From contig NZ_CANMNK010000004.1 of the NCBI RefSeq assembly GCF_947499265.1, forward strand, positions 124,001 through 188,000: a stretch of 64,000 nucleotides of DNA, in the 5' to 3' direction. The stretch's first letter is position 1, and every line of letters begins with the position of its first letter. This document shows, piece after piece, positions 1-64,000 of the stretch. This DNA is from an uncultured Roseobacter sp. GTDB taxonomy: Bacteria; Pseudomonadota; Alphaproteobacteria; Rhodobacterales; Rhodobacteraceae. The notes under the pieces were generated by a model. It was given only the letters and a program-made list of their open reading frames with translations. It searched no databases and was not told the origin of the DNA. The position numbers and the translations under genes are program-made.

Positions 1-1275
1 AAGGCCGAGCGCGATGGGCAGATAGAGCAGCCCAACACTTGCCGCCGCGACCGCACCAGCAAAAAGACCGATGGCCAGCCAGACCTTGCTGTTTTCCGTG
101 ACCGCCAGGCCGCGATCCGCAAGCGGCAGACACCCCAGCCAGTCGGTGACATCCGGCCCGGTATCGCGGGGCACCAGCAGCAACAGGATGTCGCCGGTCT
201 TGATCTCTGTCTTGCGCAGATGTTTTGTGATCCGCTTGCCTTGTCGTGAAACGCCGAGCAAAACTGAGCGCTGCCGCCATGCCAGGCCAATCGATTGCGC
301 GGTTTTACCGTTGATGCGTGCGCCATCCGGCACCACCACTTCGATGATTTCGACGCCTTCGCCGTCGGCGCGCAGGGCTTCTTCGCGTTGGGTGTCGGCG
401 ACAGCCAGATTGAGACTGGTGCGGAATTCGTCCAAGGCCTCGGGCGAGGCTTCGATCACAAGGGCGTCCCCGGCTTTCAGCGGTGTATTGCGGGACTGTC
501 CGTAGCGCCGTTTGCCATCCCGGATCAGGCCAAGGATTGCCACATCGGCCTTGTCTGCGGCGTCGTCCAACTCCGCGACCCGTTTGCCAATCTGTTTGCT
601 GTCATCGGGGATGATCAATTCCGCGATGTATTGAGAGATGTCTTGCGGGGTCGCGCCCGCCTCGGCGCTTTGGGGGATCAGTCGCCAGCCGATCAGCGCG
701 ACAAAGACCATCCCCGCCAGCGCCGCCGCACCACCCACCGGTGCGAAATCGAACATCGCAAAGGGGGCGCCCAGCGCATCCTCCCGGATCGAGGCGATGA
801 TGATATTGGGCGGTGTGCCGATCAACGTGGCCATGCCGCCAAGGATGGTTGCAAAGCTGAGTGGCATCAGGCTGAGCCCGGGGGGGCGTCCGGCCTTGCG
901 GGCGGTTTGGATGTCCACGGGCATCAGCAGGGCGAGCGCCGCGACATTGTTCATGAAGGCAGACAGCACGCCACCAATCGCCCCCATCAGGGCGATATGC
1001 GCGCCCAAGGAACGCGAAGCATCCACCAGCGTGCGGGTGATCAGGAAAACCGCCCCCGACCGCACCAGCCCGGCAGAAACGACCAGAACCAGCGCCACAA
1101 CAAGGGTGGCGGGGTGCCCAAATCCGGAGAAGGCCTCTTCGGTCGGCACCACGCCCAGCACAACCCCGATCATCAGGGCGGTGAAGGCCACGATGTCATA
1201 GCGAAAACGTCCCCAGAGCAGCAGCCCGAAGACCGCGCCAAAGAGCGTGAAAAGAATGATTTGATCTGTTGTCAC
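1..1275 (-). CDS. SLC13-family anion/sulfate permease with RCK_C (TrkA-C) domains, partial
   Basis: The reverse strand reads open from a GTG at 1275 to the window edge, so about 425 residues are seen and the C-terminal membrane half is missing. The N-terminal part has several hydrophobic helices with the SFMNNVA-like element near residue 105 and GTPPN near 153, typical of the SLC13/DASS and CitT-type permeases. Two cytosolic ligand-sensing RCK_C repeats follow (roughly residues 205-285 and 300-385), each with the GD-x-L-L or GDALVIEA pattern. Membrane helices resume at the window edge. The substrate cannot be told; sulfate, dicarboxylates or other anions are possible. A GGAG lies about 9 bases before the GTG. 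Confidence 0.85.
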   Translation of the reverse strand, partial: MTTDQIILFTLFGAVFGLLLWGRFRYDIVAFTALMIGVVLGVVPTEEAFSGFGHPATLVVALVLVVSAGLVRSGAVFLITRTLVDASRSLGAHIALMGAIGGVLSAFMNNVAALALLMPVDIQTARKAGRPPGLSLMPLSFATILGGMATLIGTPPNIIIASIREDALGAPFAMFDFAPVGGAAALAGMVFVALIGWRLIPQSAEAGATPQDISQYIAELIIPDDSKQIGKRVAELDDAADKADVAILGLIRDGKRRYGQSRNTPLKAGDALVIEASPEALDEFRTSLNLAVADTQREEALRADGEGVEIIEVVVPDGARINGKTAQSIGLAWRQRSVLLGVSRQGKRITKHLRKTEIKTGDILLLLVPRDTGPDVTDWLGCLPLADRGLAVTENSKVWLAIGLFAGAVAAASVGLLYLPIALGL

Positions 1276-1329
1276 CGGGGCCTGCTCCGCGCTCTTGATT
1301 TTGCGAGTTGTTTTACCTCAACTGCCGTT

Positions 1330-1836
1330 ATGTCTGATTTGAAGTTTTTTACCACCAATGTATTTCTGGACGCATTGGACCGGGCCGGCAAGCTGGCACC
1401 GCGCGCGGCAGCAAGGTCCAAATCCCGGATTTTTGGTCTGAAGAAGTATCTCGATGGGATCGAGTACAGCTGGCGTGACCCGGATCATCTGCGTTGGAGC
1501 CATGTGGATGAAGCGCGTCACATCAAAAAGGCATATCCGCCCCCTGAATTCGGCGCGTTTCTCTGCGAGATCGAGAAACCGCTTGTTTTTCAGTCGATTG
1601 AAGGGCTGAAGGACCCGGATCCAGAGGGGTATTTCGCGCGGTTTCGGTCCCGGAAGTTTGAATTGGCCTGTGTGATTCTCTACACTGAACAGCCAGATCG
1701 CCGGTTGGCTTTTGTGTTGGTGGGCACCCTAGCGGAGTGCAACAAGAAGCTGGCGGCGCTGAAGGAGGCAACCCATGCAAGACGGGTCATTTCTGACCTG
1801 CGCGCCTTGCCAAAGCCCAAGCGCACCGCACGGTGA
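1330..1836 (+). CDS. Hypothetical protein of 168 residues
   Basis: I do not recognise the family. The ATG at 1330 is the first plausible start after the divergent permease gene; the frame stays open far upstream, but that part is the shadow of the permease. The protein is soluble-looking, basic at its C-terminus (LPKPKRTAR) and has a hydrophobic strand-rich stretch (ELACVILYTE, RRLAFVLVGT). No signal peptide or clear motif is visible and no good Shine-Dalgarno sequence precedes the ATG. It is followed 84 bases later by a separate HTH gene, an arrangement seen in toxin-antitoxin or regulator pairs, but nothing in the protein itself proves such a role. Confidence 0.6.
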   Translation: MSDLKFFTTNVFLDALDRAGKLAPRAAARSKSRIFGLKKYLDGIEYSWRDPDHLRWSHVDEARHIKKAYPPPEFGAFLCEIEKPLVFQSIEGLKDPDPEGYFARFRSRKFELACVILYTEQPDRRLAFVLVGTLAECNKKLAALKEATHARRVISDLRALPKPKRTAR

Positions 1837-1840
1837 AATC

Positions 1841-1869
1841 TTGACAGAAGGGGTTTTATCACCTAAGTG
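1841..1869 (+). promoter_or_regulatory. Possible sigma-70 promoter for the HTH gene
   Basis: A perfect TTGACA at 1841-1846 is followed after 17 bases by TAAGTG at 1864-1869, about 50 bases before the ATG at 1921. The -10 element is weak. It would let the HTH gene be transcribed apart from the upstream unknown gene. Confidence 0.4.
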
Positions 1870-1920
1870 TTGCTTTGCAAGACAACAGTTTTCTTAACCG
1901 CTAACCCTGAACGGTGACCC

Positions 1921-2325
1921 ATGACTGATGTACAGATCAACGCAGGCGCGGAGGCCAAAACATCCAAGCGGGCTGTTTCGCGGCAGGCTGCGCGGACTTC
2001 GCCCACTCCTGAAGCACCGCTGGCGGCGCTTGATGAAACCGCATTTGACGCTGCATTCGATGGGCTGGACCCGGCGGAGAAACACGCGGTGTTCCGGAAT
2101 GTGGGGGAGGAGTTGGCCCGCACGCTGGGGGCGCAGGTGATTGCGCAGATGCTGAATGGATCAGAGCTCAGCATGCGGGAAATTGGCGCGCAATCCGGGT
2201 TCGACCACACCGCATTGTCGCGCATTGCGCGGGGGTCGTCCAAAACCGGCCCCACCTTGTGGAAGGTTTTTGCCCTTGCCGAGGCGCTTGGGTACCGGAT
2301 TGAGCTGAACGCCGTTAAAAAGTGA
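1921..2325 (+). CDS. HTH (XRE/antitoxin-like) DNA-binding protein
   Basis: The 134-residue protein has a low-complexity N-terminal third rich in Ala, Lys and Arg, followed by a Cro/CI-like helix-turn-helix at about residues 80-103 (SMREIGAQSGFDHTALSRIA). The C-terminal segment, LWKVFALAEALGYRIEL, matches the way HigA- and XRE-type antitoxins or small repressors end. It probably binds DNA in the cytoplasm, possibly at its own promoter. Its last codon overlaps the GTG start of the next gene (GTGA at 2322-2325), so the two are probably translationally coupled. Whether the upstream 168-residue protein is its partner is unknown. Confidence 0.75.
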   Translation: MTDVQINAGAEAKTSKRAVSRQAARTSPTPEAPLAALDETAFDAAFDGLDPAEKHAVFRNVGEELARTLGAQVIAQMLNGSELSMREIGAQSGFDHTALSRIARGSSKTGPTLWKVFALAEALGYRIELNAVKK

Positions 2326-2591
2326 CGAAGGCGGGTCTGGTTTCCGATGCGCTGATCCTGGCCCCGGCCATCTGGGCGTGTTCCTTTCTGTTGCGGTCAC
2401 GCTGGTATGAACGCGAGGCGGACCGCCTGCTTGAGCAAGGCGTCGACGATCACACAGTTCAGTTGAAACGCGAAGAGGCGCGGTATTATCAGGATTTTGC
2501 CCGTGTCATGCCCAACTACATGCTTGCGGCTCTGACCCTCGGCCTCGCGATCCGGGCTTTTCTCATCCTGAGTGCAATGCTTACGGGCTAG
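2322..2591 (+). CDS. Small two-helix membrane protein, unknown function
   Basis: It starts with GTG overlapping the stop of the HTH gene. The 89 residues show one hydrophobic segment near residues 8-25 (ALILAPAIWACSFLL) and another at the C-terminus (YMLAALTLGLAIRAFLILS), joined by a charged loop with a WYERE-ADRLLEQG pattern. This suggests a small inner-membrane protein with two crossings. I do not recognise the family. The coupling with the HTH gene suggests a shared transcript. Confidence 0.6.
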   Translation: MTKAGLVSDALILAPAIWACSFLLRSRWYEREADRLLEQGVDDHTVQLKREEARYYQDFARVMPNYMLAALTLGLAIRAFLILSAMLTG

Positions 2592-2658
2592 GCAGAGGGG
2601 TTGAGCGTCCCGCGCGTCGCGGATACACATCGCCAAAATCAAAGAATGGAGGGTGCCA

Positions 2659-3399
2659 ATGGCCGGACACTCAAAATGGGCAAACATCCAGCACCGCAAA
2701 GGGCGCCAGGACGCCGTGCGGGCGAAACTCTTCTCCAAGCTGAGCAAGGAGATCACGGTGGCCGCCAAGATGGGCGACCCCGATCCCGATAAGAACCCGC
2801 GGTTGCGGCTGGCGGTCAAGGAAGCCAAGTCGCAATCCATGCCCAAGGACAATATCGACCGTGCGATCAAGAAGTCGCAGGCCGGGGAGGGCGATGAATA
2901 CGAAGAAATCCGCTACGAAGGCTATGGTCCCAACGGTGTTGCGGTCATCGTCGAGGCGATGACGGACAACCGGAACCGGACGGCATCGACCGTGCGCTCA
3001 ACCTTCACCAAGAACGGCGGCAATCTGGGCGAAACGGGCAGTGTCGGGTTCATGTTCGACCGCAAGGGTGAGGTCACGTACCCTGCGGAGGTCGGCGATG
3101 CCGATACGGTTATGATGGCGGCCATCGAGGCGGGCGCAGAGGACGTTGAAAGCACCGAGGACGGGCATGTGATCTGGTGCGCGGACACTGACCTCAATGA
3201 AGTTGCGACGTCCCTTGAAGCGGAACTGGGCGAATCCGAGAGCACCAAGCTGGTGTGGCGGCCCACAACCACGACGGAGATGGACCTCGACAGCATGCAA
3301 AAGCTGATGAAGCTGATCGATGCGCTAGAGGATGACGACGACGTGCAGCGCGTCACCACCAATTTCGAGGCGACCGACGAGGTTATGGCAGAACTGTAA
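2659..3399 (+). CDS. yebC: YebC/PmpR/TACO1-family protein
   Basis: The 246-residue product begins [18 protein letters not shown], the hallmark N-terminus of the YebC family, and continues with the [19 protein letters not shown] and [14 protein letters not shown] blocks. Members have been described as DNA-binding regulators and, more recently, as translation factors that relieve ribosome stalling. The length matches the family. I place the start at 2659, not at the GTG at 2653, because AAUGGAGGG lies just before it and family proteins begin with MAGHSK. The acidic tail is normal. In other bacteria it often neighbours ruvC; here it stands alone. Confidence 0.95.
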
Positions 3400-3523
3400 T
3401 CGCAGACTTGGCGATAGCGGTTTCAAAACAACCTTGCTCACCTGTCGCTGCCGGAAATCATAGGCTTCAGCGCGTTAAGGGATAAAAGACGTAGCAGGCA
3501 ATTCCGGATATGCCTAAAAATGC

Positions 3524-3554
3524 AAAAGCCGCCCCGGATGCGCGGGCGGCTTTT
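3524..3554. terminator. Bidirectional intrinsic terminator
   Basis: The perfect inverted repeat AAAAGCCGCCC (3524-3534) and GGGCGGCTTTT (3544-3554) surrounds a 9-base loop. The T-run on each strand lets it work both ways, ending the yebC transcript and that of the convergent small gene at 3577-3834. Confidence 0.85.
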
Positions 3555-3576
3555 GGATGTGTCAGAGGACGGGCGC

Positions 3577-3834
3577 TTAACGGGTCTGATTACACTCGGT
3601 GCAAAACAACATGCGGAGGAAGTTCGACCAGCTTTGTGACGGCTCCGCAGGTTTGCGTATCGTGCTGCGATTGATGCGTTTGATCAGGTGCTTGAGATCT
3701 ACCAATTTCTGGTGCGCGCCACTGCCGCCCGCTTCACTTTGAACCGACAGAATTTTCTTTTGTGTGTGCAGGGCGGACTCGATCAACTCGATGTCTTTTT
3801 CCGAGAGCCCCAATTTGTGCAAGTTATCCAACAT
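3577..3834 (-). CDS. Small hypothetical protein (85 residues)
   Basis: An ATG start at 3834 is preceded by AAGGA at a slightly long spacing. The product is charged and helical, with a possible helical hairpin (SEKDIELIESALHTQKKIL and LVDLKHLIKRIN), and ends FCTECNQTR with a CxxC pair. I do not recognise the family. It sits between a shared terminator and the argP gene on the same strand, and the base composition is lower in GC than its neighbours. It is probably a real gene because codon third positions and the terminator fit, but this is moderate evidence only. Confidence 0.5.
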   Translation of the reverse strand: MLDNLHKLGLSEKDIELIESALHTQKKILSVQSEAGGSGAHQKLVDLKHLIKRINRSTIRKPAEPSQSWSNFLRMLFCTECNQTR

Positions 3835-3917
3835 TCGAAACGCATCCTTTTTACCATTCCCATCATATGGGGTGTAAAACGGTATACGCCAATCATCCCG
3901 GATAAGATTTCTGTGAA

Positions 3918-4829
3918 TTAAATTTCTTTCGTAACAGTTGCGTGAGAATTTTTAACAAGGTGTTTCGCCGCCGCCGCTCGGATGCCGCGGCTGAGGGGCG
4001 CAAGAGCGTCTGACATCAGCCGGCTGGTTTGCCAAAAAAGGTCTACATCCAAGGGTTTATCCGGCAGCAAGGGGCAAAGCGTGCCATGATCGAGCTGCTG
4101 TTGCACGAGGGGGAGCGGGTTGAGCCCCCACCCCAGTCCGGCACGGGCCGCATCGATGAACGCGTGGGTGGAGGGCAGCTGATGCGCCGGCGGTGTCAGC
4201 TTTTCCCCGGTGATTTGCGTGATCCACCGATGTTGCAGTGCGTCCTTGGCGTTGAAGGTCAGCACTGGTGCGCGCGCCAATGTGGCGGCGTTCACGCCCT
4301 GCCCAAACCACGTTGACATAAACGCGGGGCTTGCGGTTGCGATGTATCGCAATGCGCCCAAGGGATGACAATTGCACCCGGACACCGCCTGTGCCGCACC
4401 CGTCACCGCCGCGCTGACCGCCCCCCGCAACAGCCAGTCGGTTGACGTGTCCTGATCATCAATCACCAGGTCAAAGAGCATGTCGCCAGCGCCCATCAGG
4501 CCCGGCACGAACCATGTTGCAAGGCTGTCGGCATTCACCGCAAGGCGCACACGCGGCGCGGCCTTGGCCGATCCGGGCGCGATGTCGGCCAGGACATGGG
4601 ACTCCAGCAACGCGATATCCTCCGCATGCCGGGCAAGCTTGGTTCCGGCGGCGGTCGGGGTGCAGGGCTGGCCACGGTTGACAAGTGCGGTACCCATTCG
4701 TTCTTCCAGCGCCTTGATGCGTTGCGAAATGGCAGAGGGCGTCACGTTCAGGTGTGCCGCCGCCGCATCAAAGCTGCCGTGACGCACGATTGCCGACAAA
4801 GCGGCCAGTTGACTGGGGTCAATCGACAT
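3918..4829 (-). CDS. argP: LysR-family regulator ArgP (IciA), activator of the amino-acid exporter
   Basis: The 303-residue protein has an N-terminal winged HTH (LAALSAIVRHGSFDAAAAHL with TPSAISQRIKALE) at residues 7-60, followed by the periplasmic-binding-like effector domain. The start MSIDPSQLAAL and the divergent LysE/ArgO gene are typical of ArgP, which senses lysine and arginine and controls the exporter. It acts as a DNA-bound tetramer in the cytoplasm. The gene is divergent from the exporter gene with an 89-base gap that should hold its binding site. Confidence 0.88.
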   Translation of the reverse strand: MSIDPSQLAALSAIVRHGSFDAAAAHLNVTPSAISQRIKALEERMGTALVNRGQPCTPTAAGTKLARHAEDIALLESHVLADIAPGSAKAAPRVRLAVNADSLATWFVPGLMGAGDMLFDLVIDDQDTSTDWLLRGAVSAAVTGAAQAVSGCNCHPLGALRYIATASPAFMSTWFGQGVNAATLARAPVLTFNAKDALQHRWITQITGEKLTPPAHQLPSTHAFIDAARAGLGWGLNPLPLVQQQLDHGTLCPLLPDKPLDVDLFWQTSRLMSDALAPLSRGIRAAAAKHLVKNSHATVTKEI

Positions 4830-4839
4830 TAGCTATGCT

Positions 4840-4875
4840 TAATCATCCTCAGTTTATTTAATTTGAGTAATCATC
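4840..4875. promoter_or_regulatory. Direct repeats in the argP/lysE divergent promoter
   Basis: TAATCATC occurs at 4840-4847 and again at 4868-4875, with an AT-rich stretch between them that includes a short CTCA...TGAG inverted repeat. The location between a LysR gene and its likely target fits an ArgP binding region, but the repeats have not been matched to a known site. Confidence 0.4.
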
Positions 4876-4918
4876 TGACCCTCTCTAGTCAATGCGTCAC
4901 CCTTCGCGGAGATACGGC

Positions 4919-5518
4919 GTGCTTGATACCTTTCTTCCCGGCTACTTTCTGAGCCTCTCGCTGATCGTGGCCATTGGCGCGCAAAACGCCTTTGTGCTGC
5001 GGCAGGGGCTGCGGCGTGAGCATGTCTTCTGGGTCTGCCTGACCTGCGGGGTCTCAGACGCTATCCTGATTGCGGCGGGTGTTGCGGGTTTCGGCACATT
5101 GGCCGAGCGCGTCCCGTGGTTCGAGACCGCGATGCGCTACGGCGGGGCCCTATTCTTGCTGTGGTACGGATGGCGCAATGCGCGCTCTGCCTGGGCGGGC
5201 GGGCATGCCCTGCAGGCGGATGCAGGCGCGCGCAGACCGTTGATGCCCACCTTGTTGACCTTGCTGGCGCTCACCTGGTTCAACCCGCATGTCTATCTGG
5301 ACACGGTTGTCCTGATCGGGTCGATCTCCGCGCAATATGACAATCGGCTGGTCTTCGGTACAGGCGCGGTTCTGGCCAGCATCAGCTTTTTCTTTGCCTT
5401 GGGATATGGTGCGCGGGTCCTCGCCCCCCTTTTCGCGCGGCCTTCCAGCTGGCGCGTGTTGGACGGGTTGATCGCCTGCACCATGTGGGCCATCGCGGCG
5501 GGATTATTGTGGGCATAA
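4919..5518 (+). CDS. argO: LysE/ArgO-family amino-acid exporter
   Basis: This inner-membrane protein of 199 residues carries the family features: an N-terminal FLPGYFLSLSLIVAIGAQNAFVL segment split by the conserved GAQNAF motif, several hydrophobic helices, and TWFNPHVYLDT, matching the LysE NPH-Y-D block. It exports basic amino acids such as arginine or lysine. GTG at 4919 has GGAG seven bases upstream and is preferred; an in-frame ATG at 4892 would add nine residues without a ribosome site. ArgP is encoded divergently and is the expected activator. Confidence 0.88.
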   Translation: MLDTFLPGYFLSLSLIVAIGAQNAFVLRQGLRREHVFWVCLTCGVSDAILIAAGVAGFGTLAERVPWFETAMRYGGALFLLWYGWRNARSAWAGGHALQADAGARRPLMPTLLTLLALTWFNPHVYLDTVVLIGSISAQYDNRLVFGTGAVLASISFFFALGYGARVLAPLFARPSSWRVLDGLIACTMWAIAAGLLWA

Positions 5519-5557
5519 CCCCTTGCGGTTTGGGGTAAAACGCGGTGTCTATGGCGC

Positions 5558-6463
5558 ATGGTCACCCGCACTCCCCATCGTCCGGTTGTTGGCATCTTCT
5601 GGATGTTGGTGACGGGCCTGTGTTTTGTCGCGGTCACCGCCCTCGTCAAATATATGGGGCCACGGTTGCCCCCGGTGGAGATGGCCTTTCTGCGCTATCT
5701 GCTGGGGCTTGTGTTTCTGATCCCGGCGATTGGCGCGCTGCGCGACGCCCGGCTGACAAAGCGCCAGTGGGGGCTTTTTGGGGTGCGCGGGCTGGTGCAC
5801 GGCTGCGGTGTCATGTTGTGGTTTTACGCGATGGTGCGCATTCCCATCGCCGATGTTACGGCGATGAACTACCTCGCGCCGGTCTATGTGACCATCGGGG
5901 CGGCGCTGTTTCTGGGCGAAAAGCTGGCGTTCCGGCGCATTTTGGCGGTGATCGCTGCTCTGATCGGCGCGCTGATCATCCTGCGCCCGGGGTTTCGCGA
6001 GGTCAGCAGCGGCCATCTGGCGATGCTCTTTGCGGCCATCGTCTTTGGCGGATCCTACCTGACGGCAAAGGTGATGGCGGATGAGGTCAAACCCTCGGTC
6101 GTTGTCGCCATGCTGTCGATTTTTGTGACCCTCGTCCTGGCACCCTTCGCGATCATGCAGTGGGTGACGCCCACGCCGGGTGATCTGGTTTTACTGTTCT
6201 GTGTGGCCTGCTTTGCCGTCGCTGGACACTACACGATGACGCTTGCCTTTGCGGCGGCCCCGCTGACGGTGACCCAGCCCGTGACCTTCACCCAACTCGT
6301 CTGGGCGGTGCTGCTGGGCTATCTGATCTTTGATGAAGCCGTCGACATCTGGGTGGTTCTGGGCGGCATTGTGATCCTGAGTTCGGTTGTCTTCATCACC
6401 TGGCGCGAGGCTGCGCTGAAACGCGGCGAAACCACCCCAACCGTGCACGCCACCAAGGTGTGA
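5558..6463 (+). CDS. EamA/DMT-family transporter
   Basis: The 301-residue protein has about ten hydrophobic segments in two halves, each ending in the EamA pattern (for example ADVTAMNYLAPVYVTIGAALFLGE and TVTQPVTFTQLVWAVLLGYLIF). It is an inner-membrane exporter or permease of the drug/metabolite superfamily; the substrate cannot be read from sequence. It lies just before the BetI operator and betI on the same strand, so it may be a neighbour rather than part of the choline regulon. It is not a BCCT-type choline transporter, and none is seen in the window. Confidence 0.85.
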   Translation: MVTRTPHRPVVGIFWMLVTGLCFVAVTALVKYMGPRLPPVEMAFLRYLLGLVFLIPAIGALRDARLTKRQWGLFGVRGLVHGCGVMLWFYAMVRIPIADVTAMNYLAPVYVTIGAALFLGEKLAFRRILAVIAALIGALIILRPGFREVSSGHLAMLFAAIVFGGSYLTAKVMADEVKPSVVVAMLSIFVTLVLAPFAIMQWVTPTPGDLVLLFCVACFAVAGHYTMTLAFAAAPLTVTQPVTFTQLVWAVLLGYLIFDEAVDIWVVLGGIVILSSVVFITWREAALKRGETTPTVHATKV

Positions 6464-6472
6464 GTGCAGCGC

Positions 6473-6510
6473 CGGGTTTTTTATTGATTGACTGATCAAT
6501 AAAAAACCCG
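6473..6510. promoter_or_regulatory. BetI operator, perfect palindrome upstream of betI
   Basis: Arms CGGGTTTTTTATTGAT (6473-6488) and its exact reverse complement (6495-6510) enclose TGACTG. The core ATTGATTGACTGATCAAT fits the known BetI site pattern (ATTGA..TCAAT). It lies 36 bases before the betI GTG, the place for autorepression relieved by choline. The hairpin lacks a T-run after it, so it is not a plain terminator. Confidence 0.75.
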
Positions 6511-6545
6511 ATATCTGGCCTGCGATGCAGCCAGAGGAGAGTCGC

Positions 6546-7121
6546 GTGCCAAAAGTTGGAATGGAACCGATCCGCCGATCGGCCTTGGTCGAGGCGACGA
6601 TTGCAGAGCTTGCCTCCAAGGGATCCATGGATATCACCGTGGGTCAGATCGCCAAACGCGCGGGCATGTCGACCGCCCTGGCGCATCACTATTTCGGCGG
6701 CAAGGACCAGATTTTCCTCGCCGCCATGCGCCAGATCCTGCGGGACTTCGGGGCGGAGGTCCGGCGCGGGCTGGCCAATGCGGCCACCCCCAAGGACCGT
6801 GCGGTGGCTTTGATCGAGGCGAGCTTTTCACCGACCTGCTTTGCGCCCGATACGGTCAGCGCCTGGATGACACTTTATGCGCAGGCCCAGACCAACCGCG
6901 AGATGCTGCGCCTGTTGCAGCTCTACCAGCGGCGTCTCGCCTCCAACCTCACCCACGCGTTGCGCCCGCTGATGGGTCAGCCGGAAACGGCTGCCGAAAC
7001 CCTGGCGGCGCTGATCGATGGGCTCTATCTGCGCGCGGCGCTGTCGCGGTCGCAAAGCCCGGATGCGGCGCGTCGCACCGCGCTCGACACGTTGAATATT
7101 CTGTTGGAGACCCGCTCATGA
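6546..7121 (+). CDS. betI: TetR-family choline-responsive repressor BetI
   Basis: The 191-residue protein begins MPKVGMEPIRRSALVEATI, closely matching BetI proteins, with a TetR HTH (ITVGQIAKRAGMSTALAHHY) at residues 27-46 and an effector domain behind it. BetI represses the bet genes and releases DNA when choline is bound. I choose the GTG at 6546 because GAGGAGA sits five bases before it and because BetI proteins start at MPK; the in-frame ATG at 6525 lacks such a site. It overlaps betC by ATGA, so the two are co-translated. Confidence 0.93.
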   Translation: MPKVGMEPIRRSALVEATIAELASKGSMDITVGQIAKRAGMSTALAHHYFGGKDQIFLAAMRQILRDFGAEVRRGLANAATPKDRAVALIEASFSPTCFAPDTVSAWMTLYAQAQTNREMLRLLQLYQRRLASNLTHALRPLMGQPETAAETLAALIDGLYLRAALSRSQSPDAARRTALDTLNILLETRS

Positions 7122-8626
7122 GCCGCCCGAACATTCTCATCCTGATGGTGGATCAGCTGAACGGGACGCTCTTTCCCGATGGGCCGGCGGAGTGGTTGCA
7201 CGCGCCCAATCTAAAGAAACTGGCGGCGCGTTCGACGCGGTTCCGCAATGCCTACACCGCCTCGCCGCTCTGCGCGCCGGGGCGGGCGGCTTTCATGTCC
7301 GGGCAACTGCCCTCGGCCACCGGCGTTTACGACAACGCCGCGGAATTCCCATCGTCGGTGCCCACCTACGCCCACCACCTGCGCCGCGCTGGCTATCAGA
7401 CCTGTCTCTCCGGCAAGATGCATTTTGTTGGCCCCGACCAGTTGCACGGTTTTGAGGAGCGCCTGACAACCGATATCTACCCCGCCGATTTCGGCTGGAC
7501 GCCGGATTATCGCAAACCGGGTGAGCGCATCGACTGGTGGTATCACAACATGGGGTCCGTGACGGGCGCCGGTGTGGCCGAGATTTCCAATCAGATGGAA
7601 TACGACGATGAGGTCGCGTTCAACGCCTCGCGCAAGCTTTATGATCTGTCGCGGGGCGCGGATGATCGCCCGTGGTGCCTGACGGTCAGCTTTACCCATC
7701 CGCATGATCCTTACGTGGCGCGCAAGAAATACTGGGACCTCTATGAAGATTGCGACCACCTGCTGCCCGAGGTGCCCGCCTTCGACTACGACGACCAGGA
7801 CCCGCACAGCAAGCGCATTTTCGACGCAAATGACTGGCGCAGTTTTGACATCAGCGAAGAGGATATTCGCCGGTCCCGCCAGGCCTATTTCGCCAACATC
7901 AGCTATCTCGATGACAAGATCGGTGAGATCCTGCAGACCCTCGAAGACACCCGGCAGGAGGCCATCATCCTCTTTGTCTCTGACCATGGTGACATGCTGG
8001 GTGAGCGCGGGCTCTGGTTCAAAATGTCCTTTTTTGAAGGCTCTGCGCGCGTGCCTTTGATGATCGCAGCACCGCAAATGACACCCGGGCTGCAAACCAC
8101 GCCCGTCTCCAACATCGACGTCTGCCCGACGCTTTGTGACCTCGCTGGCGTCTCCATGGCGGAGGTGATGGACTGGACAACGGGCGTCTCACTGGTGCCC
8201 ATAGGGCAGGGGGTGGCGCGCACCGAACCGGTTGCGATGGAATATGCCGCTGAGGCTTCCTACGCGCCGATGGTGTCCCTGCGTTATGGCAAGTGGAAGT
8301 ACAACCGCTGTGTGCTGGACCCCGACCAGCTCTTTGATCTGGATGCCGATCCGCATGAATTGACCAATCTTGCCGAGGTGCTGGCCCATCAGGGAACCCT
8401 GGCACAGCTCAAGGCCAAGTCCGAGGCGCGCTGGGATCTCGAAAGCTTTGACGCAGATGTGCGCAAGAGCCAGGCGCGGCGCTGGGTTGTCTATGATGCG
8501 CTGCGGCAGGGTGGCTATTACCCCTGGGATTATCAGCCTCTGCGCGATGCGTCCGAGCAATATATGCGCAACCACATGGACCTGAACGTTCTGGAAGAGA
8601 CCAAGCGTTTCCCCCGTGGGGACTGA
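7118..8626 (+). CDS. betC: Choline-sulfatase BetC
   Basis: The 502-residue enzyme hydrolyses choline-O-sulfate to choline and sulfate. The formylglycine signature CAPGR places the catalytic cysteine at residue 52, within the type I sulfatase pattern C-x-P-x-R. Metal ligands appear in the N-terminal LMVDQLNG and in FVSDHGDMLGERGLWFK. The C-terminal segment with WVVYDALRQGGYYPWDYQPL is typical of choline-sulfatases (the choline_sulf_C region). No signal peptide is seen, so it acts in the cytoplasm. It overlaps betI at ATGA and feeds choline to BetA and BetB downstream. Confidence 0.95.
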   Translation: MSRPNILILMVDQLNGTLFPDGPAEWLHAPNLKKLAARSTRFRNAYTASPLCAPGRAAFMSGQLPSATGVYDNAAEFPSSVPTYAHHLRRAGYQTCLSGKMHFVGPDQLHGFEERLTTDIYPADFGWTPDYRKPGERIDWWYHNMGSVTGAGVAEISNQMEYDDEVAFNASRKLYDLSRGADDRPWCLTVSFTHPHDPYVARKKYWDLYEDCDHLLPEVPAFDYDDQDPHSKRIFDANDWRSFDISEEDIRRSRQAYFANISYLDDKIGEILQTLEDTRQEAIILFVSDHGDMLGERGLWFKMSFFEGSARVPLMIAAPQMTPGLQTTPVSNIDVCPTLCDLAGVSMAEVMDWTTGVSLVPIGQGVARTEPVAMEYAAEASYAPMVSLRYGKWKYNRCVLDPDQLFDLDADPHELTNLAEVLAHQGTLAQLKAKSEARWDLESFDADVRKSQARRWVVYDALRQGGYYPWDYQPLRDASEQYMRNHMDLNVLEETKRFPRGD

Positions 8627-8665
8627 CCCCCTTCATCCTCTTCATATTTGTCGCCGGAGGCCCAC

Positions 8666-10123
8666 ATGACCTATCCCACCCAACCCACCGCCAGCCATTT
8701 CATCAACGGGCAATATGTCGAAGACACGGGCGGCACCCCGATCGATGTGATCTACCCGGCAACGGGCGAGAAAATCGCGACCGTGCATGCGGCGACGCCT
8801 GCGTTGATTGAGCGCGCCATCGAAAGTGCGCAGGCCGCGCAGGCCGCTTGGGCCGCGATGACCGGCACGGAACGGGGTCGTATTCTGCGGCGCGCGGCGG
8901 ATATGATGCGCGCGCGCAACCATGATCTTTCGGTGCTGGAAACCTATGACACGGGCAAGCCCTATCAGGAAACCAGTGTGGCCGATGCCACCAGCGGGGC
9001 CGACGCGCTTGAATATTTCGGCGGCATGGCGGCGACCCTGACGGGGGAGCACATTCAACTGGGCGAAGATTGGGTCTACACCCGCCGCGAACCCCTGGGC
9101 CTTTGTGTGGGCATCGGCGCGTGGAACTATCCAACACAGATCGCGTGTTGGAAGGGTGCGCCGGCGCTGGCCTGCGGCAACACGATGATCTTCAAACCGT
9201 CCGAGACGACGCCGCTCTGCGCGCTGAAAGTTGCAGAGATCCTGCATGAAGCCGGACTGCCCGCAGGCGTTTATAATGTGTTGCAGGGGCTAGGTGAGGT
9301 TGGCAGCGCGCTGGTCACAGATCCGCGGGTGGACAAGGTGTCTCTGACGGGCTCAGTGCCCACGGGCCGCAAGGTCTACGCGGCAGCGGCGCAAGGCATC
9401 AAACATGTGACGATGGAGTTGGGGGGCAAATCCCCGATGATCGTTTTCGAAGATGCGGACATCGAAAATGCGGTCAGTGGCGCGATCCTGGGGAACTTCT
9501 ATTCCTCCGGTCAGGTCTGCTCGAACGGAACGCGCGTTTTTGTGCATGCAGACATCAAGGAGGCGTTCCTGGAGCGCTTGAGCGCCCGGCTGGATAAGGC
9601 CGTGATCGGCGATCCGATGCAGCCCGAGACCAGCTTTGGCCCGATGGTGTCGGAGCGGCAGATGAACATCGTGTTGGACTACATCGAAAAGGGGAAATCC
9701 GAAGGCGCGCGGTTGGTTTATGGCGGTGAACGCCTGGACCGCGAGGGTTTCTATCTGCAGCCCACGGTTTTTGCGGATGTGCAGGATGAGATGATCATCG
9801 CCCGCGAGGAAATCTTTGGTCCGGTGATGGCGGTGCTCGACTTCACAGATGAGGCGGAGGTGATGGCCCGTGCAAATGATACGGAGTTTGGTCTAGCGGC
9901 CGGTGTTTTCACCCGGGATCTGGCACGGGCGCACCGCGTGGCCGCGGGATTTGAGGCGGGCACCTGTTACATCAACACCTACAATGACGCACCGGTGGAG
10001 GCCCCCTTTGGGGGATCGAAAGCCTCAGGCGTCGGGCGGGAAAACTCCAAGGCCGCAATTGCATACTATAGCCAGTTGAAATCGGTTTACGTGCGCATGG
10101 GCGATCTGGAAGCCCCCTTCTGA
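8666..10123 (+). CDS. betB: Betaine-aldehyde dehydrogenase BetB
   Basis: This 485-residue NAD(P)-dependent aldehyde dehydrogenase oxidises betaine aldehyde to glycine betaine. The general base Glu lies at residue 251 (ELGGKSP) and the nucleophilic Cys at 285 ([13 protein letters not shown], the BetB-type context). The Rossmann loop [12 protein letters not shown] is present. The start at 8666 has GGAGG five bases ahead; a TTG at 8648 is in frame but unlikely. It follows betC after 39 bases and precedes betA by 86 bases, so all four bet genes form one unit. Confidence 0.95.
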
Positions 10124-10209
10124 ACAGATGTGATCCAAAGGAGCGCTGACGCGCACGCCATGATTTACGCGCGTGCCGCGCGGCGCATTCCAGACAAGTG
10201 AGACGAGTT

Positions 10210-11868
10210 ATGCAAGCAGATTTTGTAATTGTGGGCGCGGGAAGCGCGGGCTGCGCGATGGCGTACCGGCTGGCCGAGGCCGGATCCTCCGTGATCGTCA
10301 TTGAGCACGGTGGTACCGATGTGGGGCCATTCATCCAGATGCCAGCGGCGCTGTCCTATCCGATGAACATGAAGCGGTATGACTGGGGGTTTTCATCGGA
10401 GCCTGAACCGCATTTGAACAACCGCCGTCTTGCCTGTCCACGCGGCAAGGTGATCGGGGGATCCTCCAGCATCAACGGCATGGTCTATGTGCGTGGCCAT
10501 GCGATGGATTTTGACCATTGGGCGGAGCAGGGCGCAGACGGCTGGGCCTATGCGGATGTGCTGCCCTATTACAAGCGCCTGGAGAGCTGGCATGATGGTG
10601 GCCATGGTGGTGATCCTGCGTGGCGCGGGACGGATGGCCCGCTGCATGTTAGCCGGGGCCCGCGCAAGAACCCGCTTTACCAGGCTTTCGTGAATGCCGG
10701 GCGTCAGGCTGGGTATGAGGCGACCGACGACTACAATGGCGAGAAGCAAGAAGGTTTCGGACCGATGGAGCAGACGGTCTGGGAGGGTCGGCGGTGGTCC
10801 GCGGCCAACGCTTACTTGCGTCCGGCACTGAAACGCGAAAATTGTGAACTAATCAACGGGTTGGCGCAGCGTATCGTGATTGAAGAGGGCCGCGCCACTG
10901 GCGTGGAAATCCGCCGGGGCGGTCGTGTGGAGATTGTCACGGCGCGCCGCGAAGTGGTTCTGGCAGCCTCTTCCATCAACTCGCCCAAACTGCTGATGTT
11001 GTCAGGCATCGGACCCGCAGCGCATCTGGCGGAACATGGGATCGAGATTGCCGCAAATCGCCCAGGCGTCGGGCAGAACCTGCAGGACCATCTGGAGCTT
11101 TACCTGCAGATGGCGGCCAGCCAGCCGATCACGCTTTACAAGCACTGGAACCTGATCTCTAAGGCGATGATCGGGGCGCAATGGCTCTTTACCAAAACCG
11201 GTATGGGGGCGTCGAACCAGTTTGAAAGCACCGCTTTCATTCGCTCACAGCCGGGTGTGCCCTATCCGGACATTCAATACCATTTCCTGCCCATTGCGGT
11301 GCGCTATGACGGCAAGGTGGCGGCGGAAGGTCACGGGTTTCAGGCGCATGTGGGGCCGATGCGTTCGCCCTCTCGGGGGGCCGTTTCGCTGGCATCGAAT
11401 GATCCCGCCGCGGCGCCGAAAATCTTCTTCAACTACATGTCCACGGAGGAAGATTGGGTCGATTTCAGGCGCTGCATCCGTCTGACCCGCGAGATTTTCG
11501 CGCAGGATGCTTTCAAGCCCTTTGTCAAAAGTGAGATCCAACCGGGCCAAGCGGTGCAGACGGATGATGAGCTCGACGCCTTCATCAAAGAACATGCGGA
11601 GAGCGCCTATCACCCCTGTGGCACCTGCCGCATGGGCCGCGCGGATGATCCCAATGCCGTGGTCGATCCGGAGGCGCGGGTGATTGGTGTTGACGGGTTA
11701 CGCGTCGCCGACAGCAGTATTTTCCCGCGCATCACCAATGGTAACCTGAACGCGCCGTCGATCATGGTTGGCGAAAAGGTTTCTGATCATTTGCTGGGCC
11801 GCGATCCGTTGGCGCGCTCCAATGACGTGCCCTGGGTGCATCCGGCCTGGGCGACCTCGCAACGTTAA
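10210..11868 (+). CDS. betA: Choline dehydrogenase BetA
   Basis: The 552-residue GMC-family flavoenzyme oxidises choline to betaine aldehyde, probably at the inner membrane face. The FAD-binding [15 protein letters not shown] motif lies at residues 9-23, the GMC signature [15 protein letters not shown] near residue 83, and the C-terminal active-site region HPCGTCRMG and [15 protein letters not shown] follows. The start [11 protein letters not shown] matches BetA proteins; a weak purine stretch (GAGACGAG) precedes it. It is last in the bet operon. Confidence 0.95.
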
Positions 11869-11933
11869 CCTCTTGGTAACCTTGGTTAACAATTTCGCTT
11901 GTGTGGTCCGATGGATCAGGCCATATCGCGGGC

Positions 11934-12599
11934 ATGCGAGTATTCATGTTTTGTTTATGGGCGGCAGCGCTTGCCCTGCCCAATGTTTCGTTTGCAGCGC
12001 CCGGCTTGTCCGGAACGGTGCGTGTGATTGACGGTGATACCCTTGATGTGGGTGGGGCGCGTGTCAGGCTCTTTGGTATCGACGCGCCAGAGGCGGATCA
12101 GATGTGTACCACGGAGCAGGGACAGTCCTGGGCCTGTGGCGCCTGGGTGAGCGATCAGGTCATCACACTTTTTGCTGGCAGACAGGCGCACTGCGTCCCA
12201 GTGGACACGGACCGCTATGGCCGCATCGTTGCGCAGTGCGAGGTCCGGGGGCGGGATATGGGCGAGGCCATTGTGAGCGCTGGTCTGGCTTTCGCCTATC
12301 GCAAGTATTCGGACCGCTATGTCTTTGCCGAAAAAGGAGCTGCTGTGCGCGATGTCGGCCTACACGCGAGCCGCGTGCAAAACCCGTCGCAGTTTCGCCA
12401 GACCCGTGCGGTGGGGCGGATCCCACCTGATCGCAATTGCAAGATCAAAGGCAACATTTCCAGCAAGGGCACGCGCATTTTTCATGTGCCCGGTCAGCTG
12501 TATTATGAGCGCACGGGGATACGCCCCGAAACAGGCGAACGCTGGTTTTGCACGATATCAGACGCGCAATCCGCGGGTTGGCGCGCGGCCAAGCGTTAG
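11934..12599 (+). CDS. Secreted thermonuclease-family (SNase) protein
   Basis: The 221-residue protein starts with a signal peptide (hydrophobic CLWAAALALPNVSFA, cleavage near residue 21) and then the staphylococcal-nuclease fold: VIDGDTLDVGGARVRLFGID and APEADQ, RYGRIVAQC and GLAFAYRKYS. It would cut nucleic acids in the periplasm or outside. The C-terminal part with RNCKIKGNIS, GTRIFHVPGQ and YERTGI is the excalibur-free extension common in rhodobacteral SNase proteins. Its stop TAG overlaps the stop of the convergent regulator gene (TTAG). Confidence 0.88.
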   Translation: MRVFMFCLWAAALALPNVSFAAPGLSGTVRVIDGDTLDVGGARVRLFGIDAPEADQMCTTEQGQSWACGAWVSDQVITLFAGRQAHCVPVDTDRYGRIVAQCEVRGRDMGEAIVSAGLAFAYRKYSDRYVFAEKGAAVRDVGLHASRVQNPSQFRQTRAVGRIPPDRNCKIKGNISSKGTRIFHVPGQLYYERTGIRPETGERWFCTISDAQSAGWRAAKR

Positions 12600-13996
12600 T
12601 CCACCTGATAGGGCAGGAGGTCACGCAGGTTCGGGTCGACACGCAGTTTGCGCTCCAAAGGCGGGACCGCCCGTTGATGGCAATTGGCGCGCTCGCAAAT
12701 GCGACATGAAATGCCAATCGGCTCAAAGGCCCCATCGCGGCCCAGGTCCATGCCATCGGCGTAAACCAGATCGCGCGCATGCCGCACTTCGCACCCCAGT
12801 GCAATCGCGTAGCGCCGCACCGGGGCCCCGAAACGGCCAGCGGGTTTTGAGACGTCACGCGCCAGATTGATGTAGCGTACCCCATCGGGTGTTTCCGCCA
12901 GCTGGCGCAAAAACCGGCCGGGCAGCTCAAAGGCGCGGTGCACATTCCACAAAGGGCATGCGCCCCCGAAACGGGCAAATTGCAGGCGGGTGGCAGAATG
13001 GCGTTTGGTGATGGTTCCGGCCTGATCGACGCGCACAAAGAAAAACGGGATGCCCTTTGCGCCGGGGCGTTGCAGGGTCGAGAGCCGGTGCGCAACCTGT
13101 TCGATTGACGCGCCGAAGTGTCCGGCCAGGGCTTCTACGTCATGTCGGCAGGCGCGGGCCTCTTGTTGAAAGGCGCCATAGGGCATGAGGGCGGCCCCGG
13201 CGAAGTAATTGGCCAGGCCAATCTTTGCGATGGCGCGTGCTTCTGCGGTGTGGAACCGCGCCAGATCAAGCGTTGCCTCCAACAGGGCCTCCTGCTTGAC
13301 CAGTGCGACTTGCAATAGCAATTGAAAGGTCTGGCTTTCCGGCGGCGCGCGGCGCGACAGGGTGAGGGTCTTCGTGTCTGGATCCAGCCTTCGCAATTTG
13401 TCGGTATCCGCAAAATCCACCGTCACTCCGCTGTTGCCCAAAGCGGAAACTGCGGCGACACGGATGTTGCGGTGGCCGCCTTCCTTATTGGCAAAGTGTT
13501 CCGCCGCACGATCCACCGCGTCGATGTAGTTGTCGCAGTAGTGAAAGAAGTCGCGCACTTCCTCCCAGGGGCTGGGGGTTGCGCGCGCGTCTTCTCGGCC
13601 AAGCGCCTCGTCCAGGGACGCAAGACGTTCCTGCATTTGCCGGTAGCTGCGGTGCAGTTCCAGAAAGGCATGGGCAAAGGCCGGTGCGTTTGAGGCCGCC
13701 AATCGCAAATCGGCGATGGGGGGCAGCGCGTCGGCAAAGAGCGGATCGGCCATGGCCTCGCGCATATCGCTGACCAGACGCTCACTGTCACCCGCGCTCA
13801 ATTCAGTCACGTCGAGCCCGAATTCCTGCGCCAGCGCCAGCACAACCGTTGTCGAAACCGGGCGGTTGTTGTTTTCCATCTGGTTGAGATAAGGCAGGGA
13901 CACGCCAAGCTTGGCCGCGAAATCCTTTTGCGTATGACCCAACCGGGTACGTAATTCGCGCAGTTTCGCCCCGGCATAGAGTTTTTGTGTGGCCAT
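12596..13996 (-). CDS. pccR: XRE-family regulator of propionyl-CoA metabolism, PccR/ScfR type
   Basis: The 466-residue protein has an N-terminal XRE HTH (LRELRTRLGHTQKDFAAKLG with SLPYLNQMENNNR) at residues 10-52, an IrrE/DUF955-like central part and a C-terminal DUF2083-type region with cysteines (GCEVRH, GISCRICERANCHQRAVPP). This layout is that of the short-chain fatty acyl regulators such as PccR of Rhodobacter sphaeroides, which activates pccB in response to propionyl-CoA. TTTGCAAA-like boxes lie just upstream of this gene and of pccB. I use the start at 13996 (MATQKLYAGAKLRELR); the longer frame to 14071 would run over the boxes. Confidence 0.88.
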   Translation of the reverse strand: MATQKLYAGAKLRELRTRLGHTQKDFAAKLGVSLPYLNQMENNNRPVSTTVVLALAQEFGLDVTELSAGDSERLVSDMREAMADPLFADALPPIADLRLAASNAPAFAHAFLELHRSYRQMQERLASLDEALGREDARATPSPWEEVRDFFHYCDNYIDAVDRAAEHFANKEGGHRNIRVAAVSALGNSGVTVDFADTDKLRRLDPDTKTLTLSRRAPPESQTFQLLLQVALVKQEALLEATLDLARFHTAEARAIAKIGLANYFAGAALMPYGAFQQEARACRHDVEALAGHFGASIEQVAHRLSTLQRPGAKGIPFFFVRVDQAGTITKRHSATRLQFARFGGACPLWNVHRAFELPGRFLRQLAETPDGVRYINLARDVSKPAGRFGAPVRRYAIALGCEVRHARDLVYADGMDLGRDGAFEPIGISCRICERANCHQRAVPPLERKLRVDPNLRDLLPYQVD

Positions 13997-14019
13997 CCCC
14001 CGCGCCCTTTCCAGGTTGC

Positions 14020-14058
14020 TTTGCAACTTTGCAGATTCGCAAACGCTATCTTTGCAAA
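14020..14058. promoter_or_regulatory. Cluster of TTTGCAAA-type boxes upstream of pccR
   Basis: TTTGCAAC (14020-14027), TTTGCAGA (14028-14035) and TTCGCAAA (14036-14043) are contiguous, and a perfect TTTGCAAA lies at 14051-14058. The published PccR site is built of TTTGCAAA units. The place, 24-62 bases before the start codon, points to autoregulation. Confidence 0.6.
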
Positions 14059-14109
14059 CCCGCTGGGGCAAGGTGCCGGGTCTTGGTTAACGCGGTCCTA
14101 ACGTCCCTG

Positions 14110-15339
14110 TCAGATGGTGGGGTTTTGCAAGGCAATCCGACGTTCGCGCCGGTAGACCATCAAAATCGAGACCACGGCGGCAGTGGAGGTCGCCAGCATG
14201 ATATAAAGCAGCGGAAAGGCGCCCGTCGCTTCGCTGAGCGAGGCGCCTGCCAGCACGCTGAGCGCGGCGCCACCGCCAATCATGATCGCGCCCCCAAGTC
14301 CCGATGCAGAGCCCGCCAGATGCGGGCGCACCGAGAGCATGCCAGCCGTTGCATTCGGGATCACAAGGCCATTGCCCAACCCGACGAATGTCATCAGGCC
14401 AAAGAAACTGAACGCGGATCCGTGTCCCGCGACAAAAATCAGCAGCGACAGCAGCACACCGCTGGCGTTGATCAGGCTGCCAATGAGCACCAGCTTGTTG
14501 ATGCCGACGCGTTGCGCCAGCATGCCGGTGGCCATGTTGCCAAAGAAATAGCCCAGTGCCGGTGCGCCGAAGTAGATGCCGACCCAGAAGGGGGACATGC
14601 CGAAGACAACGGATCCGACGAAGGGGCCCCCGCCGAGATAGGCAAAAAACGCGCCAGAACAGAACCCGGCCGCCAGCGAGTAGCCCCAAAACCGGGGCGA
14701 AACGAGGAGGGCCGGATATTCAGCGAATTGCTGCGGCAGCGTCTTGCCGCTCTTGCGCGCGGTTTCACCCTGGTCGGCCCAGGCCAGCCAGAGGGTCATT
14801 GCGCCGAGCACGAAAAGCGCCCAGAAATTCGCGTGCCAGCCAAAAAGCTCATCCAGCACCCCCCCCAGCATCGGGCTGATCATCGGGACGACTGCCATGC
14901 CCATGGTGACATATCCGATCATCGAAGCCGCCTGATCCTGATCGAACATATCGCGGACTGCGGCGCGGCTCAGCACCATGGCGCTGGCCACGACCGCCTG
15001 ACAGACCCGGAACGCCAGGAAAATCTCTGCTGTGGGTGCAAAGATGCAGCCCACTGTCGCGACCAAAAAGATGACCAATCCCCATAGAACAATTGGACGT
15101 CGTCCGTATTTGTCCGAAATTGGTCCAATCAGGATTTGCAGCCCCGCGCTGACCCCGAGATAGAGGCCAACAGAGAGCTGCATCAATCCGTAGTCGGCCT
15201 GGAAATACTCGGTCATATTGGGCAGACTGGGCAAGAACATGTTCATGACCATCGCCGACATGCCAGCAAGCAGGATCAGCGTCACGATATGTGGGGGTGT
15301 CGTGCGATCCAGAAATCGAATGACCGGAGGGTTTTGCAT
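14110..15339 (-). CDS. Bcr/CflA-family MFS drug exporter
   Basis: The 409-residue inner-membrane protein shows 12 hydrophobic helices, the MFS motif A in GPISDKYGRRPIVLWG between helices 2 and 3, and the family's early MNMFLPSLPNMTEYF segment and RVCQAVVASAMVLSRA block. It probably exports small drugs or metabolites. The start MQNPPVIRFLDR at 15339 is preferred over the longer frame to 15417, which would overlap the control boxes. It is divergent from pccB, so the TTTGCAAA boxes at 15403-15458 might also affect it. Confidence 0.88.
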   Translation of the reverse strand: MQNPPVIRFLDRTTPPHIVTLILLAGMSAMVMNMFLPSLPNMTEYFQADYGLMQLSVGLYLGVSAGLQILIGPISDKYGRRPIVLWGLVIFLVATVGCIFAPTAEIFLAFRVCQAVVASAMVLSRAAVRDMFDQDQAASMIGYVTMGMAVVPMISPMLGGVLDELFGWHANFWALFVLGAMTLWLAWADQGETARKSGKTLPQQFAEYPALLVSPRFWGYSLAAGFCSGAFFAYLGGGPFVGSVVFGMSPFWVGIYFGAPALGYFFGNMATGMLAQRVGINKLVLIGSLINASGVLLSLLIFVAGHGSAFSFFGLMTFVGLGNGLVIPNATAGMLSVRPHLAGSASGLGGAIMIGGGAALSVLAGASLSEATGAFPLLYIMLATSTAAVVSILMVYRRERRIALQNPTI

Positions 15340-15402
15340 CCCCGAGAAGTAAGTGCTTGCCGCCTTGTTGTCCACGCATAGCCGGTATGCGCTGACTGCA
15401 AT

Positions 15403-15458
15403 TTTGCAGTTTTGCAATTTGCGACTGCTTTACTGAAAAGAGTTTGCAAATTTGCGAG
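15403..15458. promoter_or_regulatory. TTTGCAAA-type boxes upstream of pccB (likely PccR sites)
   Basis: Head-to-tail units are seen: TTTGCAGT (15403-15410), TTTGCAAT (15411-15418) and TTTGCGAC (15418-15425), then after a gap TTTGCAAA (15443-15450) and TTTGCGAG (15451-15458). They lie between the divergent MFS gene and pccB, 63-118 bases before the pccB ATG. PccR of R. sphaeroides is known to bind TTTGCAAA pairs ahead of pccB. Confidence 0.65.
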
Positions 15459-15520
15459 ATTCCCCTTCGATCCGACGCAACATAACGATATGGTCGCGCA
15501 AAATTACCAATGGGGTCACC

Positions 15521-17053
15521 ATGAAAGATATTCTGCAGCAGCTGGAAGAACGCCGTGAAACCGCCCGCATGGGCGGCGGTCAGAAACGGATCGATGCCCA
15601 ACATGGTCGTGGCAAGCTCACTGCCCGGGAACGCGTGACCCTGCTGTTGGACGAAGGCAGCTTCGAAGAATTCGATATGTTCGTGACCCACCGCTGCACC
15701 GACTTTGACATGGAACAGCAAAAACCTGCGGGTGATGGGGTTGTCGCTGGATGGGGCACGATCAACGGGCGTCTGGTCTATGTGTTCAGCCAGGATTTCA
15801 CCGTGCTGGGCGGATCGGTCTCTGAAACCCACGCTCGCAAGATCTGCAAGATCATGGATATGGCGGTGCAAAACGGTGCACCGGTGATCGGGATCAACGA
15901 TTCAGGCGGTGCCCGCATTCAGGAAGGCGTGGATTCACTTGCTGGATATGGCGAGGTGTTCCAGCGCAACATCACGGCCTCCGGCGTGGTGCCGCAGATC
16001 AGCGTGATCATGGGCCCCTGTGCCGGTGGCGCTGTTTACTCCCCGGCAATGACCGATTTCATCTTCATGGTGAAAGACAGCTCTTACATGTTCGTGACCG
16101 GCCCGGATGTGGTCAAAACCGTGACCAACGAACAGGTCAGCGCGGAGGAGTTGGGCGGGGCAACAACGCATACCCGTAAAAGCTCCGTGGCAGATGCCGC
16201 CTTCGAAAATGATGTCGAAGCGCTGGCCGAAGTGCGCCGCCTGGTGGATTTCCTGCCCGCGAACAATCGTGAAAGGCCGCCCGTGCGCCCGTTCTTTGAC
16301 GACCCGAACCGGGTGGAATCCTCCCTGGATACCTTGGTGCCGGAAAACCCGAACACGCCTTACGACATGAAGGAGTTGATCCTCAAGCTGGCGGATGAGG
16401 GCGATTTCTACGAAATTCAGGAAGATTTTGCCAAGAACATCATCACCGGCTTCATCCGCCTTGAGGGGCGCACGGTGGGTGTGGTGGCCAACCAGCCGAT
16501 GGTATTGGCCGGGTGTCTGGATATTGACAGCTCGCGCAAGGCGGCGCGGTTTGTGCGCTTTTGCGACGCTTTTGAGATCCCACTGCTGACGCTGATCGAC
16601 GTGCCGGGGTTCCTGCCCGGTACCAGCCAGGAATATGGCGGTGTCATCAAGCACGGGGCGAAACTGCTCTTTGCCTATGGTGAGGCGACTGTGCCGATGG
16701 TCACGGTGATCACGCGCAAGGCCTATGGTGGTGCCTATGTGGTGATGTCGTCCAAGCATCTGCGCGCTGATTTCAACTATGCCTGGCCCACGGCCGAGGT
16801 GGCGGTGATGGGGGCCAAGGGCGCCACGGAAATCATCCACCGTGCCGATCTAGGCGATGCCGACAAGATCGCCAAACACACCGCGGATTACGAAGACCGC
16901 TTCGCCAATCCCTTTGTGGCGGCGGAACGTGGGTTCGTGGACGAGGTGATCATGCCGCGCACCACCCGCAAACGGATCGCCCGTGCTTTTGCCTCCCTGC
17001 GCAACAAGCAGGCGCAGATGCCGTGGAAAAAGCACAACAACATCCCGCTTTAG
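15521..17053 (+). CDS. pccB: Propionyl-CoA carboxylase beta subunit (carboxyltransferase)
   Basis: The 510-residue carboxyltransferase moves CO2 from biotin to propionyl-CoA to give methylmalonyl-CoA, together with PccA. It carries the family start [20 protein letters not shown], the acyl-CoA binding part ([19 protein letters not shown]) and the carboxybiotin half ([21 protein letters not shown] and [12 protein letters not shown]). Length fits the family. I place the start at 15521 and not at 15452, where the frame would run into the regulatory boxes. It opens the propionate cluster and is the likely PccR target. Confidence 0.95.
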
Positions 17054-17065
17054 GCGACGCCGGTA

Positions 17066-17464
17066 ATGCCCGTTTTTCATAACATTGACGATGCCCCGAC
17101 ACATGTTGCGCCCTTTTCGCATGCGGTGGAGGCGGGCGGTTGGGTGATGCTGACCGGGCAGATGCCCACGGTGCCGGGGGCGCCGGACGCGCCGTTGATT
17201 GATGGGATCGAGGCGCAGACGCGGCAAGTAATGGAAAACCTGAAAACGGTGCTCGCAGGCGTGGCACTTGATCTGAGCGATGTGGTGCAATGTCGGTGCT
17301 ATCTGACCGAATTCGAGCGGGACTATGATATTTTCAACAGCGCCTACAAAAGCTACTTCCCGGCGGATCGCCTGCCAGCCCGCACGACCATTGGCGTGAC
17401 GGCATTGGCGGTAGGGGCGTTGGTCGAGATCGATTGCCTGGCCCGACGAAGGGGTGCGGAATGA
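17066..17464 (+). CDS. RidA-family (YjgF/UK114) protein
   Basis: The 132-residue protein has the RidA fold signatures: FSHAVEAGGWVMLTGQMP, TRQVMENLKTVLAGVALDLSDVV in two parts, and the C-terminal RTTIGVTALAVGALVEIDCLA, where the Arg near residue 111 is the catalytic arginine of imine deaminases. It likely hydrolyses reactive enamine/imine products in the cytoplasm. It follows pccB by 12 bases and overlaps the cupin gene by ATGA, so it is part of the pcc transcript. Confidence 0.9.
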   Translation: MPVFHNIDDAPTHVAPFSHAVEAGGWVMLTGQMPTVPGAPDAPLIDGIEAQTRQVMENLKTVLAGVALDLSDVVQCRCYLTEFERDYDIFNSAYKSYFPADRLPARTTIGVTALAVGALVEIDCLARRRGAE

Positions 17465-17859
17465 CCCGGCTCTGGAAAAATCAGGCATTCACAATTGCCC
17501 ATGCGGATGAGGGTAAGTTCGAAGGCGCAGGGCTGCGGGCTTTCTTTGAATATCGCGATCTGGGGATAAACGCGGCGACCAAAGGCGCCTATGGGGCGCA
17601 TGTCATCCGCGCCGTGCCGGGCATGGAAAGCCCTGCTGTCTGGCACAGCCACGATCTGGATTTTCAGATGGTCTATGTCACCCGCGGCTGGGTGGTCTAT
17701 GAGTATGAAGGCACGGGCGAGCACATTCTGCGTGCGGGATCCTGTGTGCTGCAGCCCCCCGGGATCAAGCATCGTGAAGTGCGCCATTCCGACGATCTGG
17801 AATTGCTGGAGGTAATCTCGCCCGCCGGTTTTGACACCCATGACGAGGCCGCGCCATGA
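17461..17859 (+). CDS. Cupin-domain protein
   Basis: The 132-residue protein has one cupin barrel: ESPAVWHSHDLDFQMVYVTRG carries a metal-binding H-x-H set and GEHILRAGSCVLQPPGIKH with HREVRHSDDLELLEV the second cupin motif. The reaction is unknown; small single-domain cupins act as isomerases, dioxygenases or sensors. The start at 17461 overlaps the RidA stop (ATGA), and its own stop overlaps the next start the same way, indicating tight translational coupling. Confidence 0.85.
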   Translation: MTRLWKNQAFTIAHADEGKFEGAGLRAFFEYRDLGINAATKGAYGAHVIRAVPGMESPAVWHSHDLDFQMVYVTRGWVVYEYEGTGEHILRAGSCVLQPPGIKHREVRHSDDLELLEVISPAGFDTHDEAAP

Positions 17860-18239
17860 GCCTGCTGGCCACCATCGCGTTTGCCACGCATATGGTGGCA
17901 TTGCCCGTGCTGGAGGTGCCGTCCGGCCAACCAATCGAGCTTTATGAGGTATTGATCGACGAGGTCGGCGCTGAAACATGGCTGCGGTTTCGTTTTCTGG
18001 CACCGGAGATTGCGCGTGACACCGGTACCGTCGATTTTGCGCAGGCTGAACCAGATCTGGAGCATTTGTGCGTGCAGGTGGCTTTGCCCTACCTGGCGGA
18101 ATTCAATCTCAGCCCGGAGATTGTGGCGGTGACCTTGCTGGACCGGCCTGTTGAATTCGGGGTCACCAATCCTGATGCCACGCAATTCATCGATCTTTTC
18201 CGGGTCACCTCCGGCGCTTGTGTCTGGGAGGGGTTTTAA
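17856..18239 (+). CDS. Conserved rhodobacteral protein (DUF6497-like), unknown function
   Basis: The 127-residue product begins with a hydrophobic stretch (LLATIAFATHMVALPVLEVPSG) and contains GAETWLRFRFLAPEIARD and QVALPYLAEFNLSPEIVAVTLLD. The paired pattern of LRFRFLAP and a later VVVTLMDRP-like segment recalls the DUF6497 group of Rhodobacterales. No enzymatic motif is visible. It is coupled to the cupin gene through ATGA and probably has the same expression as pccB. Confidence 0.7.
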   Translation: MSLLATIAFATHMVALPVLEVPSGQPIELYEVLIDEVGAETWLRFRFLAPEIARDTGTVDFAQAEPDLEHLCVQVALPYLAEFNLSPEIVAVTLLDRPVEFGVTNPDATQFIDLFRVTSGACVWEGF

Positions 18240-18453
18240 TGCCGGCTCATCACTTTTTGCGGCCAAGCGACTGGCGTACACGCCCTGCGGCATTGGCGTC
18301 ACAGAACGGCGGATTGGCGCCGCGCGCGTTTCCATTCGCAGCGCGGGCGCCTATGCTCCGCGCGGGATCGCCGCTCGGCGGGCTCACACAAAAAACAGAG
18401 ATCCGTTCAGGCCAGATGCTTCTGGCGGGCGGAAATTGTGACAGGAGATACAG

Positions 18454-18597
18454 ATGTCAAAGAGCATCAAATTGCTGGCGACACTGGGCTTTGTTGCCCT
18501 GGTGGCCGCTTGTGCAAACGAGCAGCAAGAAGAATTCGTTGTGGTCGATCCCGAGCCGATCTCGACCGAGCCGACCTATACCGGCAAATACAACTAA
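18454..18597 (+). CDS. Very small lipoprotein (47 residues)
   Basis: A short gene with ACAGGAGAT ahead of ATG at 18454. It encodes a lipoprotein signal, MSKSIKLLATLGFVALVAAC, with the lipobox cysteine at residue 20, followed by NEQQEEFVVVDPEPISTEPTYTGKYN split as a short acidic tail ending TGKYN. Such tiny lipoproteins with a T-G-K-Y end are recurrent in rhodobacteral genomes; their job is not known. The larger overlapping frame beginning at 18239 is not favoured. Confidence 0.75.
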   Translation: MSKSIKLLATLGFVALVAACANEQQEEFVVVDPEPISTEPTYTGKYN

Positions 18598-18663
18598 ACC
18601 TGTTACAGGGCGGGCTTTCGGGCCTGCCCTGACAGATGGCCGCCCGCTGCAAAGGGGGCTATC

Positions 18664-19011
18664 ATGTTGAAACACCGCGGTTTCCCGGGCCGCTTGCCGG
18701 GCACAGACTACCATTTCACCCTGCGCAGATTTAACCCACGTGGCGTGACGCCGCTGACGGAGCGTGCCCGTTTCAAGGATCGCAAACCTGCGGATCGCCG
18801 GGCGGATGCCGCCTTTTTCAAAGCCCTATGGGAGCATTTTGGCGCCGAACCCTTTGAACGCGGCAATCTGGACGCTGGCCGTTTGTCCTGGTTGTTCGGG
18901 CGGGAGGTGGTACCTGCGACCGATCCTTTTGATCCTGCTGATTATGAAGCCATTTTGAGGATCGACGAACGTGTCGCGCGGCAGTCCTTTCCTGAGGCAT
19001 TTGAACTATGA
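18664..19011 (+). CDS. Hypothetical protein (115 residues)
   Basis: An ATG at 18664 follows AAGGGGGCTATC. The soluble product is charged, rich in Arg, Phe and Asp (TDYHFTLRRFNPRGVTPLTE, KDRKPADRRADAAFFKALWE) with no recognised domain, signal peptide or membrane segment. It resembles conserved small rhodobacteral proteins often found beside pccA, but I cannot name a family. It lies between two small lipoprotein genes inside the pcc cluster. Confidence 0.65.
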   Translation: MLKHRGFPGRLPGTDYHFTLRRFNPRGVTPLTERARFKDRKPADRRADAAFFKALWEHFGAEPFERGNLDAGRLSWLFGREVVPATDPFDPADYEAILRIDERVARQSFPEAFEL

Positions 19012-19039
19012 TCGGCGCTTTTTTGCTTGTGACAACGCC

Positions 19040-19225
19040 AAACCGGCGGCAGATGGCTCATTCACACCGATGCGGGTTTAAAAGGGTAGATAGTTCAACC
19101 CCTGCGAGTAATGGTGCTCGGGTAGGCACTCGCGAATATCCCCGCAGTGTGTCTGCATACACTATTCGTACCCCTTCCCCTGGCGGGCAGTACGGCGGTT
19201 ATACGCCTAAACTGCCCGCCTTTTT
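19040..19225 (+). ncRNA. Candidate structured small RNA ending in a terminator
   Basis: The 298-base gap 19012-19309 has no convincing gene but several hairpins. GCGAG (19104-19108) pairs with CTCGC (19129-19133), with an inner GTGC/GCAC pair; GCAG/CTGC follows near 19144; and the stretch ends in the terminator at 19182-19225. This is the look of a small RNA or a long 3' element of the upstream gene. No known RNA family could be recognised, including 6S, SRP RNA and tmRNA. Confidence 0.3.
19182..19225 (+). terminator. Strong intrinsic terminator
   Basis: The perfect 10-bp stem GGCGGGCAGT (19182-19191) and ACTGCCCGCC (19211-19220) is followed by TTTTT. A smaller GGCG/CGCC hairpin sits in the loop. 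Confidence 0.85.
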
Positions 19226-19309
19226 CTTGGGCTGGTGGGGGCCTTCGGAACAAACCGGATCAACCCACGTTCTTCAGGTGTCAGCGGTGAACCTGAAAGG
19301 ACGTAGATC

Positions 19310-19513
19310 ATGCCTGTCAAAAAGTTACTTCTTACACTGGGAGCCTGTGCAAGCCTTGCTGCATGCGGCGCGACATTGGGTCAGCAAGCGGTCGGCGGAG
19401 CAGCCGTCGGCGCGGGCGCATCTGTGCTTACCGGCGGCAGCGTGCTCAGCGGCGCGGCCCTCGGTGCAGGGGCAAACGTGCTTGCCTGCCAAACTGACCT
19501 CGCGGATTGCTAA
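19310..19513 (+). CDS. Glycine-rich small lipoprotein
   Basis: The 67-residue protein has a lipoprotein signal (KKLLLTLGACASLAAC, lipobox SLAAC with Cys at residue 19) followed by a Gly/Ala-rich stretch with a repeated GAA-x-GAGA pattern (GGAAVGAGASVLTGGSVLSG), like glycine-zipper lipoproteins, and ends CQTDLADC with two more cysteines. It likely sits in the outer membrane. GAAAGGACG precedes the ATG. It is flanked by terminators on both sides, so it is transcribed on its own. Confidence 0.8.
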   Translation: MPVKKLLLTLGACASLAACGATLGQQAVGGAAVGAGASVLTGGSVLSGAALGAGANVLACQTDLADC

Positions 19514-19580
19514 CCGCGCCCAAAGCACATGGGCGCCTTGTGCCCAGACGGTGCATCCTCCCGGATATATCTACAAACCT

Positions 19581-19613
19581 CCCGCACAGCGATGGCTGTT
19601 GCGGGGGTTTTGT
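19581..19613 (+). terminator. Intrinsic terminator after the glycine-rich lipoprotein
   Basis: CCCGCACAGC (19581-19590) pairs with GCTGTTGCGGG (19595-19605, one bulged T) around a GATG loop and runs into a TTTTGTTTT tract. Confidence 0.8.
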
Positions 19614-19656
19614 TTTGGAACCCAATCAGATTCCCTGAAAGTCAAAAGGACATCCC

Positions 19657-21657
19657 ATGTTTAACAAGATCCTGGTCGCCAACCGGGGCGAAATCGCCTG
19701 CCGTGTCATCAAGACTGCCCGGAAGATGGGAATTAAAACCGTTGCGATCTATTCGGACGCCGACAAACAGGCGCTGCATGTGCAAATGGCAGATGAGGCC
19801 GTACACATCGGGCCACCACCAGCCAACCAGTCCTACATCGTGATTGATAACGTCATGGCGGCGATCAAGTCCTCAGGGGCCGAGGCTGTCCATCCCGGAT
19901 ATGGCTTTCTGTCTGAGAACGCGAAATTTGCAGAGGCGCTTGCGCAGGCTGGTGTTGCCTTTGTCGGCCCGCCCAAGGGTGCGATCGAAAAGATGGGGGA
20001 CAAGATCACCTCCAAGAAAATCGCGCAGGAGGCGGGTGTCAGCACGGTGCCGGGATATATGGGGCTGATCGAGGACGCGGATGAAGCCGTGAAGATTTCC
20101 AATGAAATCGGATATCCGGTGATGCTCAAGGCCTCCGCTGGCGGTGGCGGCAAGGGCATGCGGATTGCCTGGAACGATGAGGAAGCGCGCGAAGGTTTCC
20201 AGTCCTCCAAGAACGAGGCGGCGAATTCCTTTGGCGATGATCGTATTTTCATTGAGAAATTCGTCACTCAGCCGCGGCACATTGAAATCCAGGTGCTGTG
20301 TGATGCGCATGGCAATGGAATCTATCTGGGGGAACGTGAGTGTTCGATCCAGCGCCGGAACCAGAAGGTGGTCGAAGAAGCGCCGAGCCCGTTTCTGGAT
20401 GAGGCGACTCGCAAGGCAATGGGTGAACAGGCGGTCGCGCTGGCACAGGCCGTGGGCTACACCTCTGCCGGTACGGTCGAATTCATCGTCGATGGCGAAA
20501 AGAATTTCTATTTCCTCGAAATGAACACGCGGCTGCAGGTGGAGCATCCGGTGACCGAACTGATCACCGGCGTTGATCTCGTGGAACAGATGATCCGCGT
20601 TGCCAATGGCGAGGCGCTGACCCTCGAACAGGCGGATGTGAAACTGAACGGCTGGGCGATTGAAAACCGGCTCTATGCCGAAGACCCATACCGTGGGTTC
20701 CTGCCTTCCATTGGCCGCCTGACCCGGTACCGCCCCCCCGCCGAGGTCGCCGAGGCCAGCCATGTGGTGCGCAACGACACCGGCGTTTACGAGGGCGGCG
20801 AGATCAGCATGTATTACGACCCGATGATCGCCAAGCTCTGCACCTGGGCGCCGACGCGGGGCGAAGCGATCGAACGGATGCGGGTGGCGCTGGACAGCTT
20901 CGAGGTGGAGGGGATCGGGCACAACCTGCCATTCCTCTCGGCGGTCATGGATCACCCCAAATTTGTTTCGGGCGACATGACAACGGCCTTCATCGCCGAG
21001 GAATACCCCGACGGGTTCGAGGGCGTGACCCTGGTGGAAGGTGAGCTGCACCGGATTGCGGCGGCCTGTGCGGCAATGCACCGGGTTGCTGAAATTCGCC
21101 GCGCGCGGGTGTCGGGCCGCATGGACAACCACGAACGCAAAGTTGGCAGCGATTGGAATGTACGCCTGCAGGGGCAATCCTATGACGTCTGCATCGATGC
21201 GGATCAGGAGGGCTCGACCGTGCGGTTCGAGGATGGCCCGGAATTGCGCGTCAGCGGCGCCTGGACACCGGGCGACCAATTAGCAGAGATGACGGTGGCC
21301 GATGCGCCATTGGTTTTGAAAGTGGGAAAGGTCAGCGGCGGGTTTCGCATCAGAACGCGCGGGGCCGACCTGAAAGTGCATGTGCGCACGCCGCTTCAGG
21401 CGGAACTGGCGCGCAAAATGCCCGAAAAACTGCCCCCCGATACCTCGAAAATGCTGCTCTGCCCAATGCCTGGCCTGGTTGTGAAACTGGACGTGGCCGT
21501 GGGCGACGAGGTGCAGGACGGGCAGGCGCTCTGCACAATCGAGGCGATGAAGATGGAGAACATCCTGCGCGCCGAGCGCAAGGGCGTTGTGTCCAAGATC
21601 AACGCTGCCGCGGGCGATAGCCTGGCCGTGGACGATGTCATCATGGAGTTCGAATGA
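19657..21657 (+). CDS. pccA: Propionyl-CoA carboxylase alpha subunit (biotin carboxylase + biotin carrier)
   Basis: The 666-residue protein carboxylates its own biotin using ATP and bicarbonate. The biotin carboxylase part starts FNKILVANRGEIACRVI, has the ATP-grasp glycine loop KASAGGGGKGMRIAW near residue 165 and the EMNTRLQVEHPVTE block. A BT/PCC linker region follows, and the biotinyl domain at the C-terminus carries AMKMEN with the biotin Lys at residue 632. The MNTRLQVEH and ENRLYAEDP patterns are the propionyl-CoA type. AAAAGGACATCCC precedes the ATG. It works with PccB, encoded 2.6 kb upstream. Confidence 0.95.
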   Translation: MFNKILVANRGEIACRVIKTARKMGIKTVAIYSDADKQALHVQMADEAVHIGPPPANQSYIVIDNVMAAIKSSGAEAVHPGYGFLSENAKFAEALAQAGVAFVGPPKGAIEKMGDKITSKKIAQEAGVSTVPGYMGLIEDADEAVKISNEIGYPVMLKASAGGGGKGMRIAWNDEEAREGFQSSKNEAANSFGDDRIFIEKFVTQPRHIEIQVLCDAHGNGIYLGERECSIQRRNQKVVEEAPSPFLDEATRKAMGEQAVALAQAVGYTSAGTVEFIVDGEKNFYFLEMNTRLQVEHPVTELITGVDLVEQMIRVANGEALTLEQADVKLNGWAIENRLYAEDPYRGFLPSIGRLTRYRPPAEVAEASHVVRNDTGVYEGGEISMYYDPMIAKLCTWAPTRGEAIERMRVALDSFEVEGIGHNLPFLSAVMDHPKFVSGDMTTAFIAEEYPDGFEGVTLVEGELHRIAAACAAMHRVAEIRRARVSGRMDNHERKVGSDWNVRLQGQSYDVCIDADQEGSTVRFEDGPELRVSGAWTPGDQLAEMTVADAPLVLKVGKVSGGFRIRTRGADLKVHVRTPLQAELARKMPEKLPPDTSKMLLCPMPGLVVKLDVAVGDEVQDGQALCTIEAMKMENILRAERKGVVSKINAAAGDSLAVDDVIMEFE

Positions 21658-21696
21658 TCCGATGATCAGGCGTGAATGCGATACCCCAGGGCAGGA

Positions 21697-22152
21697 TCAG
21701 CGCGTGATGGCGCGTTCTTTCTGTTCGCGGATTTCGCGTTGGCGCATTGGCATCTTGTCAATGCTGCGGGTGATCTCGCGCACGTCCCAGGGGAAAGGTT
21801 TGCGCAGTTTGACCTCACCGTCCTTGCCAAGAATGACAAGCATGAATTCGCGTGGGCGCAATCTGCGCCGCAAATCGGATTGCGCGTCAGGGTCGGTATC
21901 GGTGATCACAACCACGTCGCGTTCCAGCAATTCGCCGGGACGCTCCTCCAGCAATCGCATCTGTTCGATGAAGGCAGGGTTGTTTTCACTGTCGGAAAAA
22001 ACAACGATGGGGCGATTTTTCCACTTAAATTGGTTCAAATCCACCTCTTCCATCGTCGTAAACAGTGTTTTCGGGGGCTCTGCCTCGGCTGTCTGCGCTG
22101 CCGTACCGGTCGCAAAAAAGCACGCTAAAACAAGGGGTAATATCGGTTTCAT
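21697..22152 (-). CDS. Secreted DUF4174-like protein
   Basis: The 151-residue product has a signal peptide (KPILPLVLACFFATGTAAQ, cleavage near residue 20) and a thioredoxin-like strand order: FKWKNRPIVVFSDSENNPAF, LLERDVVVITDTDP and FMLVILGKDGEVKLRKPFPW. The segment GKDGEVKLR-x-P-F-x-W with a following ITRSIDKMPMRQ is the DUF4174 signature. There is no CxxC, so it is unlikely to be a redox thioredoxin. It would act in the periplasm. AGGAGA precedes the ATG at 22152. It is convergent with pccA, 39 bases apart. Confidence 0.8.
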   Translation of the reverse strand: MKPILPLVLACFFATGTAAQTAEAEPPKTLFTTMEEVDLNQFKWKNRPIVVFSDSENNPAFIEQMRLLEERPGELLERDVVVITDTDPDAQSDLRRRLRPREFMLVILGKDGEVKLRKPFPWDVREITRSIDKMPMRQREIREQKERAITR

Positions 22153-22317
22153 CGTATCTCCTGTTACGACCAATATAGGGCTGCGTGCAGGATATGCGAT
22201 GGGTAATACACGCAAATTTACCATTAAATCTGCGGCAAGGGATTGCGTGTAATGATGACGCTCACCCCAACCTTCGGACCGGCAGGGGCGGTCGTTAAAC
22301 ATTGGGTCACGCGCGTC

Positions 22318-23259
22318 ATGGACGTTATTCTTCACGTAGGTGCACATCGCACCGGGACAAAGACATTTCAGGATTACATGCATCGCCATGCCGAACCCTT
22401 GGCAGAGGCGGGTATCGGTTATTGGGGCCCGGGTCGCACGCGGCGCGGGTTGTTCGCGGGCATCGTGCCAAAACCCGAGGTGGCCAAGGGACGGGATCTG
22501 CGGCGGCGCGCCGAGGGGCGGGTGCAATTGCAGCTCACGGCGGCCCGCGCGCGCGGGCTCAAGACGCTGGTGGTGAGTGACGAGAGCATGATCGGTTCCG
22601 TGCGCGACAACATCAGCGCGGGCAGTCTTTATGCCGGGATTGGCGAGCGTATGGCCCGCTTTGCACGCGCCTTCGAGGGGCAGGTGACAACGTTAATGTT
22701 CAGCCCGCGCAGCCTTGAGCTCTACTGGAGTTCCGCGCTGTCTTATGGCGTGGCGCGTGGACACGCGGTACCGGAACGGGACAAGTTGCGCAGCATTGCC
22801 TACGCGCGCCGTGGCTGGCGCGACGTGATCACCGATCTGGGATGTGCGGTACCTGACGCAGACATCAAGGTGCTGCCGTTTGAATACTACGCGGGTCGAC
22901 CTGAAGTGCTGCTGGAACGCGGTGCGGGGGTCGAGGCGCCCAGAGACAGTGATCGCGCGTGGTTGAACCGGACGCCCACCTTGCCGGAATTGCGCCGTGT
23001 TCTGGCGGATCGTGGCACGTTAGGCGCGGTCTTGCCCTTTGGCATGGAACGCTGGAACCCCTTTACCCCCGATGAACACGCCGCCCTGCGCGAAACATAT
23101 GCAGACGACATGATGTGGCTCACCGCCGGTGCAGACGGCATCGCCACACTGACAGAGGATCACGCCCGGACAAGAGCAGGACAAATCCTGCCAGCCGGTG
23201 CACAGACGGAAGGACATGGAGATGAGCACGAAGAAAGACAAGTGGCGCGACCTGGCTGA
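22318..23259 (+). CDS. Sulfotransferase-like P-loop protein
   Basis: From the ATG at 22318 the protein begins [20 protein letters not shown], where H-R-T-G-T-K-T is the PAPS-binding 5'-PSB loop of the sulfotransferase fold at residues 9-17. Later parts ([24 protein letters not shown]) match the 3'-PB region. The 313-residue length is normal. The substrate is unknown, perhaps a glycan or lipid. Its end overlaps the methylmalonyl-CoA mutase start by 38 bases in another frame, so the two are probably co-transcribed, though a metabolic link is not obvious. Confidence 0.7.
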
Positions 23260-25351
23260 GGCCGAGTTGCGCGGCAAGCCTTTGCAGGACCTGACATGGC
23301 AGACCCTTGAGGGGATTGCGGTGCAACCGCTTTACACGGCGGAGGATGTGGCAGGCCTTGACCATCTTGGTACGATTCCGGGCGAGGCCCCCTACACCCG
23401 GGGTGTCAAAGCGACCATGTATGCCGGTCGCCCCTGGACCATTCGTCAATACGCAGGCTTTTCTACCGCCGAAGAAAGCAATGCGTTTTACCGCCGGGCG
23501 CTTGCGGCCGGACAACAGGGGGTTTCCGTTGCCTTCGATCTGGCCACCCACCGGGGATACGACAGCGATCATCCCCGTGTGGAGGGTGATGTCGGCAAGG
23601 CCGGCGTTGCCATCGACAGCGTCGAGGATATGAAAATCCTCTTTGACGGCATTCCTCTGGATAAAGTATCCGTCTCCATGACGATGAACGGCGCGGTGAT
23701 CCCGATCCTTGCGAATTTCATCGTGACAGGAGAAGAGCAGGGGCACGATAAATCGGTGCTTTCGGGCACGATCCAGAACGACATCCTCAAGGAATTCATG
23801 GTGCGCAACACCTATGTCTACCCGCCGGAGCCGTCGATGCGGATCATCGCGGACATCATCGAATACACCTCCGATCACATGCCGAAATTCAATTCGATCT
23901 CAATCTCCGGCTATCACATGCAGGAAGCGGGCGCGAACCTGGTGCAGGAGCTGGCCTTTACCTTGGCCGATGGGCGCGAATACGTGCGGGCCGCCATCGC
24001 GCGCGGTATGGATGTGGATAAATTCGCCGGGCGGCTGTCGTTCTTCTTTGCCATCGGCATGAATTTTTTCATGGAAGCGGCCAAGCTGCGCGCGGCACGG
24101 CTGCTTTGGAGCCGGATCATGGAGGAGTTCGAGCCGAAGAACCCCAAATCCTCGATGCTGCGCACCCATTGCCAGACCTCCGGCGTCAGCCTGCAGGAGC
24201 AGGACCCTTACAACAATGTGATCCGCACGGCCTACGAGGCGATGAGCGCGGTTCTGGGCGGCACCCAGTCGTTGCACACCAATGCCCTGGATGAGGCGAT
24301 TGCGCTGCCCACGGAAAATTCCAGCCGCATCGCGCGGAATACGCAGCTGATTTTGCAGGAAGAAACCGGGGTGACCAATGTGGTCGATCCATTGGCTGGG
24401 TCTTACTACGTGGAAAAGCTGACCGCGGATCTGGCCGATGCCGCTTGGAAGCTCATCGAAGAGGTTGAAGAGATGGGCGGCATGACCAAGGCGGTGGCCT
24501 CAGGCATGCCAAAACTGCGGATCGAAGAGGCAGCAGCGATGCGCCAGGCGGGGATCGACCGCGGCACCGAGGTGATTGTTGGGGTCAATAAATACCGGCG
24601 CGACAGCGAAGATCCGATCGACATTCTCGACATCGACAATGCCGCCGTCCGGGGCAGCCAGATCGCACGATTGGACAAAATCCGGGCGACACGAGATGAG
24701 GCCGCGTGTGAGGCGGCCTTGGCGGCGCTGTCCAAATGCGCGGCAGAGGACGGCAATTTGCTGGCGGCTGCGGTAGAGGCGGCGCGCGCGCGTGCGACAG
24801 TTGGAGAGATCAGTATGGCAATGGAAAAAGCCTTTGGCCGCCACCGTGCGGAAGTCAAAACGCTCGCCGGTGTCTATGGCGCCGCCTATGAGGGCGACGA
24901 AGGGTTTGCGACCATTCAAAAATCCGTCGAAGCCTTTGCCGAGGAAGAAGGCCGCAGGCCCCGTATGCTGGTCGTGAAAATGGGCCAGGATGGGCACGAC
25001 CGGGGCGCCAAGGTGATCGCAACCGCCTTCGCCGATATCGGGTTCGATGTGGATGTCGGGCCTTTGTTCCAGACCCCGGCAGAAGCGGCTCAGGATGCCG
25101 TCGATAACGACGTGCATGTGATCGGCATCAGTTCGCAGGCCGCAGGGCATAAAACGCTGGCCCCGCAGCTTGTTCAGGCGCTGAAAGACGCCGGTGCTGA
25201 AGATATTCTGGTGATTTGCGGTGGGGTGATCCCCCAGCAGGATTACCAGTTTCTCTACGATGCCGGGGTGAAGGCGATCTTTGGCCCAGGGACAAACATT
25301 CCGAAAGCGGCCCAGGACATTCTCAAACTCATCTCTGCTGCACGGTCCTGA
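23222..25351 (+). CDS. scpA: Methylmalonyl-CoA mutase (B12-dependent)
   Basis: The 709-residue enzyme converts methylmalonyl-CoA to succinyl-CoA, the last step of propionate entry into the TCA cycle. The N-terminal barrel shows [20 protein letters not shown], the [13 protein letters not shown] block and [12 protein letters not shown]; the C-terminal cobalamin domain has [13 protein letters not shown] with the B12-binding His at residue 592. Length equals the usual large-subunit type that carries both domains. I choose ATG 23222 because GGAAGG lies eight bases before it; 23216 is an alternative. The methylmalonyl-CoA epimerase gene is not obvious in this window. Confidence 0.95.
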
Positions 25352-25499
25352 CCGAGCCCGCTCGCGGGGGTAGCTATTTCGAATTTGGTCGATCTTCTGT
25401 CTTGCGCATGCTTGGGTTTGCGGCGCATGTTTGCGCCATCAGGCTTGCAATGCTGCGGCTGCGCCTGATCGCATTCATAGTTGAAAAGAGAAGAATATC

Positions 25500-26111
25500 G
25501 TGGACTTTGATCACATTGCGATAGCCGGTGAAACACTGGAAGAGGCGAGAGAGCATGCTGAAGCTGCACTGGGGATGAGCCTCCAACCGGGAGGTCAGCA
25601 TGATGTCTTTTCAACCCATAACGCGCTCCTGGGTCTGGAGGATGGCCTCTACCTAGAGGCGATTGCGATCGACCCTGATGCGCCGACGCCCTCTCGTGCG
25701 CGCTGGTTCGATCTGGACCGTTTTGTGGGTCCCGCCCGCCTGACAAACTGGATTTGCCGATCTGACAACATGTTGGAGGAGCTGGAGAAACTACCGGATC
25801 AGATGGGAAATCCTGTGGCTTTGCAACGTGGCGACTTGCAATGGCGCATGTCTGTGCCGGATGATGGCATTCTGCCCTTCGACAATTGCGCGCCGGCGCT
25901 CATTCAGTGGGACACGTCGCTGCATCCCGCTAAGATGCTGCCCGCTTCAGGCGTGCGCCTGCGCCGCTTGACCGTTCAGCACCCCGATGCGGAGGCGATC
26001 AACAACCTCTTTGCTCCGATGTTGCAAGACGACCGGGTGTCATATGAAACCGGGGAAAAAGGTCTGGTCGCAGAATTTGACACGCCCCATGGCGTGCGCC
26101 TGATTGCGTGA
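25500..26111 (+). CDS. VOC (glyoxalase-like) domain protein
   Basis: The 203-residue product starts at a GTG with MDFDHIAIAGETLEEAREHA, the first strand and helix of a glyoxalase-like (VOC, PF13468-type) domain, and continues with THNALLGLEDGLYLEAIAID, where the metal-binding His and Glu would lie. A second module is suggested by RLRRLTVQHPDAEAINNLF. The reaction is unknown; methylmalonyl-CoA epimerase also belongs to the VOC superfamily but is shorter and this sequence does not look like it. It overlaps the next gene by GTGA. Confidence 0.8.
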   Translation: MDFDHIAIAGETLEEAREHAEAALGMSLQPGGQHDVFSTHNALLGLEDGLYLEAIAIDPDAPTPSRARWFDLDRFVGPARLTNWICRSDNMLEELEKLPDQMGNPVALQRGDLQWRMSVPDDGILPFDNCAPALIQWDTSLHPAKMLPASGVRLRRLTVQHPDAEAINNLFAPMLQDDRVSYETGEKGLVAEFDTPHGVRLIA

Positions 26112-26587
26112 AGGTTCGGGCGGCAATTCCGGAGGACGCTGCCGTCGTGGCGGCGCTTTGGAACGTCATGATCCGGGAGACGCTCTCAACCTTCACAACG
26201 GTCGAAAAATCCCGCGCCGAGGTTCAGGCGTTGATCGAGACCAGAGCGGCGACCTCATTTGTTGCTGAAAAGGCGGGGCAATTCGCCGGTTTTGCAACAT
26301 TTGGCCCGTTCCGTTCCGGTCCCGGCTATATCGCGACGGTGGAGCACACCGTGCTGGTGGATGCGCGTCAGCAGGGCGCGGGTGTCGGGCGGATGTTGAT
26401 GGCAGGGCTTGAGGCGGCTGCGCGCCAGTTTGGGTGTCACGTGATGGTTGCCGGGATCAGCAATACCAACACGGGCGCGCAAAAGTTTCATAAACGTCTC
26501 GGTTTCACCGAAGTCGGCCGGATGCCGCAAGTCGGTCAGAAGGCCGGGCAATGGCTCGATCTTGTTTTGATGCAGAAAATTCTCTGA
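26108..26587 (+). CDS. GNAT acetyltransferase (phosphinothricin-acetyltransferase-like)
   Basis: The 159-residue protein has the GNAT acetyl-CoA loop QQGAGVGRMLMAGLEAAA (Q/R-x-x-G-x-G/A) near residues 94-111 and the C-terminal NTGAQKFHKRLGFTEVGRM, together typical of PAT-like N-acetyltransferases such as those acting on methionine sulfone. It begins with GTG overlapping the VOC stop (GTGA). The natural substrate is not certain. The protein is cytoplasmic. Confidence 0.85.
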   Translation: MKVRAAIPEDAAVVAALWNVMIRETLSTFTTVEKSRAEVQALIETRAATSFVAEKAGQFAGFATFGPFRSGPGYIATVEHTVLVDARQQGAGVGRMLMAGLEAAARQFGCHVMVAGISNTNTGAQKFHKRLGFTEVGRMPQVGQKAGQWLDLVLMQKIL

Positions 26588-26638
26588 CGCGACGCTTCGC
26601 CACCTGACATGCTGCGGGGTAACGGGTATGGTCGCCCC

Positions 26639-27319
26639 ATGTCCATCTGGTCCCGCATCTCTGACGCGTTGTCGGCCCTTGCTGCGGGTGAAAGCCTGTC
26701 GCAGGTCTTTGATCGTTTGCGCAGCCCGCGTGAACGATCAGTCGCATTTGCCATCGCGGTCATTGCCTTGGGGGCCAAGATGGCCAAGGCGGACGGACAG
26801 GTCACGCGCGACGAAGTCACGGCCTTTCGCGAGGTTTTCCATATTGCCGCCCAGGACGAAGCGGGCGCCGCAAAGGTTTTCAATTTGGCACGTCAGGACG
26901 TCGCGGGGTTCGAGGTCTATGCCGCGCGCATCAAGGCGATGTTCTCGGGGGAGCCGGAAACGTTGCGCGATTTGCTGGAAGGGCTTTTTCACATTGCGAT
27001 GGCGGATGGGTTTTACCACCCCAACGAAGACGCCTTTCTGGAACGTGTGACCGAAATTTTTGAGTTGCCGCAGGCGGAGTTCAAGGCCTTGCGCATGCGG
27101 TTTGCTCCCGAAACACATCAGGATCCTTACACCGTTCTGGGCGTGACGCCGGACACGCCACCCGATGAAATTCGTAAAGTCTGGCGCAAGCTGGTCCGCG
27201 AAAATCACCCGGACGCGATGATCGCGCGCGGAGTGCCTGAAGAGGCTGTGCACCTTGCACAAAAGCGCATGGCGGACATCAACCGCGCCTGGGATGAGAT
27301 CGCCGGTGTCATGAGCTGA
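26639..27319 (+). CDS. TerB plus DnaJ-domain co-chaperone (DjlA-like, no membrane anchor)
   Basis: The 226-residue protein has a TerB-like helical domain at residues 35-150 (KMAKADGQVTRDEVTAFREV and AMADGFYHPNEDAFLERVTE, with the acidic D-G metal-like pattern twice) and a C-terminal J domain from residue 163 with the HPD motif at 190-192. DjlA has the same order but a membrane helix at its start, which is not visible here. It would stimulate DnaK ATPase. ATG 26639 is chosen; the upstream frame begins in non-family sequence. Confidence 0.88.
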   Translation: MSIWSRISDALSALAAGESLSQVFDRLRSPRERSVAFAIAVIALGAKMAKADGQVTRDEVTAFREVFHIAAQDEAGAAKVFNLARQDVAGFEVYAARIKAMFSGEPETLRDLLEGLFHIAMADGFYHPNEDAFLERVTEIFELPQAEFKALRMRFAPETHQDPYTVLGVTPDTPPDEIRKVWRKLVRENHPDAMIARGVPEEAVHLAQKRMADINRAWDEIAGVMS

Positions 27320-28323
27320 TGCGGCTGGCGACGTATAATGTCGAGTGGTTCACCACGCTTTTTGACCGGGAAAACCGGCTTGAACCCAATGGTGAATGGT
27401 CTGCGCGCCATAACGTGACACGGGCCGAGCAGGCCGAAGCCCTGGGGGTTGTTTTCCGCGCGATGGATGCGGATGCGATCATGATCATCGAAGCGCCGGA
27501 TGCGAGTGGCAAACGACAAACCGTGCCCGCGCTGGAAGATTTTGCAGCGCATTTCGGGTTGCGCACCCGTGCTGCGGTGATGGGGTTCATGAATGATACG
27601 CAGCAGGAGATTGCGCTGCTCTATGACCCGGAGGCCCTGACGGCAAAACACGCGCCGCGATCCGGCACCGCGGATGTCCCGCGGTTTGATGGCACCTTCG
27701 AGATTGATCTCGACATCGATGCCACGCGCGACAGTGTCACGTTTTCCAAACCGCCGTTGGAGTTGGAGGTGACAACAAATGCCGGTTTCACCTTTCAGAT
27801 GATTGGCGCGCATCTGAAATCGAAAGCCCCCCACGGCGCGCGCAACCCAGCCCACGCGATGAAGCTGGCGATTGCCAACAGACGCAAACAATTGGCGCAG
27901 GCGGTCTGGCTGCGCGCCCGGATCGACCGACATCTGAACGAAAAAACACCGCTGGTGGTTTTGGGCGATCTGAATGACGGCCCGGGGTTGGATGAGTTCG
28001 AGGGGCTTTTTGGCCGCTCTTCCGTTGAAATTGTCATGGACGGGCCGGCGGGCGCGCTTTTTGATCCGCATGCCAGCCGGGCGCTGACCACGCGGCTGGG
28101 GCCCGTGCCGACGACCGCGCGTTTCTGGATCAAGCCGGAGAAGCGCTATTTGCAAGCGCTGTTGGACTACATCATGATCACACCCGATCTGCGGCAGCGG
28201 GGCGCTGCCTGGCGCATCTGGCATCCGCTGGATGATCCAGCCTGCTGGGCCGATGTTGAGCTGCGCGAGGCGCTGGTCATGGCATCGGACCACTTCCCCG
28301 TCACGATGGATTTGGACATCTGA
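27319..28323 (+). CDS. Endonuclease/exonuclease/phosphatase family protein
   Basis: The 334-residue protein starts MRLATYNVEWFTTLFD, the usual N-terminus of EEP-fold hydrolases (N ligand), and contains MIIEAPD (metal Glu), GAHLKSKAPHG (catalytic His), VVLGDLNDGPG (DxN) and the terminal SDHFPVTMDL (catalytic SDH). All core residues are present. The substrate could be nucleic acid or a phosphoester. No signal peptide. ATG overlaps the previous TGA (TGATG), showing coupling with the DnaJ-domain gene. Confidence 0.88.
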   Translation: MRLATYNVEWFTTLFDRENRLEPNGEWSARHNVTRAEQAEALGVVFRAMDADAIMIIEAPDASGKRQTVPALEDFAAHFGLRTRAAVMGFMNDTQQEIALLYDPEALTAKHAPRSGTADVPRFDGTFEIDLDIDATRDSVTFSKPPLELEVTTNAGFTFQMIGAHLKSKAPHGARNPAHAMKLAIANRRKQLAQAVWLRARIDRHLNEKTPLVVLGDLNDGPGLDEFEGLFGRSSVEIVMDGPAGALFDPHASRALTTRLGPVPTTARFWIKPEKRYLQALLDYIMITPDLRQRGAAWRIWHPLDDPACWADVELREALVMASDHFPVTMDLDI

Positions 28324-28360
28324 CCTCGAAGAATCGCCCATGGGTGGCTATATTGGCCGC

Positions 28361-28681
28361 ATGAAACAGGTTCTAATTGCCCTTGCTGTGTTGCATTTCG
28401 CTGTCCACCCCGTGCGGGCAGAGGACAAGGACGCGCCGTCAATGATGGAACGCGGGGCGCAGCAATTCCTCGAAGGATTGCTGCTTGAAATGGAACCGGC
28501 ATTTGAGAGCATGCGTGGTTTTATGGATGAAATGGGGCCCGCCTTTGCGGACCTGATGGGACAGATCGAAGACTGGTCCGCCTATGAAGCGCCGGAGATA
28601 TTGGACAACGGCGACATCATCATCCGTCGCAAACCGGAAGAGATATCGCCAGAAGAAGAGCCACCGCAGATTGAGCTTTAG
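28361..28681 (+). CDS. Small secreted acidic protein, unknown function
   Basis: From ATG 28361 the 106-residue product has a signal peptide (MKQVLIALAVLHFAVHPVRA) and then an acidic, Met-rich helical region (LEMEPAFESMRGFMDEMGPA) ending in PEEISPEEEPPQIEL. An in-frame ATG at 28340 would spoil the signal. This type of protein is common in rhodobacteral genomes and may be annotated as an AAA+ family-like or hypothetical protein; I cannot assign a function. Its TAG stop overlaps the ppx stop (TTAG at 28678-28681). Confidence 0.75.
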   Translation: MKQVLIALAVLHFAVHPVRAEDKDAPSMMERGAQQFLEGLLLEMEPAFESMRGFMDEMGPAFADLMGQIEDWSAYEAPEILDNGDIIIRRKPEEISPEEEPPQIEL

Positions 28682-30258
28682 CTCCGCGCCGAGCGCACTT
28701 TCTTGATCTGAACGTCCGCTCCGAGAGATGACGCCAGCGACATCAGCCTTGCCTCGGCGACCTCCCCGAAAAGCGGCACCATGTCAGGTGTCAGCCGCAG
28801 GTGCAGTTCCTTTTTCTTGGGAAACCAGCGCAACGTGCCGCGTTCCGCATCCTGCGTCATCCACAACATCGCGCCGAACCGCATGGCCTTGCCCAGAATC
28901 TCCGCTTCGAGCTGAGACTTTTCGTCAATCAAATCATAGAGATCCGCAAAACGGGTGCCTTCGCGTTTGTTGGAATAGCGGTGCAGCAGCGCCAGCCCGA
29001 GAAAGACCCGTTCCGAGTGTTTCAGACCGCCCAGATTGGCGCGGGTGGCATTGTCAAAACAGGTTTCCGCCCGGTAATCGGGATGCGCCCGCCAACTGAC
29101 ATCATGCAGCAGACAGGCGGCCTTGATCAACCGGCGGCGCGGCAGGGGCACCGATTTGAAAATCGGGTGGATGAAGGCATAAAGCGATTTGCCAAACCCG
29201 GGCATGCGCGCGTCCTTGGCCTCGGCGAAACGGCAGGCTTCGATCAGGGGGTCCCGGTCGCGCAGGCGTTGAGGCATTTGTTCATAGAGCATGCCCTCAC
29301 GGATGCCGTAGCTGGAAATCGCGATGTCCTTGGGCCGAAAGCTCTTGATCAGGCGCCCCAGAACTTCGGTCGCGAGTGGGACCAGGCTCATCCGTGCCGA
29401 GGAGATGCCGCAGGCGCTGCGCAGCTCTTCCAGATCGGCCTTTTGGATGAAATTGACGGTCTCGCTAACCGTGCGCGCCGTCATGCGGTATTCATGCAGA
29501 ACTTGCAGGGGGTAGCCGCGCCGATACATGTCAATCCGGGCGATGGCGCGCCAGGAGCCCCCCACCAGAAACAGCCTGTCACGTTGCTTGCCCATGACAT
29601 CCTGAAGCTGCGTCATGGTCTGTTTGATATGGGCTGCACGGCCTTTCTTGCCGCCCTTCAACTCGCGCAGTTTCAAGGGGCCAAGCGACGATGTCACCCG
29701 CCGCCCGACGCGCCCGTCGGAGATTTCGGCCAATTCCATCGACGATCCGCCGATGTCGCAGACCAGCCCGTAGGAGCCGGGCCAGCCCAGCAAGACGCCT
29801 TGCGCGGACAGGCGCGCTTCTTCTTCACCGTCGATGACCCAGATCCGCAGCCCGGTTTCGCGCCTGACCTCCTCCCGAAAATCAGCGCCATCGCTGGCGT
29901 CGCGCACCGCGGCGGTGGCCACAACCGTCAGCTCCGGCAGGCCCATGCCCTGGGCCAGATGCTGAAAGCGGCGCAGGGCGCTGAGCGCGCGCACGCGCCC
30001 CTCGGGGTTCAGTTTGCCGCTTTCCGACAGACCGGCACCCAGCGCACACATGATCTTTTCGTTGTAGAAATAGGCTGGCGACCGCGCCGCGCCATCAAAC
30101 ACCACCAAGCGCACAGAGTTCGATCCGACATCGACAACACCCACACGCGACAGCGCCCGTGCACTAGGATCATCAAAAAGGGGTCTGCCGAAAAATCCCA
30201 TGTCCGGGTGGTCTGTCTGCGACGCCGCGCGTCCGGGAAGTGTGGTGGTTTCAGTCAT
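28678..30258 (-). CDS. ppx: Exopolyphosphatase / Ppx-GppA phosphatase
   Basis: The 526-residue protein carries the ASKHA fold motifs of Ppx/GppA: VGVVDVGSNSVRLVVFD near residue 40, ATAAVRDASDG, GEEEARLSAQGV and the DIGGSSMELAEI phosphate loop. A C-terminal HD-like helical region (ACLLHDVSWRAHPDY) follows. It releases phosphate from polyphosphate or converts pppGpp to ppGpp. It lies 90 bases downstream of ppk1 on the same strand, the normal ppk-ppx pairing, so polyphosphate making and breaking are co-expressed. An N-terminal tail of about 37 residues looks disordered. Confidence 0.92.
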   Translation of the reverse strand: MTETTTLPGRAASQTDHPDMGFFGRPLFDDPSARALSRVGVVDVGSNSVRLVVFDGAARSPAYFYNEKIMCALGAGLSESGKLNPEGRVRALSALRRFQHLAQGMGLPELTVVATAAVRDASDGADFREEVRRETGLRIWVIDGEEEARLSAQGVLLGWPGSYGLVCDIGGSSMELAEISDGRVGRRVTSSLGPLKLRELKGGKKGRAAHIKQTMTQLQDVMGKQRDRLFLVGGSWRAIARIDMYRRGYPLQVLHEYRMTARTVSETVNFIQKADLEELRSACGISSARMSLVPLATEVLGRLIKSFRPKDIAISSYGIREGMLYEQMPQRLRDRDPLIEACRFAEAKDARMPGFGKSLYAFIHPIFKSVPLPRRRLIKAACLLHDVSWRAHPDYRAETCFDNATRANLGGLKHSERVFLGLALLHRYSNKREGTRFADLYDLIDEKSQLEAEILGKAMRFGAMLWMTQDAERGTLRWFPKKKELHLRLTPDMVPLFGEVAEARLMSLASSLGADVQIKKVRSARS

Positions 30259-30348
30259 GCAGACATCCGGTATTTTGCAGGGACACCCTGTTCAATAATC
30301 GCGCTTGGGTCAATGTTCCTGACCCCGCGCCAAAGGGGCGATGTCGGA

Positions 30349-32523
30349 TCAGTCTTCGGTGTGGGTCAATTTGGGCACATCGGACGCGCCCGCAGACCCC
30401 CGCCCGGAAAGCGAGGGGTTCTCCATGAAGAACCGGTGGCAGTTGAAAGCAAAAGCACCCTCAGGCACCGGTGGGCGGTCGAAGACACCATCAGGCCCCA
30501 TGACCCAGCTTTGCGCGACATCGGCGAGGTTGGCGGCCATGATCTGGCTGACAATCTGCGCTTTGACCGTGGCGTTTTCGATCTCAACCAGGGTTTCGAC
30601 GCGGCGGTTCAGGTTGCGCCCCATCCAATCCGCGGATGAGATGAAAACGCGCGCTTTTTTGTGCGGCAAACCGTGGCCATTGCCAAAACAGACAATGCGG
30701 GAATGCTCCAGAAAGCGCCCGACAATCGATTTCACCCGGATATTGTCGCTCAGACCTTTGACACCGGGCCGCAAGCCGCAAATCCCGCGGATCACCAGGC
30801 TGATTTTCACCCCCGCCTGGCTGGCGGCATAAAGCGCGTCGATGACTTCGCTGTCGATCAGCGAGTTCATCTTGGCCCAGATCACCGCGGGTTTGCCTGC
30901 GCGTGCGTGCTCGGCCTCCGCCGCAATCAGCTCCAGCAAACGTGGTTTCAGAGTCGTCGGAGAGATCGCGAGGTTGTCGAGGCTTTCGGGCAGCGCATAG
31001 CCAGAGAGATAGTTGAAGACCTTGGTCGCATCCCGCCCCAGACGCGGGTCGCAGGTGAAAAGCGACAGATCGGTATAAATCCGTGCCGTGATCGGGTGGT
31101 AGTTGCCGGTGCCATAGTGGGTGTAGGTGACAAGCTGGTTGCCCTCACGCCGCACCACGGTGGAAATCTTGGCGTGCGTTTTCAGGTCGAGAAAGCCGTA
31201 GACCACATGCGCGCCCGCGCGCTCCAACCTGCGGGACTGGCGAATGTTCGCGGCCTCGTCAAAGCGGGCCTTCAGTTCTACCAGCGCGGTCACGGATTTG
31301 CCGTCCTCCGCCGCCTCGCAGAGCGCCTCGACAATCGGGCTGTCGCGTGAGGTGCGATAGAGCGTCTGTTTGATCGCAACGACCTTGGGGTCCCGGGCGG
31401 CTTGCTGCAAAAACCGCACCACCATATCGAAGGTTTCATAGGGGTGATGCAGCAGCATGTCCTTTGATCGGATGGCCGCGAGCAGATCCCCTTCGTGGTC
31501 GGTCACCCTTTCAGGCACGCGCGGCGTGAACAGCGACCACAAAAGATCGGGGCGACTGTCCAGAACAAGCTCCTTGAGATCCGCCGCGCCGATCATGCCA
31601 TTGATCTCGATGACCTCGCTCTGCTCCACACCGAGCTCTTCCATGATCACGGCCTTGAGCTTTTCCGGCGCGCCCGGGGAATGGGTCAGCCGTACGACCT
31701 CCCCACGTCGGCGGCGTTTCAGGGCCACTTCGAACTCCCGCACGAGGTCTTCGGCCTCTTCTTCCACTTCCAGATCGCTGTCCCGAAGGACGCGGAATTC
31801 GAAATAATCCTTGAGCTTGTAGCCCGGAAACAGGCCGGAAATGTTCAATACCAGAAGTTCTTCGAGAGGTAGAAAGCGGCTGTTCCCGTCTTCGGCAGGC
31901 AGGGCAATGAAACGGTCAATCTGCGCTGGGATCGGCAAAAGCGCCTGCAGCGGGCGTTTGTCAGAGGTGCGTTCGAGCTGCAGCGCCAACGCGTAGCCGG
32001 TGTTGGGGATGAAAGGGAAGGGATGCGCGGGATCAATTGCCAGCGGTGACAGGACTGCAAAAACCTGCGTCAGGAAAACCTCTTCGAGGTATTTGCGATC
32101 CTTTGCCGAGAGATCAGCGCTGCGCAGCAGCGAAATGCCTTCGCCTTCCATCTCTTTCAGCAGGGCGACCAGCACGCGTTGCTGTGTTTCCAGCAGCTGG
32201 CGAGCGTTTTCATCAATCAAGGCCAATTGCTCTGTCGGGCTCAACCCGTCTGCCGCCGGGGTGGTGTTCCCGGCATGGGCAAGCTCGCGCAGACCGGCGA
32301 CGCGCACCGTATAGAATTCGTCCAGATTGGTGGCTGAAATCGACAGAAACCGCAGCCGTTCCAGCAAGGGAACGCGGGGATTTTCGGCCTCCTGCACCAC
32401 CCGCCAGTTGAACCCCAGCCAACTGAGTTCTCGGTTGAAAAAACGGGCGGGTCCGCTGGCATCAAGATCTGGCATCTCGGTGGCGGCGGGGAAATCGGCA
32501 GTCAGAAAATCGGCTTGTGTCAT
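30349..32523 (-). CDS. ppk1: Polyphosphate kinase 1
   Basis: The 724-residue enzyme polymerises the terminal phosphate of ATP into polyphosphate. The N-domain starts [20 protein letters not shown], the head domain has [18 protein letters not shown], and the catalytic domains show [35 protein letters not shown] (phosphorylated His) and [14 protein letters not shown]. Length and motifs are typical of PPK1. It is transcribed toward ppx; hdaA lies upstream on the same strand with a 44-base gap. Confidence 0.96.
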
Positions 32524-32567
32524 GCAGGCCTTTTAGGGGGTGCTGTGTGAAACTTGTGTGACATTTA

Positions 32568-33239
32568 TCAACCGGCCCCCTTGTCATTGTCCAGCAACTG
32601 GGCTGCAAGTGCCCGTGATACTGGGCGTTTTTGTGCCAATGAGGCTGCGTCGAGCTGATCGACCAGCGCACGGGCATCGGCAAAAGACCGGGGCATGCGG
32701 CGGATCAGATAGGGAATGAGGTCTGCTTTTGGGGTGAGTTGCCGATCCGCAAAGAGTTTGGCCAGTACCGCGCTCAACAAGGTGTCATCGGGAGCCTCCA
32801 GCGCGGCGGTGGGGGCGGCGGCGATGCGGCTTGCCAGATCGGGCAGGGTGAGGCCCCAGTCACGTACCGGCGCCCGACCGGTGAACAAAAGCGCGTGGCC
32901 TTCTGCCAGCGCCAGATTGTGCAGGTGAAAAAGCGCGGTTTGGGCCGCAGGATCATTGGCGATCAAGGGCACATCTTCCACCGCAACGGCACTCTGGGAC
33001 AAAAGCGGTACGTCTTCATCACGGATGTCTTTTGCAGCTCTGATCGTGGCGTTCATGCGGCTGGCCCAGACATGAACCAAGTGGGTTTTGCCAGCTCCTT
33101 CCGGCCCGGTCAGCACCAGCTTGCCGCGCTGCAGGCTTTCGACCATGGCCAGAGCCATCGCGTTTGATGGCGCGACCATAAAGTCGGCGCGCCCCAGCGC
33201 CGGGACGCTTGGCAGATCAAATCCGAGTTGCTCAGGCAT
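32568..33239 (-). CDS. hdaA: DnaA-related AAA+ protein HdaA (regulatory inactivation of DnaA)
   Basis: The 223-residue protein is a shortened DnaA: it begins MPEQLGFDLP, close to the clamp-binding QLxLF-type motif seen in Hda proteins (here QLGFDL), has Walker A GPEGAGKTHL near residue 48 and the AAA+ lid region SRIAAAPTAALEAPDD with LIRRMPRSF, and lacks the DNA-binding domain IV. HdaA in alphaproteobacteria promotes ATP hydrolysis by DnaA together with the clamp. The start at 33239 lies right after the stop of the AI-2E gene (33241). Confidence 0.88.
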   Translation of the reverse strand: MPEQLGFDLPSVPALGRADFMVAPSNAMALAMVESLQRGKLVLTGPEGAGKTHLVHVWASRMNATIRAAKDIRDEDVPLLSQSAVAVEDVPLIANDPAAQTALFHLHNLALAEGHALLFTGRAPVRDWGLTLPDLASRIAAAPTAALEAPDDTLLSAVLAKLFADRQLTPKADLIPYLIRRMPRSFADARALVDQLDAASLAQKRPVSRALAAQLLDNDKGAG

Positions 33240-33240
33240 G

Positions 33241-34308
33241 TCAGTCCTCGTCGCGTCCGGAGAGGCCGCGGTAGAGCAGGGATTGCTTGTATTGATCGAC
33301 CGCAAACCGTGCGATCACGCCGATTGCGGCGGCGACGGGCACCGCCACCAGCATGCCCACGAACCCGAACAAAGCCCCGAAAACCGAAAGCGCGAGGATC
33401 AGCCAGACCGGGTGCAGCCCGACGGAATTGCCGACCAGCTTCGGGGTCAGGATATTGCCTTCGACCACCTGACCGATCGCGAAAATCCCGGCGACCATCC
33501 CGATGGACAGCCAGTCCCCCCAGAACTGGAAGAGCGCAAGCCCGATGGCGAGCGCCCCGCCGATCAGCGCGCCAAGGTAGGGGATGAAGGTCACCAACCC
33601 GGCAATGAAGCCCACAACCAACCCGAATTGCAGCCCGACGATCATCAGGGCGACCGCATAATAGGTGCCGAGGATCAGGCAGACGGTGCCCATGCCGCGG
33701 ATGAAAGAGGCCAGCGTCCTGTCGATTTCTCCGGCGAGTTGGCGGATCGTTGCCGCATGATCGCGCGGCAAAAGCTCATCGATGCGGGCCACCATGCGGT
33801 CCCAATCCAGCAGCAGATAGACCGAGACCACAGGAACGATGACCAACAGCACCACCACATTGAGGATCGACGCGACCGACCCAAGAGCGGTTTCCAGCAG
33901 TTCCGCACCCCGGCTCTTGATGGTCTCACCGACGGTATCGATGGATTGGCGCAGGGTCGAGCCTGCGTCCAAAAGCGATGGGAAACGTTCGATGAGGAAC
34001 GTGCTGATGCTTCTGGCGTATTCCGGGGCCACGTTGAACAGCTGCAGCGCCTGATTTGTCAGTGTCGGGATCACCAGCAGGGCCATCATCACAAAGACCA
34101 GGATACAGGCGATGGTGATAATACCTGTCGCAGCGATACGGCTCAGTCCCAGACCTTCCAGCCGGTCCGCAACCGGGTCCAGGAAATAGGCGATGGCACC
34201 GCCCAGAACGAAGGGCAGCAACACATGCCCAAGCGACCACATCAACACCAGAAAGACCGCCATGGCGATCCCCCAATAGGTCAGCTGTTTGTGTACGGGC
34301 AGGGCCAT
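33241..34308 (-). CDS. AI-2E family transporter (PerM-like)
   Basis: The 355-residue membrane protein has the eight-helix plan of the PerM/AI-2E exporter family: an N-terminal pair (MAVFLVLMWSLGHVLLPFVL), a long amphipathic middle part and the C-terminal GFIAGLVTFIPYLGALIGG and GNILTPKLVGNSVGLHPV motifs. Despite the name, the cargo is uncertain. ATG at 34308 has GGAG six bases before it and is preferred over 34347. It is one base ahead of hdaA on the same strand, as in other Rhodobacterales where this pair is conserved. Confidence 0.9.
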   Translation of the reverse strand: MALPVHKQLTYWGIAMAVFLVLMWSLGHVLLPFVLGGAIAYFLDPVADRLEGLGLSRIAATGIITIACILVFVMMALLVIPTLTNQALQLFNVAPEYARSISTFLIERFPSLLDAGSTLRQSIDTVGETIKSRGAELLETALGSVASILNVVVLLVIVPVVSVYLLLDWDRMVARIDELLPRDHAATIRQLAGEIDRTLASFIRGMGTVCLILGTYYAVALMIVGLQFGLVVGFIAGLVTFIPYLGALIGGALAIGLALFQFWGDWLSIGMVAGIFAIGQVVEGNILTPKLVGNSVGLHPVWLILALSVFGALFGFVGMLVAVPVAAAIGVIARFAVDQYKQSLLYRGLSGRDED

Positions 34309-34422
34309 AAGCGCTCCATGGATCGGGATACTGGTGACATCGCCCATGCGTGCGGGTGTTTCAAGCCAATAAAGGAACAGGCCGCTTGCGGCCCCGCGAT
34401 CACTGCACCGCTAAAACGCATG

Positions 34423-34449
34423 AAAAAGGCCCCGCACATTGCGAGGCCT
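34423..34449 (-). terminator. Intrinsic terminator of the fasciclin gene
   Basis: On the minus strand AGGCC-TCGC pairs with GCGG-GGCCT around AATGT, followed by TTTTT. It lies 21 bases beyond the stop codon at 34471. Confidence 0.8.
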
Positions 34450-34470
34450 ATGTGTTTCTGTGCCTTGGGG

Positions 34471-34986
34471 TCAGTGGCAGTCGGGACGTGTCCCTGGCAG
34501 CAGCACCTTGTCCACGACGTGGATCACACCGTTGTCTGCTTCGATGTTGGCCACAACCACCGTGGCGGTTTCGCCTGTGCCATCAGCGATGGAGACGCCA
34601 TCCGCCCCTTTGGAGATGCACAGACGCTGGGAGGCCAAGACCGGTTTGAAGTAGGTGGAGCCGTTCGGGATCATCTCTGCCGTCAGCTTGCGGTCATCAA
34701 CGTGGTAGAGCAGGACGTCTGTTAGTTGCCCCTTGTTTTCGGGCTTGAGCAGGGTTTCAACCGTGCCCTCTGGCAGCGCTGCGAAGGCATCGTTGACCGG
34801 CGCGTAAACGGTGAAGGGGCCGGGACCCTGAAGCGTTTCCACCAGACCTGCTGCGGAAACCGCTGCCACCAGCGTGGAGAAGCGCTCGTCGCCGGAAGCA
34901 ATCTCAACAATGTCGGCGGCCTGAGCGGCGGTGCCGAGGGTCAATGCGATTGCAGCGGCGGCTGCGATTTTACGAAAATGTGTCAT
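34471..34986 (-). CDS. Secreted fasciclin-domain protein
   Basis: The 171-residue product has a signal peptide (KIAAAAAIALTLGTAAQA, cleaved near residue 23) and one FAS1 domain: FSTLVAAVSAAGLVETLQGP, GPFTVYAPVNDAFAALP, LTDVLLYHVDDRKLTAEM and ADNGVIHVVDKVLLP. FAS1 proteins are secreted adhesion or surface proteins; two cysteines near the C-terminus (LCISK, DCH) could form a disulfide. It has its own terminator and stands apart from the neighbouring gene pair. Confidence 0.93.
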   Translation of the reverse strand: MTHFRKIAAAAAIALTLGTAAQAADIVEIASGDERFSTLVAAVSAAGLVETLQGPGPFTVYAPVNDAFAALPEGTVETLLKPENKGQLTDVLLYHVDDRKLTAEMIPNGSTYFKPVLASQRLCISKGADGVSIADGTGETATVVVANIEADNGVIHVVDKVLLPGTRPDCH

Positions 34987-35222
34987 GGGTGGTCCCTTTG
35001 CTGAAGTTCATACATGCCTGTCTGACATGTGAAGCTTACGGCAGGTTGGGGCCCCCGGATCAGCGCCCTCGCGGCTTTGTGAGAAACGTGTAATATTTGC
35101 ACACGTCATGAATTGCCGCCCGCTTCTGGCCGCTTGGGGATTTGGAAGGGGCCGGTTTCGCGATTGCGGGTCCCTTTGCTTTGGCCTAATCAGGGCTGGA
35201 TCGAAACTCGAGAGGACGTCCC

Positions 35223-36614
35223 ATGCGTTTGACCCGTTATTTCCTGCCCGTGCTGCGCGAAAACCCAGCGGAGGCGCAGATTGTGAGCCACCGGCTGATG
35301 CTGCGTGCGGGCATGATCAAGCAGAATGCCGCGGGGATCTATTCGTGGCTGCCGCTGGGGTTCAAAGTGCTGCGCAAGCTGGAAAACATCGTGCATGAGG
35401 AACAGGCGCGCGCGGGCCACATCGGGATGTTGATGCCCACGCTGCAATCGGCTGACCTCTGGCGTGAAAGCGGGCGCTATGATGCCTATGGCGATGAGCT
35501 GCTGCGCGTCCGGGACCGGCAGGACCGCGATATGCTCTACGGGCCCACCAATGAGGAGATGATCACCGACATCTTCCGCAGCCATGTGAGCAGCTACAAG
35601 GATCTGCCGCTGACGCTCTATCACATCCAGTGGAAATTCCGCGATGAGATGCGCCCGCGGTTTGGTGTGATGCGAGGCCGCGAGTTCTTCATGAAAGACG
35701 GGTATAACTTTGATCTGACAAAGGAAGACGCGCTGCACGCCTACAACCGGCATCTGGTCAGCTATCTGCGCACCTATGAGCGCATGGGGCTGCAGGCGAT
35801 CCCAATGCGGGCGGACAGTGGCCCCATTGGCGGGGATGACACGCATGAGTTTCTGGTTCTGGCCGACACCGGCGAATCTGAGGTCTTCTATGACAGCGCC
35901 GTGACCGATCTGACGTTCGGGGATCGGGAAATTGACTATGACAGCGTGGAGCAATGCGCAGGCGTGCTGGAGGAGTTCACGTCCAGATATGCGCGCACGG
36001 ATGAGACCCATGATGAAGCGCTGTTCAATCAGGTCCCCGAAGAGCGCCGCCGCACCGCCCGCGGGATTGAGGTGGGCCAGATCTTCTACTTTGGCACCAA
36101 ATATTCCGATGCGATGGGCGCCACGGTGCAGGGCCCCGACGGCAAGCCAACGCCCGTACACATGGGCAGCCACGGCATTGGGGTCAGTCGCCTTGTCGGC
36201 GCCATCATCGAGGCCAGCCATGATGACAAGGGGATCATCTGGCCCGAGGGGGTGACGCCCTATCACTGCGGGATCGTGAACCTGAAACAGGGCGACGCCG
36301 AGGCGGATGCTGCCTGCGAAAGCCTCTATGCCGGTTTGCAGGCGCTGGGGCTTGAGCCGCTCTATGATGATCGCGACGAACGCGCTGGCGGTAAATTCGC
36401 AACGATGGACTTGATCGGGCTACCGTGGCGCATCACGGTCGGCCCGCGTGGCCTGAAGAACGGTGTCGTGGAGCTGACCAGCCGACGCACGGGGGAGAGC
36501 GAAGAGCTGCCGCCTGAGCAGGCCGTCAAGAAGATCGCAGAAATCTACAGCGGCCATCACACCAGCGAGCACGTTCAGATGATGGGCAACAGGTCGTTCC
36601 ACACATATATCTAA
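35223..36614 (+). CDS. proS: Prolyl-tRNA synthetase, short alphaproteobacterial type
   Basis: The 463-residue class II synthetase charges tRNA-Pro. Motif 1 ([19 protein letters not shown]), motif 2 ([20 protein letters not shown]) and motif 3 ([16 protein letters not shown]) are all visible, and the C-terminal anticodon domain has [19 protein letters not shown]. The editing insertion of the long bacterial type is missing, as is normal in alphaproteobacteria. The tail [17 protein letters not shown] seems about 15-20 residues longer than I expect. A GGAC stretch precedes the ATG. Confidence 0.95.
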
Positions 36615-36684
36615 GGCTTTGCGGCGAAGTCGCAGTCTGTTAGGGTCTGCGCCATGCCGCCGGGGGGCGAGCAGGAGCGCAGGT

Positions 36685-37182
36685 ATGATCTTTCGCGCAA
36701 TTACGCTGGCCGTCGGGCTGGCAGGGGCCTTCGGCGCCGCCCAGTTCCCGGCTTATTCACAGCAATACATGCAGCGCCTTGGCGGCGCGGTGGACGCCTT
36801 GCATCAGGTTGTCGCCGATTTTGACGCCTCGGCGGCAGCGGTGGGGCTGACGCGGCAGGAGGCGCTGGCGCAGATGCGGGGCACCGCCTTTGTGGAGCGT
36901 CGGCGCGCCGATATGACTCGCGCCATCGGGCGCTATGATGCCTTGCGGGCTGATCTCCTGGCGTTGCAGGGGCACGGGCCCTTCATGCGCGCCTATCATG
37001 CCAGCCATTTGACCGACGGGGAAATCGCAAAACGGGCTTGGCAGGCGTTTCAACCCGCGCTGCCGCTGACCTTCGCTACCGCGCTTTTTGCCGGGGTGGG
37101 TTTCCTGCTCTCAGCCTCTGGTGCCAGCCTGTTCCTGGCGGCGCTGCGCGGCCTGTTGCGACGTAAATCATTGCCTGCTTGA
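36685..37182 (+). CDS. DUF2937-family membrane protein
   Basis: The 165-residue protein has a hydrophobic N-terminus (MIFRAITLAVGLAGAFGAAQ), an amphipathic middle with PAYSQQYMQRLGGAVDALHQ, and a C-terminal transmembrane pair (LPLTFATALFAGVGFLLSA). The SQQYMQRLGG motif and the two-ended membrane plan are the DUF2937 pattern. Role unknown. AGGAG lies eight bases before ATG 36685; other in-frame upstream starts lack it. It sits between proS and the lipoprotein-release operon. Confidence 0.8.
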   Translation: MIFRAITLAVGLAGAFGAAQFPAYSQQYMQRLGGAVDALHQVVADFDASAAAVGLTRQEALAQMRGTAFVERRRADMTRAIGRYDALRADLLALQGHGPFMRAYHASHLTDGEIAKRAWQAFQPALPLTFATALFAGVGFLLSASGASLFLAALRGLLRRKSLPA

Positions 37183-37235
37183 CCCTCCGGGATCAAAGCC
37201 TCAGGTTGCGCGCAATGCCTCAAGAAGGAACCTGC

Positions 37236-38522
37236 ATGGCCCGTTCGACCGCTCCTTTTGCTCCCTTTGAATGGATGATCGCCTGGCGGTATCTGCGTGC
37301 CCGCCGGGCCGAAGGGGGCGTCAGCGTGATGACCTGGATCAGTCTCATCGGGATCACGCTCGCCGTTTTTGCCCTGATCGCCACGCTGGCCGTGCGCTCG
37401 GGGTTTCGCGCGGAATTCGTTGACACCATCCTGGGCTCAAACGCGCATGTGACGGTCTATGCCATTGGGCAGGTCGCCGAAAACGGACAGGTGGATCGCA
37501 GCATCAGCGGCTATGAAGCGCTGGCGGAGCGCGTCGGTGAGGTGCCCGGGGTAATCCGCGCCGCGCCGCTGGTCCGGGGCCAGGTCATGGCCGCATATCA
37601 GGGGCGAAACGCCGGCGTGGAAATCTACGGCATCGCGCCTGAGGACCTGTTGTCCCTGCCACGGATTGCCGATCCCGAAACCGCCCGTGGGGACATCAAC
37701 GACTTTGAAAAGGGCATCGCCTTGGGGTCAGGCGTTGCCCGCGAGTTGGGCGTAGGCGTCGGTGACAAGATCAAACTGATCTCCCCCAACGGGGTAAAAA
37801 CGGCCTTTGGCACCTCCCCCCGGGTGAACGCCTATGATGTCACCTATGTCTTTACCGCCGGGCGGTATGACATCGACCGGACACGTGCCTATCTGCCATT
37901 CTCCGATGCGCAATCCTTCTTTAACCGCGAGGGTATAGCAGATGAAATTGAAGTGATGGTTGAGGAACCCGAGAACGTGCGCTCGATGTCCCCATCTCTG
38001 TTGCAGGCGGCGGGAGAGCGGGCGCAGGTCTGGACATGGCAGGACGCCTCGGGCGGGTTTTTGCGGGCGCTGGAGGTGGAGGACAATGTGATGTTCATCA
38101 TCCTGTCGATCCTTGTGCTGATTGCAGCGATGAACATCGTCTCCGGCCTGATCATGCTGGTCAAGAACAAGGGGCGCGACATTGGCATCCTGCGCACCAT
38201 GGGGCTCAGCCAGGGATCCATTCTGCGGGTCTTCTTCATCTGCGGCGCGTTTACGGGCATTCTCGGCACCTTTTTTGGTGTCATCCTGGGCTCGCTCTTC
38301 GCGCTCTACATTGATCCGATCTTTGGCTTCGTGAACATGGCCATGGGGGGCGGGGTCTGGGACCCATCCATCCGCGGAATCTACGCGCTGCCCGCCGAAT
38401 TGCATCTGAGCGATGTGCTCTCAGCCATGGCCTTGTCGCTGGGGCTGTCCTTTGTCGTGACCATCTTTCCCGCCCGCCGGGCGGCGCGCATGAACCCGGT
38501 TGAGGCGCTGCGGTATGAGTGA
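37236..38522 (+). CDS. lolC: Lipoprotein-releasing ABC transporter permease (LolC/LolE family)
   Basis: The 428-residue inner-membrane protein has the LolCE layout: helix 1 near residue 30-50 after [15 protein letters not shown], a large periplasmic MacB-like core, then helices 2-4 ([54 protein letters not shown]). The ending [17 protein letters not shown] is a family signature. It extracts lipoproteins from the inner membrane for LolA. ATG 37236 has AAGGA upstream. A single permease pairs with LolD, eight bases overlapping, so the complex is probably a homodimeric permease as in many alphaproteobacteria. Confidence 0.93.
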
Positions 38523-39198
38523 GACTGTGCTGGCGTTGAACGCGATTGAGAAATCCTACAACCGTGGCTTGGCCAGTGAGGTCACCGTCTTGCGCGGCGT
38601 TGATCTGACGGTGCAGCGCGGTGAGGTAGTGGCATTGGTGGCCCCGTCGGGTGCGGGCAAATCCACGCTTTTGCATATTGCCGGGCTGCTCGACACGGCG
38701 GATTCGGGCAAGGTTGAAATCGCTGGTCAGGATATGACGAACCTGTCCGATAACAAACGCACGGCGGCGCGCCGCTCGGACGTAGGGTTCGTCTACCAGT
38801 TCCATCACCTGCTGCCGGAATTCTCAGCGCTGGAGAACATCGTGCTGCCCCAGCTTGCCAATGGTGTGGCGCGGGGCGCGGCGCAGGACCGCGCAATGGA
38901 TCTGCTGGGCCGTGTTGGTGTGGCAGATCGCGCCAGCCATCGCCCTGCCGCGCTCTCTGGTGGTGAACAGCAACGCGTGGCCTTTTGCCGCGCGCTTGCC
39001 AATGCACCGAAACTGTTGTTGGCGGATGAGCCCACCGGCAACCTCGACCCCGGAACATCGGATCAGGTCTTTGAGACGTTGATGGAGCTTGTGCGCGGTA
39101 CCGGGCTCTCTGCTTTGATTGCGACGCATAACCTGCAGCTTGCCGCGCGCATGGATCGTCAGATTCGTCTGGATGCGGGCGGTCTCGTCCCCGTCTGA
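38515..39198 (+). CDS. lolD: Lipoprotein-releasing ABC transporter ATPase LolD
   Basis: The 227-residue ATPase powers lipoprotein release. Walker A is APSGAGKST near residue 43 (usual first residue G replaced by A), Q-loop in [12 protein letters not shown], signature [11 protein letters not shown], Walker [13 protein letters not shown] and the H-loop in [18 protein letters not shown] is the LolD-specific block. Start MSETVL at 38515 overlaps the permease stop by eight bases, showing coupling. Confidence 0.93.
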
Positions 39199-39272
39199 TG
39201 CGAAAGCCGCGCTTGACGGCGTGCGATTTTATCGAACAACCTGATCTGCAATGAACATTCGGATCGATATTT

Positions 39273-40259
39273 ATGGCTCACCATACGCTGGACGAAATTG
39301 AAGCGCTCACCAAAAAAGCATTGTTGAACCATGGCGCAGCGCCCTTTCCAGCTGCCGAAGTCGCCCGTGCCGTGCGGGTTGCGGAAGGATACGGCAACAA
39401 GATCTGCGGTCTCTACTACGTGGAAAGCTATTGCCTGCAATTGGGGTCGGGCCGGGTCAAGGGCGATGTCACCCCCGTCGTTACGACGCCCCGCCCCGCG
39501 GTTGTTCATGTCGATGCGGGCTTTGGTTTTGCGCAACCGGCTTTTGCACATGGGTTGGTTCCGGCGCTCGATGCGGCGCGTCAGTATGGCACCGCGACCC
39601 TGGCCGTTGGTCATGCACATACCTGCACATCCCTGGGATACTTTACCGAACAGATTGCTCAGGCGGGCTGCATCGGGATCGGATTTACCAACGCATCGCC
39701 GATTGTCGCGGCCCCCGGTGGCAAGAGCCGTGTGATCGGCACCAATCCGATTGCGTTCTCCGTGCCGGATGGCGAGGGCGGCCTTGCGATGCAGTTTGAT
39801 CAATCCACCAGCGCGGTTGCTCTGGGTAAAATCACGATGGCCAAGGCGCTGGGGGAGAAAATCCCCCTGGGCTGGGCGCTTGATGCAAATGGCAATCCGA
39901 CCACGGATCCGGATGCGGCCTTACAGGGGTCACTGGAATCCGTCGGGGGCGCGAAAGGCTGGGGGTTTGGCCTGATGGCGGAGATATTGGCTGCGGGCAT
40001 GACCGGCTCGGTACTGTCACAAAACGTCAAACCGTTGAAGGCGCCGCAGGGTCCGCCCCATGATCTTGGCCAATATTACATCCTGATCGATCCCGACGCA
40101 TCGACAGAGTTTCGGGCACGGCTGGTCGCCCTGGCCAGCGTCGCCGGGCAGGATGAAGGGGCGCGCATGCCCGGTCAGTACCGGCGTATGGCGGAGGAGG
40201 TTGAAGTGAGCGAGCCGACCTGGGCGCGCTTGCTGGAGCTTGCCAACGACGCCCCTTAG
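39273..40259 (+). CDS. Malate/L-lactate/ureidoglycolate dehydrogenase family protein
   Basis: The 328-residue NAD(P)-dependent 2-hydroxyacid dehydrogenase (Ldh_2 family) has the fold-specific regions TATLAVGHAHTCTSLGYFTE, GIGFTNASPIVAAPGG, GTNPIAFSVPDGEGG and GGAKGWGFGLMAEILAAGM. The family includes malate, (2R)-3-sulfolactate, delta-1-piperideine-2-carboxylate and ureidoglycolate dehydrogenases; the substrate cannot be fixed here. Its stop TAG shares TTAG with the stop of the convergent gene. Confidence 0.88.
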   Translation: MAHHTLDEIEALTKKALLNHGAAPFPAAEVARAVRVAEGYGNKICGLYYVESYCLQLGSGRVKGDVTPVVTTPRPAVVHVDAGFGFAQPAFAHGLVPALDAARQYGTATLAVGHAHTCTSLGYFTEQIAQAGCIGIGFTNASPIVAAPGGKSRVIGTNPIAFSVPDGEGGLAMQFDQSTSAVALGKITMAKALGEKIPLGWALDANGNPTTDPDAALQGSLESVGGAKGWGFGLMAEILAAGMTGSVLSQNVKPLKAPQGPPHDLGQYYILIDPDASTEFRARLVALASVAGQDEGARMPGQYRRMAEEVEVSEPTWARLLELANDAP

Positions 40260-40690
40260 GCTTTTTGGGTCACAAAAACGCCCGCTGCCATCAGCGCAAT
40301 GCCAAGCGCCCTTGTTGCTTCCATCGGCGTGACGCGCGCGCCGAAGAGGCCGAAGTGATCAATCGCGGCGGTGCTGATCAATTGCCCCAGCAAGACGAAA
40401 AACACCGCGTTGCCGACGCCGAAAGTGGGGGCAATATAGGTGATTGTCAGCACGTAGAACGCAATCAAGACCCCGGCAAGGAAGAGATGGCGCGGCGCCG
40501 CGGCAACTTTGACCAGCGCCTGCGGCCCGGTCAGTACCATCACCACGGCGCAGGTCAGAAAAGCGACGGCGAAGAGCACAGTTGCCGCCGCAGCGGGGGA
40601 ACCGATCCGAACGCCCAAAGCTGCATTCAGGGCAGCAAGCAGGGGGATGCCGATCCCGGCCAGCAACATGATCGCGGCGTAATGAGCCAT
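40256..40690 (-). CDS. Small DMT-superfamily protein (DUF606/YdcZ)
   Basis: The 144-residue membrane protein has about five helices and the DUF606 features: an N-terminal IMLLAGIGIPLLAALNAALG, LLGQLISTAAIDHFGLFG and a closing RALGIALMAAGVFVTQKA. YdcZ-type half-size proteins may function as dimers, exporting unknown solutes. It is convergent with the dehydrogenase gene, with overlapping stops (TTAG), and divergent from the cytochrome c gene. Confidence 0.85.
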   Translation of the reverse strand: MAHYAAIMLLAGIGIPLLAALNAALGVRIGSPAAAATVLFAVAFLTCAVVMVLTGPQALVKVAAAPRHLFLAGVLIAFYVLTITYIAPTFGVGNAVFFVLLGQLISTAAIDHFGLFGARVTPMEATRALGIALMAAGVFVTQKA

Positions 40691-40808
40691 TCATACATCT
40701 CCTTTATGGTCGCGCAGGCATATCGGGACCATGGCGATGTGCCGTGTGATCGGCAAGCCTGATGAGCCCGGGATGATGCCGTAGTGTCAAAATCGTGAGG
40801 GGTTCGTT

Positions 40809-41219
40809 GTGAACCGTATGTGTTTGATAGCTTTTGCAATGTCTCTGCTGCTCGCGGGCTGCGGTGGGTTTGGCCGTGACGATGCCGCAACAGGTGCCGC
40901 GCTTTATGCGGCCAATTGTGCCGTGTGCCACGGTGGCGATGCGCAGGGCGGTGGCGGTGCGGGCGTCGCGGGGCTCAGCAAAACGCCGCCAGATCTGACG
41001 CGGTTGAGCGCGCGCAACGGTGGCACCTTTCCGGCCAACGACACGCTGGAGGCGCTGCAAGGCTACGCCACGGGCGGGATGCGCGGGCGGCAGATGACGG
41101 GGTTTTCCGGACTTCAGAGTGATCAGAAAAGGCGCGTCAAATTGGAAGAGGGCCGCTTGCGGACCACCGAGCCGCTGGCGGAATTGCTGCTGTATCTGCA
41201 GGCGTTGCAACGGCCCTGA
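40809..41219 (+). CDS. Mono-haem c-type cytochrome lipoprotein
   Basis: The 136-residue protein has a lipoprotein signal with lipobox LLAGC (Cys at residue 18), a haem-binding CAVCH (CxxCH) near residue 38, and the likely sixth ligand Met in GGMRGRQMTGF. It is a membrane-anchored periplasmic electron carrier or part of an oxidase chain. Start GTG 40809 follows GAGGGG at good spacing; ATG 40818 is a second option. Its stop abuts the stop of the convergent HExxH lipoprotein. Confidence 0.88.
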   Translation: MNRMCLIAFAMSLLLAGCGGFGRDDAATGAALYAANCAVCHGGDAQGGGGAGVAGLSKTPPDLTRLSARNGGTFPANDTLEALQGYATGGMRGRQMTGFSGLQSDQKRRVKLEEGRLRTTEPLAELLLYLQALQRP

Positions 41220-41897
41220 TCAGCTGCAAATGCCTTCCAGCTCAACACCGTCCCAAGGCAACCCAACCGAGTATTCGCGCGCCTTTGGCAAGGGGGCGAC
41301 GGGCATCGCCTGAGAGATCAGATCATGCAGGCGTTGTGTCCGCGACGCGGTCGGATCGAGCGCCCGGCAGCAGACAAATTCCTCCATGATCGCGCCCTGC
41401 TGTTCATACCCGAAATCGCTGAACTGCGGGTCCGCGTCCAGCTCGAACAGATAGGGGTCGCTGGCCCCATCATGCTCGAAGGCCGCGCGCAGCGGCGTAT
41501 ATCCCGTCTCCTTGCGGTTCTGCCATTGCCAGACGTGCACGACCTCATGGGCGAATAGCATCGCCGCCACCAGACCGATGCTATCGGGATACTCCGGCAG
41601 GTAGTCGTCCAGATACCAATCCCGATCAAACAGGATGTGGTTGTAGACGGCGACGGCGGCGGGCTTCGAGGTGACGGTTTCCGATTTGATCGGCGGCAGG
41701 ATGCGCTCGCGACAGGTGGTGCGCGGACGTGGCTTGCGCTCAAAGGTGACGGCCCGGGTAGGCGCGCCGTCGACAAGACGCACTTTGCTGGTGTCGAGCG
41801 TGTCCCCATGAATGGCGCGCGCAAAGGCGGTCTCGTTGGGGGTGAGAGGACGCCCGCAGGCGGCCAGCAGCAACAGGGAAATCAGAACAAGACGCAT
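41220..41897 (-). CDS. Lipoprotein with HExxH-type putative metalloprotease motif
   Basis: The 225-residue protein carries a lipobox (LISLLLLAAC, Cys at residue 14) and in the middle FAHEVVHVWQWQNRK, an H-E-x-x-H zinc-binding motif like those of gluzincin peptidases; an aspartate/glutamate-rich DPYLFELDADPQF follows, and further down a conserved EEFVCC. The zinc-binding third ligand could be in LFELDAD. It is anchored in a membrane and faces the periplasm. The substrate is unknown. It resembles lipoproteins annotated as DUF4157-like or hypothetical; I am not certain of the family. Confidence 0.75.
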   Translation of the reverse strand: MRLVLISLLLLAACGRPLTPNETAFARAIHGDTLDTSKVRLVDGAPTRAVTFERKPRPRTTCRERILPPIKSETVTSKPAAVAVYNHILFDRDWYLDDYLPEYPDSIGLVAAMLFAHEVVHVWQWQNRKETGYTPLRAAFEHDGASDPYLFELDADPQFSDFGYEQQGAIMEEFVCCRALDPTASRTQRLHDLISQAMPVAPLPKAREYSVGLPWDGVELEGICS

Positions 41898-41997
41898 GAG
41901 TTAAGTGGGCCTGAATCCTCGGGTGGGATCAAGCCACTTTTTGCGCAGGGTTGGAAATGTGATCGCGGGTGGCGTCTCAGAGGCAGTGGCTTTTGCC

Positions 41998-42284
41998 CCA
42001 ACAGTTGCTAGGGGACGCGCCCTCCCCGTGGACGAGGGTGAAGCCCGTCTTGCAAACTCTCTGGGAGAGAGTTTGAGGGCTGAACGGGCGGAGCCCCGGA
42101 TGGGCGCTATAAGGCCTATGCGAAACCGTTGAGTTGGGCCGCGCCCGACCCTGGGGCGGAGGCCGTCTTGCAAACTGTCCAGTGGACAGTTTGAGGCCGG
42201 AGCGGGCGGCAGCCCAGGGCAAACGCAGTGCGCCCTCCCGGGGGGAGGGTCGGGCGCGGCCCGAGGCGGGGCCTCGGGCGGCAT
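41998..42284. repeat. Intergenic repeat block with hairpins and a long inverted repeat
   Basis: The 387-base gap 41898-42284 holds no gene. A hairpin CAAACTCTCT/AGAGAGTTTG (42053-42075) and a second CAAACTGTCC/GGACAGTTTG (42171-42193) share flanks GCCGTCTTG before and GAGG..GGGCGG after, but their stems differ while base pairing is kept. GGGCCGCGCCCGACCC (42136-42151) is the exact reverse complement of 42247-42262, so the second hairpin sits in a 127-base inverted-repeat element that also holds CCCTCCC/GGGAGGG. It borders the AlbA_2 gene end. Confidence 0.75.
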
Positions 42285-42608
42285 TCACTCGGAAAAATGT
42301 GTAACCAAAAAATCTATTGCCGTGTCATTGTACAGAACCGGCACGGTAGATGACACCTGACCTGTTTCGTTAAACCTCTTTCTTTGTGCTGGATTTAGGA
42401 AGTTGTATACAGAGTAGGCTTGATCACCTTTCAGTCCGTTGTCTGCGATTGCCTTCCAGATCTTATTCTGCGTTGCGCCTGGAACACGACCAGCGACTTC
42501 TGAGGCCAAGACTCTGGCAGTGTAAGGATATTTCTCGAAAAGATTCTCCTCTACCAGTCTCTCAATTTCGACCGCTTCAACAGGAGTAACTTCGCCAATT
42601 AGTCGCAT
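42285..42608 (-). CDS. C-terminal half of an AlbA_2 protein, in a second frame
   Basis: The 107-residue frame has a winged-helix-like region: FEKYPYTARVLASEVAGRVP then GATQNKIWKAIADNGLKGD, followed by QAYSVYNFLNPAQRKRFNETG. I recall that many single-chain AlbA_2 (Schlafen-type) proteins end in just such a Y-P-x-T-A..V..VPG..QNKIWKAI..AYNF module after a RLxGEVTPV segment. Here this segment (MRLIGEVTPVEAVE) opens the frame. It overlaps the upstream ORF by 10 bases in frame -1, so it is either a broken end, a coupled second gene, or the far half of a frameshift product. Confidence 0.6.
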   Translation of the reverse strand: MRLIGEVTPVEAVEIERLVEENLFEKYPYTARVLASEVAGRVPGATQNKIWKAIADNGLKGDQAYSVYNFLNPAQRKRFNETGQVSSTVPVLYNDTAIDFLVTHFSE

Positions 42609-43327
42609 CGCTTGCGCACTTGCATTTTCTTTAAATGTCCCTCTTTCACGAACTTAATCCTTGCTGCCAAATCGCGATCCACTACGAAACGAGAACCGGC
42701 GTCGGTGGCTGCCAATTCAGCTTCATTCAGCAAAACTGCCTTGTTTGGACCTGCAACTCCAACCTGCTGGACGTGTTCAATCCATGCCGCATTCGTTTGC
42801 TCGATTCGAGAGTTAATAATTGCTTGAAGCTCCGGAGCTCTAACCACTTGAGTGCGCCCCCCATAGCGATAATAGATCGCTCCGTTTTTCAGTACTTGGT
42901 CTTTGCCCTCGTCTTTGGTGCAAATCACTGGTTTTTCGTTGGCAATCTCCACGCTAAAAGCGGCAAAGCTTTTTGCATCCTTTTGAAAACAGACGGCTTC
43001 CCAAGCGATTTCGCAAGAAAAGCAATCGTTTAAGAATCCGGTGATTTTTTCCGCGTCGAGGGTTTCGAAACTGTTTAGAGATTTTTGGGAAAGTCCTGCG
43101 GGTGTTCGTGGGCTATCAGTAACCCCAAAAACCAACAATCCACCCACGTTGTTTGCGAATGCTGCGAAATCTCTGAAGTAATCGGCCAAGGCCGCGAAGT
43201 TGAATTGTTCCTTGAATTCTAAGGTTCTGGATTCTCTTCTGGTAAGTCTTCCATTCGCCGTGGGAGTGATAATTTCTTCGACGGCATTTTGAAGATTGGA
43301 GACCGAAGTATTGGCATTTTCACTCAA
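42599..43327 (-). CDS. AlbA_2 (Schlafen-type) domain protein, N-terminal part
   Basis: The 242-residue frame has the AlbA_2 divergent-AAA signature: RRESRTLEFKEQFNFAALAD, FAAFANNVGGLLVFGVTDSP and NGAIYYRYGGRTQVVRAPEL. Such domains bind nucleic acid or nucleotides and occur in Schlafen nucleases, defence-related proteins and regulators. A TTG start at 43327 overlaps the parE TGA (TTGA), and the ribosome site AGGAG lies inside the last parE codons. It ends soon after a T TTA AAG heptamer, where the C-terminal half lies in frame -1. GC content is lower than in neighbours (27 of the 60 bases 42301-42360). Confidence 0.7.
   Translation of the reverse strand: MSENANTSVSNLQNAVEEIITPTANGRLTRRESRTLEFKEQFNFAALADYFRDFAAFANNVGGLLVFGVTDSPRTPAGLSQKSLNSFETLDAEKITGFLNDCFSCEIAWEAVCFQKDAKSFAAFSVEIANEKPVICTKDEGKDQVLKNGAIYYRYGGRTQVVRAPELQAIINSRIEQTNAAWIEHVQQVGVAGPNKAVLLNEAELAATDAGSRFVVDRDLAARIKFVKEGHLKKMQVRKRCD
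42629..42635 (-). other. T TTA AAG slippery heptamer at the AlbA_2 frame junction
   Basis: Read on the minus strand the bases TTTAAAG (42635 to 42629) stand in the X XXY YYZ phase of the upstream frame (CAT TTA AAG). A -1 shift here would join it to the downstream frame as H-L-K-E-N-A-S-A-Q-A-M-R-L-I-G and give a product of about 347 residues. Only the motif is visible; actual shifting is not shown. Confidence 0.45.
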
Positions 43328-45282
43328 ACATCCAACTCCTCCACGAACTTCGCGTTCTCCTGAATGTATTGATAGCGCAGCTCGGGCTTTTTTCCCATCA
43401 ACCGTTCGACCAGATCCCCCGTCTCACCGGGCATGTCCTCATCAATCGACACGCGGATCAGCTTGCGTGTTGCCGGGTCCATGGTGGTCTCTTTGAGGTC
43501 CTTCGCGTCCATTTCGCCCAGACCCTTGAACCGCGACACGTCAATCTTGCCCTTGCCGCCCAAACCTTTTTCGAGCCACTCGTTCTTCTCGATCTCATCG
43601 AGGCAATAGACCCGTTTGGCGCCCTGGGTCAGGCGGAAGAGCGGCGGGCAGGCCAGATAGAGGTGCCCTGCGTCGATCAAGGGCCGCATCTGGGTGAAGA
43701 AAAACGTCATCAGCAGCGAGGCGATATGCGCGCCGTCCACGTCGGCGTCGGTCATGATGATGATCTTGTCATAGCGCAGATCGTCAAGGTTGAACTTGGT
43801 GCCCATGCCGCAGCCAAGCGCCTCGCAGAGATCGCTGATCTCCGCGTTTGTGCCCAGTTTGGACGAGGCAGCCCCCAGCACATTGAGGATTTTGCCCTTG
43901 AGGGGCAGCAGGGCCTGCGTGTTGCGGTTGCGCGCGCCCTTGCCGGAACCGCCAGCGGAATCGCCCTCCACGATGAAAAGCTCAGTGCCTTCGCGGGACT
44001 TCGACGTGCAGTCGGTCAGTTTGCCGGGCAGGCGCAGTTTCTTGGTGGCTGATTTGCGGGCCGTTTCCTTTTCCTGACGGCGGCGCAGGCGCTCCTCGGC
44101 GCGCAACACGAGGAAATCGAGGATGGCGCCCGCGGATTTCGTATCCGCCGCCAGCCAGTTGTCAAAGTGGTCGCGCACCGCACCTTCGGTCATCTTTGCC
44201 GCCGCCTCGGTTGAGAGGCGGTCCTTGGTCTGACCGACGAAGGCGGGCTCCGCGATGAAACAGGACACCAGTGCACAGCCGCCTGAGATCAGGTCTTCCC
44301 GTGTGATCTGGCCGGCTTTCTTGTTGTTCGCCAACTCGCCGTAAGCCTTGATGCCCTTGAGGATCGCCGCCCAGAAACCTGCCACATGGGTGCCGCCCTC
44401 GGGCGTGGGCACGGTGTTGCAATAGGACTGGATGAAACCGTCGCGTGAAGGGGTCCAGTTAATGGCCCATTCCACCTTGCCCGCTGCGCCGAATTTCTCT
44501 TTGAAATCAACCGAGCCGGAGAAAGGGTTGTCTGCGTAGGTGGTTGCCGACCCCAGTGTTTCGCGCAGGTAGTCCGACAGGCCGCCGGGGAAGTGGAAGG
44601 TCGCTTCCTGTGGGGTTTCGCCATCGGCAATCGCGGATTTCCAGCGGATTTCGACGCCGGAGAAGAGGTAGGCCTTGGAGCGGATGGATTTGAAAAGCCG
44701 CGCGGGTTTGAAGCGGTGCGAGCCGAAGATTTCCGCATCGGCGTGGAAGGTCACGGTGGTGCCGCGACGGTTGGGGGCGCTGCCGACCTTTTCGACCGGA
44801 CCCAGCGGGATCCCGCGCGAGAAGCGTTGTTCGAAGACCTGCCTGTCGCGCGCGACCTGCACGACCATGGAATCCGACAGCGCATTGACCACCGAGGCGC
44901 CAACGCCGTGCAGACCGCCCGAGGTTTCATAGGCTTTGCCGGAGAATTTGCCGCCCGCGTGCAGGGTGCAGAGGATCACCTCCAGCGCTGATTTGTCAGG
45001 GAATTTCGGGTGCGGATCAATGGGGATGCCGCGCCCGTTGTCGCGGATGGTGATGGCGTAATCCTCATGCAGTTCCACCTCGATCCTGTTGGCGTGACCG
45101 GCAACGGCCTCGTCCATGGAATTGTCGAGAACCTCCGCCACGAGGTGGTGCAGGGCGCGCTCGTCGGTGCCGCCGATGTACATGCCGGGGCGTTTGCGCA
45201 CGGGCTCAAGCCCTTCGAGCACCTCGATGGAAGAGGCGTCATAGGCGGGGGCATCGGTATTGGACAGCAGATCATTGGGCAT
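43324..45282 (-). CDS. parE: DNA topoisomerase IV subunit B
   Basis: The 652-residue ATPase subunit decatenates chromosomes with ParC. The GHKL domain shows EGLEPVRKRPGMYIGGTDER, LDNSMDEAVAG, RDNGRGIPIDPHP and GGLHGVGASVVNALS; the Toprim part has FIVEGDSAGGSGKGARNR and TDADVDGAHIASLL. GAYL-type ParE features (KAYLFSG, REGTELFIVEGDS) separate it from GyrB, and the 3' end lacks the GyrB insertion. Start MPNDLLSNTD at 45282 follows AGAGG. The stop overlaps the TTG start of the AlbA_2 gene. Confidence 0.93.
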   Translation of the reverse strand: MPNDLLSNTDAPAYDASSIEVLEGLEPVRKRPGMYIGGTDERALHHLVAEVLDNSMDEAVAGHANRIEVELHEDYAITIRDNGRGIPIDPHPKFPDKSALEVILCTLHAGGKFSGKAYETSGGLHGVGASVVNALSDSMVVQVARDRQVFEQRFSRGIPLGPVEKVGSAPNRRGTTVTFHADAEIFGSHRFKPARLFKSIRSKAYLFSGVEIRWKSAIADGETPQEATFHFPGGLSDYLRETLGSATTYADNPFSGSVDFKEKFGAAGKVEWAINWTPSRDGFIQSYCNTVPTPEGGTHVAGFWAAILKGIKAYGELANNKKAGQITREDLISGGCALVSCFIAEPAFVGQTKDRLSTEAAAKMTEGAVRDHFDNWLAADTKSAGAILDFLVLRAEERLRRRQEKETARKSATKKLRLPGKLTDCTSKSREGTELFIVEGDSAGGSGKGARNRNTQALLPLKGKILNVLGAASSKLGTNAEISDLCEALGCGMGTKFNLDDLRYDKIIIMTDADVDGAHIASLLMTFFFTQMRPLIDAGHLYLACPPLFRLTQGAKRVYCLDEIEKNEWLEKGLGGKGKIDVSRFKGLGEMDAKDLKETTMDPATRKLIRVSIDEDMPGETGDLVERLMGKKPELRYQYIQENAKFVEELDV

Positions 45283-45431
45283 CGTGCTCGAACCTCTTTG
45301 TCTTGATTGCGCCTGAGTATGGCAGAGCGGGCAGGGCGGGGAAAGGGCTGCGCGCATGGCGTGTGCCTCTTTCCTTTCCTGGCCACCTGGGCTCTCATGC
45401 AGGGTGACATCCCTTAACGAAGTGTGAAGAA

Positions 45432-46040
45432 ATGACCTGGATCGCAACCGTTCCCTTTGAGCAGGCCACCGGCAAACTGAAGCGGCTTTATGAGCGCATC
45501 ACCGGGCCGGGCAACAACGTGGACAACATCATGATGGCGCATAGCCTGCGGCCCCACACGATGGAGGGGCATATGGCGATCTACAAACATGTGCTGCACC
45601 ATTCGGGCAATACGGTCCCAAAATGGTTTCTGGAAGTGCTGGGGGTCTGGGTCTCCGCGCTGAACAAGTGCGACTACTGCGAAAACCACCATTTTGCGGG
45701 CATGAAGCGCTTGCTGGGCGATGATGCGCGCGCAGATGCGATCCGGTCAGCGATTTCCGCAGCTGATGTTGAGGCCGCGCCGCTTGATACAGGCCAGCGG
45801 GCCGCGCTGCGCTATGCACAAAAGCTGACGTGCACGCCCGGTGACATGGAAATCACGGACGTTCAAAGCTTGCGCGCGGCCGGGTTTGATGACGGCCAGG
45901 TTCTGGAGATCAATCAGGTGGTGAGTTACTTCGCCTATGCCAACCGAACTGTCCTGGGGCTGGGATGCTCGACGGAGGGCGACATCATCGGGCTGTCCCC
46001 CGGCAATTCCGATGATCCGAACGACTGGGGCCACCGGTAG
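45432..46040 (+). CDS. Peroxidase-related AhpD/CMD-family protein
   Basis: The 202-residue protein has the AhpD-like core: NKCDYCENHHFAGMKRLL with a CxxC...H active site near residue 81, and the N-terminal IMMAHSLRPHTMEGHMAIYK. Such uncharacterised peroxidase-related enzymes belong to the carboxymuconolactone decarboxylase superfamily and likely reduce peroxides or disulfides in the cytoplasm. ATG 45432 follows a GAAGAA stretch. It is divergent from parE. Confidence 0.88.
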   Translation: MTWIATVPFEQATGKLKRLYERITGPGNNVDNIMMAHSLRPHTMEGHMAIYKHVLHHSGNTVPKWFLEVLGVWVSALNKCDYCENHHFAGMKRLLGDDARADAIRSAISAADVEAAPLDTGQRAALRYAQKLTCTPGDMEITDVQSLRAAGFDDGQVLEINQVVSYFAYANRTVLGLGCSTEGDIIGLSPGNSDDPNDWGHR

Positions 46041-46087
46041 GGCACAGAACCTGGCGCCTTCGTGGTGCCGAAAAGCGCGGTTGTGGA

Positions 46088-47371
46088 TCACTCGCCCTTG
46101 AGCAGTGTCTCGAATCGCAGCCCCTTGGCCGTGCGGGGCGCAAACCCCGTCCAATAGGTGTGATCTTCGGTCGGATTGGCTTCCTCATCCAGTGCCAGAA
46201 TGCCAGCCTCCGCATCCGGGATCAGTTCCAGATAGGGGCGTTTGCTGACATCGCCCTTGAGGTGCAAATCCATGAAGGCGGTGGCAAAATGCTGCGCGAT
46301 GTTGTTCATGCGCGTGGTGTCCCAAACCGGGTCGGCATAGTGCTCAAAGGGCACGAATTCCAGGTCTTCGACCGGCACCCAGGCCTCGCGCGGCGCCGGG
46401 ATCGGGGCGGCGGCGTTGTGATTGGCGTGATCAAACGTCAAAAGATGGCGGTCCGTGCCGCTGGCCTCCTGAAAAATCGTGCGAATGGCATCATAGACGG
46501 ACACATCATCCGCGCCGCCTGCCATGAACATGGTGGGGACGCGCAGACCGCCCATGCCATTGGCATCCCAGAACCCGGCGTTTCGACCCCATGGGCCAAT
46601 GGCAATGATCGCCCGGACGCGTGGATCGATCAGCGCCTCGTGGCTTTCAGATCCGGCAAGGTGGCGGGACAGAAGCCCGTTGGGGGTGCCCCAGCTGTAT
46701 TCGGTGGCCGATTGCGTGACACCCGCGCCGCCAAAAATCAAGGCGCCATAGCCACCCAGCGAATATCCGATCACACCAACAGCGCTGGCGTCAATGATTG
46801 CACCCAGATCCCCGTCAAGAGCCGCCATCTGATCCAGCACAAACCGTTGATCGAGGGGCCTGTTGAACAGGGTCGAGCCCAAAATGGCCTGATCGGAGTA
46901 GGTGCTGTCGGTATGGTCGATCGAGACCGTGACAAAGCCCTTGGAGGCAAGGTTTTCCCCCAGATGTGACATCAGGAAGCGATTGCCGGGATAGCCGTGG
47001 CTGATGATGATCAGCGGATAGCGTTCCCCACTGGCAGGGCGCGCGTCGCGCACCGCTCGCCCGGTGAGTGTCACCTCGGTTTTGCCGTCGCGCAGAATCG
47101 CCTGATAGCTGCCGCCGGGCTCGGTCCCGTCCGCCGCCGGGTACCAGATCTCCGCCGTGAGTGATCTGTCGTAAACCGGCTCTTTGTCGCCATCCGTGTT
47201 GACGATATCGATCTGGCTCGAGTGCACCAGCTCAAGGGTTTGCACCCCGATGGGCAATAGCCCGTAGTCTGCAAGTTCGGGAGCATCTGGGCGGATCAAG
47301 TCGATGGGATTGGCAAGCGCCGGCGCCGCCATGAAGGCTGCGATGGCAGCAAGGTTTCGTTTGGTCGTCAT
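46088..47371 (-). CDS. Secreted alpha/beta-hydrolase of the dienelactone-hydrolase/PAF-acetylhydrolase type
   Basis: The 427-residue product has a signal peptide (NLAAIAAFMAAPALA) and an alpha/beta-hydrolase core: PLIIISHGYPGNRFLMSHLG (oxyanion hole), GVIGYSLGGYGALIF with the GxSxG nucleophile Ser, and late His in FDHANHNAAAP. It is larger than plain dienelactone hydrolases. The substrate is unknown; phospholipid or ester hydrolysis in the periplasm is likely. The start at 47371 (MTTKRNL) has GGAG upstream; the longer frame to 47440 is not needed. Confidence 0.85.
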   Translation of the reverse strand: MTTKRNLAAIAAFMAAPALANPIDLIRPDAPELADYGLLPIGVQTLELVHSSQIDIVNTDGDKEPVYDRSLTAEIWYPAADGTEPGGSYQAILRDGKTEVTLTGRAVRDARPASGERYPLIIISHGYPGNRFLMSHLGENLASKGFVTVSIDHTDSTYSDQAILGSTLFNRPLDQRFVLDQMAALDGDLGAIIDASAVGVIGYSLGGYGALIFGGAGVTQSATEYSWGTPNGLLSRHLAGSESHEALIDPRVRAIIAIGPWGRNAGFWDANGMGGLRVPTMFMAGGADDVSVYDAIRTIFQEASGTDRHLLTFDHANHNAAAPIPAPREAWVPVEDLEFVPFEHYADPVWDTTRMNNIAQHFATAFMDLHLKGDVSKRPYLELIPDAEAGILALDEEANPTEDHTYWTGFAPRTAKGLRFETLLKGE

Positions 47372-47519
47372 CGTCGTGCTCCGCGCGGATGTCTTATCGT
47401 ACTCGCGCCGCCAGATTGACAGGTTTTCTCCGCCATTCAAGCACTTATGGTGTGTTATTTGTGTCGAACTCCAAGATTTTCGACCCGCTACAGAACAGCA
47501 TCTGTTTCAGATTTGTGAC

Positions 47520-47712
47520 CGGTGTCCCGGATTTGTTCCTGCTGCGGCCAGTGTCCATCGCGTTCTATCCCGTGCAAACGGCCTGTGGCCTTGCACCGTT
47601 TTGCTATTGCGGAGGGGGTATCCGGTGGCATTCAGCGGTTTCGACATCAAGGCTGGAGCTTCGGTTTTCGGCTTTGAAGCTGAGATGCCCCTGCCACCGC
47701 GGCAGGTTTTTT
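47520..47712 (+). other. Structured leader or small RNA before the MATE gene
   Basis: The 398-base gap 47372-47769 has no convincing gene on either strand. GTGCAA-AC-GGCC (47572-47583) folds on GGCC-TTGCAC (47587-47596) with a TGT loop; CCGGAT (47527-47532) can pair with ATCCGG (47620-47625) around it; AGCTTC and GAAGCT form a later hairpin; and the region closes with the terminator at 47690-47712, 58 bases before the MATE start. This arrangement fits an attenuated leader or a separate small RNA. Confidence 0.35.
47690..47712 (+). terminator. Intrinsic terminator ahead of the MATE gene
   Basis: CCTGCC (47690-47695) and GGCAGG (47701-47706) enclose a five-base loop and are followed by six Ts. 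No gene ends here on the plus strand, so it must end a leader or a small RNA. Confidence 0.75.
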
Positions 47713-47769
47713 GAGCGAGGATCATCGAGACCTCTTCCCCCCGGCGCGCACTGGGCGTAATGCAGTTTC

Positions 47770-49134
47770 ATGCGCAAAGTGATGACATATCCCGAACACG
47801 GTCGCGCTATCCTGACCCTTGGCCTGCCGCTGATCGGCGGGCATCTGGCCCAGATGGCAATCGGTGTCACCGATACCGTCATGTTGGGTTGGTATGGTGT
47901 CGAGGCATTGGCCGCCGTGACGCTGGGTTCAACCTTCTTCTTTGTACTGTTCATCTTTGGCTCGGGCTTCGCCTGGGCGGTGATGCCGATGGTCGCCTCC
48001 TTTGACGCGGAAGGCGACGAGGTCGGACTGCGTCGGGCCACGCGGATGGGGCTCTGGCTGAGTTTCGGATTTGCCGTGCTGGCACTGCCCGCCATGTTCT
48101 GGTCGGAGCCCTTGCTCATCGCTTTGGGACAGGGCGAGGGCCTTGCAGCCGATGCGAGCGCCTATCTCCGCGTCGCAGGCTTTGGCATTCTGCCGGCGCT
48201 CCTGGTCATGGTGATCAAATCCTATCTGGCGGCGCTGGAGCGGACACAGGTGGTATTGTGGATCACGGTGTTCAGCGCTGTTGTGAACGCTGTCGTCAAC
48301 TACGCGCTGATTTTCGGCAATTGGGGGGCGCCGGAACTTGGCATCACCGGTGCCGCGATTGCTTCTGTCGCGACCCAGATTTGTGCGCTCATTGGTATCG
48401 TTATCTACGCGCGGGTGGCGCTGCCGGAACACGCGCTTTTCCAACGCCTGTGGCGCGCAGACGGTCAGATGCTGGCGCAGGTGTTTCGTCTGGGCTGGCC
48501 CATTGGGCTGACGGGTCTCAGCGAAGTGGGTCTTTTCGCCGCCTCCGCCATGATGATGGGATGGCTGGGCACTGTGCCGCTGGCCGCGCATGGTATTGCG
48601 GTGCAGCTCTCGGCCCTTGCTTTCATGGTGCACATGGGGCTGAGCAATGCCGCGACCATTCGCGCGGGCAATGCCTACGGCCGCCATGACCCCAACCACA
48701 TGGACAAAGGCGCGCGGATGGTGACCGCAATGTCGCTGATCATCGCCATGATGACTGTGGTACTTTTCCTTGTGATGCCAGAGCCTTTGATCTCGATCTT
48801 CATGCAGAAGGATGAACCGGAAAGGGACACGATCCTGCTGATTGGGACCGGGCTTCTGGCGATGGCCGCGCTTTTTCAATTGGTCGACGGCGCTCAGGTG
48901 ATTGCCCTTGGATTGCTGCGCGGTGTGCAGGACACCCGGGTGCCGATGATCTGTGCCGCGCTGAGCTATTGGGGTGTCGGCATCCCCTGCTCCTATGTGC
49001 TTGGCTTTGTGCTGGGCTATGAGGGTATCGGGGTCTGGGCCGGTCTGGTCATTGGCCTCGGCGTTGCCGCCCTGCTGTTGTCGGCAAGGTTCTGGGGGTT
49101 CGCCCTGCGCAGGCTCAAGACAGCAGCCGCCTGA
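47770..49134 (+). CDS. MATE-family multidrug/metabolite efflux pump
   Basis: The 454-residue membrane protein has 12 predicted helices and MATE family blocks: LTLGLPLIGGHLAQMAIGVT near the start, VMLGWYGVEALAAVTLG, GWPIGLTGLSEVGLFAASAM in the second half, and the final GLLRGVQDTRVPM. It exports cationic compounds against Na+ or H+. The start at 47770 is used; ATG 47782 is an in-frame second choice. A terminator-like hairpin 58 bases upstream hints at attenuation. Confidence 0.9.
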   Translation: MRKVMTYPEHGRAILTLGLPLIGGHLAQMAIGVTDTVMLGWYGVEALAAVTLGSTFFFVLFIFGSGFAWAVMPMVASFDAEGDEVGLRRATRMGLWLSFGFAVLALPAMFWSEPLLIALGQGEGLAADASAYLRVAGFGILPALLVMVIKSYLAALERTQVVLWITVFSAVVNAVVNYALIFGNWGAPELGITGAAIASVATQICALIGIVIYARVALPEHALFQRLWRADGQMLAQVFRLGWPIGLTGLSEVGLFAASAMMMGWLGTVPLAAHGIAVQLSALAFMVHMGLSNAATIRAGNAYGRHDPNHMDKGARMVTAMSLIIAMMTVVLFLVMPEPLISIFMQKDEPERDTILLIGTGLLAMAALFQLVDGAQVIALGLLRGVQDTRVPMICAALSYWGVGIPCSYVLGFVLGYEGIGVWAGLVIGLGVAALLLSARFWGFALRRLKTAAA

Positions 49135-49195
49135 GGTGCGGCTTGCGCCACCGCCTCAGCCGTTCTAGCGTCTCGCCTGATATCCGGGGGGCTTC

Positions 49196-50464
49196 ATGTA
49201 CAAAGATCGCTATGGCAACGCGCTGACGACCACGTCTCAGGCTGCGGCCGACGCTTATGACCGCGCGCTTGACCGGCTGCTTGCCGGGCGACCGGAAATG
49301 GACGCAGGATTTCTCGCCGCGATCGAGGCCGATCCCGGATTCGCCGCCGCATACGCGGGCCTGTCCCGCGCCCGGCAAACGGTTGGTGACATGGCGGGGG
49401 CGCAGGCCGCCATCGCCCAGGCACAGACGCTTGCTGGTGGCGTGACTGCGCGCGAAGCCTCGCAAATCCACATGCTGTCCTTGATGATGGGCGGCAAGGG
49501 GGCCGAGGCGCTGCAGGCGGTCTATGACCATGTGGACCGTTTCCCGCGGGACGCCGTTGTCGCACAGACCAGCTCCTCGATCTACGGGCTGATCGGGTTT
49601 TCCGGCCAGCCCGGGCGCGAAGCGCAGATGCTGGCTTTTCTGTCGCGTCTGATGCCGCATTACGGTGAGGATTGGTGGCTGATGAGCCAATACGCCTTTG
49701 CGCTCTGCGAAACGGGGCAGCTGGCGCAGGCGGGTGACATGATCGACCGGTCGCTGGCACTCAACCCCGACAACGCCCATGGCGCGCATGTGCGCAGCCA
49801 CGTTTCATACGAAGAGGGGGATGTTGACAGCGGGATCGCCTATTTAAAGGCGTGGCTGCCCGGCTATGCCAAGGCGGGTGTGATGCACGGGCATCTCAGC
49901 TGGCACCAGGCTCTCTGGATGCTACAGACCGGCGATGTCGCGGGCATGTGGGCACTGCTGGATGATGCCGTGACGCCGGAAGCGGCGATCGGTGGCGCGC
50001 CCCTGAGTGTGCTGGTGGATACGGCGTCATTGCTGCATCGAGCGGAATTGGCGGGTATTACCGTGCCGCAGGAGCGGTGGGTGTCCATCAGCGAATTCGC
50101 CGCCCGGGCCTTTCCGCGCACGGGCAATGCTTTTGTCGATATGCATGTCGCGGTGTCGCATGCCATGGCCGGTGAGGCCTCGGGCATCTCCCGGATCATC
50201 TCGGAGCCCGCAGGTCCCGCTTCGGATCTGGTGCCCAGCATCGCGCAAGGGTTTCAGGACATGGCGCGCCGCGATTGGGCCGCTGCCGCGCGTCATTTCA
50301 AGAGTGCGATGGCCGATACCGCGCGCATCGGCGGCAGTCGCGCACAGCGTGATCTGGTGGAGCACAGCCTGCTGGCCTGCCTCATGCGGCAGGGCCTGAG
50401 GGTTGAGGCACATGATCTCGCAGCGCTCAGGCGCCCTGTGATTGCAGATGCTTACGCGTCATAG
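49196..50464 (+). CDS. Tetratricopeptide-repeat protein
   Basis: The 422-residue protein is mainly helical with several TPR-like units (AGFLAAIEADPGFAAAYAGL, LCETGQLAQAGDMIDRSLAL and ALNPDNAHGAHVRSHVSYEE) and no signal peptide. It resembles the TTC38-like family of soluble proteins with an N-terminal D-x-x-G-N-x-L pattern. Function unknown, probably protein-protein scaffolding. It ends in TAG abutting the hutU stop (TAGCTA at 50462-50467). Confidence 0.82.
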   Translation: MYKDRYGNALTTTSQAAADAYDRALDRLLAGRPEMDAGFLAAIEADPGFAAAYAGLSRARQTVGDMAGAQAAIAQAQTLAGGVTAREASQIHMLSLMMGGKGAEALQAVYDHVDRFPRDAVVAQTSSSIYGLIGFSGQPGREAQMLAFLSRLMPHYGEDWWLMSQYAFALCETGQLAQAGDMIDRSLALNPDNAHGAHVRSHVSYEEGDVDSGIAYLKAWLPGYAKAGVMHGHLSWHQALWMLQTGDVAGMWALLDDAVTPEAAIGGAPLSVLVDTASLLHRAELAGITVPQERWVSISEFAARAFPRTGNAFVDMHVAVSHAMAGEASGISRIISEPAGPASDLVPSIAQGFQDMARRDWAAAARHFKSAMADTARIGGSRAQRDLVEHSLLACLMRQGLRVEAHDLAALRRPVIADAYAS

Positions 50465-52129
50465 CTAAAGTATGCCCGGCAGGTTCAACTCATTTTCGCG
50501 GGCGCAATCGAGCGCCTCGGCATAGCCCGCATCCGCATGCCGCATCACGCCGGTTGCAGGGTCATTCCAAAGCACACGCGCGATCCGTCGGTCCGCATCT
50601 TCGGTACCATCGCAGCAGATCACCATGCCGGAATGCTGGCTGAACCCCATGCCGACACCACCGCCGTGGTGCAGCGATACCCAGGTGGCCCCGCTGGCCG
50701 TGTTCAGCAGCGCATTCAGCAAGGGCCAATCGCTGACCGCGTCTGAGCCGTCCTTCATCGCCTCGGTCTCGCGGTTGGGCGAGGCGACGGAGCCGGAATC
50801 CAGATGGTCCCGCCCAATCACAATCGGGGCGGATAGCTCGCCGCTGCGCACCATCTCGTTGAAGGCCAGCCCCAATTTGTGGCGCACACCCAGACCGACC
50901 CAGCAGATTCGCGCGGGAAGCCCCTGAAAGCTGATCCGGTCACGGGCCATATTAAGCCAATTGTGCAGGTGCGGGTCATCGATCAGCTCTTTGACCTTGC
51001 GATCAGTCTTGTAGATATCTTCCGGATCGCCCGACAGGGCGCACCAGCGAAACGGCCCAATCCCCCGGCAAAAGAGCGGGCGGATGTAGGCCGGGACGAA
51101 CCCGGGAAAGGCAAAGGCGTTTTCGAGGCCTTCCTCCAGCGCGACCTGCCGGATGTTATTGCCATAGTCGAGCGTCGGCACATCGGCGTTCCAGAAATCC
51201 ACCATGGCGGCGACATGCACCTTCATGCTGGCGCGCGCGGCCCGTTCCACGGCCTTGGGGTCGCTCTCGCGCTTGGCCTTCCAGTCGCCAAGGCTCCAGC
51301 CCTGCGGCAGGTAGCCGTTGACCGGATCATGCGCGCTGGTCTGATCGGTCACGATGTCGGGCCGTACCCCACGCCGCACCAGTTCCGGGAAAACATCCGC
51401 CGCGTTGCCGAGCAGACCCACGGACTTCGCCTCACCTGCCGCTGTCCATTTTTCGATGAGCGTCAGTGCTTCATCCAAAGTCTCAGCTTTCTCGTCTAGA
51501 TATTTGGTACGCAAGCGAAAATCTATGCTATCCGGGTTGCATTCGACCGCCAGGCAGCAGGCCCCGGCCATGACCGCGGCAAGTGGCTGCGCACCGCCCA
51601 TGCCGCCCAATCCTGCGGTCAGGATCCAGCGCCCGGTCAGATCGCCGCCATAGTGCTGTCGGCCTGCCTCGACAAAGGTCTCATAGGTGCCCTGCACAAT
51701 GCCCTGCGAGCCGATGTAGATCCACGATCCCGCCGTCATCTGGCCGTACATCGCCAGACCGCGCTTATCGAGTTCATTGAAGTGGTCCCAATTGGCCCAA
51801 TGCGGCACCAGGTTGGAATTGGCAATCAGGACGCGCGGGGCGTCCTTGTGGGTCTGAAAAATGCCCACGGGCTTGCCGGACTGCACCAGAAGCGTCTGGT
51901 CTTCCTCAAGCGTTTTGAGGCTGGCGACGATATGATCGAAATCCGCCCAGGTGCGTGCGGCGCGTCCAATGCCGCCATAGACCACCAATTCATGCGGGTT
52001 CTCCGCCACATCCGGGTGCAAGTTGTTCATCAGCATCCGCATCGGCGCTTCGGTCAGCCAGCTTTTGGCGGTGATCTTCGGCCCTGTGGCCGGGAAAACG
52101 TCGCGGATATTCTTGCGCGGATCACTCAT
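50465..52129 (-). CDS. hutU: Urocanate hydratase HutU
   Basis: The 554-residue NAD-dependent enzyme converts urocanate to imidazolonepropionate. Family blocks include [20 protein letters not shown] near the start, [19 protein letters not shown] (NAD binding, around residue 175), and the catalytic region [20 protein letters not shown] with Cys, then the [20 protein letters not shown] motif. Length is standard. It overlaps hutG by ATGA and is the last gene of the hutI-H-G-U operon. Confidence 0.96.
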
Positions 52130-52908
52130 GCGGGCCTCCAGTGCTTCAGATAGGTCAATACGTCTTTCAAGATTTCGCGCAGAGGGGCTGCCTTGGCCGC
52201 GTCATACTGCCATGGGGCTGCCTCATCGGTCAGGTAGGTGGATTGGGCCAATTCCATCTGGATGGCATGCACGTTGTTTTCCGGACGGCCGAATTTGCGG
52301 GTGGTCCAGCCGCCTTTGAAACGCCCATCGACGACAGTGGAGTAATCTGCCGCCTGCTTGCAAACCTGCGTGACCTGCGCCGCGATTTCCGGATCGCAGG
52401 ACGCGCCCATGTAGGTGCCGATGCTGAAATCGGGCAAGGTGCCTTCGAACAGGTAGGGGATCTTTGACCGGATCGAATGGCAATCGTAGAGCACGGCAAA
52501 TCCGTGTTTGGCGCGCAGGCGCGCGATTTGCGCGGCGAGGGCGGCATGATAGGGCGCGTGACAGGCAGAGCGCCAGGTGGCCATTTCGACCTTGTTGGGC
52601 GGGTCGTCCCAGATGTCTTCCCCGTCGAAACTCGTCAGCGGTACCAAACCTGTGCTGTTTTGCCCCGGGTAGAGGCTGGCGCCGCTGGGGTCGCGGTTCG
52701 CATCGCAGACGTAGCGGTGAAAATTCGCGCGCAAGGTTGTCACATCATCAATCAGATCGCTGTACAGCCGATCAACATGCCAGTCGGTATCCGCCAAGCG
52801 GCGCCCGATCTCATTCAGCCGCTGCAGGATCGGGTCCGCGATTTCGGTCCCGGCATGCGGGATCGCAAGGATCAGCGGGCTTGACCCAACAGTGACATCA
52901 ACGGGCAT
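52126..52908 (-). CDS. hutG: N-formylglutamate deformylase HutG
   Basis: The 260-residue protein belongs to the N-formylglutamate amidohydrolase family: [20 protein letters not shown] near the start, [23 protein letters not shown] and the later [18 protein letters not shown]. It frees glutamate and formate from N-formylglutamate, the last step of the deiminase branch of histidine breakdown, matching HutF encoded divergently. I choose ATG 52908 (MPVDVTVG); the longer frame to 52944 begins inside hutH. The gene overlaps hutH by 11 bases and hutU by four. Confidence 0.92.
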
Positions 52909-54463
52909 CAGGTCTTGTTCCTTCTTGCAGGCAGGGCAGGTCAAGATCCTGCACCAACGTGCCCGTTGATATCATACGAGCTGCGGTCTCGATATCCCGG
53001 GCCAGATAGCGATCCGCTTCGAGGGGGGCGATCTCCGCCCGCAGAAGGTTCATCGCAGTTTGCAGGGCGTGGCTGGTTTTGAGCGGCGCGCGGCATTCGA
53101 TCCCCTGGGCCGCACAGATGGCTTCGACCCCGAGAATTACATTGAGATTGGTATTCATCTTCTGAAGACGGCGCGCGGCATGTGCGGCCATGCTAACGTG
53201 ATCCTCCTGATTGGCCGAGGTTGGGGTGCTGTCGGTGGCACAGGGGGTCGCGAGGTGCTTGTTTTCGCTCATCAGTGCCGCGGTCGTCACCTCGGCGATC
53301 ATCAGCCCGGAATTCAGACCCGGATCAGGTGTCAGGAAAGGCGGTAGATCAAAGCTGAGCGTGGGATCCACCATCAGCGCCACGCGGCGTTGCGCGATGG
53401 CCCCGATCTCTGCCAGCGCGACGGCGATCTGATCGGCGGCAAAAGCCACGGGTTCAGCGTGGAAATTCCCGCCCGACACGATTTGACCGCCTGTCGGATG
53501 CGACGGATCCACGAGGACCAGCGGGTTGTCCGTCACCGCATTGGCCTCTGTCTCCAGGGTCGCGCCAGCCACGCGCAGCAGGTCCATCGCGGCCCCTGAA
53601 ACCTGCGGCTGGCAGCGAATGCAATAAGGGTCCTGCACACGGGTGTCACCGTCGCGATGGCTTTCGCGGATCTCTGACCCCTGCATCAACGCGCGCTGCG
53701 CACTGGCGGCTTCAATCTGGCCCTGATGCCCGCGCAGCAGGTGAATTTCGGGGACCAAAGGCGCTGTCGATCCCATGATCGCATCGGTGGACAGGGCCGC
53801 CGTCAGGATACAGGCGCGGGCGTTCTCCCAGGCGGCGAAAAGACCCACCAAAGCGCAGGCGGTGGAGAATTGCGTGCCGTTGATCAGGGCCAAGCCTTCC
53901 TTTGCCCCCAGCGTGACCGGGGACACGCCAGCGGCTTTCAGGGCCGCCGCACCGGGCATCAGATTGCCCTGAAAAACCGCCTCTCCCTCGCCGATCAGCA
54001 CCGCGGCCATGTGTGCCAGGGGCGCCAGATCGCCAGAGGCCCCCACCGACCCTTGGACCGGTATGACGGGCATCACATCATGGGCGAGCAGGTCCTGAAG
54101 GAGCGCGACAGTCTGCCAGCGCACCCCCGATGCACCGCGCCCCAGCGACAGCAGCTTCAGCGCGATCATCAGCCGGGTGGTGTTGGCCTCCAGCGGTTCG
54201 CCGACACCGCAGCAATGGGAAAGCACCAGGTTGCGTTGCAGGGCTTGGGTGTCACGGGCCGCGATCTTGATGCTCGCAAGTTTGCCGAACCCGGTGTTGA
54301 CGCCATAAACGGCGACGTCGCCCTGTGCTGCCCGTTCCACCAGTGCCGCGGCGGCATCAATGCCAGCGCGGGCGCTTGCGGCCAGCGTCACAAGTCCCGT
54401 ACCCGTCCAAACCGCATGAAGATCGCGCAGCGTGGTCGCGCCGGGCACCAGAATTTGCGTCAT
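52898..54463 (-). CDS. hutH: Histidine ammonia-lyase HutH
   Basis: The 521-residue lyase turns histidine into urocanate and ammonia. The self-formed MIO cofactor arises from Ala-Ser-Gly at residues 142-144 in [28 protein letters not shown] near residue 53 and [12 protein letters not shown] are further family marks. The start [14 protein letters not shown] at 54463 is chosen; an open frame runs farther but overlaps hutI. hutI and hutH overlap by ATGA (54460-54463). Confidence 0.96.
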
Positions 54464-55662
54464 GCCCCGGGCCCTTCCAGTTGGCCGCCAAAGACCCGCG
54501 CATGCAGCGGGTTGAACCCGATGTGGTAGGCCAGCTCCGCAGGATGCGTGACATCCCAGATCGCCAGATCGGCGTGACACCCAGTGGCAATTTTCCCGGC
54601 GTTGCTTTGCCCAAGGGCCTGGGCGGCATGGCAGGTCACGCCCGCGAGCGCCTCCGCCGGGGTCATGCGGAAAAGCGTGCAGGCCATGTTCATCGCAAGC
54701 AACAGCGAAGTCATCGGCGACGACCCCGGATTGCAATCGGTGCTGATCGCCATCGGCACCCCCATGGCCCGGAAGGTTTCAACCGGCGGTTTCTGGCGTT
54801 CCCGCAGGGTATAGAAGGCGCCGGGCAGGATCACCGCCACCATGTCCGCTGCAGCCATGGCTTTGGCGTCTTTCTCGGTGGCATATTCCAGATGATCCGC
54901 CGATAGCGCGCCATGGGCAGCGGCCAAGGCCGTGCCGCCCTGATGAGACAATTGTTCGGCGTGCAGCTTGATGGGCAGATCAAGGGCATGGGCGGCATCG
55001 AAGACGCGCGCGATCTGGGTGGTGTCAAAGGCGATGTTTTCGCAAAAGCCATCCACCGCATCCACCAGCCCCTCGGCATGGGCCGCCTGAAGCGTGGGGA
55101 TACAGACCTCATCAATATAAGCATCCGCATTCTCTGCGTACTCCGGCGGCAGCGCATGCGCGCCCAGAAAGCTGGTGCAAATGCGTATGGGGCGATGTTC
55201 GGCAACGGCGCGCGCGGCGCGGAGCATGCGCAACTCGGTCTCCTGATCGAGCCCGTATCCGGATTTGATTTCCAGCAGGGTCACGCCCTCGGCGATCATG
55301 GCATCCACGCGGGGCAGGGCTTGTTCAATCAACGCCTCTTCAGAGGTTGCCCGTGTCGCCGTCACGGTCGACATGATGCCACCGCCACCGCGTGCGATGT
55401 CTTCGTAGCTTGCGCCTTCGAGCCGCATTTCGAATTCGGTTGCCCGGTTGCCGCCAAAGACAACATGGGTATGGCAATCGATCAGGCCGGGCGTCACCAG
55501 GCGCCCGCCCAGATCAATATGATCGCCTTTGTGATATTCCGCTGGCAGGGCGGTGCGGGCCCCGGCCCAAACGATCCGATCCCCCTGCATCACGATGGCG
55601 GCATCCGGCAGCGGCGGGGCCGCGCCGGTCATCGCCATGAGGGTGAGATTGGACAGAATCAT
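54460..55662 (-). CDS. hutI: Imidazolonepropionase HutI
   Basis: The 400-residue amidohydrolase hydrolyses imidazolonepropionate to formiminoglutamate. The metal-binding [20 protein letters not shown] at residues 59-78, the [13 protein letters not shown] helix with His ligand, and [20 protein letters not shown] with catalytic Asp are all seen. It begins the minus-strand hut operon; its start at 55662 faces hutF across 76 bases that contain the HutC-like operator. Confidence 0.95.
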
Positions 55663-55703
55663 GCATCAAACCTCTTGCGGAACAGAGTGGCTTTATTATT
55701 ATG

Positions 55704-55713
55704 TATGTACATA
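55704..55713. promoter_or_regulatory. Likely HutC operator in the hutI/hutF divergent promoter
   Basis: The palindrome TATGTACATA (extended context ATGTATGTACATAT) lies mid-way between hutI (start 55662) and hutF (start 55739). GntR-type HutC proteins are known to bind TGTA..TACA palindromes, and hutC is encoded directly after hutF. It should repress both operons in the absence of urocanate. Confidence 0.6.
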
Positions 55714-55738
55714 TTTTTCTGTCAAGACGGAGAAGCCG

Positions 55739-57103
55739 GTGCCGGTGATTTGGTCGAAACATGCGCTGACATCGGAGGGTTGGGCGCGAGACGTCCGCGT
55801 CGATGTTGATGACGCGGGGCGCATTACGGATGTCCAGACAGAGCAAATGGCGCAGGGCACGCGCGCTGACATCTTGCTGCCGGCGCCGGTGAATGTGCAT
55901 AGTCACGCGTTTCAGCGGGCGATGGCCGGGCTTTCCGAGCGGCGGGGCCCCGACCCGTGCGACAGCTTCTGGACCTGGCGACAGCTGATGTTCCGCTTTC
56001 TTGATCAACTGACCCCGGATGATGTGGCAGCGATCACGGCTTTTGTGCAGATGGAGATGCTGGAGGCCGGGTTCGGCGCTTCGGTCGAGTTTCACTACCT
56101 GCACCATCAGCCGGGCGGCGCACCTTATGACCGCCTGTCCGAGATGTCAGAGCAGATCGTGAGCGCGGCGGAAACAAGCGGTATCGGGCTGACGCTTTTG
56201 CCCGTGCACTACCAATACGGTGGCTGTGACAAACGCGGCCTGGGGCCGGGGCAGGTGCGGTTTGGCAATGACCCTGAGCGATTTGCGAAACTGTGGCAGG
56301 GGGCGCAGCAGGCCGTAAAAACCCTGTCCAAAGATGCGGCAATAGGTGTCGCACCCCATTCCCTGCGCGCTGTCGCTCGGGAGGATCTGACCACAATTGC
56401 CGGGCTTGCGAAAGAGGGCCCGATCCATATGCACCTGGCAGAACAGCAAGCGGAAGTCGAAGAAGTGGAGGCCGCCTGGGGCGCACGCCCAACCGAATGG
56501 TTGCTCGACAACATCGACGTAACCGGGCGCTGGTGCCTGATCCATTGCACGCAACTGTCGCCGCGTGAGGTGGTACGGTTGGCGGCAACCGGTGCGGTTG
56601 CCGGGCTGTGCCCGATCACCGAAAGCAGCCTTGGCGATGGGATTTTTGACGGGGTGGGCTGGCAGGCCGCAGACGGGGCCATGGCGGTTGGGTCAGACAG
56701 CAATATCCGCATCTCCCTGGTCGAGGAACTGCGCACGCTGGAGTATTCGCAACGGTTGCGCGATCACGGCAGAGCGGTATTTGCAACGCAGGCGCAGTCG
56801 ACCGGTCGGGTCTTGTTCGACGCGGTGGTGTCGGGTGGGGCGCAGGCTGCGGCGCGGGGGCGCGGGGGGCTGCAACCGGGCGCCTGGGCGGATCTGCTGG
56901 CGCTCGACGGCGCCGCGCCTGACCTGATGGGGCGCGAGGGGGATACGATCCTCGACAGTTTCATCTTTGCGGGCGACCACCGGATGATCCGCGATGTCTG
57001 GTCCGCGGGGCGGCATTTGGTGCAGGACGGAGAACACATTCGCCATCGCGCGATCTGTGACCGCTATGTCAGGACCCTCGCCAAGCTCCGGGATGTGATG
57101 TGA
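55739..57103 (+). CDS. hutF: Formimidoylglutamate deiminase HutF
   Basis: The 454-residue amidohydrolase converts N-formimidoylglutamate to N-formylglutamate and ammonia. It shows LLPAPVNVHSHAFQRAMAGL (metal HxH near residue 52), EFHYLHHQPGG, HMHLAEQQAEVEEV (His ligand) and VAGLCPITESSLGDGIF with MAVGSDSNIRISLVEELRTL (catalytic Asp). GTG 55739 has GGAG six bases upstream. Other in-frame starts upstream lie in the operator region. Its stop overlaps the hutC GTG (GTGA). Confidence 0.93.
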   Translation: MPVIWSKHALTSEGWARDVRVDVDDAGRITDVQTEQMAQGTRADILLPAPVNVHSHAFQRAMAGLSERRGPDPCDSFWTWRQLMFRFLDQLTPDDVAAITAFVQMEMLEAGFGASVEFHYLHHQPGGAPYDRLSEMSEQIVSAAETSGIGLTLLPVHYQYGGCDKRGLGPGQVRFGNDPERFAKLWQGAQQAVKTLSKDAAIGVAPHSLRAVAREDLTTIAGLAKEGPIHMHLAEQQAEVEEVEAAWGARPTEWLLDNIDVTGRWCLIHCTQLSPREVVRLAATGAVAGLCPITESSLGDGIFDGVGWQAADGAMAVGSDSNIRISLVEELRTLEYSQRLRDHGRAVFATQAQSTGRVLFDAVVSGGAQAAARGRGGLQPGAWADLLALDGAAPDLMGREGDTILDSFIFAGDHRMIRDVWSAGRHLVQDGEHIRHRAICDRYVRTLAKLRDVM

Positions 57104-57798
57104 CAGCGCCCGTCTTCAACAGCTGGCAGGCGGTGCGCGACGAGGTGTTGCGCCGACTGCAAGCGCGGATCTGGCGCCCCGGCGAGATGATCCCGAATGA
57201 GGCGGATCTGGCCGATGAACTGGGCTGCGCGCGGGTCACGGTGAACCGGGCCTTGCGGGCGCTCTCTGATGCCGGGCTGTTGGAGCGTCGGCGCAAAGCG
57301 GGCACGCGGGTGGCGCTGCACCCCGTCCGGCGCGCGACGCTTGAAATTCCGATGATCCGACGACAGATCGAGCAGGCTGGCCACGCCTATGGTTATCACC
57401 TGATTTCGGCTGGGCGGGCGGTGCCAGACGCTGCGCTGCAAACCTATATGCGCGCAAGATCGGATGGGTTTTTGCAGGTCCGTGCGGTGCACCTGCAAGA
57501 TGGCGTGCCGTTTGTGGCAGAGGATCGCTGGATCAATCTGGAAACGGTGCCGGCTGCGTCCAGCCAGGATTTTTCACAGGTCAGTGCCAATGAATGGCTG
57601 TTGCAACACGCGCCGTTCTCGCGTGGCGATATTGCCTTCGCAGCAGAAAACGCTTCCGCCGAAACCGCCGATCTGTTGCAAACGCAGGTCGGCGCGGCCG
57701 TTTTCGTGACAGAGCGCACCACGTGGTTTGAAGCGCGCTCCGTCACTTTTGTGCGGTTGAGCTTTGCCCCCGGCTACCGGATGCAGACCGAGATCTGA
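57100..57798 (+). CDS. hutC: GntR-family histidine utilisation repressor HutC
   Basis: The 232-residue protein has a GntR winged helix (RPGEMIPNEADLADELGCAR and VTVNRALRALSDAGLLERRR) at residues 26-66 followed by a UbiC-like ligand domain with RAVHLQDGVPFVAEDRWIN, typical of HutC, which responds to urocanate. It starts with GTG overlapping hutF. The operator between hutI and hutF is its likely target. It ends 5 bases before the stop of a convergent gene. Confidence 0.93.
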   Translation: MTAPVFNSWQAVRDEVLRRLQARIWRPGEMIPNEADLADELGCARVTVNRALRALSDAGLLERRRKAGTRVALHPVRRATLEIPMIRRQIEQAGHAYGYHLISAGRAVPDAALQTYMRARSDGFLQVRAVHLQDGVPFVAEDRWINLETVPAASSQDFSQVSANEWLLQHAPFSRGDIAFAAENASAETADLLQTQVGAAVFVTERTTWFEARSVTFVRLSFAPGYRMQTEI

Positions 57799-57802
57799 TG
57801 GC

Positions 57803-58636
57803 TCAGGTCTCTTTGCGGTCGTCGACGATGTTCAACTGCGCCATGCCGCTTTGCCCCAGATCGACCGAGGAGAACGGTCCGCCGTGGCACATCTGCCCCG
57901 GGTCGGTCACATCTACGGGCCCCGCCTCGGCGAGCACAGTTTGCGCGAATTGCTCGGCGTTGTCTTTGGGCCGGTAGCCCAGAAAGGCGGCTTTGGCATT
58001 GTCCACCGGCGCGCGGTCGTTGTTGGACACGCCGTAGATGATGGCAAAGCCCACCGAGGGGGTGTCGATGGCGCGGGTGACCAACTGAATGAGATCATCG
58101 TAGCTGAGCCACGATCCCAACGCGCGGGTGTTGCTGACCTGCGCGCAGGAGAGAATGCGCAGATGCACCGATTCCAGCTGGCGCTTTTCCCAATACATGC
58201 GGCCCAGATCTTCGGTGAAGCATTTTGCGAGGCCATAGAAGGTGTCGGGGCGATGCGGGACGTCGATGCCGATGCATTCGGATTTGGGGTACATGCCGAC
58301 CGCGTGGATCGAGGAGGCGTAGACAATCCGTTTCACCCCCGCTTTGTAGCCCGCCTCCCAGATGTTATAGGAGCCAACGAAATTGGGGCCGAGCAGCTCT
58401 TCGAAGGGTTTTTCATCGACGATGGCCCCGAAGTGGATCACCATATCCGCGCCCTCGAGGACGGGGGCGATCTGTGCCATATCCGCCAGATCGGCCTGCA
58501 CATAGGTTTCACCGTCATAGAGCGTGCCGATGTCTTCGGCGATATCCGTGCTGACCAGCGTGTCGCACATCGCCGCCAGCGGTTCACGCAAATACGACCC
58601 CAAACGGCCTGCGGCCCCTGTCAAAACCAGTTTCAT
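57803..58636 (-). CDS. NAD-dependent epimerase/dehydratase-family protein, uronate-dehydrogenase-like
   Basis: The 277-residue short-chain dehydrogenase starts LVLTGAAGRLGSYLREPLA (GxxGxxG), with QADLADMAQIAPVLEGADMV and the catalytic Tyr/Lys set in DTFYGLAKCFTEDLGRMYWE. The SSIHAVGMYP block and FYGLAK are shared with uronate (galacturonate) dehydrogenases, which oxidise uronic acids to lactones. The substrate is not proved. It lies just before an FAD oxidoreductase gene on the same strand, 18 bases apart, and ends close to hutC. Confidence 0.85.
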   Translation of the reverse strand: MKLVLTGAAGRLGSYLREPLAAMCDTLVSTDIAEDIGTLYDGETYVQADLADMAQIAPVLEGADMVIHFGAIVDEKPFEELLGPNFVGSYNIWEAGYKAGVKRIVYASSIHAVGMYPKSECIGIDVPHRPDTFYGLAKCFTEDLGRMYWEKRQLESVHLRILSCAQVSNTRALGSWLSYDDLIQLVTRAIDTPSVGFAIIYGVSNNDRAPVDNAKAAFLGYRPKDNAEQFAQTVLAEAGPVDVTDPGQMCHGGPFSSVDLGQSGMAQLNIVDDRKET

Positions 58637-58654
58637 AGTTGTCCTTCCTTGCCG

Positions 58655-59848
58655 TCAGATGACGGCCTTTTCCAAGAATTTCTCACCGCGCAGAACCCGG
58701 TCCACATAGAAGGGTGCGAGGTCCAGAGTGCGGTATTCACCATAGGCAATCTGTTCCGCCAGCCCGCGCCCCAAAGCCGGTGCTTGCTGTAACCCGTGAC
58801 CGGAAAACCCGTTGATGAACATGAAGTTGCCGACCTCCGGATGCGGGCCGACAATCGCGTTCTGATCCAGCGTATTGTAGTCGTAATGCCCGACCCACAT
58901 GTTGATCAGCTTGATCTCTTCGAACTGGGGGATGCGGGTGGCGATGATCGGCCAGAACTTATCTTCCCACAACGCATGATCGGCGTTGAAATCGTCATGT
59001 GCCACCGCGGGGTCATCATCCGGCGGCCCGCCCGCAAGATAATAGCGCCCGTCGGTGCGCATGTGTACGCCCGAGGGGTCAATGGTCAGCGGCAGATCAC
59101 GGTCCAACGGGTGCGCGGCATCGAAGATATAGGTGTAGCGCTTGCGCGGCTCGATCGGAATATCAAGCCCCGCCATCTGCGCGGTCTGCGCCCCGCGTGT
59201 GCCGGAGGCGTTGACCACCGTGCCGCAGGCCACATTGCCGCCCGTCTTGAGCGTCACGCCTGCGACGCGATTGCCTGCGCGCGCGATGGCAATGACCTCG
59301 TCGGCCACATATTCCACATCGTTTTTTCGCGCCATGCGTTTGAACCAGTCAAACATCGTGCCGCCGTCAAAATACCCCTCGTCGATCAGGTTGTGGTTCG
59401 CCCCCAGAATGTCATCGAGCATATAGAAGGGGTAGTCTGCCGCGATCTCCTCCGGGGTCATGAATCTTGTCCCCGCCCCAAGGCCTGCCTGTACCTTCTG
59501 GCTATCGCGCAGGGTGTCCGCAAATTCCGGCGTATCGGCCATATACATGTAGCCGTAGCTTTGCAGCACCAGTTCCGGCACGTCCGGGTCGTCGCCCATG
59601 AAGCTTTGGAAATTCTTGATGAAGTCCGCCCCGAACTGCGAAATGCCGATGTTGACCTTGTTGGAGAACTGCTGCCGGATGCAGCTATTGGTGTGGCTGG
59701 TACCGGCGAATTCATAGCTGGGGTCCTTTTCGACCACCAGAATGCGACCGTCAAACCCGGCCATCTGTGTCAGCCACCATGCGACGCTTGACCCATAGAT
59801 GGCCCCGCCAATGATGACGACATCATAAGATGAATGCTGCTGTGTCAT
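58655..59848 (-). CDS. FAD-dependent amine/glycine oxidase (DAO family)
   Basis: The 397-residue flavoenzyme has the Rossmann start SYDVVIIGGAIYGSSVAWWL, GFDGRILVVEKDPSYEFAGT, NASGTRGAQTAQMAGLDIPI and the C-terminal GLQQAPALGRGLAEQIAYG that holds the isoalloxazine side. It belongs to the glycine/D-amino acid oxidase (DadA, sarcosine oxidase) group. It is cytoplasmic. GGGGGGA before ATG 59848 fixes the start. The exact amine substrate is unknown. Confidence 0.86.
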   Translation of the reverse strand: MTQQHSSYDVVIIGGAIYGSSVAWWLTQMAGFDGRILVVEKDPSYEFAGTSHTNSCIRQQFSNKVNIGISQFGADFIKNFQSFMGDDPDVPELVLQSYGYMYMADTPEFADTLRDSQKVQAGLGAGTRFMTPEEIAADYPFYMLDDILGANHNLIDEGYFDGGTMFDWFKRMARKNDVEYVADEVIAIARAGNRVAGVTLKTGGNVACGTVVNASGTRGAQTAQMAGLDIPIEPRKRYTYIFDAAHPLDRDLPLTIDPSGVHMRTDGRYYLAGGPPDDDPAVAHDDFNADHALWEDKFWPIIATRIPQFEEIKLINMWVGHYDYNTLDQNAIVGPHPEVGNFMFINGFSGHGLQQAPALGRGLAEQIAYGEYRTLDLAPFYVDRVLRGEKFLEKAVI

Positions 59849-59914
59849 GATCCCCCCACGTCCGCGTTGCCTCTGGAACACGGGCGATATGGGTTCGTCA
59901 AGCTTTGTGAATTC

Positions 59915-60526
59915 TCATGTTGAAAAGGGCTGGTCCAGCGCGCGTGCCACAAGCTCCAGCCGATCCTGACCATAGAACATGTCGCCGTCCACAAAATAGG
60001 TCGGAGAGCCAAAGACACCCAGACGAATGGCGTCGGCCGTATTGGCGTCATGCTGTTGCTGTGTCTCCTCACTGCGGGCCGCATCCAGCAGCGCATGGCC
60101 GTCCAGCCCCAGAGAGTTTGCGACGCTAGATATCATCTGCGGATCGGCCTGATCCGCGTCGTCCCGCCAATGCGCCTGCAGCAGCGCGCGCGACAGTGCG
60201 TCGACGTCCAGGCCAGCGGATTGCGCGGCAATGATCGCCCCATTCCCCAGAGCCAGCGGGTTGTCGTGATGTTTGGGGCGACGCTTGATCCACGGCAGAT
60301 CGCGATACTCCGCCCACCGCATGATCTCGCGGCCAAAATAATATGCTTTATGGGCTTTGGAGCGCGCCTTGAACGGTGTGCTGCCCGCGGCCACCATGAC
60401 CGGATCAAGATCAAACGGGCGGTGAATGACCTTTGCCCCTTTTTCATCGGCAATTTCGGCCAGCCGCCACGCGCCCAGATAGGCAAAGACCGAGTGGCAG
60501 GAATAGAAATACTCAATGGTTTTCAT
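59915..60526 (-). CDS. 2-hydroxychromene-2-carboxylate isomerase family (GST kappa)
   Basis: The 203-residue protein is of the DsbA-fold GST-kappa type: EYFYSCHSVFAYLGAWRLAE with catalytic-site Ser, RPFDLDPVMVAAG and the ending GVFGSPTYFVDGDMFYGQDR. HCCA isomerases work in naphthalene-type ring breakdown and use glutathione; many relatives have no such pathway, so the true substrate is open. Start MKTIEYFY at 60526 lies 5 bases after the stop of the upstream kinase-like gene. Confidence 0.88.
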   Translation of the reverse strand: MKTIEYFYSCHSVFAYLGAWRLAEIADEKGAKVIHRPFDLDPVMVAAGSTPFKARSKAHKAYYFGREIMRWAEYRDLPWIKRRPKHHDNPLALGNGAIIAAQSAGLDVDALSRALLQAHWRDDADQADPQMISSVANSLGLDGHALLDAARSEETQQQHDANTADAIRLGVFGSPTYFVDGDMFYGQDRLELVARALDQPFST

Positions 60527-60530
60527 CTGA

Positions 60531-61550
60531 TCATCCTTTCTGCGCCAGGTTGCGCGCATCTTTGGCCATCAAGGCGATCACGTCGCGCAACCGGCCGGTG
60601 TCTTTTGGGTTTGAGGCGTTGCCGTCCAGCCCCCGGCGCAACACGCCCTGCAAAATGGCAAGCAACCGGAAGTAGGAAAAGACGACATAGAAATTCCAAT
60701 GCGCGGGCGTCGGGATGTTGCGGCGCGCGCAATAGGCGGCCACATATGCCTCCTCCTCCGGCAGGCCAAGGCCCGCGCGATCCACGCCGCCAAGACCCCG
60801 AAAGTGTCCCTTGTGCGGCAATCGCCAGTGCATGCATTGATAGGCAAGGTCGGCCAGCGGGTGCCCCAGCGTGCTCAGCTCCCAATCGAGCAGGGCAACG
60901 ACCTCCTGGCGCTCCGGGGCGAAGATCATGTTATCGATGCGGAAATCGCCGTGCACGATGCTGCTGGCCCCGTCATCAGCCACCATATGCTCGCCCAGCC
61001 AATCCATCAGCCACTCCGCATCCGCGAGCACCTCCGTTGCCGTATCACGATACTGGCCGGACCAGCGCCCGACCTGCCGGGCGAAGTAATTGCCGGGCTT
61101 GCCATAGTCCTCCAGCCCGACCGATTTGGGATCGATGCTGTGAAGTGCCGCAAGCACGCTGTTCATCGCATCGTAGATTTGAGCGCGGGTACAGATCTCC
61201 AGCTCCGGCAAGGCCGGGTCCCAGAAAATACGCCCCTCCACCATCTGCATGACCATGAACTGCGTGCCCATCGGGCTCTCTTCACCCGAGAGGTGATAGA
61301 CGCGCGGCACCGGCACGTCGGTGTCGACCAGCGCCTTCATCACCCGGTATTCGCGGTCCACCGCATGGGCGGATTTCAGGAGCTTGCCCGGCGGTTTTGC
61401 CCTTAGCACAAAAGCCTGCGCGCCACTTTTGATCAGATAGGTGGGGTTGGACTGCCCGTCAGAAAATTTCTCGATGCTGTCCAGCCGCTCAAACCCTGTC
61501 ACATGGTCGGCAAGATAGGCTGCAAGCGCGTCTGGGTCGTACCGGTGCAT
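60531..61550 (-). CDS. APH-family phosphotransferase (ACAD10/11-like kinase)
   Basis: The 339-residue protein shows the aminoglycoside-phosphotransferase fold: [15 protein letters not shown] loop, [20 protein letters not shown] (catalytic HGD and N) and [20 protein letters not shown] (metal D). ACAD10/11 kinases phosphorylate 4-hydroxyacyl-CoAs in mammals; bacterial copies neighbour acyl-CoA dehydrogenases as here. ATG 61550 is preferred (AAGGA seven bases before); 61565 is an alternative. It is divergent from the acyl-CoA dehydrogenase gene. Confidence 0.86.
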
Positions 61551-61646
61551 CGCGAAATCCTTCATGGCCCATGGACAAGTCCCGGTGATCTAAGCAAGTC
61601 TGCGGCGGCGGGGAAAGTCCCGATCGTGTCAAAGGAGGAGTGCGAC

Positions 61647-62882
61647 GTGGATATGAACTTTGGCATGGCGGAGAAAAACCGCGACCTTCTGGGCCGTGTG
61701 GCGGCGATGATCCGCGATGATGTGATGCCGATGGAGGCAGAATACCATGCAGAGATTGGCAAGGGGGATCGCTGGCAATATACCGACCGACAAGCGGAAA
61801 TTCTCGAAGGGTTGAAGGCCAAGGCCAAGGCGGCGGGGTTGTGGAATTTCTGGCTCACCGACTCCGAAAAGGGATTCGGCCTGACCACCGTTGAATATGC
61901 CTATTTCGCCGAAGAAATGGGCAAGACGCCGCTGGGCGCGGAGGTTTTCAACTGCTCGGCACCGGACACCGGCAACATGGAGGTGTTCGAGCGCTACGGG
62001 ACATCTGCGATGAAAGAGCAGTGGCTGGCGCGGTTGCTGGAAGGTGAGATTCGGTCTGCCTACCTGATGACGGAGCCGGAGGTTGCCTCGTCAGACGCCA
62101 CCAATATCGCGATGTCCTGTGTGCGGCAGGGCAATGATTATGTCCTGAACGGCGAGAAATACTGGGCCTCTGGCGCCGGCGATCCGCGCTGCAAGGTCTA
62201 TATCGTGATGGTGCGCACCGGCGACGACGCCGCCGCCAAACACAAGCGCCATTCGATGATCGTGGTGGACGCCGCGACGCCGGGTATTGAGATACTGCGC
62301 CCGATGAAGGTCTTTGGCCATGACGACGCGCCCCACGGGCACATGCATATCCGTTTTTCCGACGTGCGCGTGCCTGCGGAGAACATGTTGCTGGGCGAAG
62401 GGCGCGGTTTTGAGATTGCACAAGGTCGCCTGGGGCCGGGGCGGATCCACCATTGCATGCGGTCGGTCGGGCAAGCGGAGGCCGCGCTGGAATTGCTGTG
62501 CCGCCGGTCTTTGCAGAAAGAGGCCTTTGGCAAGCCGCTGGTGCAGTTGGGTGCGAATTTCGACATCATTGCGGAGGCGCGTATGGAGATCGAACAGGCG
62601 CGGCTATTGTGCCTGAAAGCGGCGTGGATGATGGATCAGGGGGACGCCCGCGCGGCAGCGCCCTGGATCAGCCAGATCAAGGTGGTTGCCCCGCGCATGG
62701 CGTTGAAGGTGATCGATGAGGCGATGCAGATGCACGGCGGGCAGGGCATCAGCCAGGACACGCCGCTGGCCATGGCCTGGACCTGGCAACGCGCGCTGCG
62801 TTTTGCGGATGGGCCCGATGCGGTGCACCGCCGACAGGTCGCGCGCGCGGAGTTGCGAAAGCATACGCAGGAAAAGATCTGA
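61647..62882 (+). CDS. Acyl-CoA dehydrogenase (ACAD10/11-like)
   Basis: The 411-residue flavoenzyme oxidises an acyl-CoA to the enoyl-CoA. FAD and substrate blocks are [38 protein letters not shown] and the C-terminal [20 protein letters not shown] with the [14 protein letters not shown] ending. I choose GTG 61647 since AGGAGG stands eight bases before it; ATG 61653 follows closely. It is divergent from the APH-like kinase, so both probably act on a hydroxyacyl-CoA. Confidence 0.9.
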
Positions 62883-62933
62883 GTTTTTTGACAGTCGTTT
62901 TGCGACGGCCCGCTATACCCGCTGGTTTCGGCC

Positions 62934-63007
62934 ATAATATCGCATATTATCAATTTTGTGAATTTTTGATGGAGGCTTTGAAGTCATATAATTGATTAAC
63001 ATCAATT
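62934..63007 (+). promoter_or_regulatory. AT-rich promoter region with two palindromes
   Basis: The 221-base gap before the dipeptidase gene holds ATAATAT-CGC-ATATTAT (62934-62950) and AATTGAT-TAAC-ATCAATT (62990-63007), both perfect 7-bp inverted repeats in AT-rich DNA. They look like operator half-sites. The second has the same ATTGAT half-site as the BetI operator but shorter spacing. No factor is identified. Confidence 0.45.
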
Positions 63008-63103
63008 CGTTTAAGCGAGTTCAATCACACGAGATGCCGGTCTACAGCCATTTCGGTCGTTTTTTGAATTGAGCGGCGCCGGTTTCTCTCTCACAGTGCA
63101 CAC

Positions 63104-64000
63104 ATGCGCGCGCCACTCATAGACAATCTGCAATATGCAAATTTTTCACCTCGCATCTTTGAGCAAATGCGCGAGGGCGGCGTCGATGCGGTGCATGTCA
63201 CGATCGCCTATCATGAGACGTTCCGTGAAATGGTGCTTAATCTGGAGCGTTGGAACCGGTGGTTCGAGGATCATCCCGATTTGATCTTCAAAGGAACAAG
63301 AGGGCAGGATGTGCGCAGGGCGCAAGAGACCGGGCGCACCGCGATTTTCTTTGGCTTCCAGAACCCGAGCCCGATTGAGGATGACATTGGGCTGGTGGAA
63401 ATTTGCCACCAACTGGGCATCCGCTTCATGCAACTGACCTATAACAATCAGTCGCTGCTGGCGACGGGCTGTTACGAGGAGGATGACACCGGCCTGACAC
63501 GGATGGGCAAGCAGGTGGTGGCCGAGATGAACCGGGTCGGCATGGTCGTCGACATGTCGCATTCCGCGGAGCGTTCCACACTTGAGGCGATTGCGCAGTC
63601 GACCCGTCCCATCGCCATCACCCATGCCAACCCGCATTGGTGGCATGCGGCGCTGCGCAACAAATCCGACCGTGTTTTGTCCGCGCTGACGGAGGCCGGA
63701 GGGATGCTGGGCTTTTCGATGTATCCGCATCATCTGGCGGGCGGCGGTGCCTGCACGCTGGAAAGCTTCTGTGGTATGATTGCGGAGGCCGCGGAGCGGT
63801 ACGGCGCGCGCAATCTGGGTCTTGGATCGGACCTCTGTCAGGATCAGCCCGATAGCGTCGTGGAATGGATGCGGGTGGGGCGGTGGTCAAAAACCATAGA
63901 CTACGGCGAGGGATCAGCCGCAAACGCGGGCTTCCCACCGATGCCAGACTGGTTTGAGGACAACAGGGATTTTGGCAATATACGCAAAGGGTTGCTGGAT
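63104..64000 (+). CDS. M19 membrane-dipeptidase-like protein, partial
   Basis: Open to the window edge, 299 residues seen. The central and C-terminal parts match renal-dipeptidase-like (M19) proteins: FMQLTYNNQSLLATGCYEED, VVDMSHSAERSTLEAIAQST (His ligand) and PIAITHANPHWW (His ligand), ending GLGSDLCQD with the expected Asp. The N-terminus lacks the usual D-x-H-x-D metal motif and reads MRAPLIDNLQYANFSPR instead. It might be a divergent subfamily that keeps only part of the zinc site, or uses another substrate. ATG 63104 has no clear ribosome site. Confidence 0.8.
   Translation, partial: MRAPLIDNLQYANFSPRIFEQMREGGVDAVHVTIAYHETFREMVLNLERWNRWFEDHPDLIFKGTRGQDVRRAQETGRTAIFFGFQNPSPIEDDIGLVEICHQLGIRFMQLTYNNQSLLATGCYEEDDTGLTRMGKQVVAEMNRVGMVVDMSHSAERSTLEAIAQSTRPIAITHANPHWWHAALRNKSDRVLSALTEAGGMLGFSMYPHHLAGGGACTLESFCGMIAEAAERYGARNLGLGSDLCQDQPDSVVEWMRVGRWSKTIDYGEGSAANAGFPPMPDWFEDNRDFGNIRKGLLD

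Follow-up and report, generated by a model that had tools for sequence, protein, structure and literature searches.

The locus lies in a 64,000-nt stretch of DNA from an uncultured Roseobacter sp.; this whole analysed stretch is called the window. Directly behind the core gene parE, two overlapping reading frames make up one gene of the AlbA_2/Schlafen family, and this split gene is followed by a GC-rich structured element (Table 1). The parE coordinates are those of a mechanical ORF, the true start being probably further in. The upstream frame of the split gene begins with a TTG that overlaps the parE stop, and the frame is lost after a linker. The GC content of the split gene was 46%, compared with 60% for the window, and it was the only low-GC coding sequence in the space behind parE, hereafter the slot.

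Table 1. Features of the locus and occupants of the parE slot with Pfam assignments.
Feature	Position	Strand	Basis
parE (topoisomerase IV subunit B), core gene bordering the slot	43324-45447	-	Pfam: DNA_gyraseB, DNA_gyraseB_C, Toprim, HATPase_c
parE 3' end GTGGAGGAGTTGGATGTTT, read as putative embedded ribosome-binding site GGAGGAG with overlapping start codons	43326-43344	-	Inferred
Upstream frame of the split gene, AlbA_2/Schlafen-like domain	42599-43327	-	242 aa; ORF list and Pfam
T TTA AAG heptamer	42635-42629	-	First T is third codon base, giving slippery phase
Downstream ORF, C-terminal domain of the same gene, -1 frame	42285-42608	-	107 aa; limits from L003 model
GC-rich structured element (149-nt), directly after the split gene	42137-42283	-	Fold and covariation
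AlbA_2	parE slot of the window		Pfam
HEPN_AbiU2	parE slot of L066, L086, L095		Pfam
SieB	parE slot of L056		Pfam
NYN	parE slot of L068		Pfam
HEPN_RiboL-PSP	parE slot of L104		Pfam
Mrr_cat	parE slot of L085, genome with small GC drop only		Pfam
DUF6338	parE slot of L054		Pfam
DUF2971	parE slot of L106		Pfam

The first-pass annotation of this DNA had described two overlapping frames, an AlbA_2 domain in the upstream one and a T TTA AAG heptamer in slippery phase, and all of these were confirmed by checking the ORFs, the domain and the codon position of the first T. SLFN_AlbA_2 (PF04326) was found in the upstream ORF with an E-value of 1.1e-13 and 52.2 bits against a Pfam cut-off of 25.3, and the same cut-off was also passed by all five relatives scanned. 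The downstream ORF had no Pfam match above cut-off, its single match (E 0.09) lying below its own cut-off. NCBIfam gave no match above cut-off and PADLOC gave none for the window piece; the AlbA_2 relatives matched the PADLOC candidate models PDC-S50 and PDC-S19 weakly. No relative was found in the phage and viral collections, where the viral scan used short peptide patterns and detects close relatives only. The plasmid relatives were four and remote, with an identity of at most 38%.

Relatives were collected by scanning one genome per species, which gave 32 loci from many phyla with identities of 43-59%. A single reading frame ran across the split point in 32/32 of them, and the single-chain homologues that the annotation had mentioned do exist. 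Moreover, 30/32 matched both pieces in the same frame, which indicates that the two pieces are one protein; the exceptions were L020, whose frame continues past the point and is broken about 30 residues later, and L027, which reaches the contig end. The joined gene has about 347 codons, and the single-frame relatives have mostly 331-350. At the split point, 31/32 relatives had a Phe, in a family consensus that was mostly Lys-Glu-Gly-x-Phe, and the only relative without it (L034) is locally divergent, its position being extrapolated. The upstream frame of the window gene has Leu there, and the -1 frame reads T-F-K-E-N, supplying the conserved Phe. The conserved Phe thus belongs to the downstream frame, and the loss of frame occurred in the preceding codon or immediately ahead of that codon. 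In addition, L020 and L025 carry frame breaks of their own elsewhere in the gene (in L025 near the C-terminus), and the AlbA_2 family is broken occasionally.

The closest relatives were 57-59% identical. The best-scoring one, L003 from Ruegeria arenilitoris (57%), is single-frame and also lies directly behind parE. In L004 (59%), from Sphingomonadaceae, the AlbA_2 relative at 3950-4963 lies divergent beside an rpsL-rpsG-fusA-like core operon (names by eye). Within the genus, 17/18 other genomes had no match to the split gene and the remaining one (G001) had a relative of 31% identity; in the wider family, 0/393 other genomes matched at E <= 1e-30. The allele was thus seen in one genome only, and a near relative that shares the split may have escaped notice.

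The C-terminal part of the window gene was no more diverged than in intact relatives, with a ratio of C-terminal to N-terminal identity of 0.76 compared with 0.66-0.93 in 28 intact relatives (L020, L025, L027 and L034 were left out), and so the frame loss looks young. The split itself is an ordinary frame loss. We hold with high confidence that this is an AlbA_2/Schlafen gene with a net loss of one base in the linker, most likely recently broken, a loss in the assembly only being included in this reading. Of the two explanations in the first-pass annotation, the recent indel was supported by the single-frame relatives, by the lack of a heptamer at that place in them and by the conserved Phe in the -1 frame, and the headline of programmed frameshifting was not supported. 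Uninterrupted relatives with no heptamer at the place, which the annotation itself had said would make this a plain frameshift mutation, are what was found. Two observations stand against a broken gene: the downstream frame shows no decay, and the break lies in a linker modelled with low confidence and flanked by two better-modelled parts, as would be expected of a functional split.

The lack of decay in the downstream part would also be seen if the base were absent only from the assembly and the gene were intact in the cell, which, as regards the frame, is a sub-case of the best explanation. The genome is a draft of 28 contigs and the split point lies among short runs of A and T. However, these runs have just 3-4 bases, and runs of three to four bases are short for common read errors. 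The genome was also 100% complete with 0.13% contamination, although these values are silent on base accuracy. An assembly error is considered unlikely. In a functional split gene, coupled re-initiation on the overlapping ORFs would yield the AlbA_2 part and the C-terminal domain as separate chains; such an arrangement is very improbable. The downstream ATG (42608) does lie within the upstream ORF, 10 nt from its end, and the downstream ORF spans the C-terminal domain, with the break in the low-pLDDT linker of the L003 model; yet this layout was found at this point in 0/32 relatives, and inspection by eye showed no Shine-Dalgarno stretch ahead of 42608.

Programmed -1 ribosomal frameshifting at T TTA AAG, which would yield both a full-length protein and a short one with AlbA_2, is barely credible: the heptamer does lie in the right phase within the overlap, with both frames open and with AGAGGG a few bases 5' of it, but all 32 relatives are single-frame at the point, TTTAAA was in phase there in 0/32, and a slip would put Leu where 31/32 have Phe. 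Some in-phase heptamer was found within 10 codons of the split point in 7/32 relatives, none at the same place, so heptamers of this kind carry no signal in the family. The heptamer together with the two-frame layout was kept in 0/32 relatives, the nearest of which are only 57-59% identical. The AGAGGG that could be taken for a Shine-Dalgarno stretch codes for Lys-Glu-Gly, at the same place in 25/32 relatives. No stimulatory stem-loop was found in the 101 nt at 42640-42540, the only stretch folded and folded without pseudoknots, which were similar to shuffles (z -0.11). For the split-gene stretch, four X XXY YYZ strings (Y = A or T) were counted over all phases and one in slippery phase. Heptamers of this kind occurred in phase 90 times per 10,442 codons in the 32 relatives, an expectation of about 0.16 per 18 codons, which is about the length of the frame overlap. 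The T TTA AAG heptamer is unremarkable and is weak evidence. It was judged probably to arise from Phe-Lys codons (TTT AAA) when these are read one base off-frame; L028-L030 have TTT AAA codons too, in frame. In programmed -1 frameshifting of the IS and dnaX types, X XXY YYZ stands in phase. The window gene resembles them in its in-phase X XXY YYZ and differs in that no stimulator and no conservation were found and the relatives are single-frame.

An AlphaFold model of L003 was made from an alignment of 27 rows (mean pLDDT 79.8, pTM 0.58). In this model, residues 218-255 form a linker of low confidence that contains the split point. It is preceded by the AlbA_2 part and followed, from about residue 257, by a small, confident C-terminal domain, the candidate winged-helix-like end of the first-pass annotation, to which no library searched gave a name. 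Foldseek with this model found 19 PDB chains at E <= 0.001, of which 15 were Schlafens; the others were DIP2311 (two, including the best match), one RecG-related protein and SAMD9. SLFN13, SLFN5 and SLFN11 were among the matched Schlafens. The query-normalised TM values were low, 0.21-0.28 for the Schlafen matches and 0.21-0.30 over all 19. By way of L003, the predicted fold is of the Schlafen type. Furthermore, E26 and E31 of L003, which may correspond to the Schlafen active-site Glu pair, were invariant in 27/27 and both are present in the window gene. The intact protein may act as a Schlafen-like RNA nuclease. A putative defence role for the split gene fits its family and its neighbourhood. 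Compared with proteins having a Schlafen N-domain, the window ORF is alike in passing the PF04326 cut-off and the L003 model in matching Schlafens, but the window protein differs in being short and bacterial, in its unnamed and out-of-frame C-terminal domain, and in the low TM values.

The slot behind parE was compared among 18 genomes of the genus, the window's own genome included; G009 was left out, as parE was not found. Over the 450 nt behind parE, GC dropped by at least 0.08 in 17/18 genomes, compared with 0/19 behind lolD, the sole control gene, after which a conserved gene comes next. DNA was counted as alike where at least 200 of the 450 nt aligned, and 0/153 genome pairs were alike in the parE slot, whereas 167/171 pairs were alike in the lolD control. 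L040/L038, the genomes that carry occupants L057 and L055, formed the one pair for which a more sensitive alignment extended into the parE slot, by about 217 nt. The genome lacking this drop was G016, which had no low-GC ORF in the slot. All 17 others had at least one ORF of at least 100 aa and at most 52% GC whose start was no more than 500 nt from the parE stop. This ORF was on the parE strand in 16/17; in G003 (L061) it was a 185-aa low-GC ORF on the opposite strand, and the forward ORFs there are probably antisense. There was usually one low-GC ORF per slot, with two consecutive ones in G006 and G017 and the split gene in the window. In the wider family, the GC drop behind parE was found in 26/59 genomes, each of a different genus. 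The slot directly behind parE holds a different, sometimes defence-like, gene in nearly every related species examined.

The Pfam scan of 36 ORFs from the parE slots of 33 genomes (excluding L111 and the reverse-strand ORF of G003) gave matches above cut-off in 9 of the 33 genomes and none for the other occupants; the families are included in Table 1. When 42 occupant proteins (32 from parE slots and 10 from ettA slots) were clustered, 37 clusters were obtained. The related pairs among them were five, all within the parE slot, which is too few to judge slot fidelity. In the genus, L055/L057 (46%) and L062/L064 (34%) were related as proteins, and therefore the occupants are not always unrelated. 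PADLOC on 42 slot genes gave matches to 36 families, a count made with no control set and in which the number of matching genes is not given, and which was therefore not taken as evidence for a defence role. In L102, the slot gene (851-1501) ends in a long Ala-Asp repeat.

The parE end itself contains start codons that overlap the stop, an ATG in GATGTTTGA and a TTG in TTGA. Many occupant ORFs can start exactly at these codons, and others start later. GGATG was present at the parE end in 42/44 genomes with a GC drop of at least 0.08 and in 5/28 with a drop below 0.05; for GAGGAG the values were 38/44 and 4/28, respectively, six genomes with an intermediate drop being left out of both counts. 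GGAGGAG with ATG or TTG looks like a ribosome-binding site, which suggests that translation of the next gene may be coupled to that of parE. A Shine-Dalgarno function as the only cause of the motif was rejected, as five reverse-strand occupants (L083, L086, L095, L097 and L105) have the motif too; therefore, common descent or co-transfer must contribute. In the loci searched, no att-like direct repeat was found at the two slot ends, and the parE-end motif had no second copy at the far end.

The structured element at the far side folded with a z-score of -4.67 against shuffles. A pattern search in the 18 slot sequences of the genus gave 13 candidates, from which L060 (a chance match) and L054 (a long variant) were dropped, and the remaining 11 were aligned. 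Changes on both sides were seen in 17/51 pairs, a number reached by 0/500 shuffles, and slid structures gave 1-4. No Rfam family reached threshold in the window. A model built from the 11 elements, with up to 150 candidates scored per genome, found at least 38 copies in 17/18 genus genomes searched. Thirty element loci were returned, and 29 remained after one incomplete locus was dropped; 27/29 had a 450-nt stretch of at most 53% GC starting within 150 nt of the element. The background for such a low-GC neighbour was 387/5000 random window positions, or 229/5000 with the slot excluded. Of these 29 loci, 14 were parE-slot copies, many of which had been used to build the model; among the 15 others, 13 had the low-GC stretch, 6 adjoined ettA and 4 adjoined rpsE/rplO. 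In 61 loci of other genera only 4 matches were found, and the element thus belongs mainly to this genus. A second, diverged partial copy of the element (42036-42099, 78% over 65 nt) lies about 40 nt beyond the first one.

The ettA slot showed a GC drop of at least 0.08 in 16/18 genomes, and 1/153 pairs were alike. Its occupants had a Pfam match above cut-off in 7/10 scanned, namely TIR, PIN, RelA_SpoT, DUF3800, DUF4145, DUF7946 and HTH-M78. The gap between rpsE and rplO, which from the gene order would presumably hold rpmD only, was 977-1375 nt in 10/19 genomes, and rplO was undetected within the fetched stretch of about 1.3 kb in the other 9/19. A 300-nt stretch of at most 50% GC was found there in 16/19, and 2/171 pairs were alike. 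In all three slots, different genes were found between conserved neighbours, as in an integration hotspot (alike pairs: parE 0/153, ettA 1/153 and rpsE-rplO 2/171, compared with 167/171 for lolD). The literature search, which covered titles and the beginnings of abstracts, gave no description of these slots. The slot is a genuine feature and, within the literature covered, an undescribed variant of an integration hotspot.

Further copies of the element were seen in the window's own genome. On contig C1 (L079, 3569-4697), a copy has a CutA-like gene on one side and ettA on the other (named by eye) and adjoins a DUF7946/DUF7947 gene; in other species this address holds TIR, PIN or DUF3800 genes. 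On contig C7 (L080, 2695-3617), a low-GC ORF antisense between rpsE/rpmD and rplO, within the ribosomal protein operon, adjoins a copy. On contig C2, a low-GC ORF (L082, 3392-4032; DUF805-like by eye) between sucD and sucA (by eye) adjoins another copy and is a possible fourth slot. On contig C21 (L081, 943-990), a fragment of the element lies between two coxM/coxL-like genes (by eye), and no low-GC ORF was seen there.

Taken together, the parE end may supply a Shine-Dalgarno-like stretch and start codons for the next gene, and an incoming promoterless ORF would be translated by coupling to parE. The AlbA_2 gene is the present occupant of a slot whose occupant is replaced often. Replacement would probably take place by homologous recombination in the conserved flanks, namely parE and, at the opposite end, the structured element. 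Gene transfer agents are known from relatives of this host and could carry pieces of the size of the slot inserts. It is also conceivable, although doubtful, that the parE, ettA and rpsE-rplO slots and the 149-nt element form one dedicated and undescribed system that rotates single defence genes expressed from core operons, in which the element would be the exchange site or substrate and the AlbA_2 gene a cassette caught broken.

Alternatively, a site-specific element (Tn7-like, integrase or integron) could use the region behind parE as its insertion target. Genomes that have the low-GC flank and genomes that lack it do not share the same parE end, and parE is a TniQ-directed attachment site of some type I-F3 CASTs (PMC11406308). 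However, the Pfam matches for the scanned slot ORFs included neither a transposase nor an integrase, the parE-end motif did not recur at the far side in the loci searched, and a GTTRRRY/RYYYAAC box was present in 0/11 elements. Site-specific insertion is improbable.

Behind parE, behind ettA and in the rpsE-rplO gap, the slots are fixed addresses that hold a different small gene species by species. Some of these genes belong to families known or suspected to act against phages, which would make a directed search for new defence genes possible there. Moreover, the slots are a clean case for single-gene exchange inside essential operons with no visible mobile element.

In integrons, a gene cassette consists of a promoterless ORF and then a structured element. 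The slots are alike in having a promoterless ORF followed by a structured element, but they have no attC R boxes (GTTRRRY or RYYYAAC) and are separate chromosomal sites with mostly one cargo each; identity with integron cassettes was rejected, as the R boxes were absent in 11/11 elements. Tn7-like elements (Tn7017) use parE as attachment site (PMC11406308). The same core gene is the landing place in both cases, but the slot inserts are about 0.5-1 kb, lie at or near the stop codon, and gave no transposase match in the occupants scanned. In hotspots without mobile elements, recombination at the core genes on either side has been proposed as the route of turnover (Oliveira et al. 2017, PMC5635113). 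The slots are similar to those hotspots in having variable genes between conserved core genes and no visible mobility genes. They differ in that a slot here is usually one ORF close to the core stop codon, and in that at least three slots occur in one genome, many of them adjoining a shared structured element.
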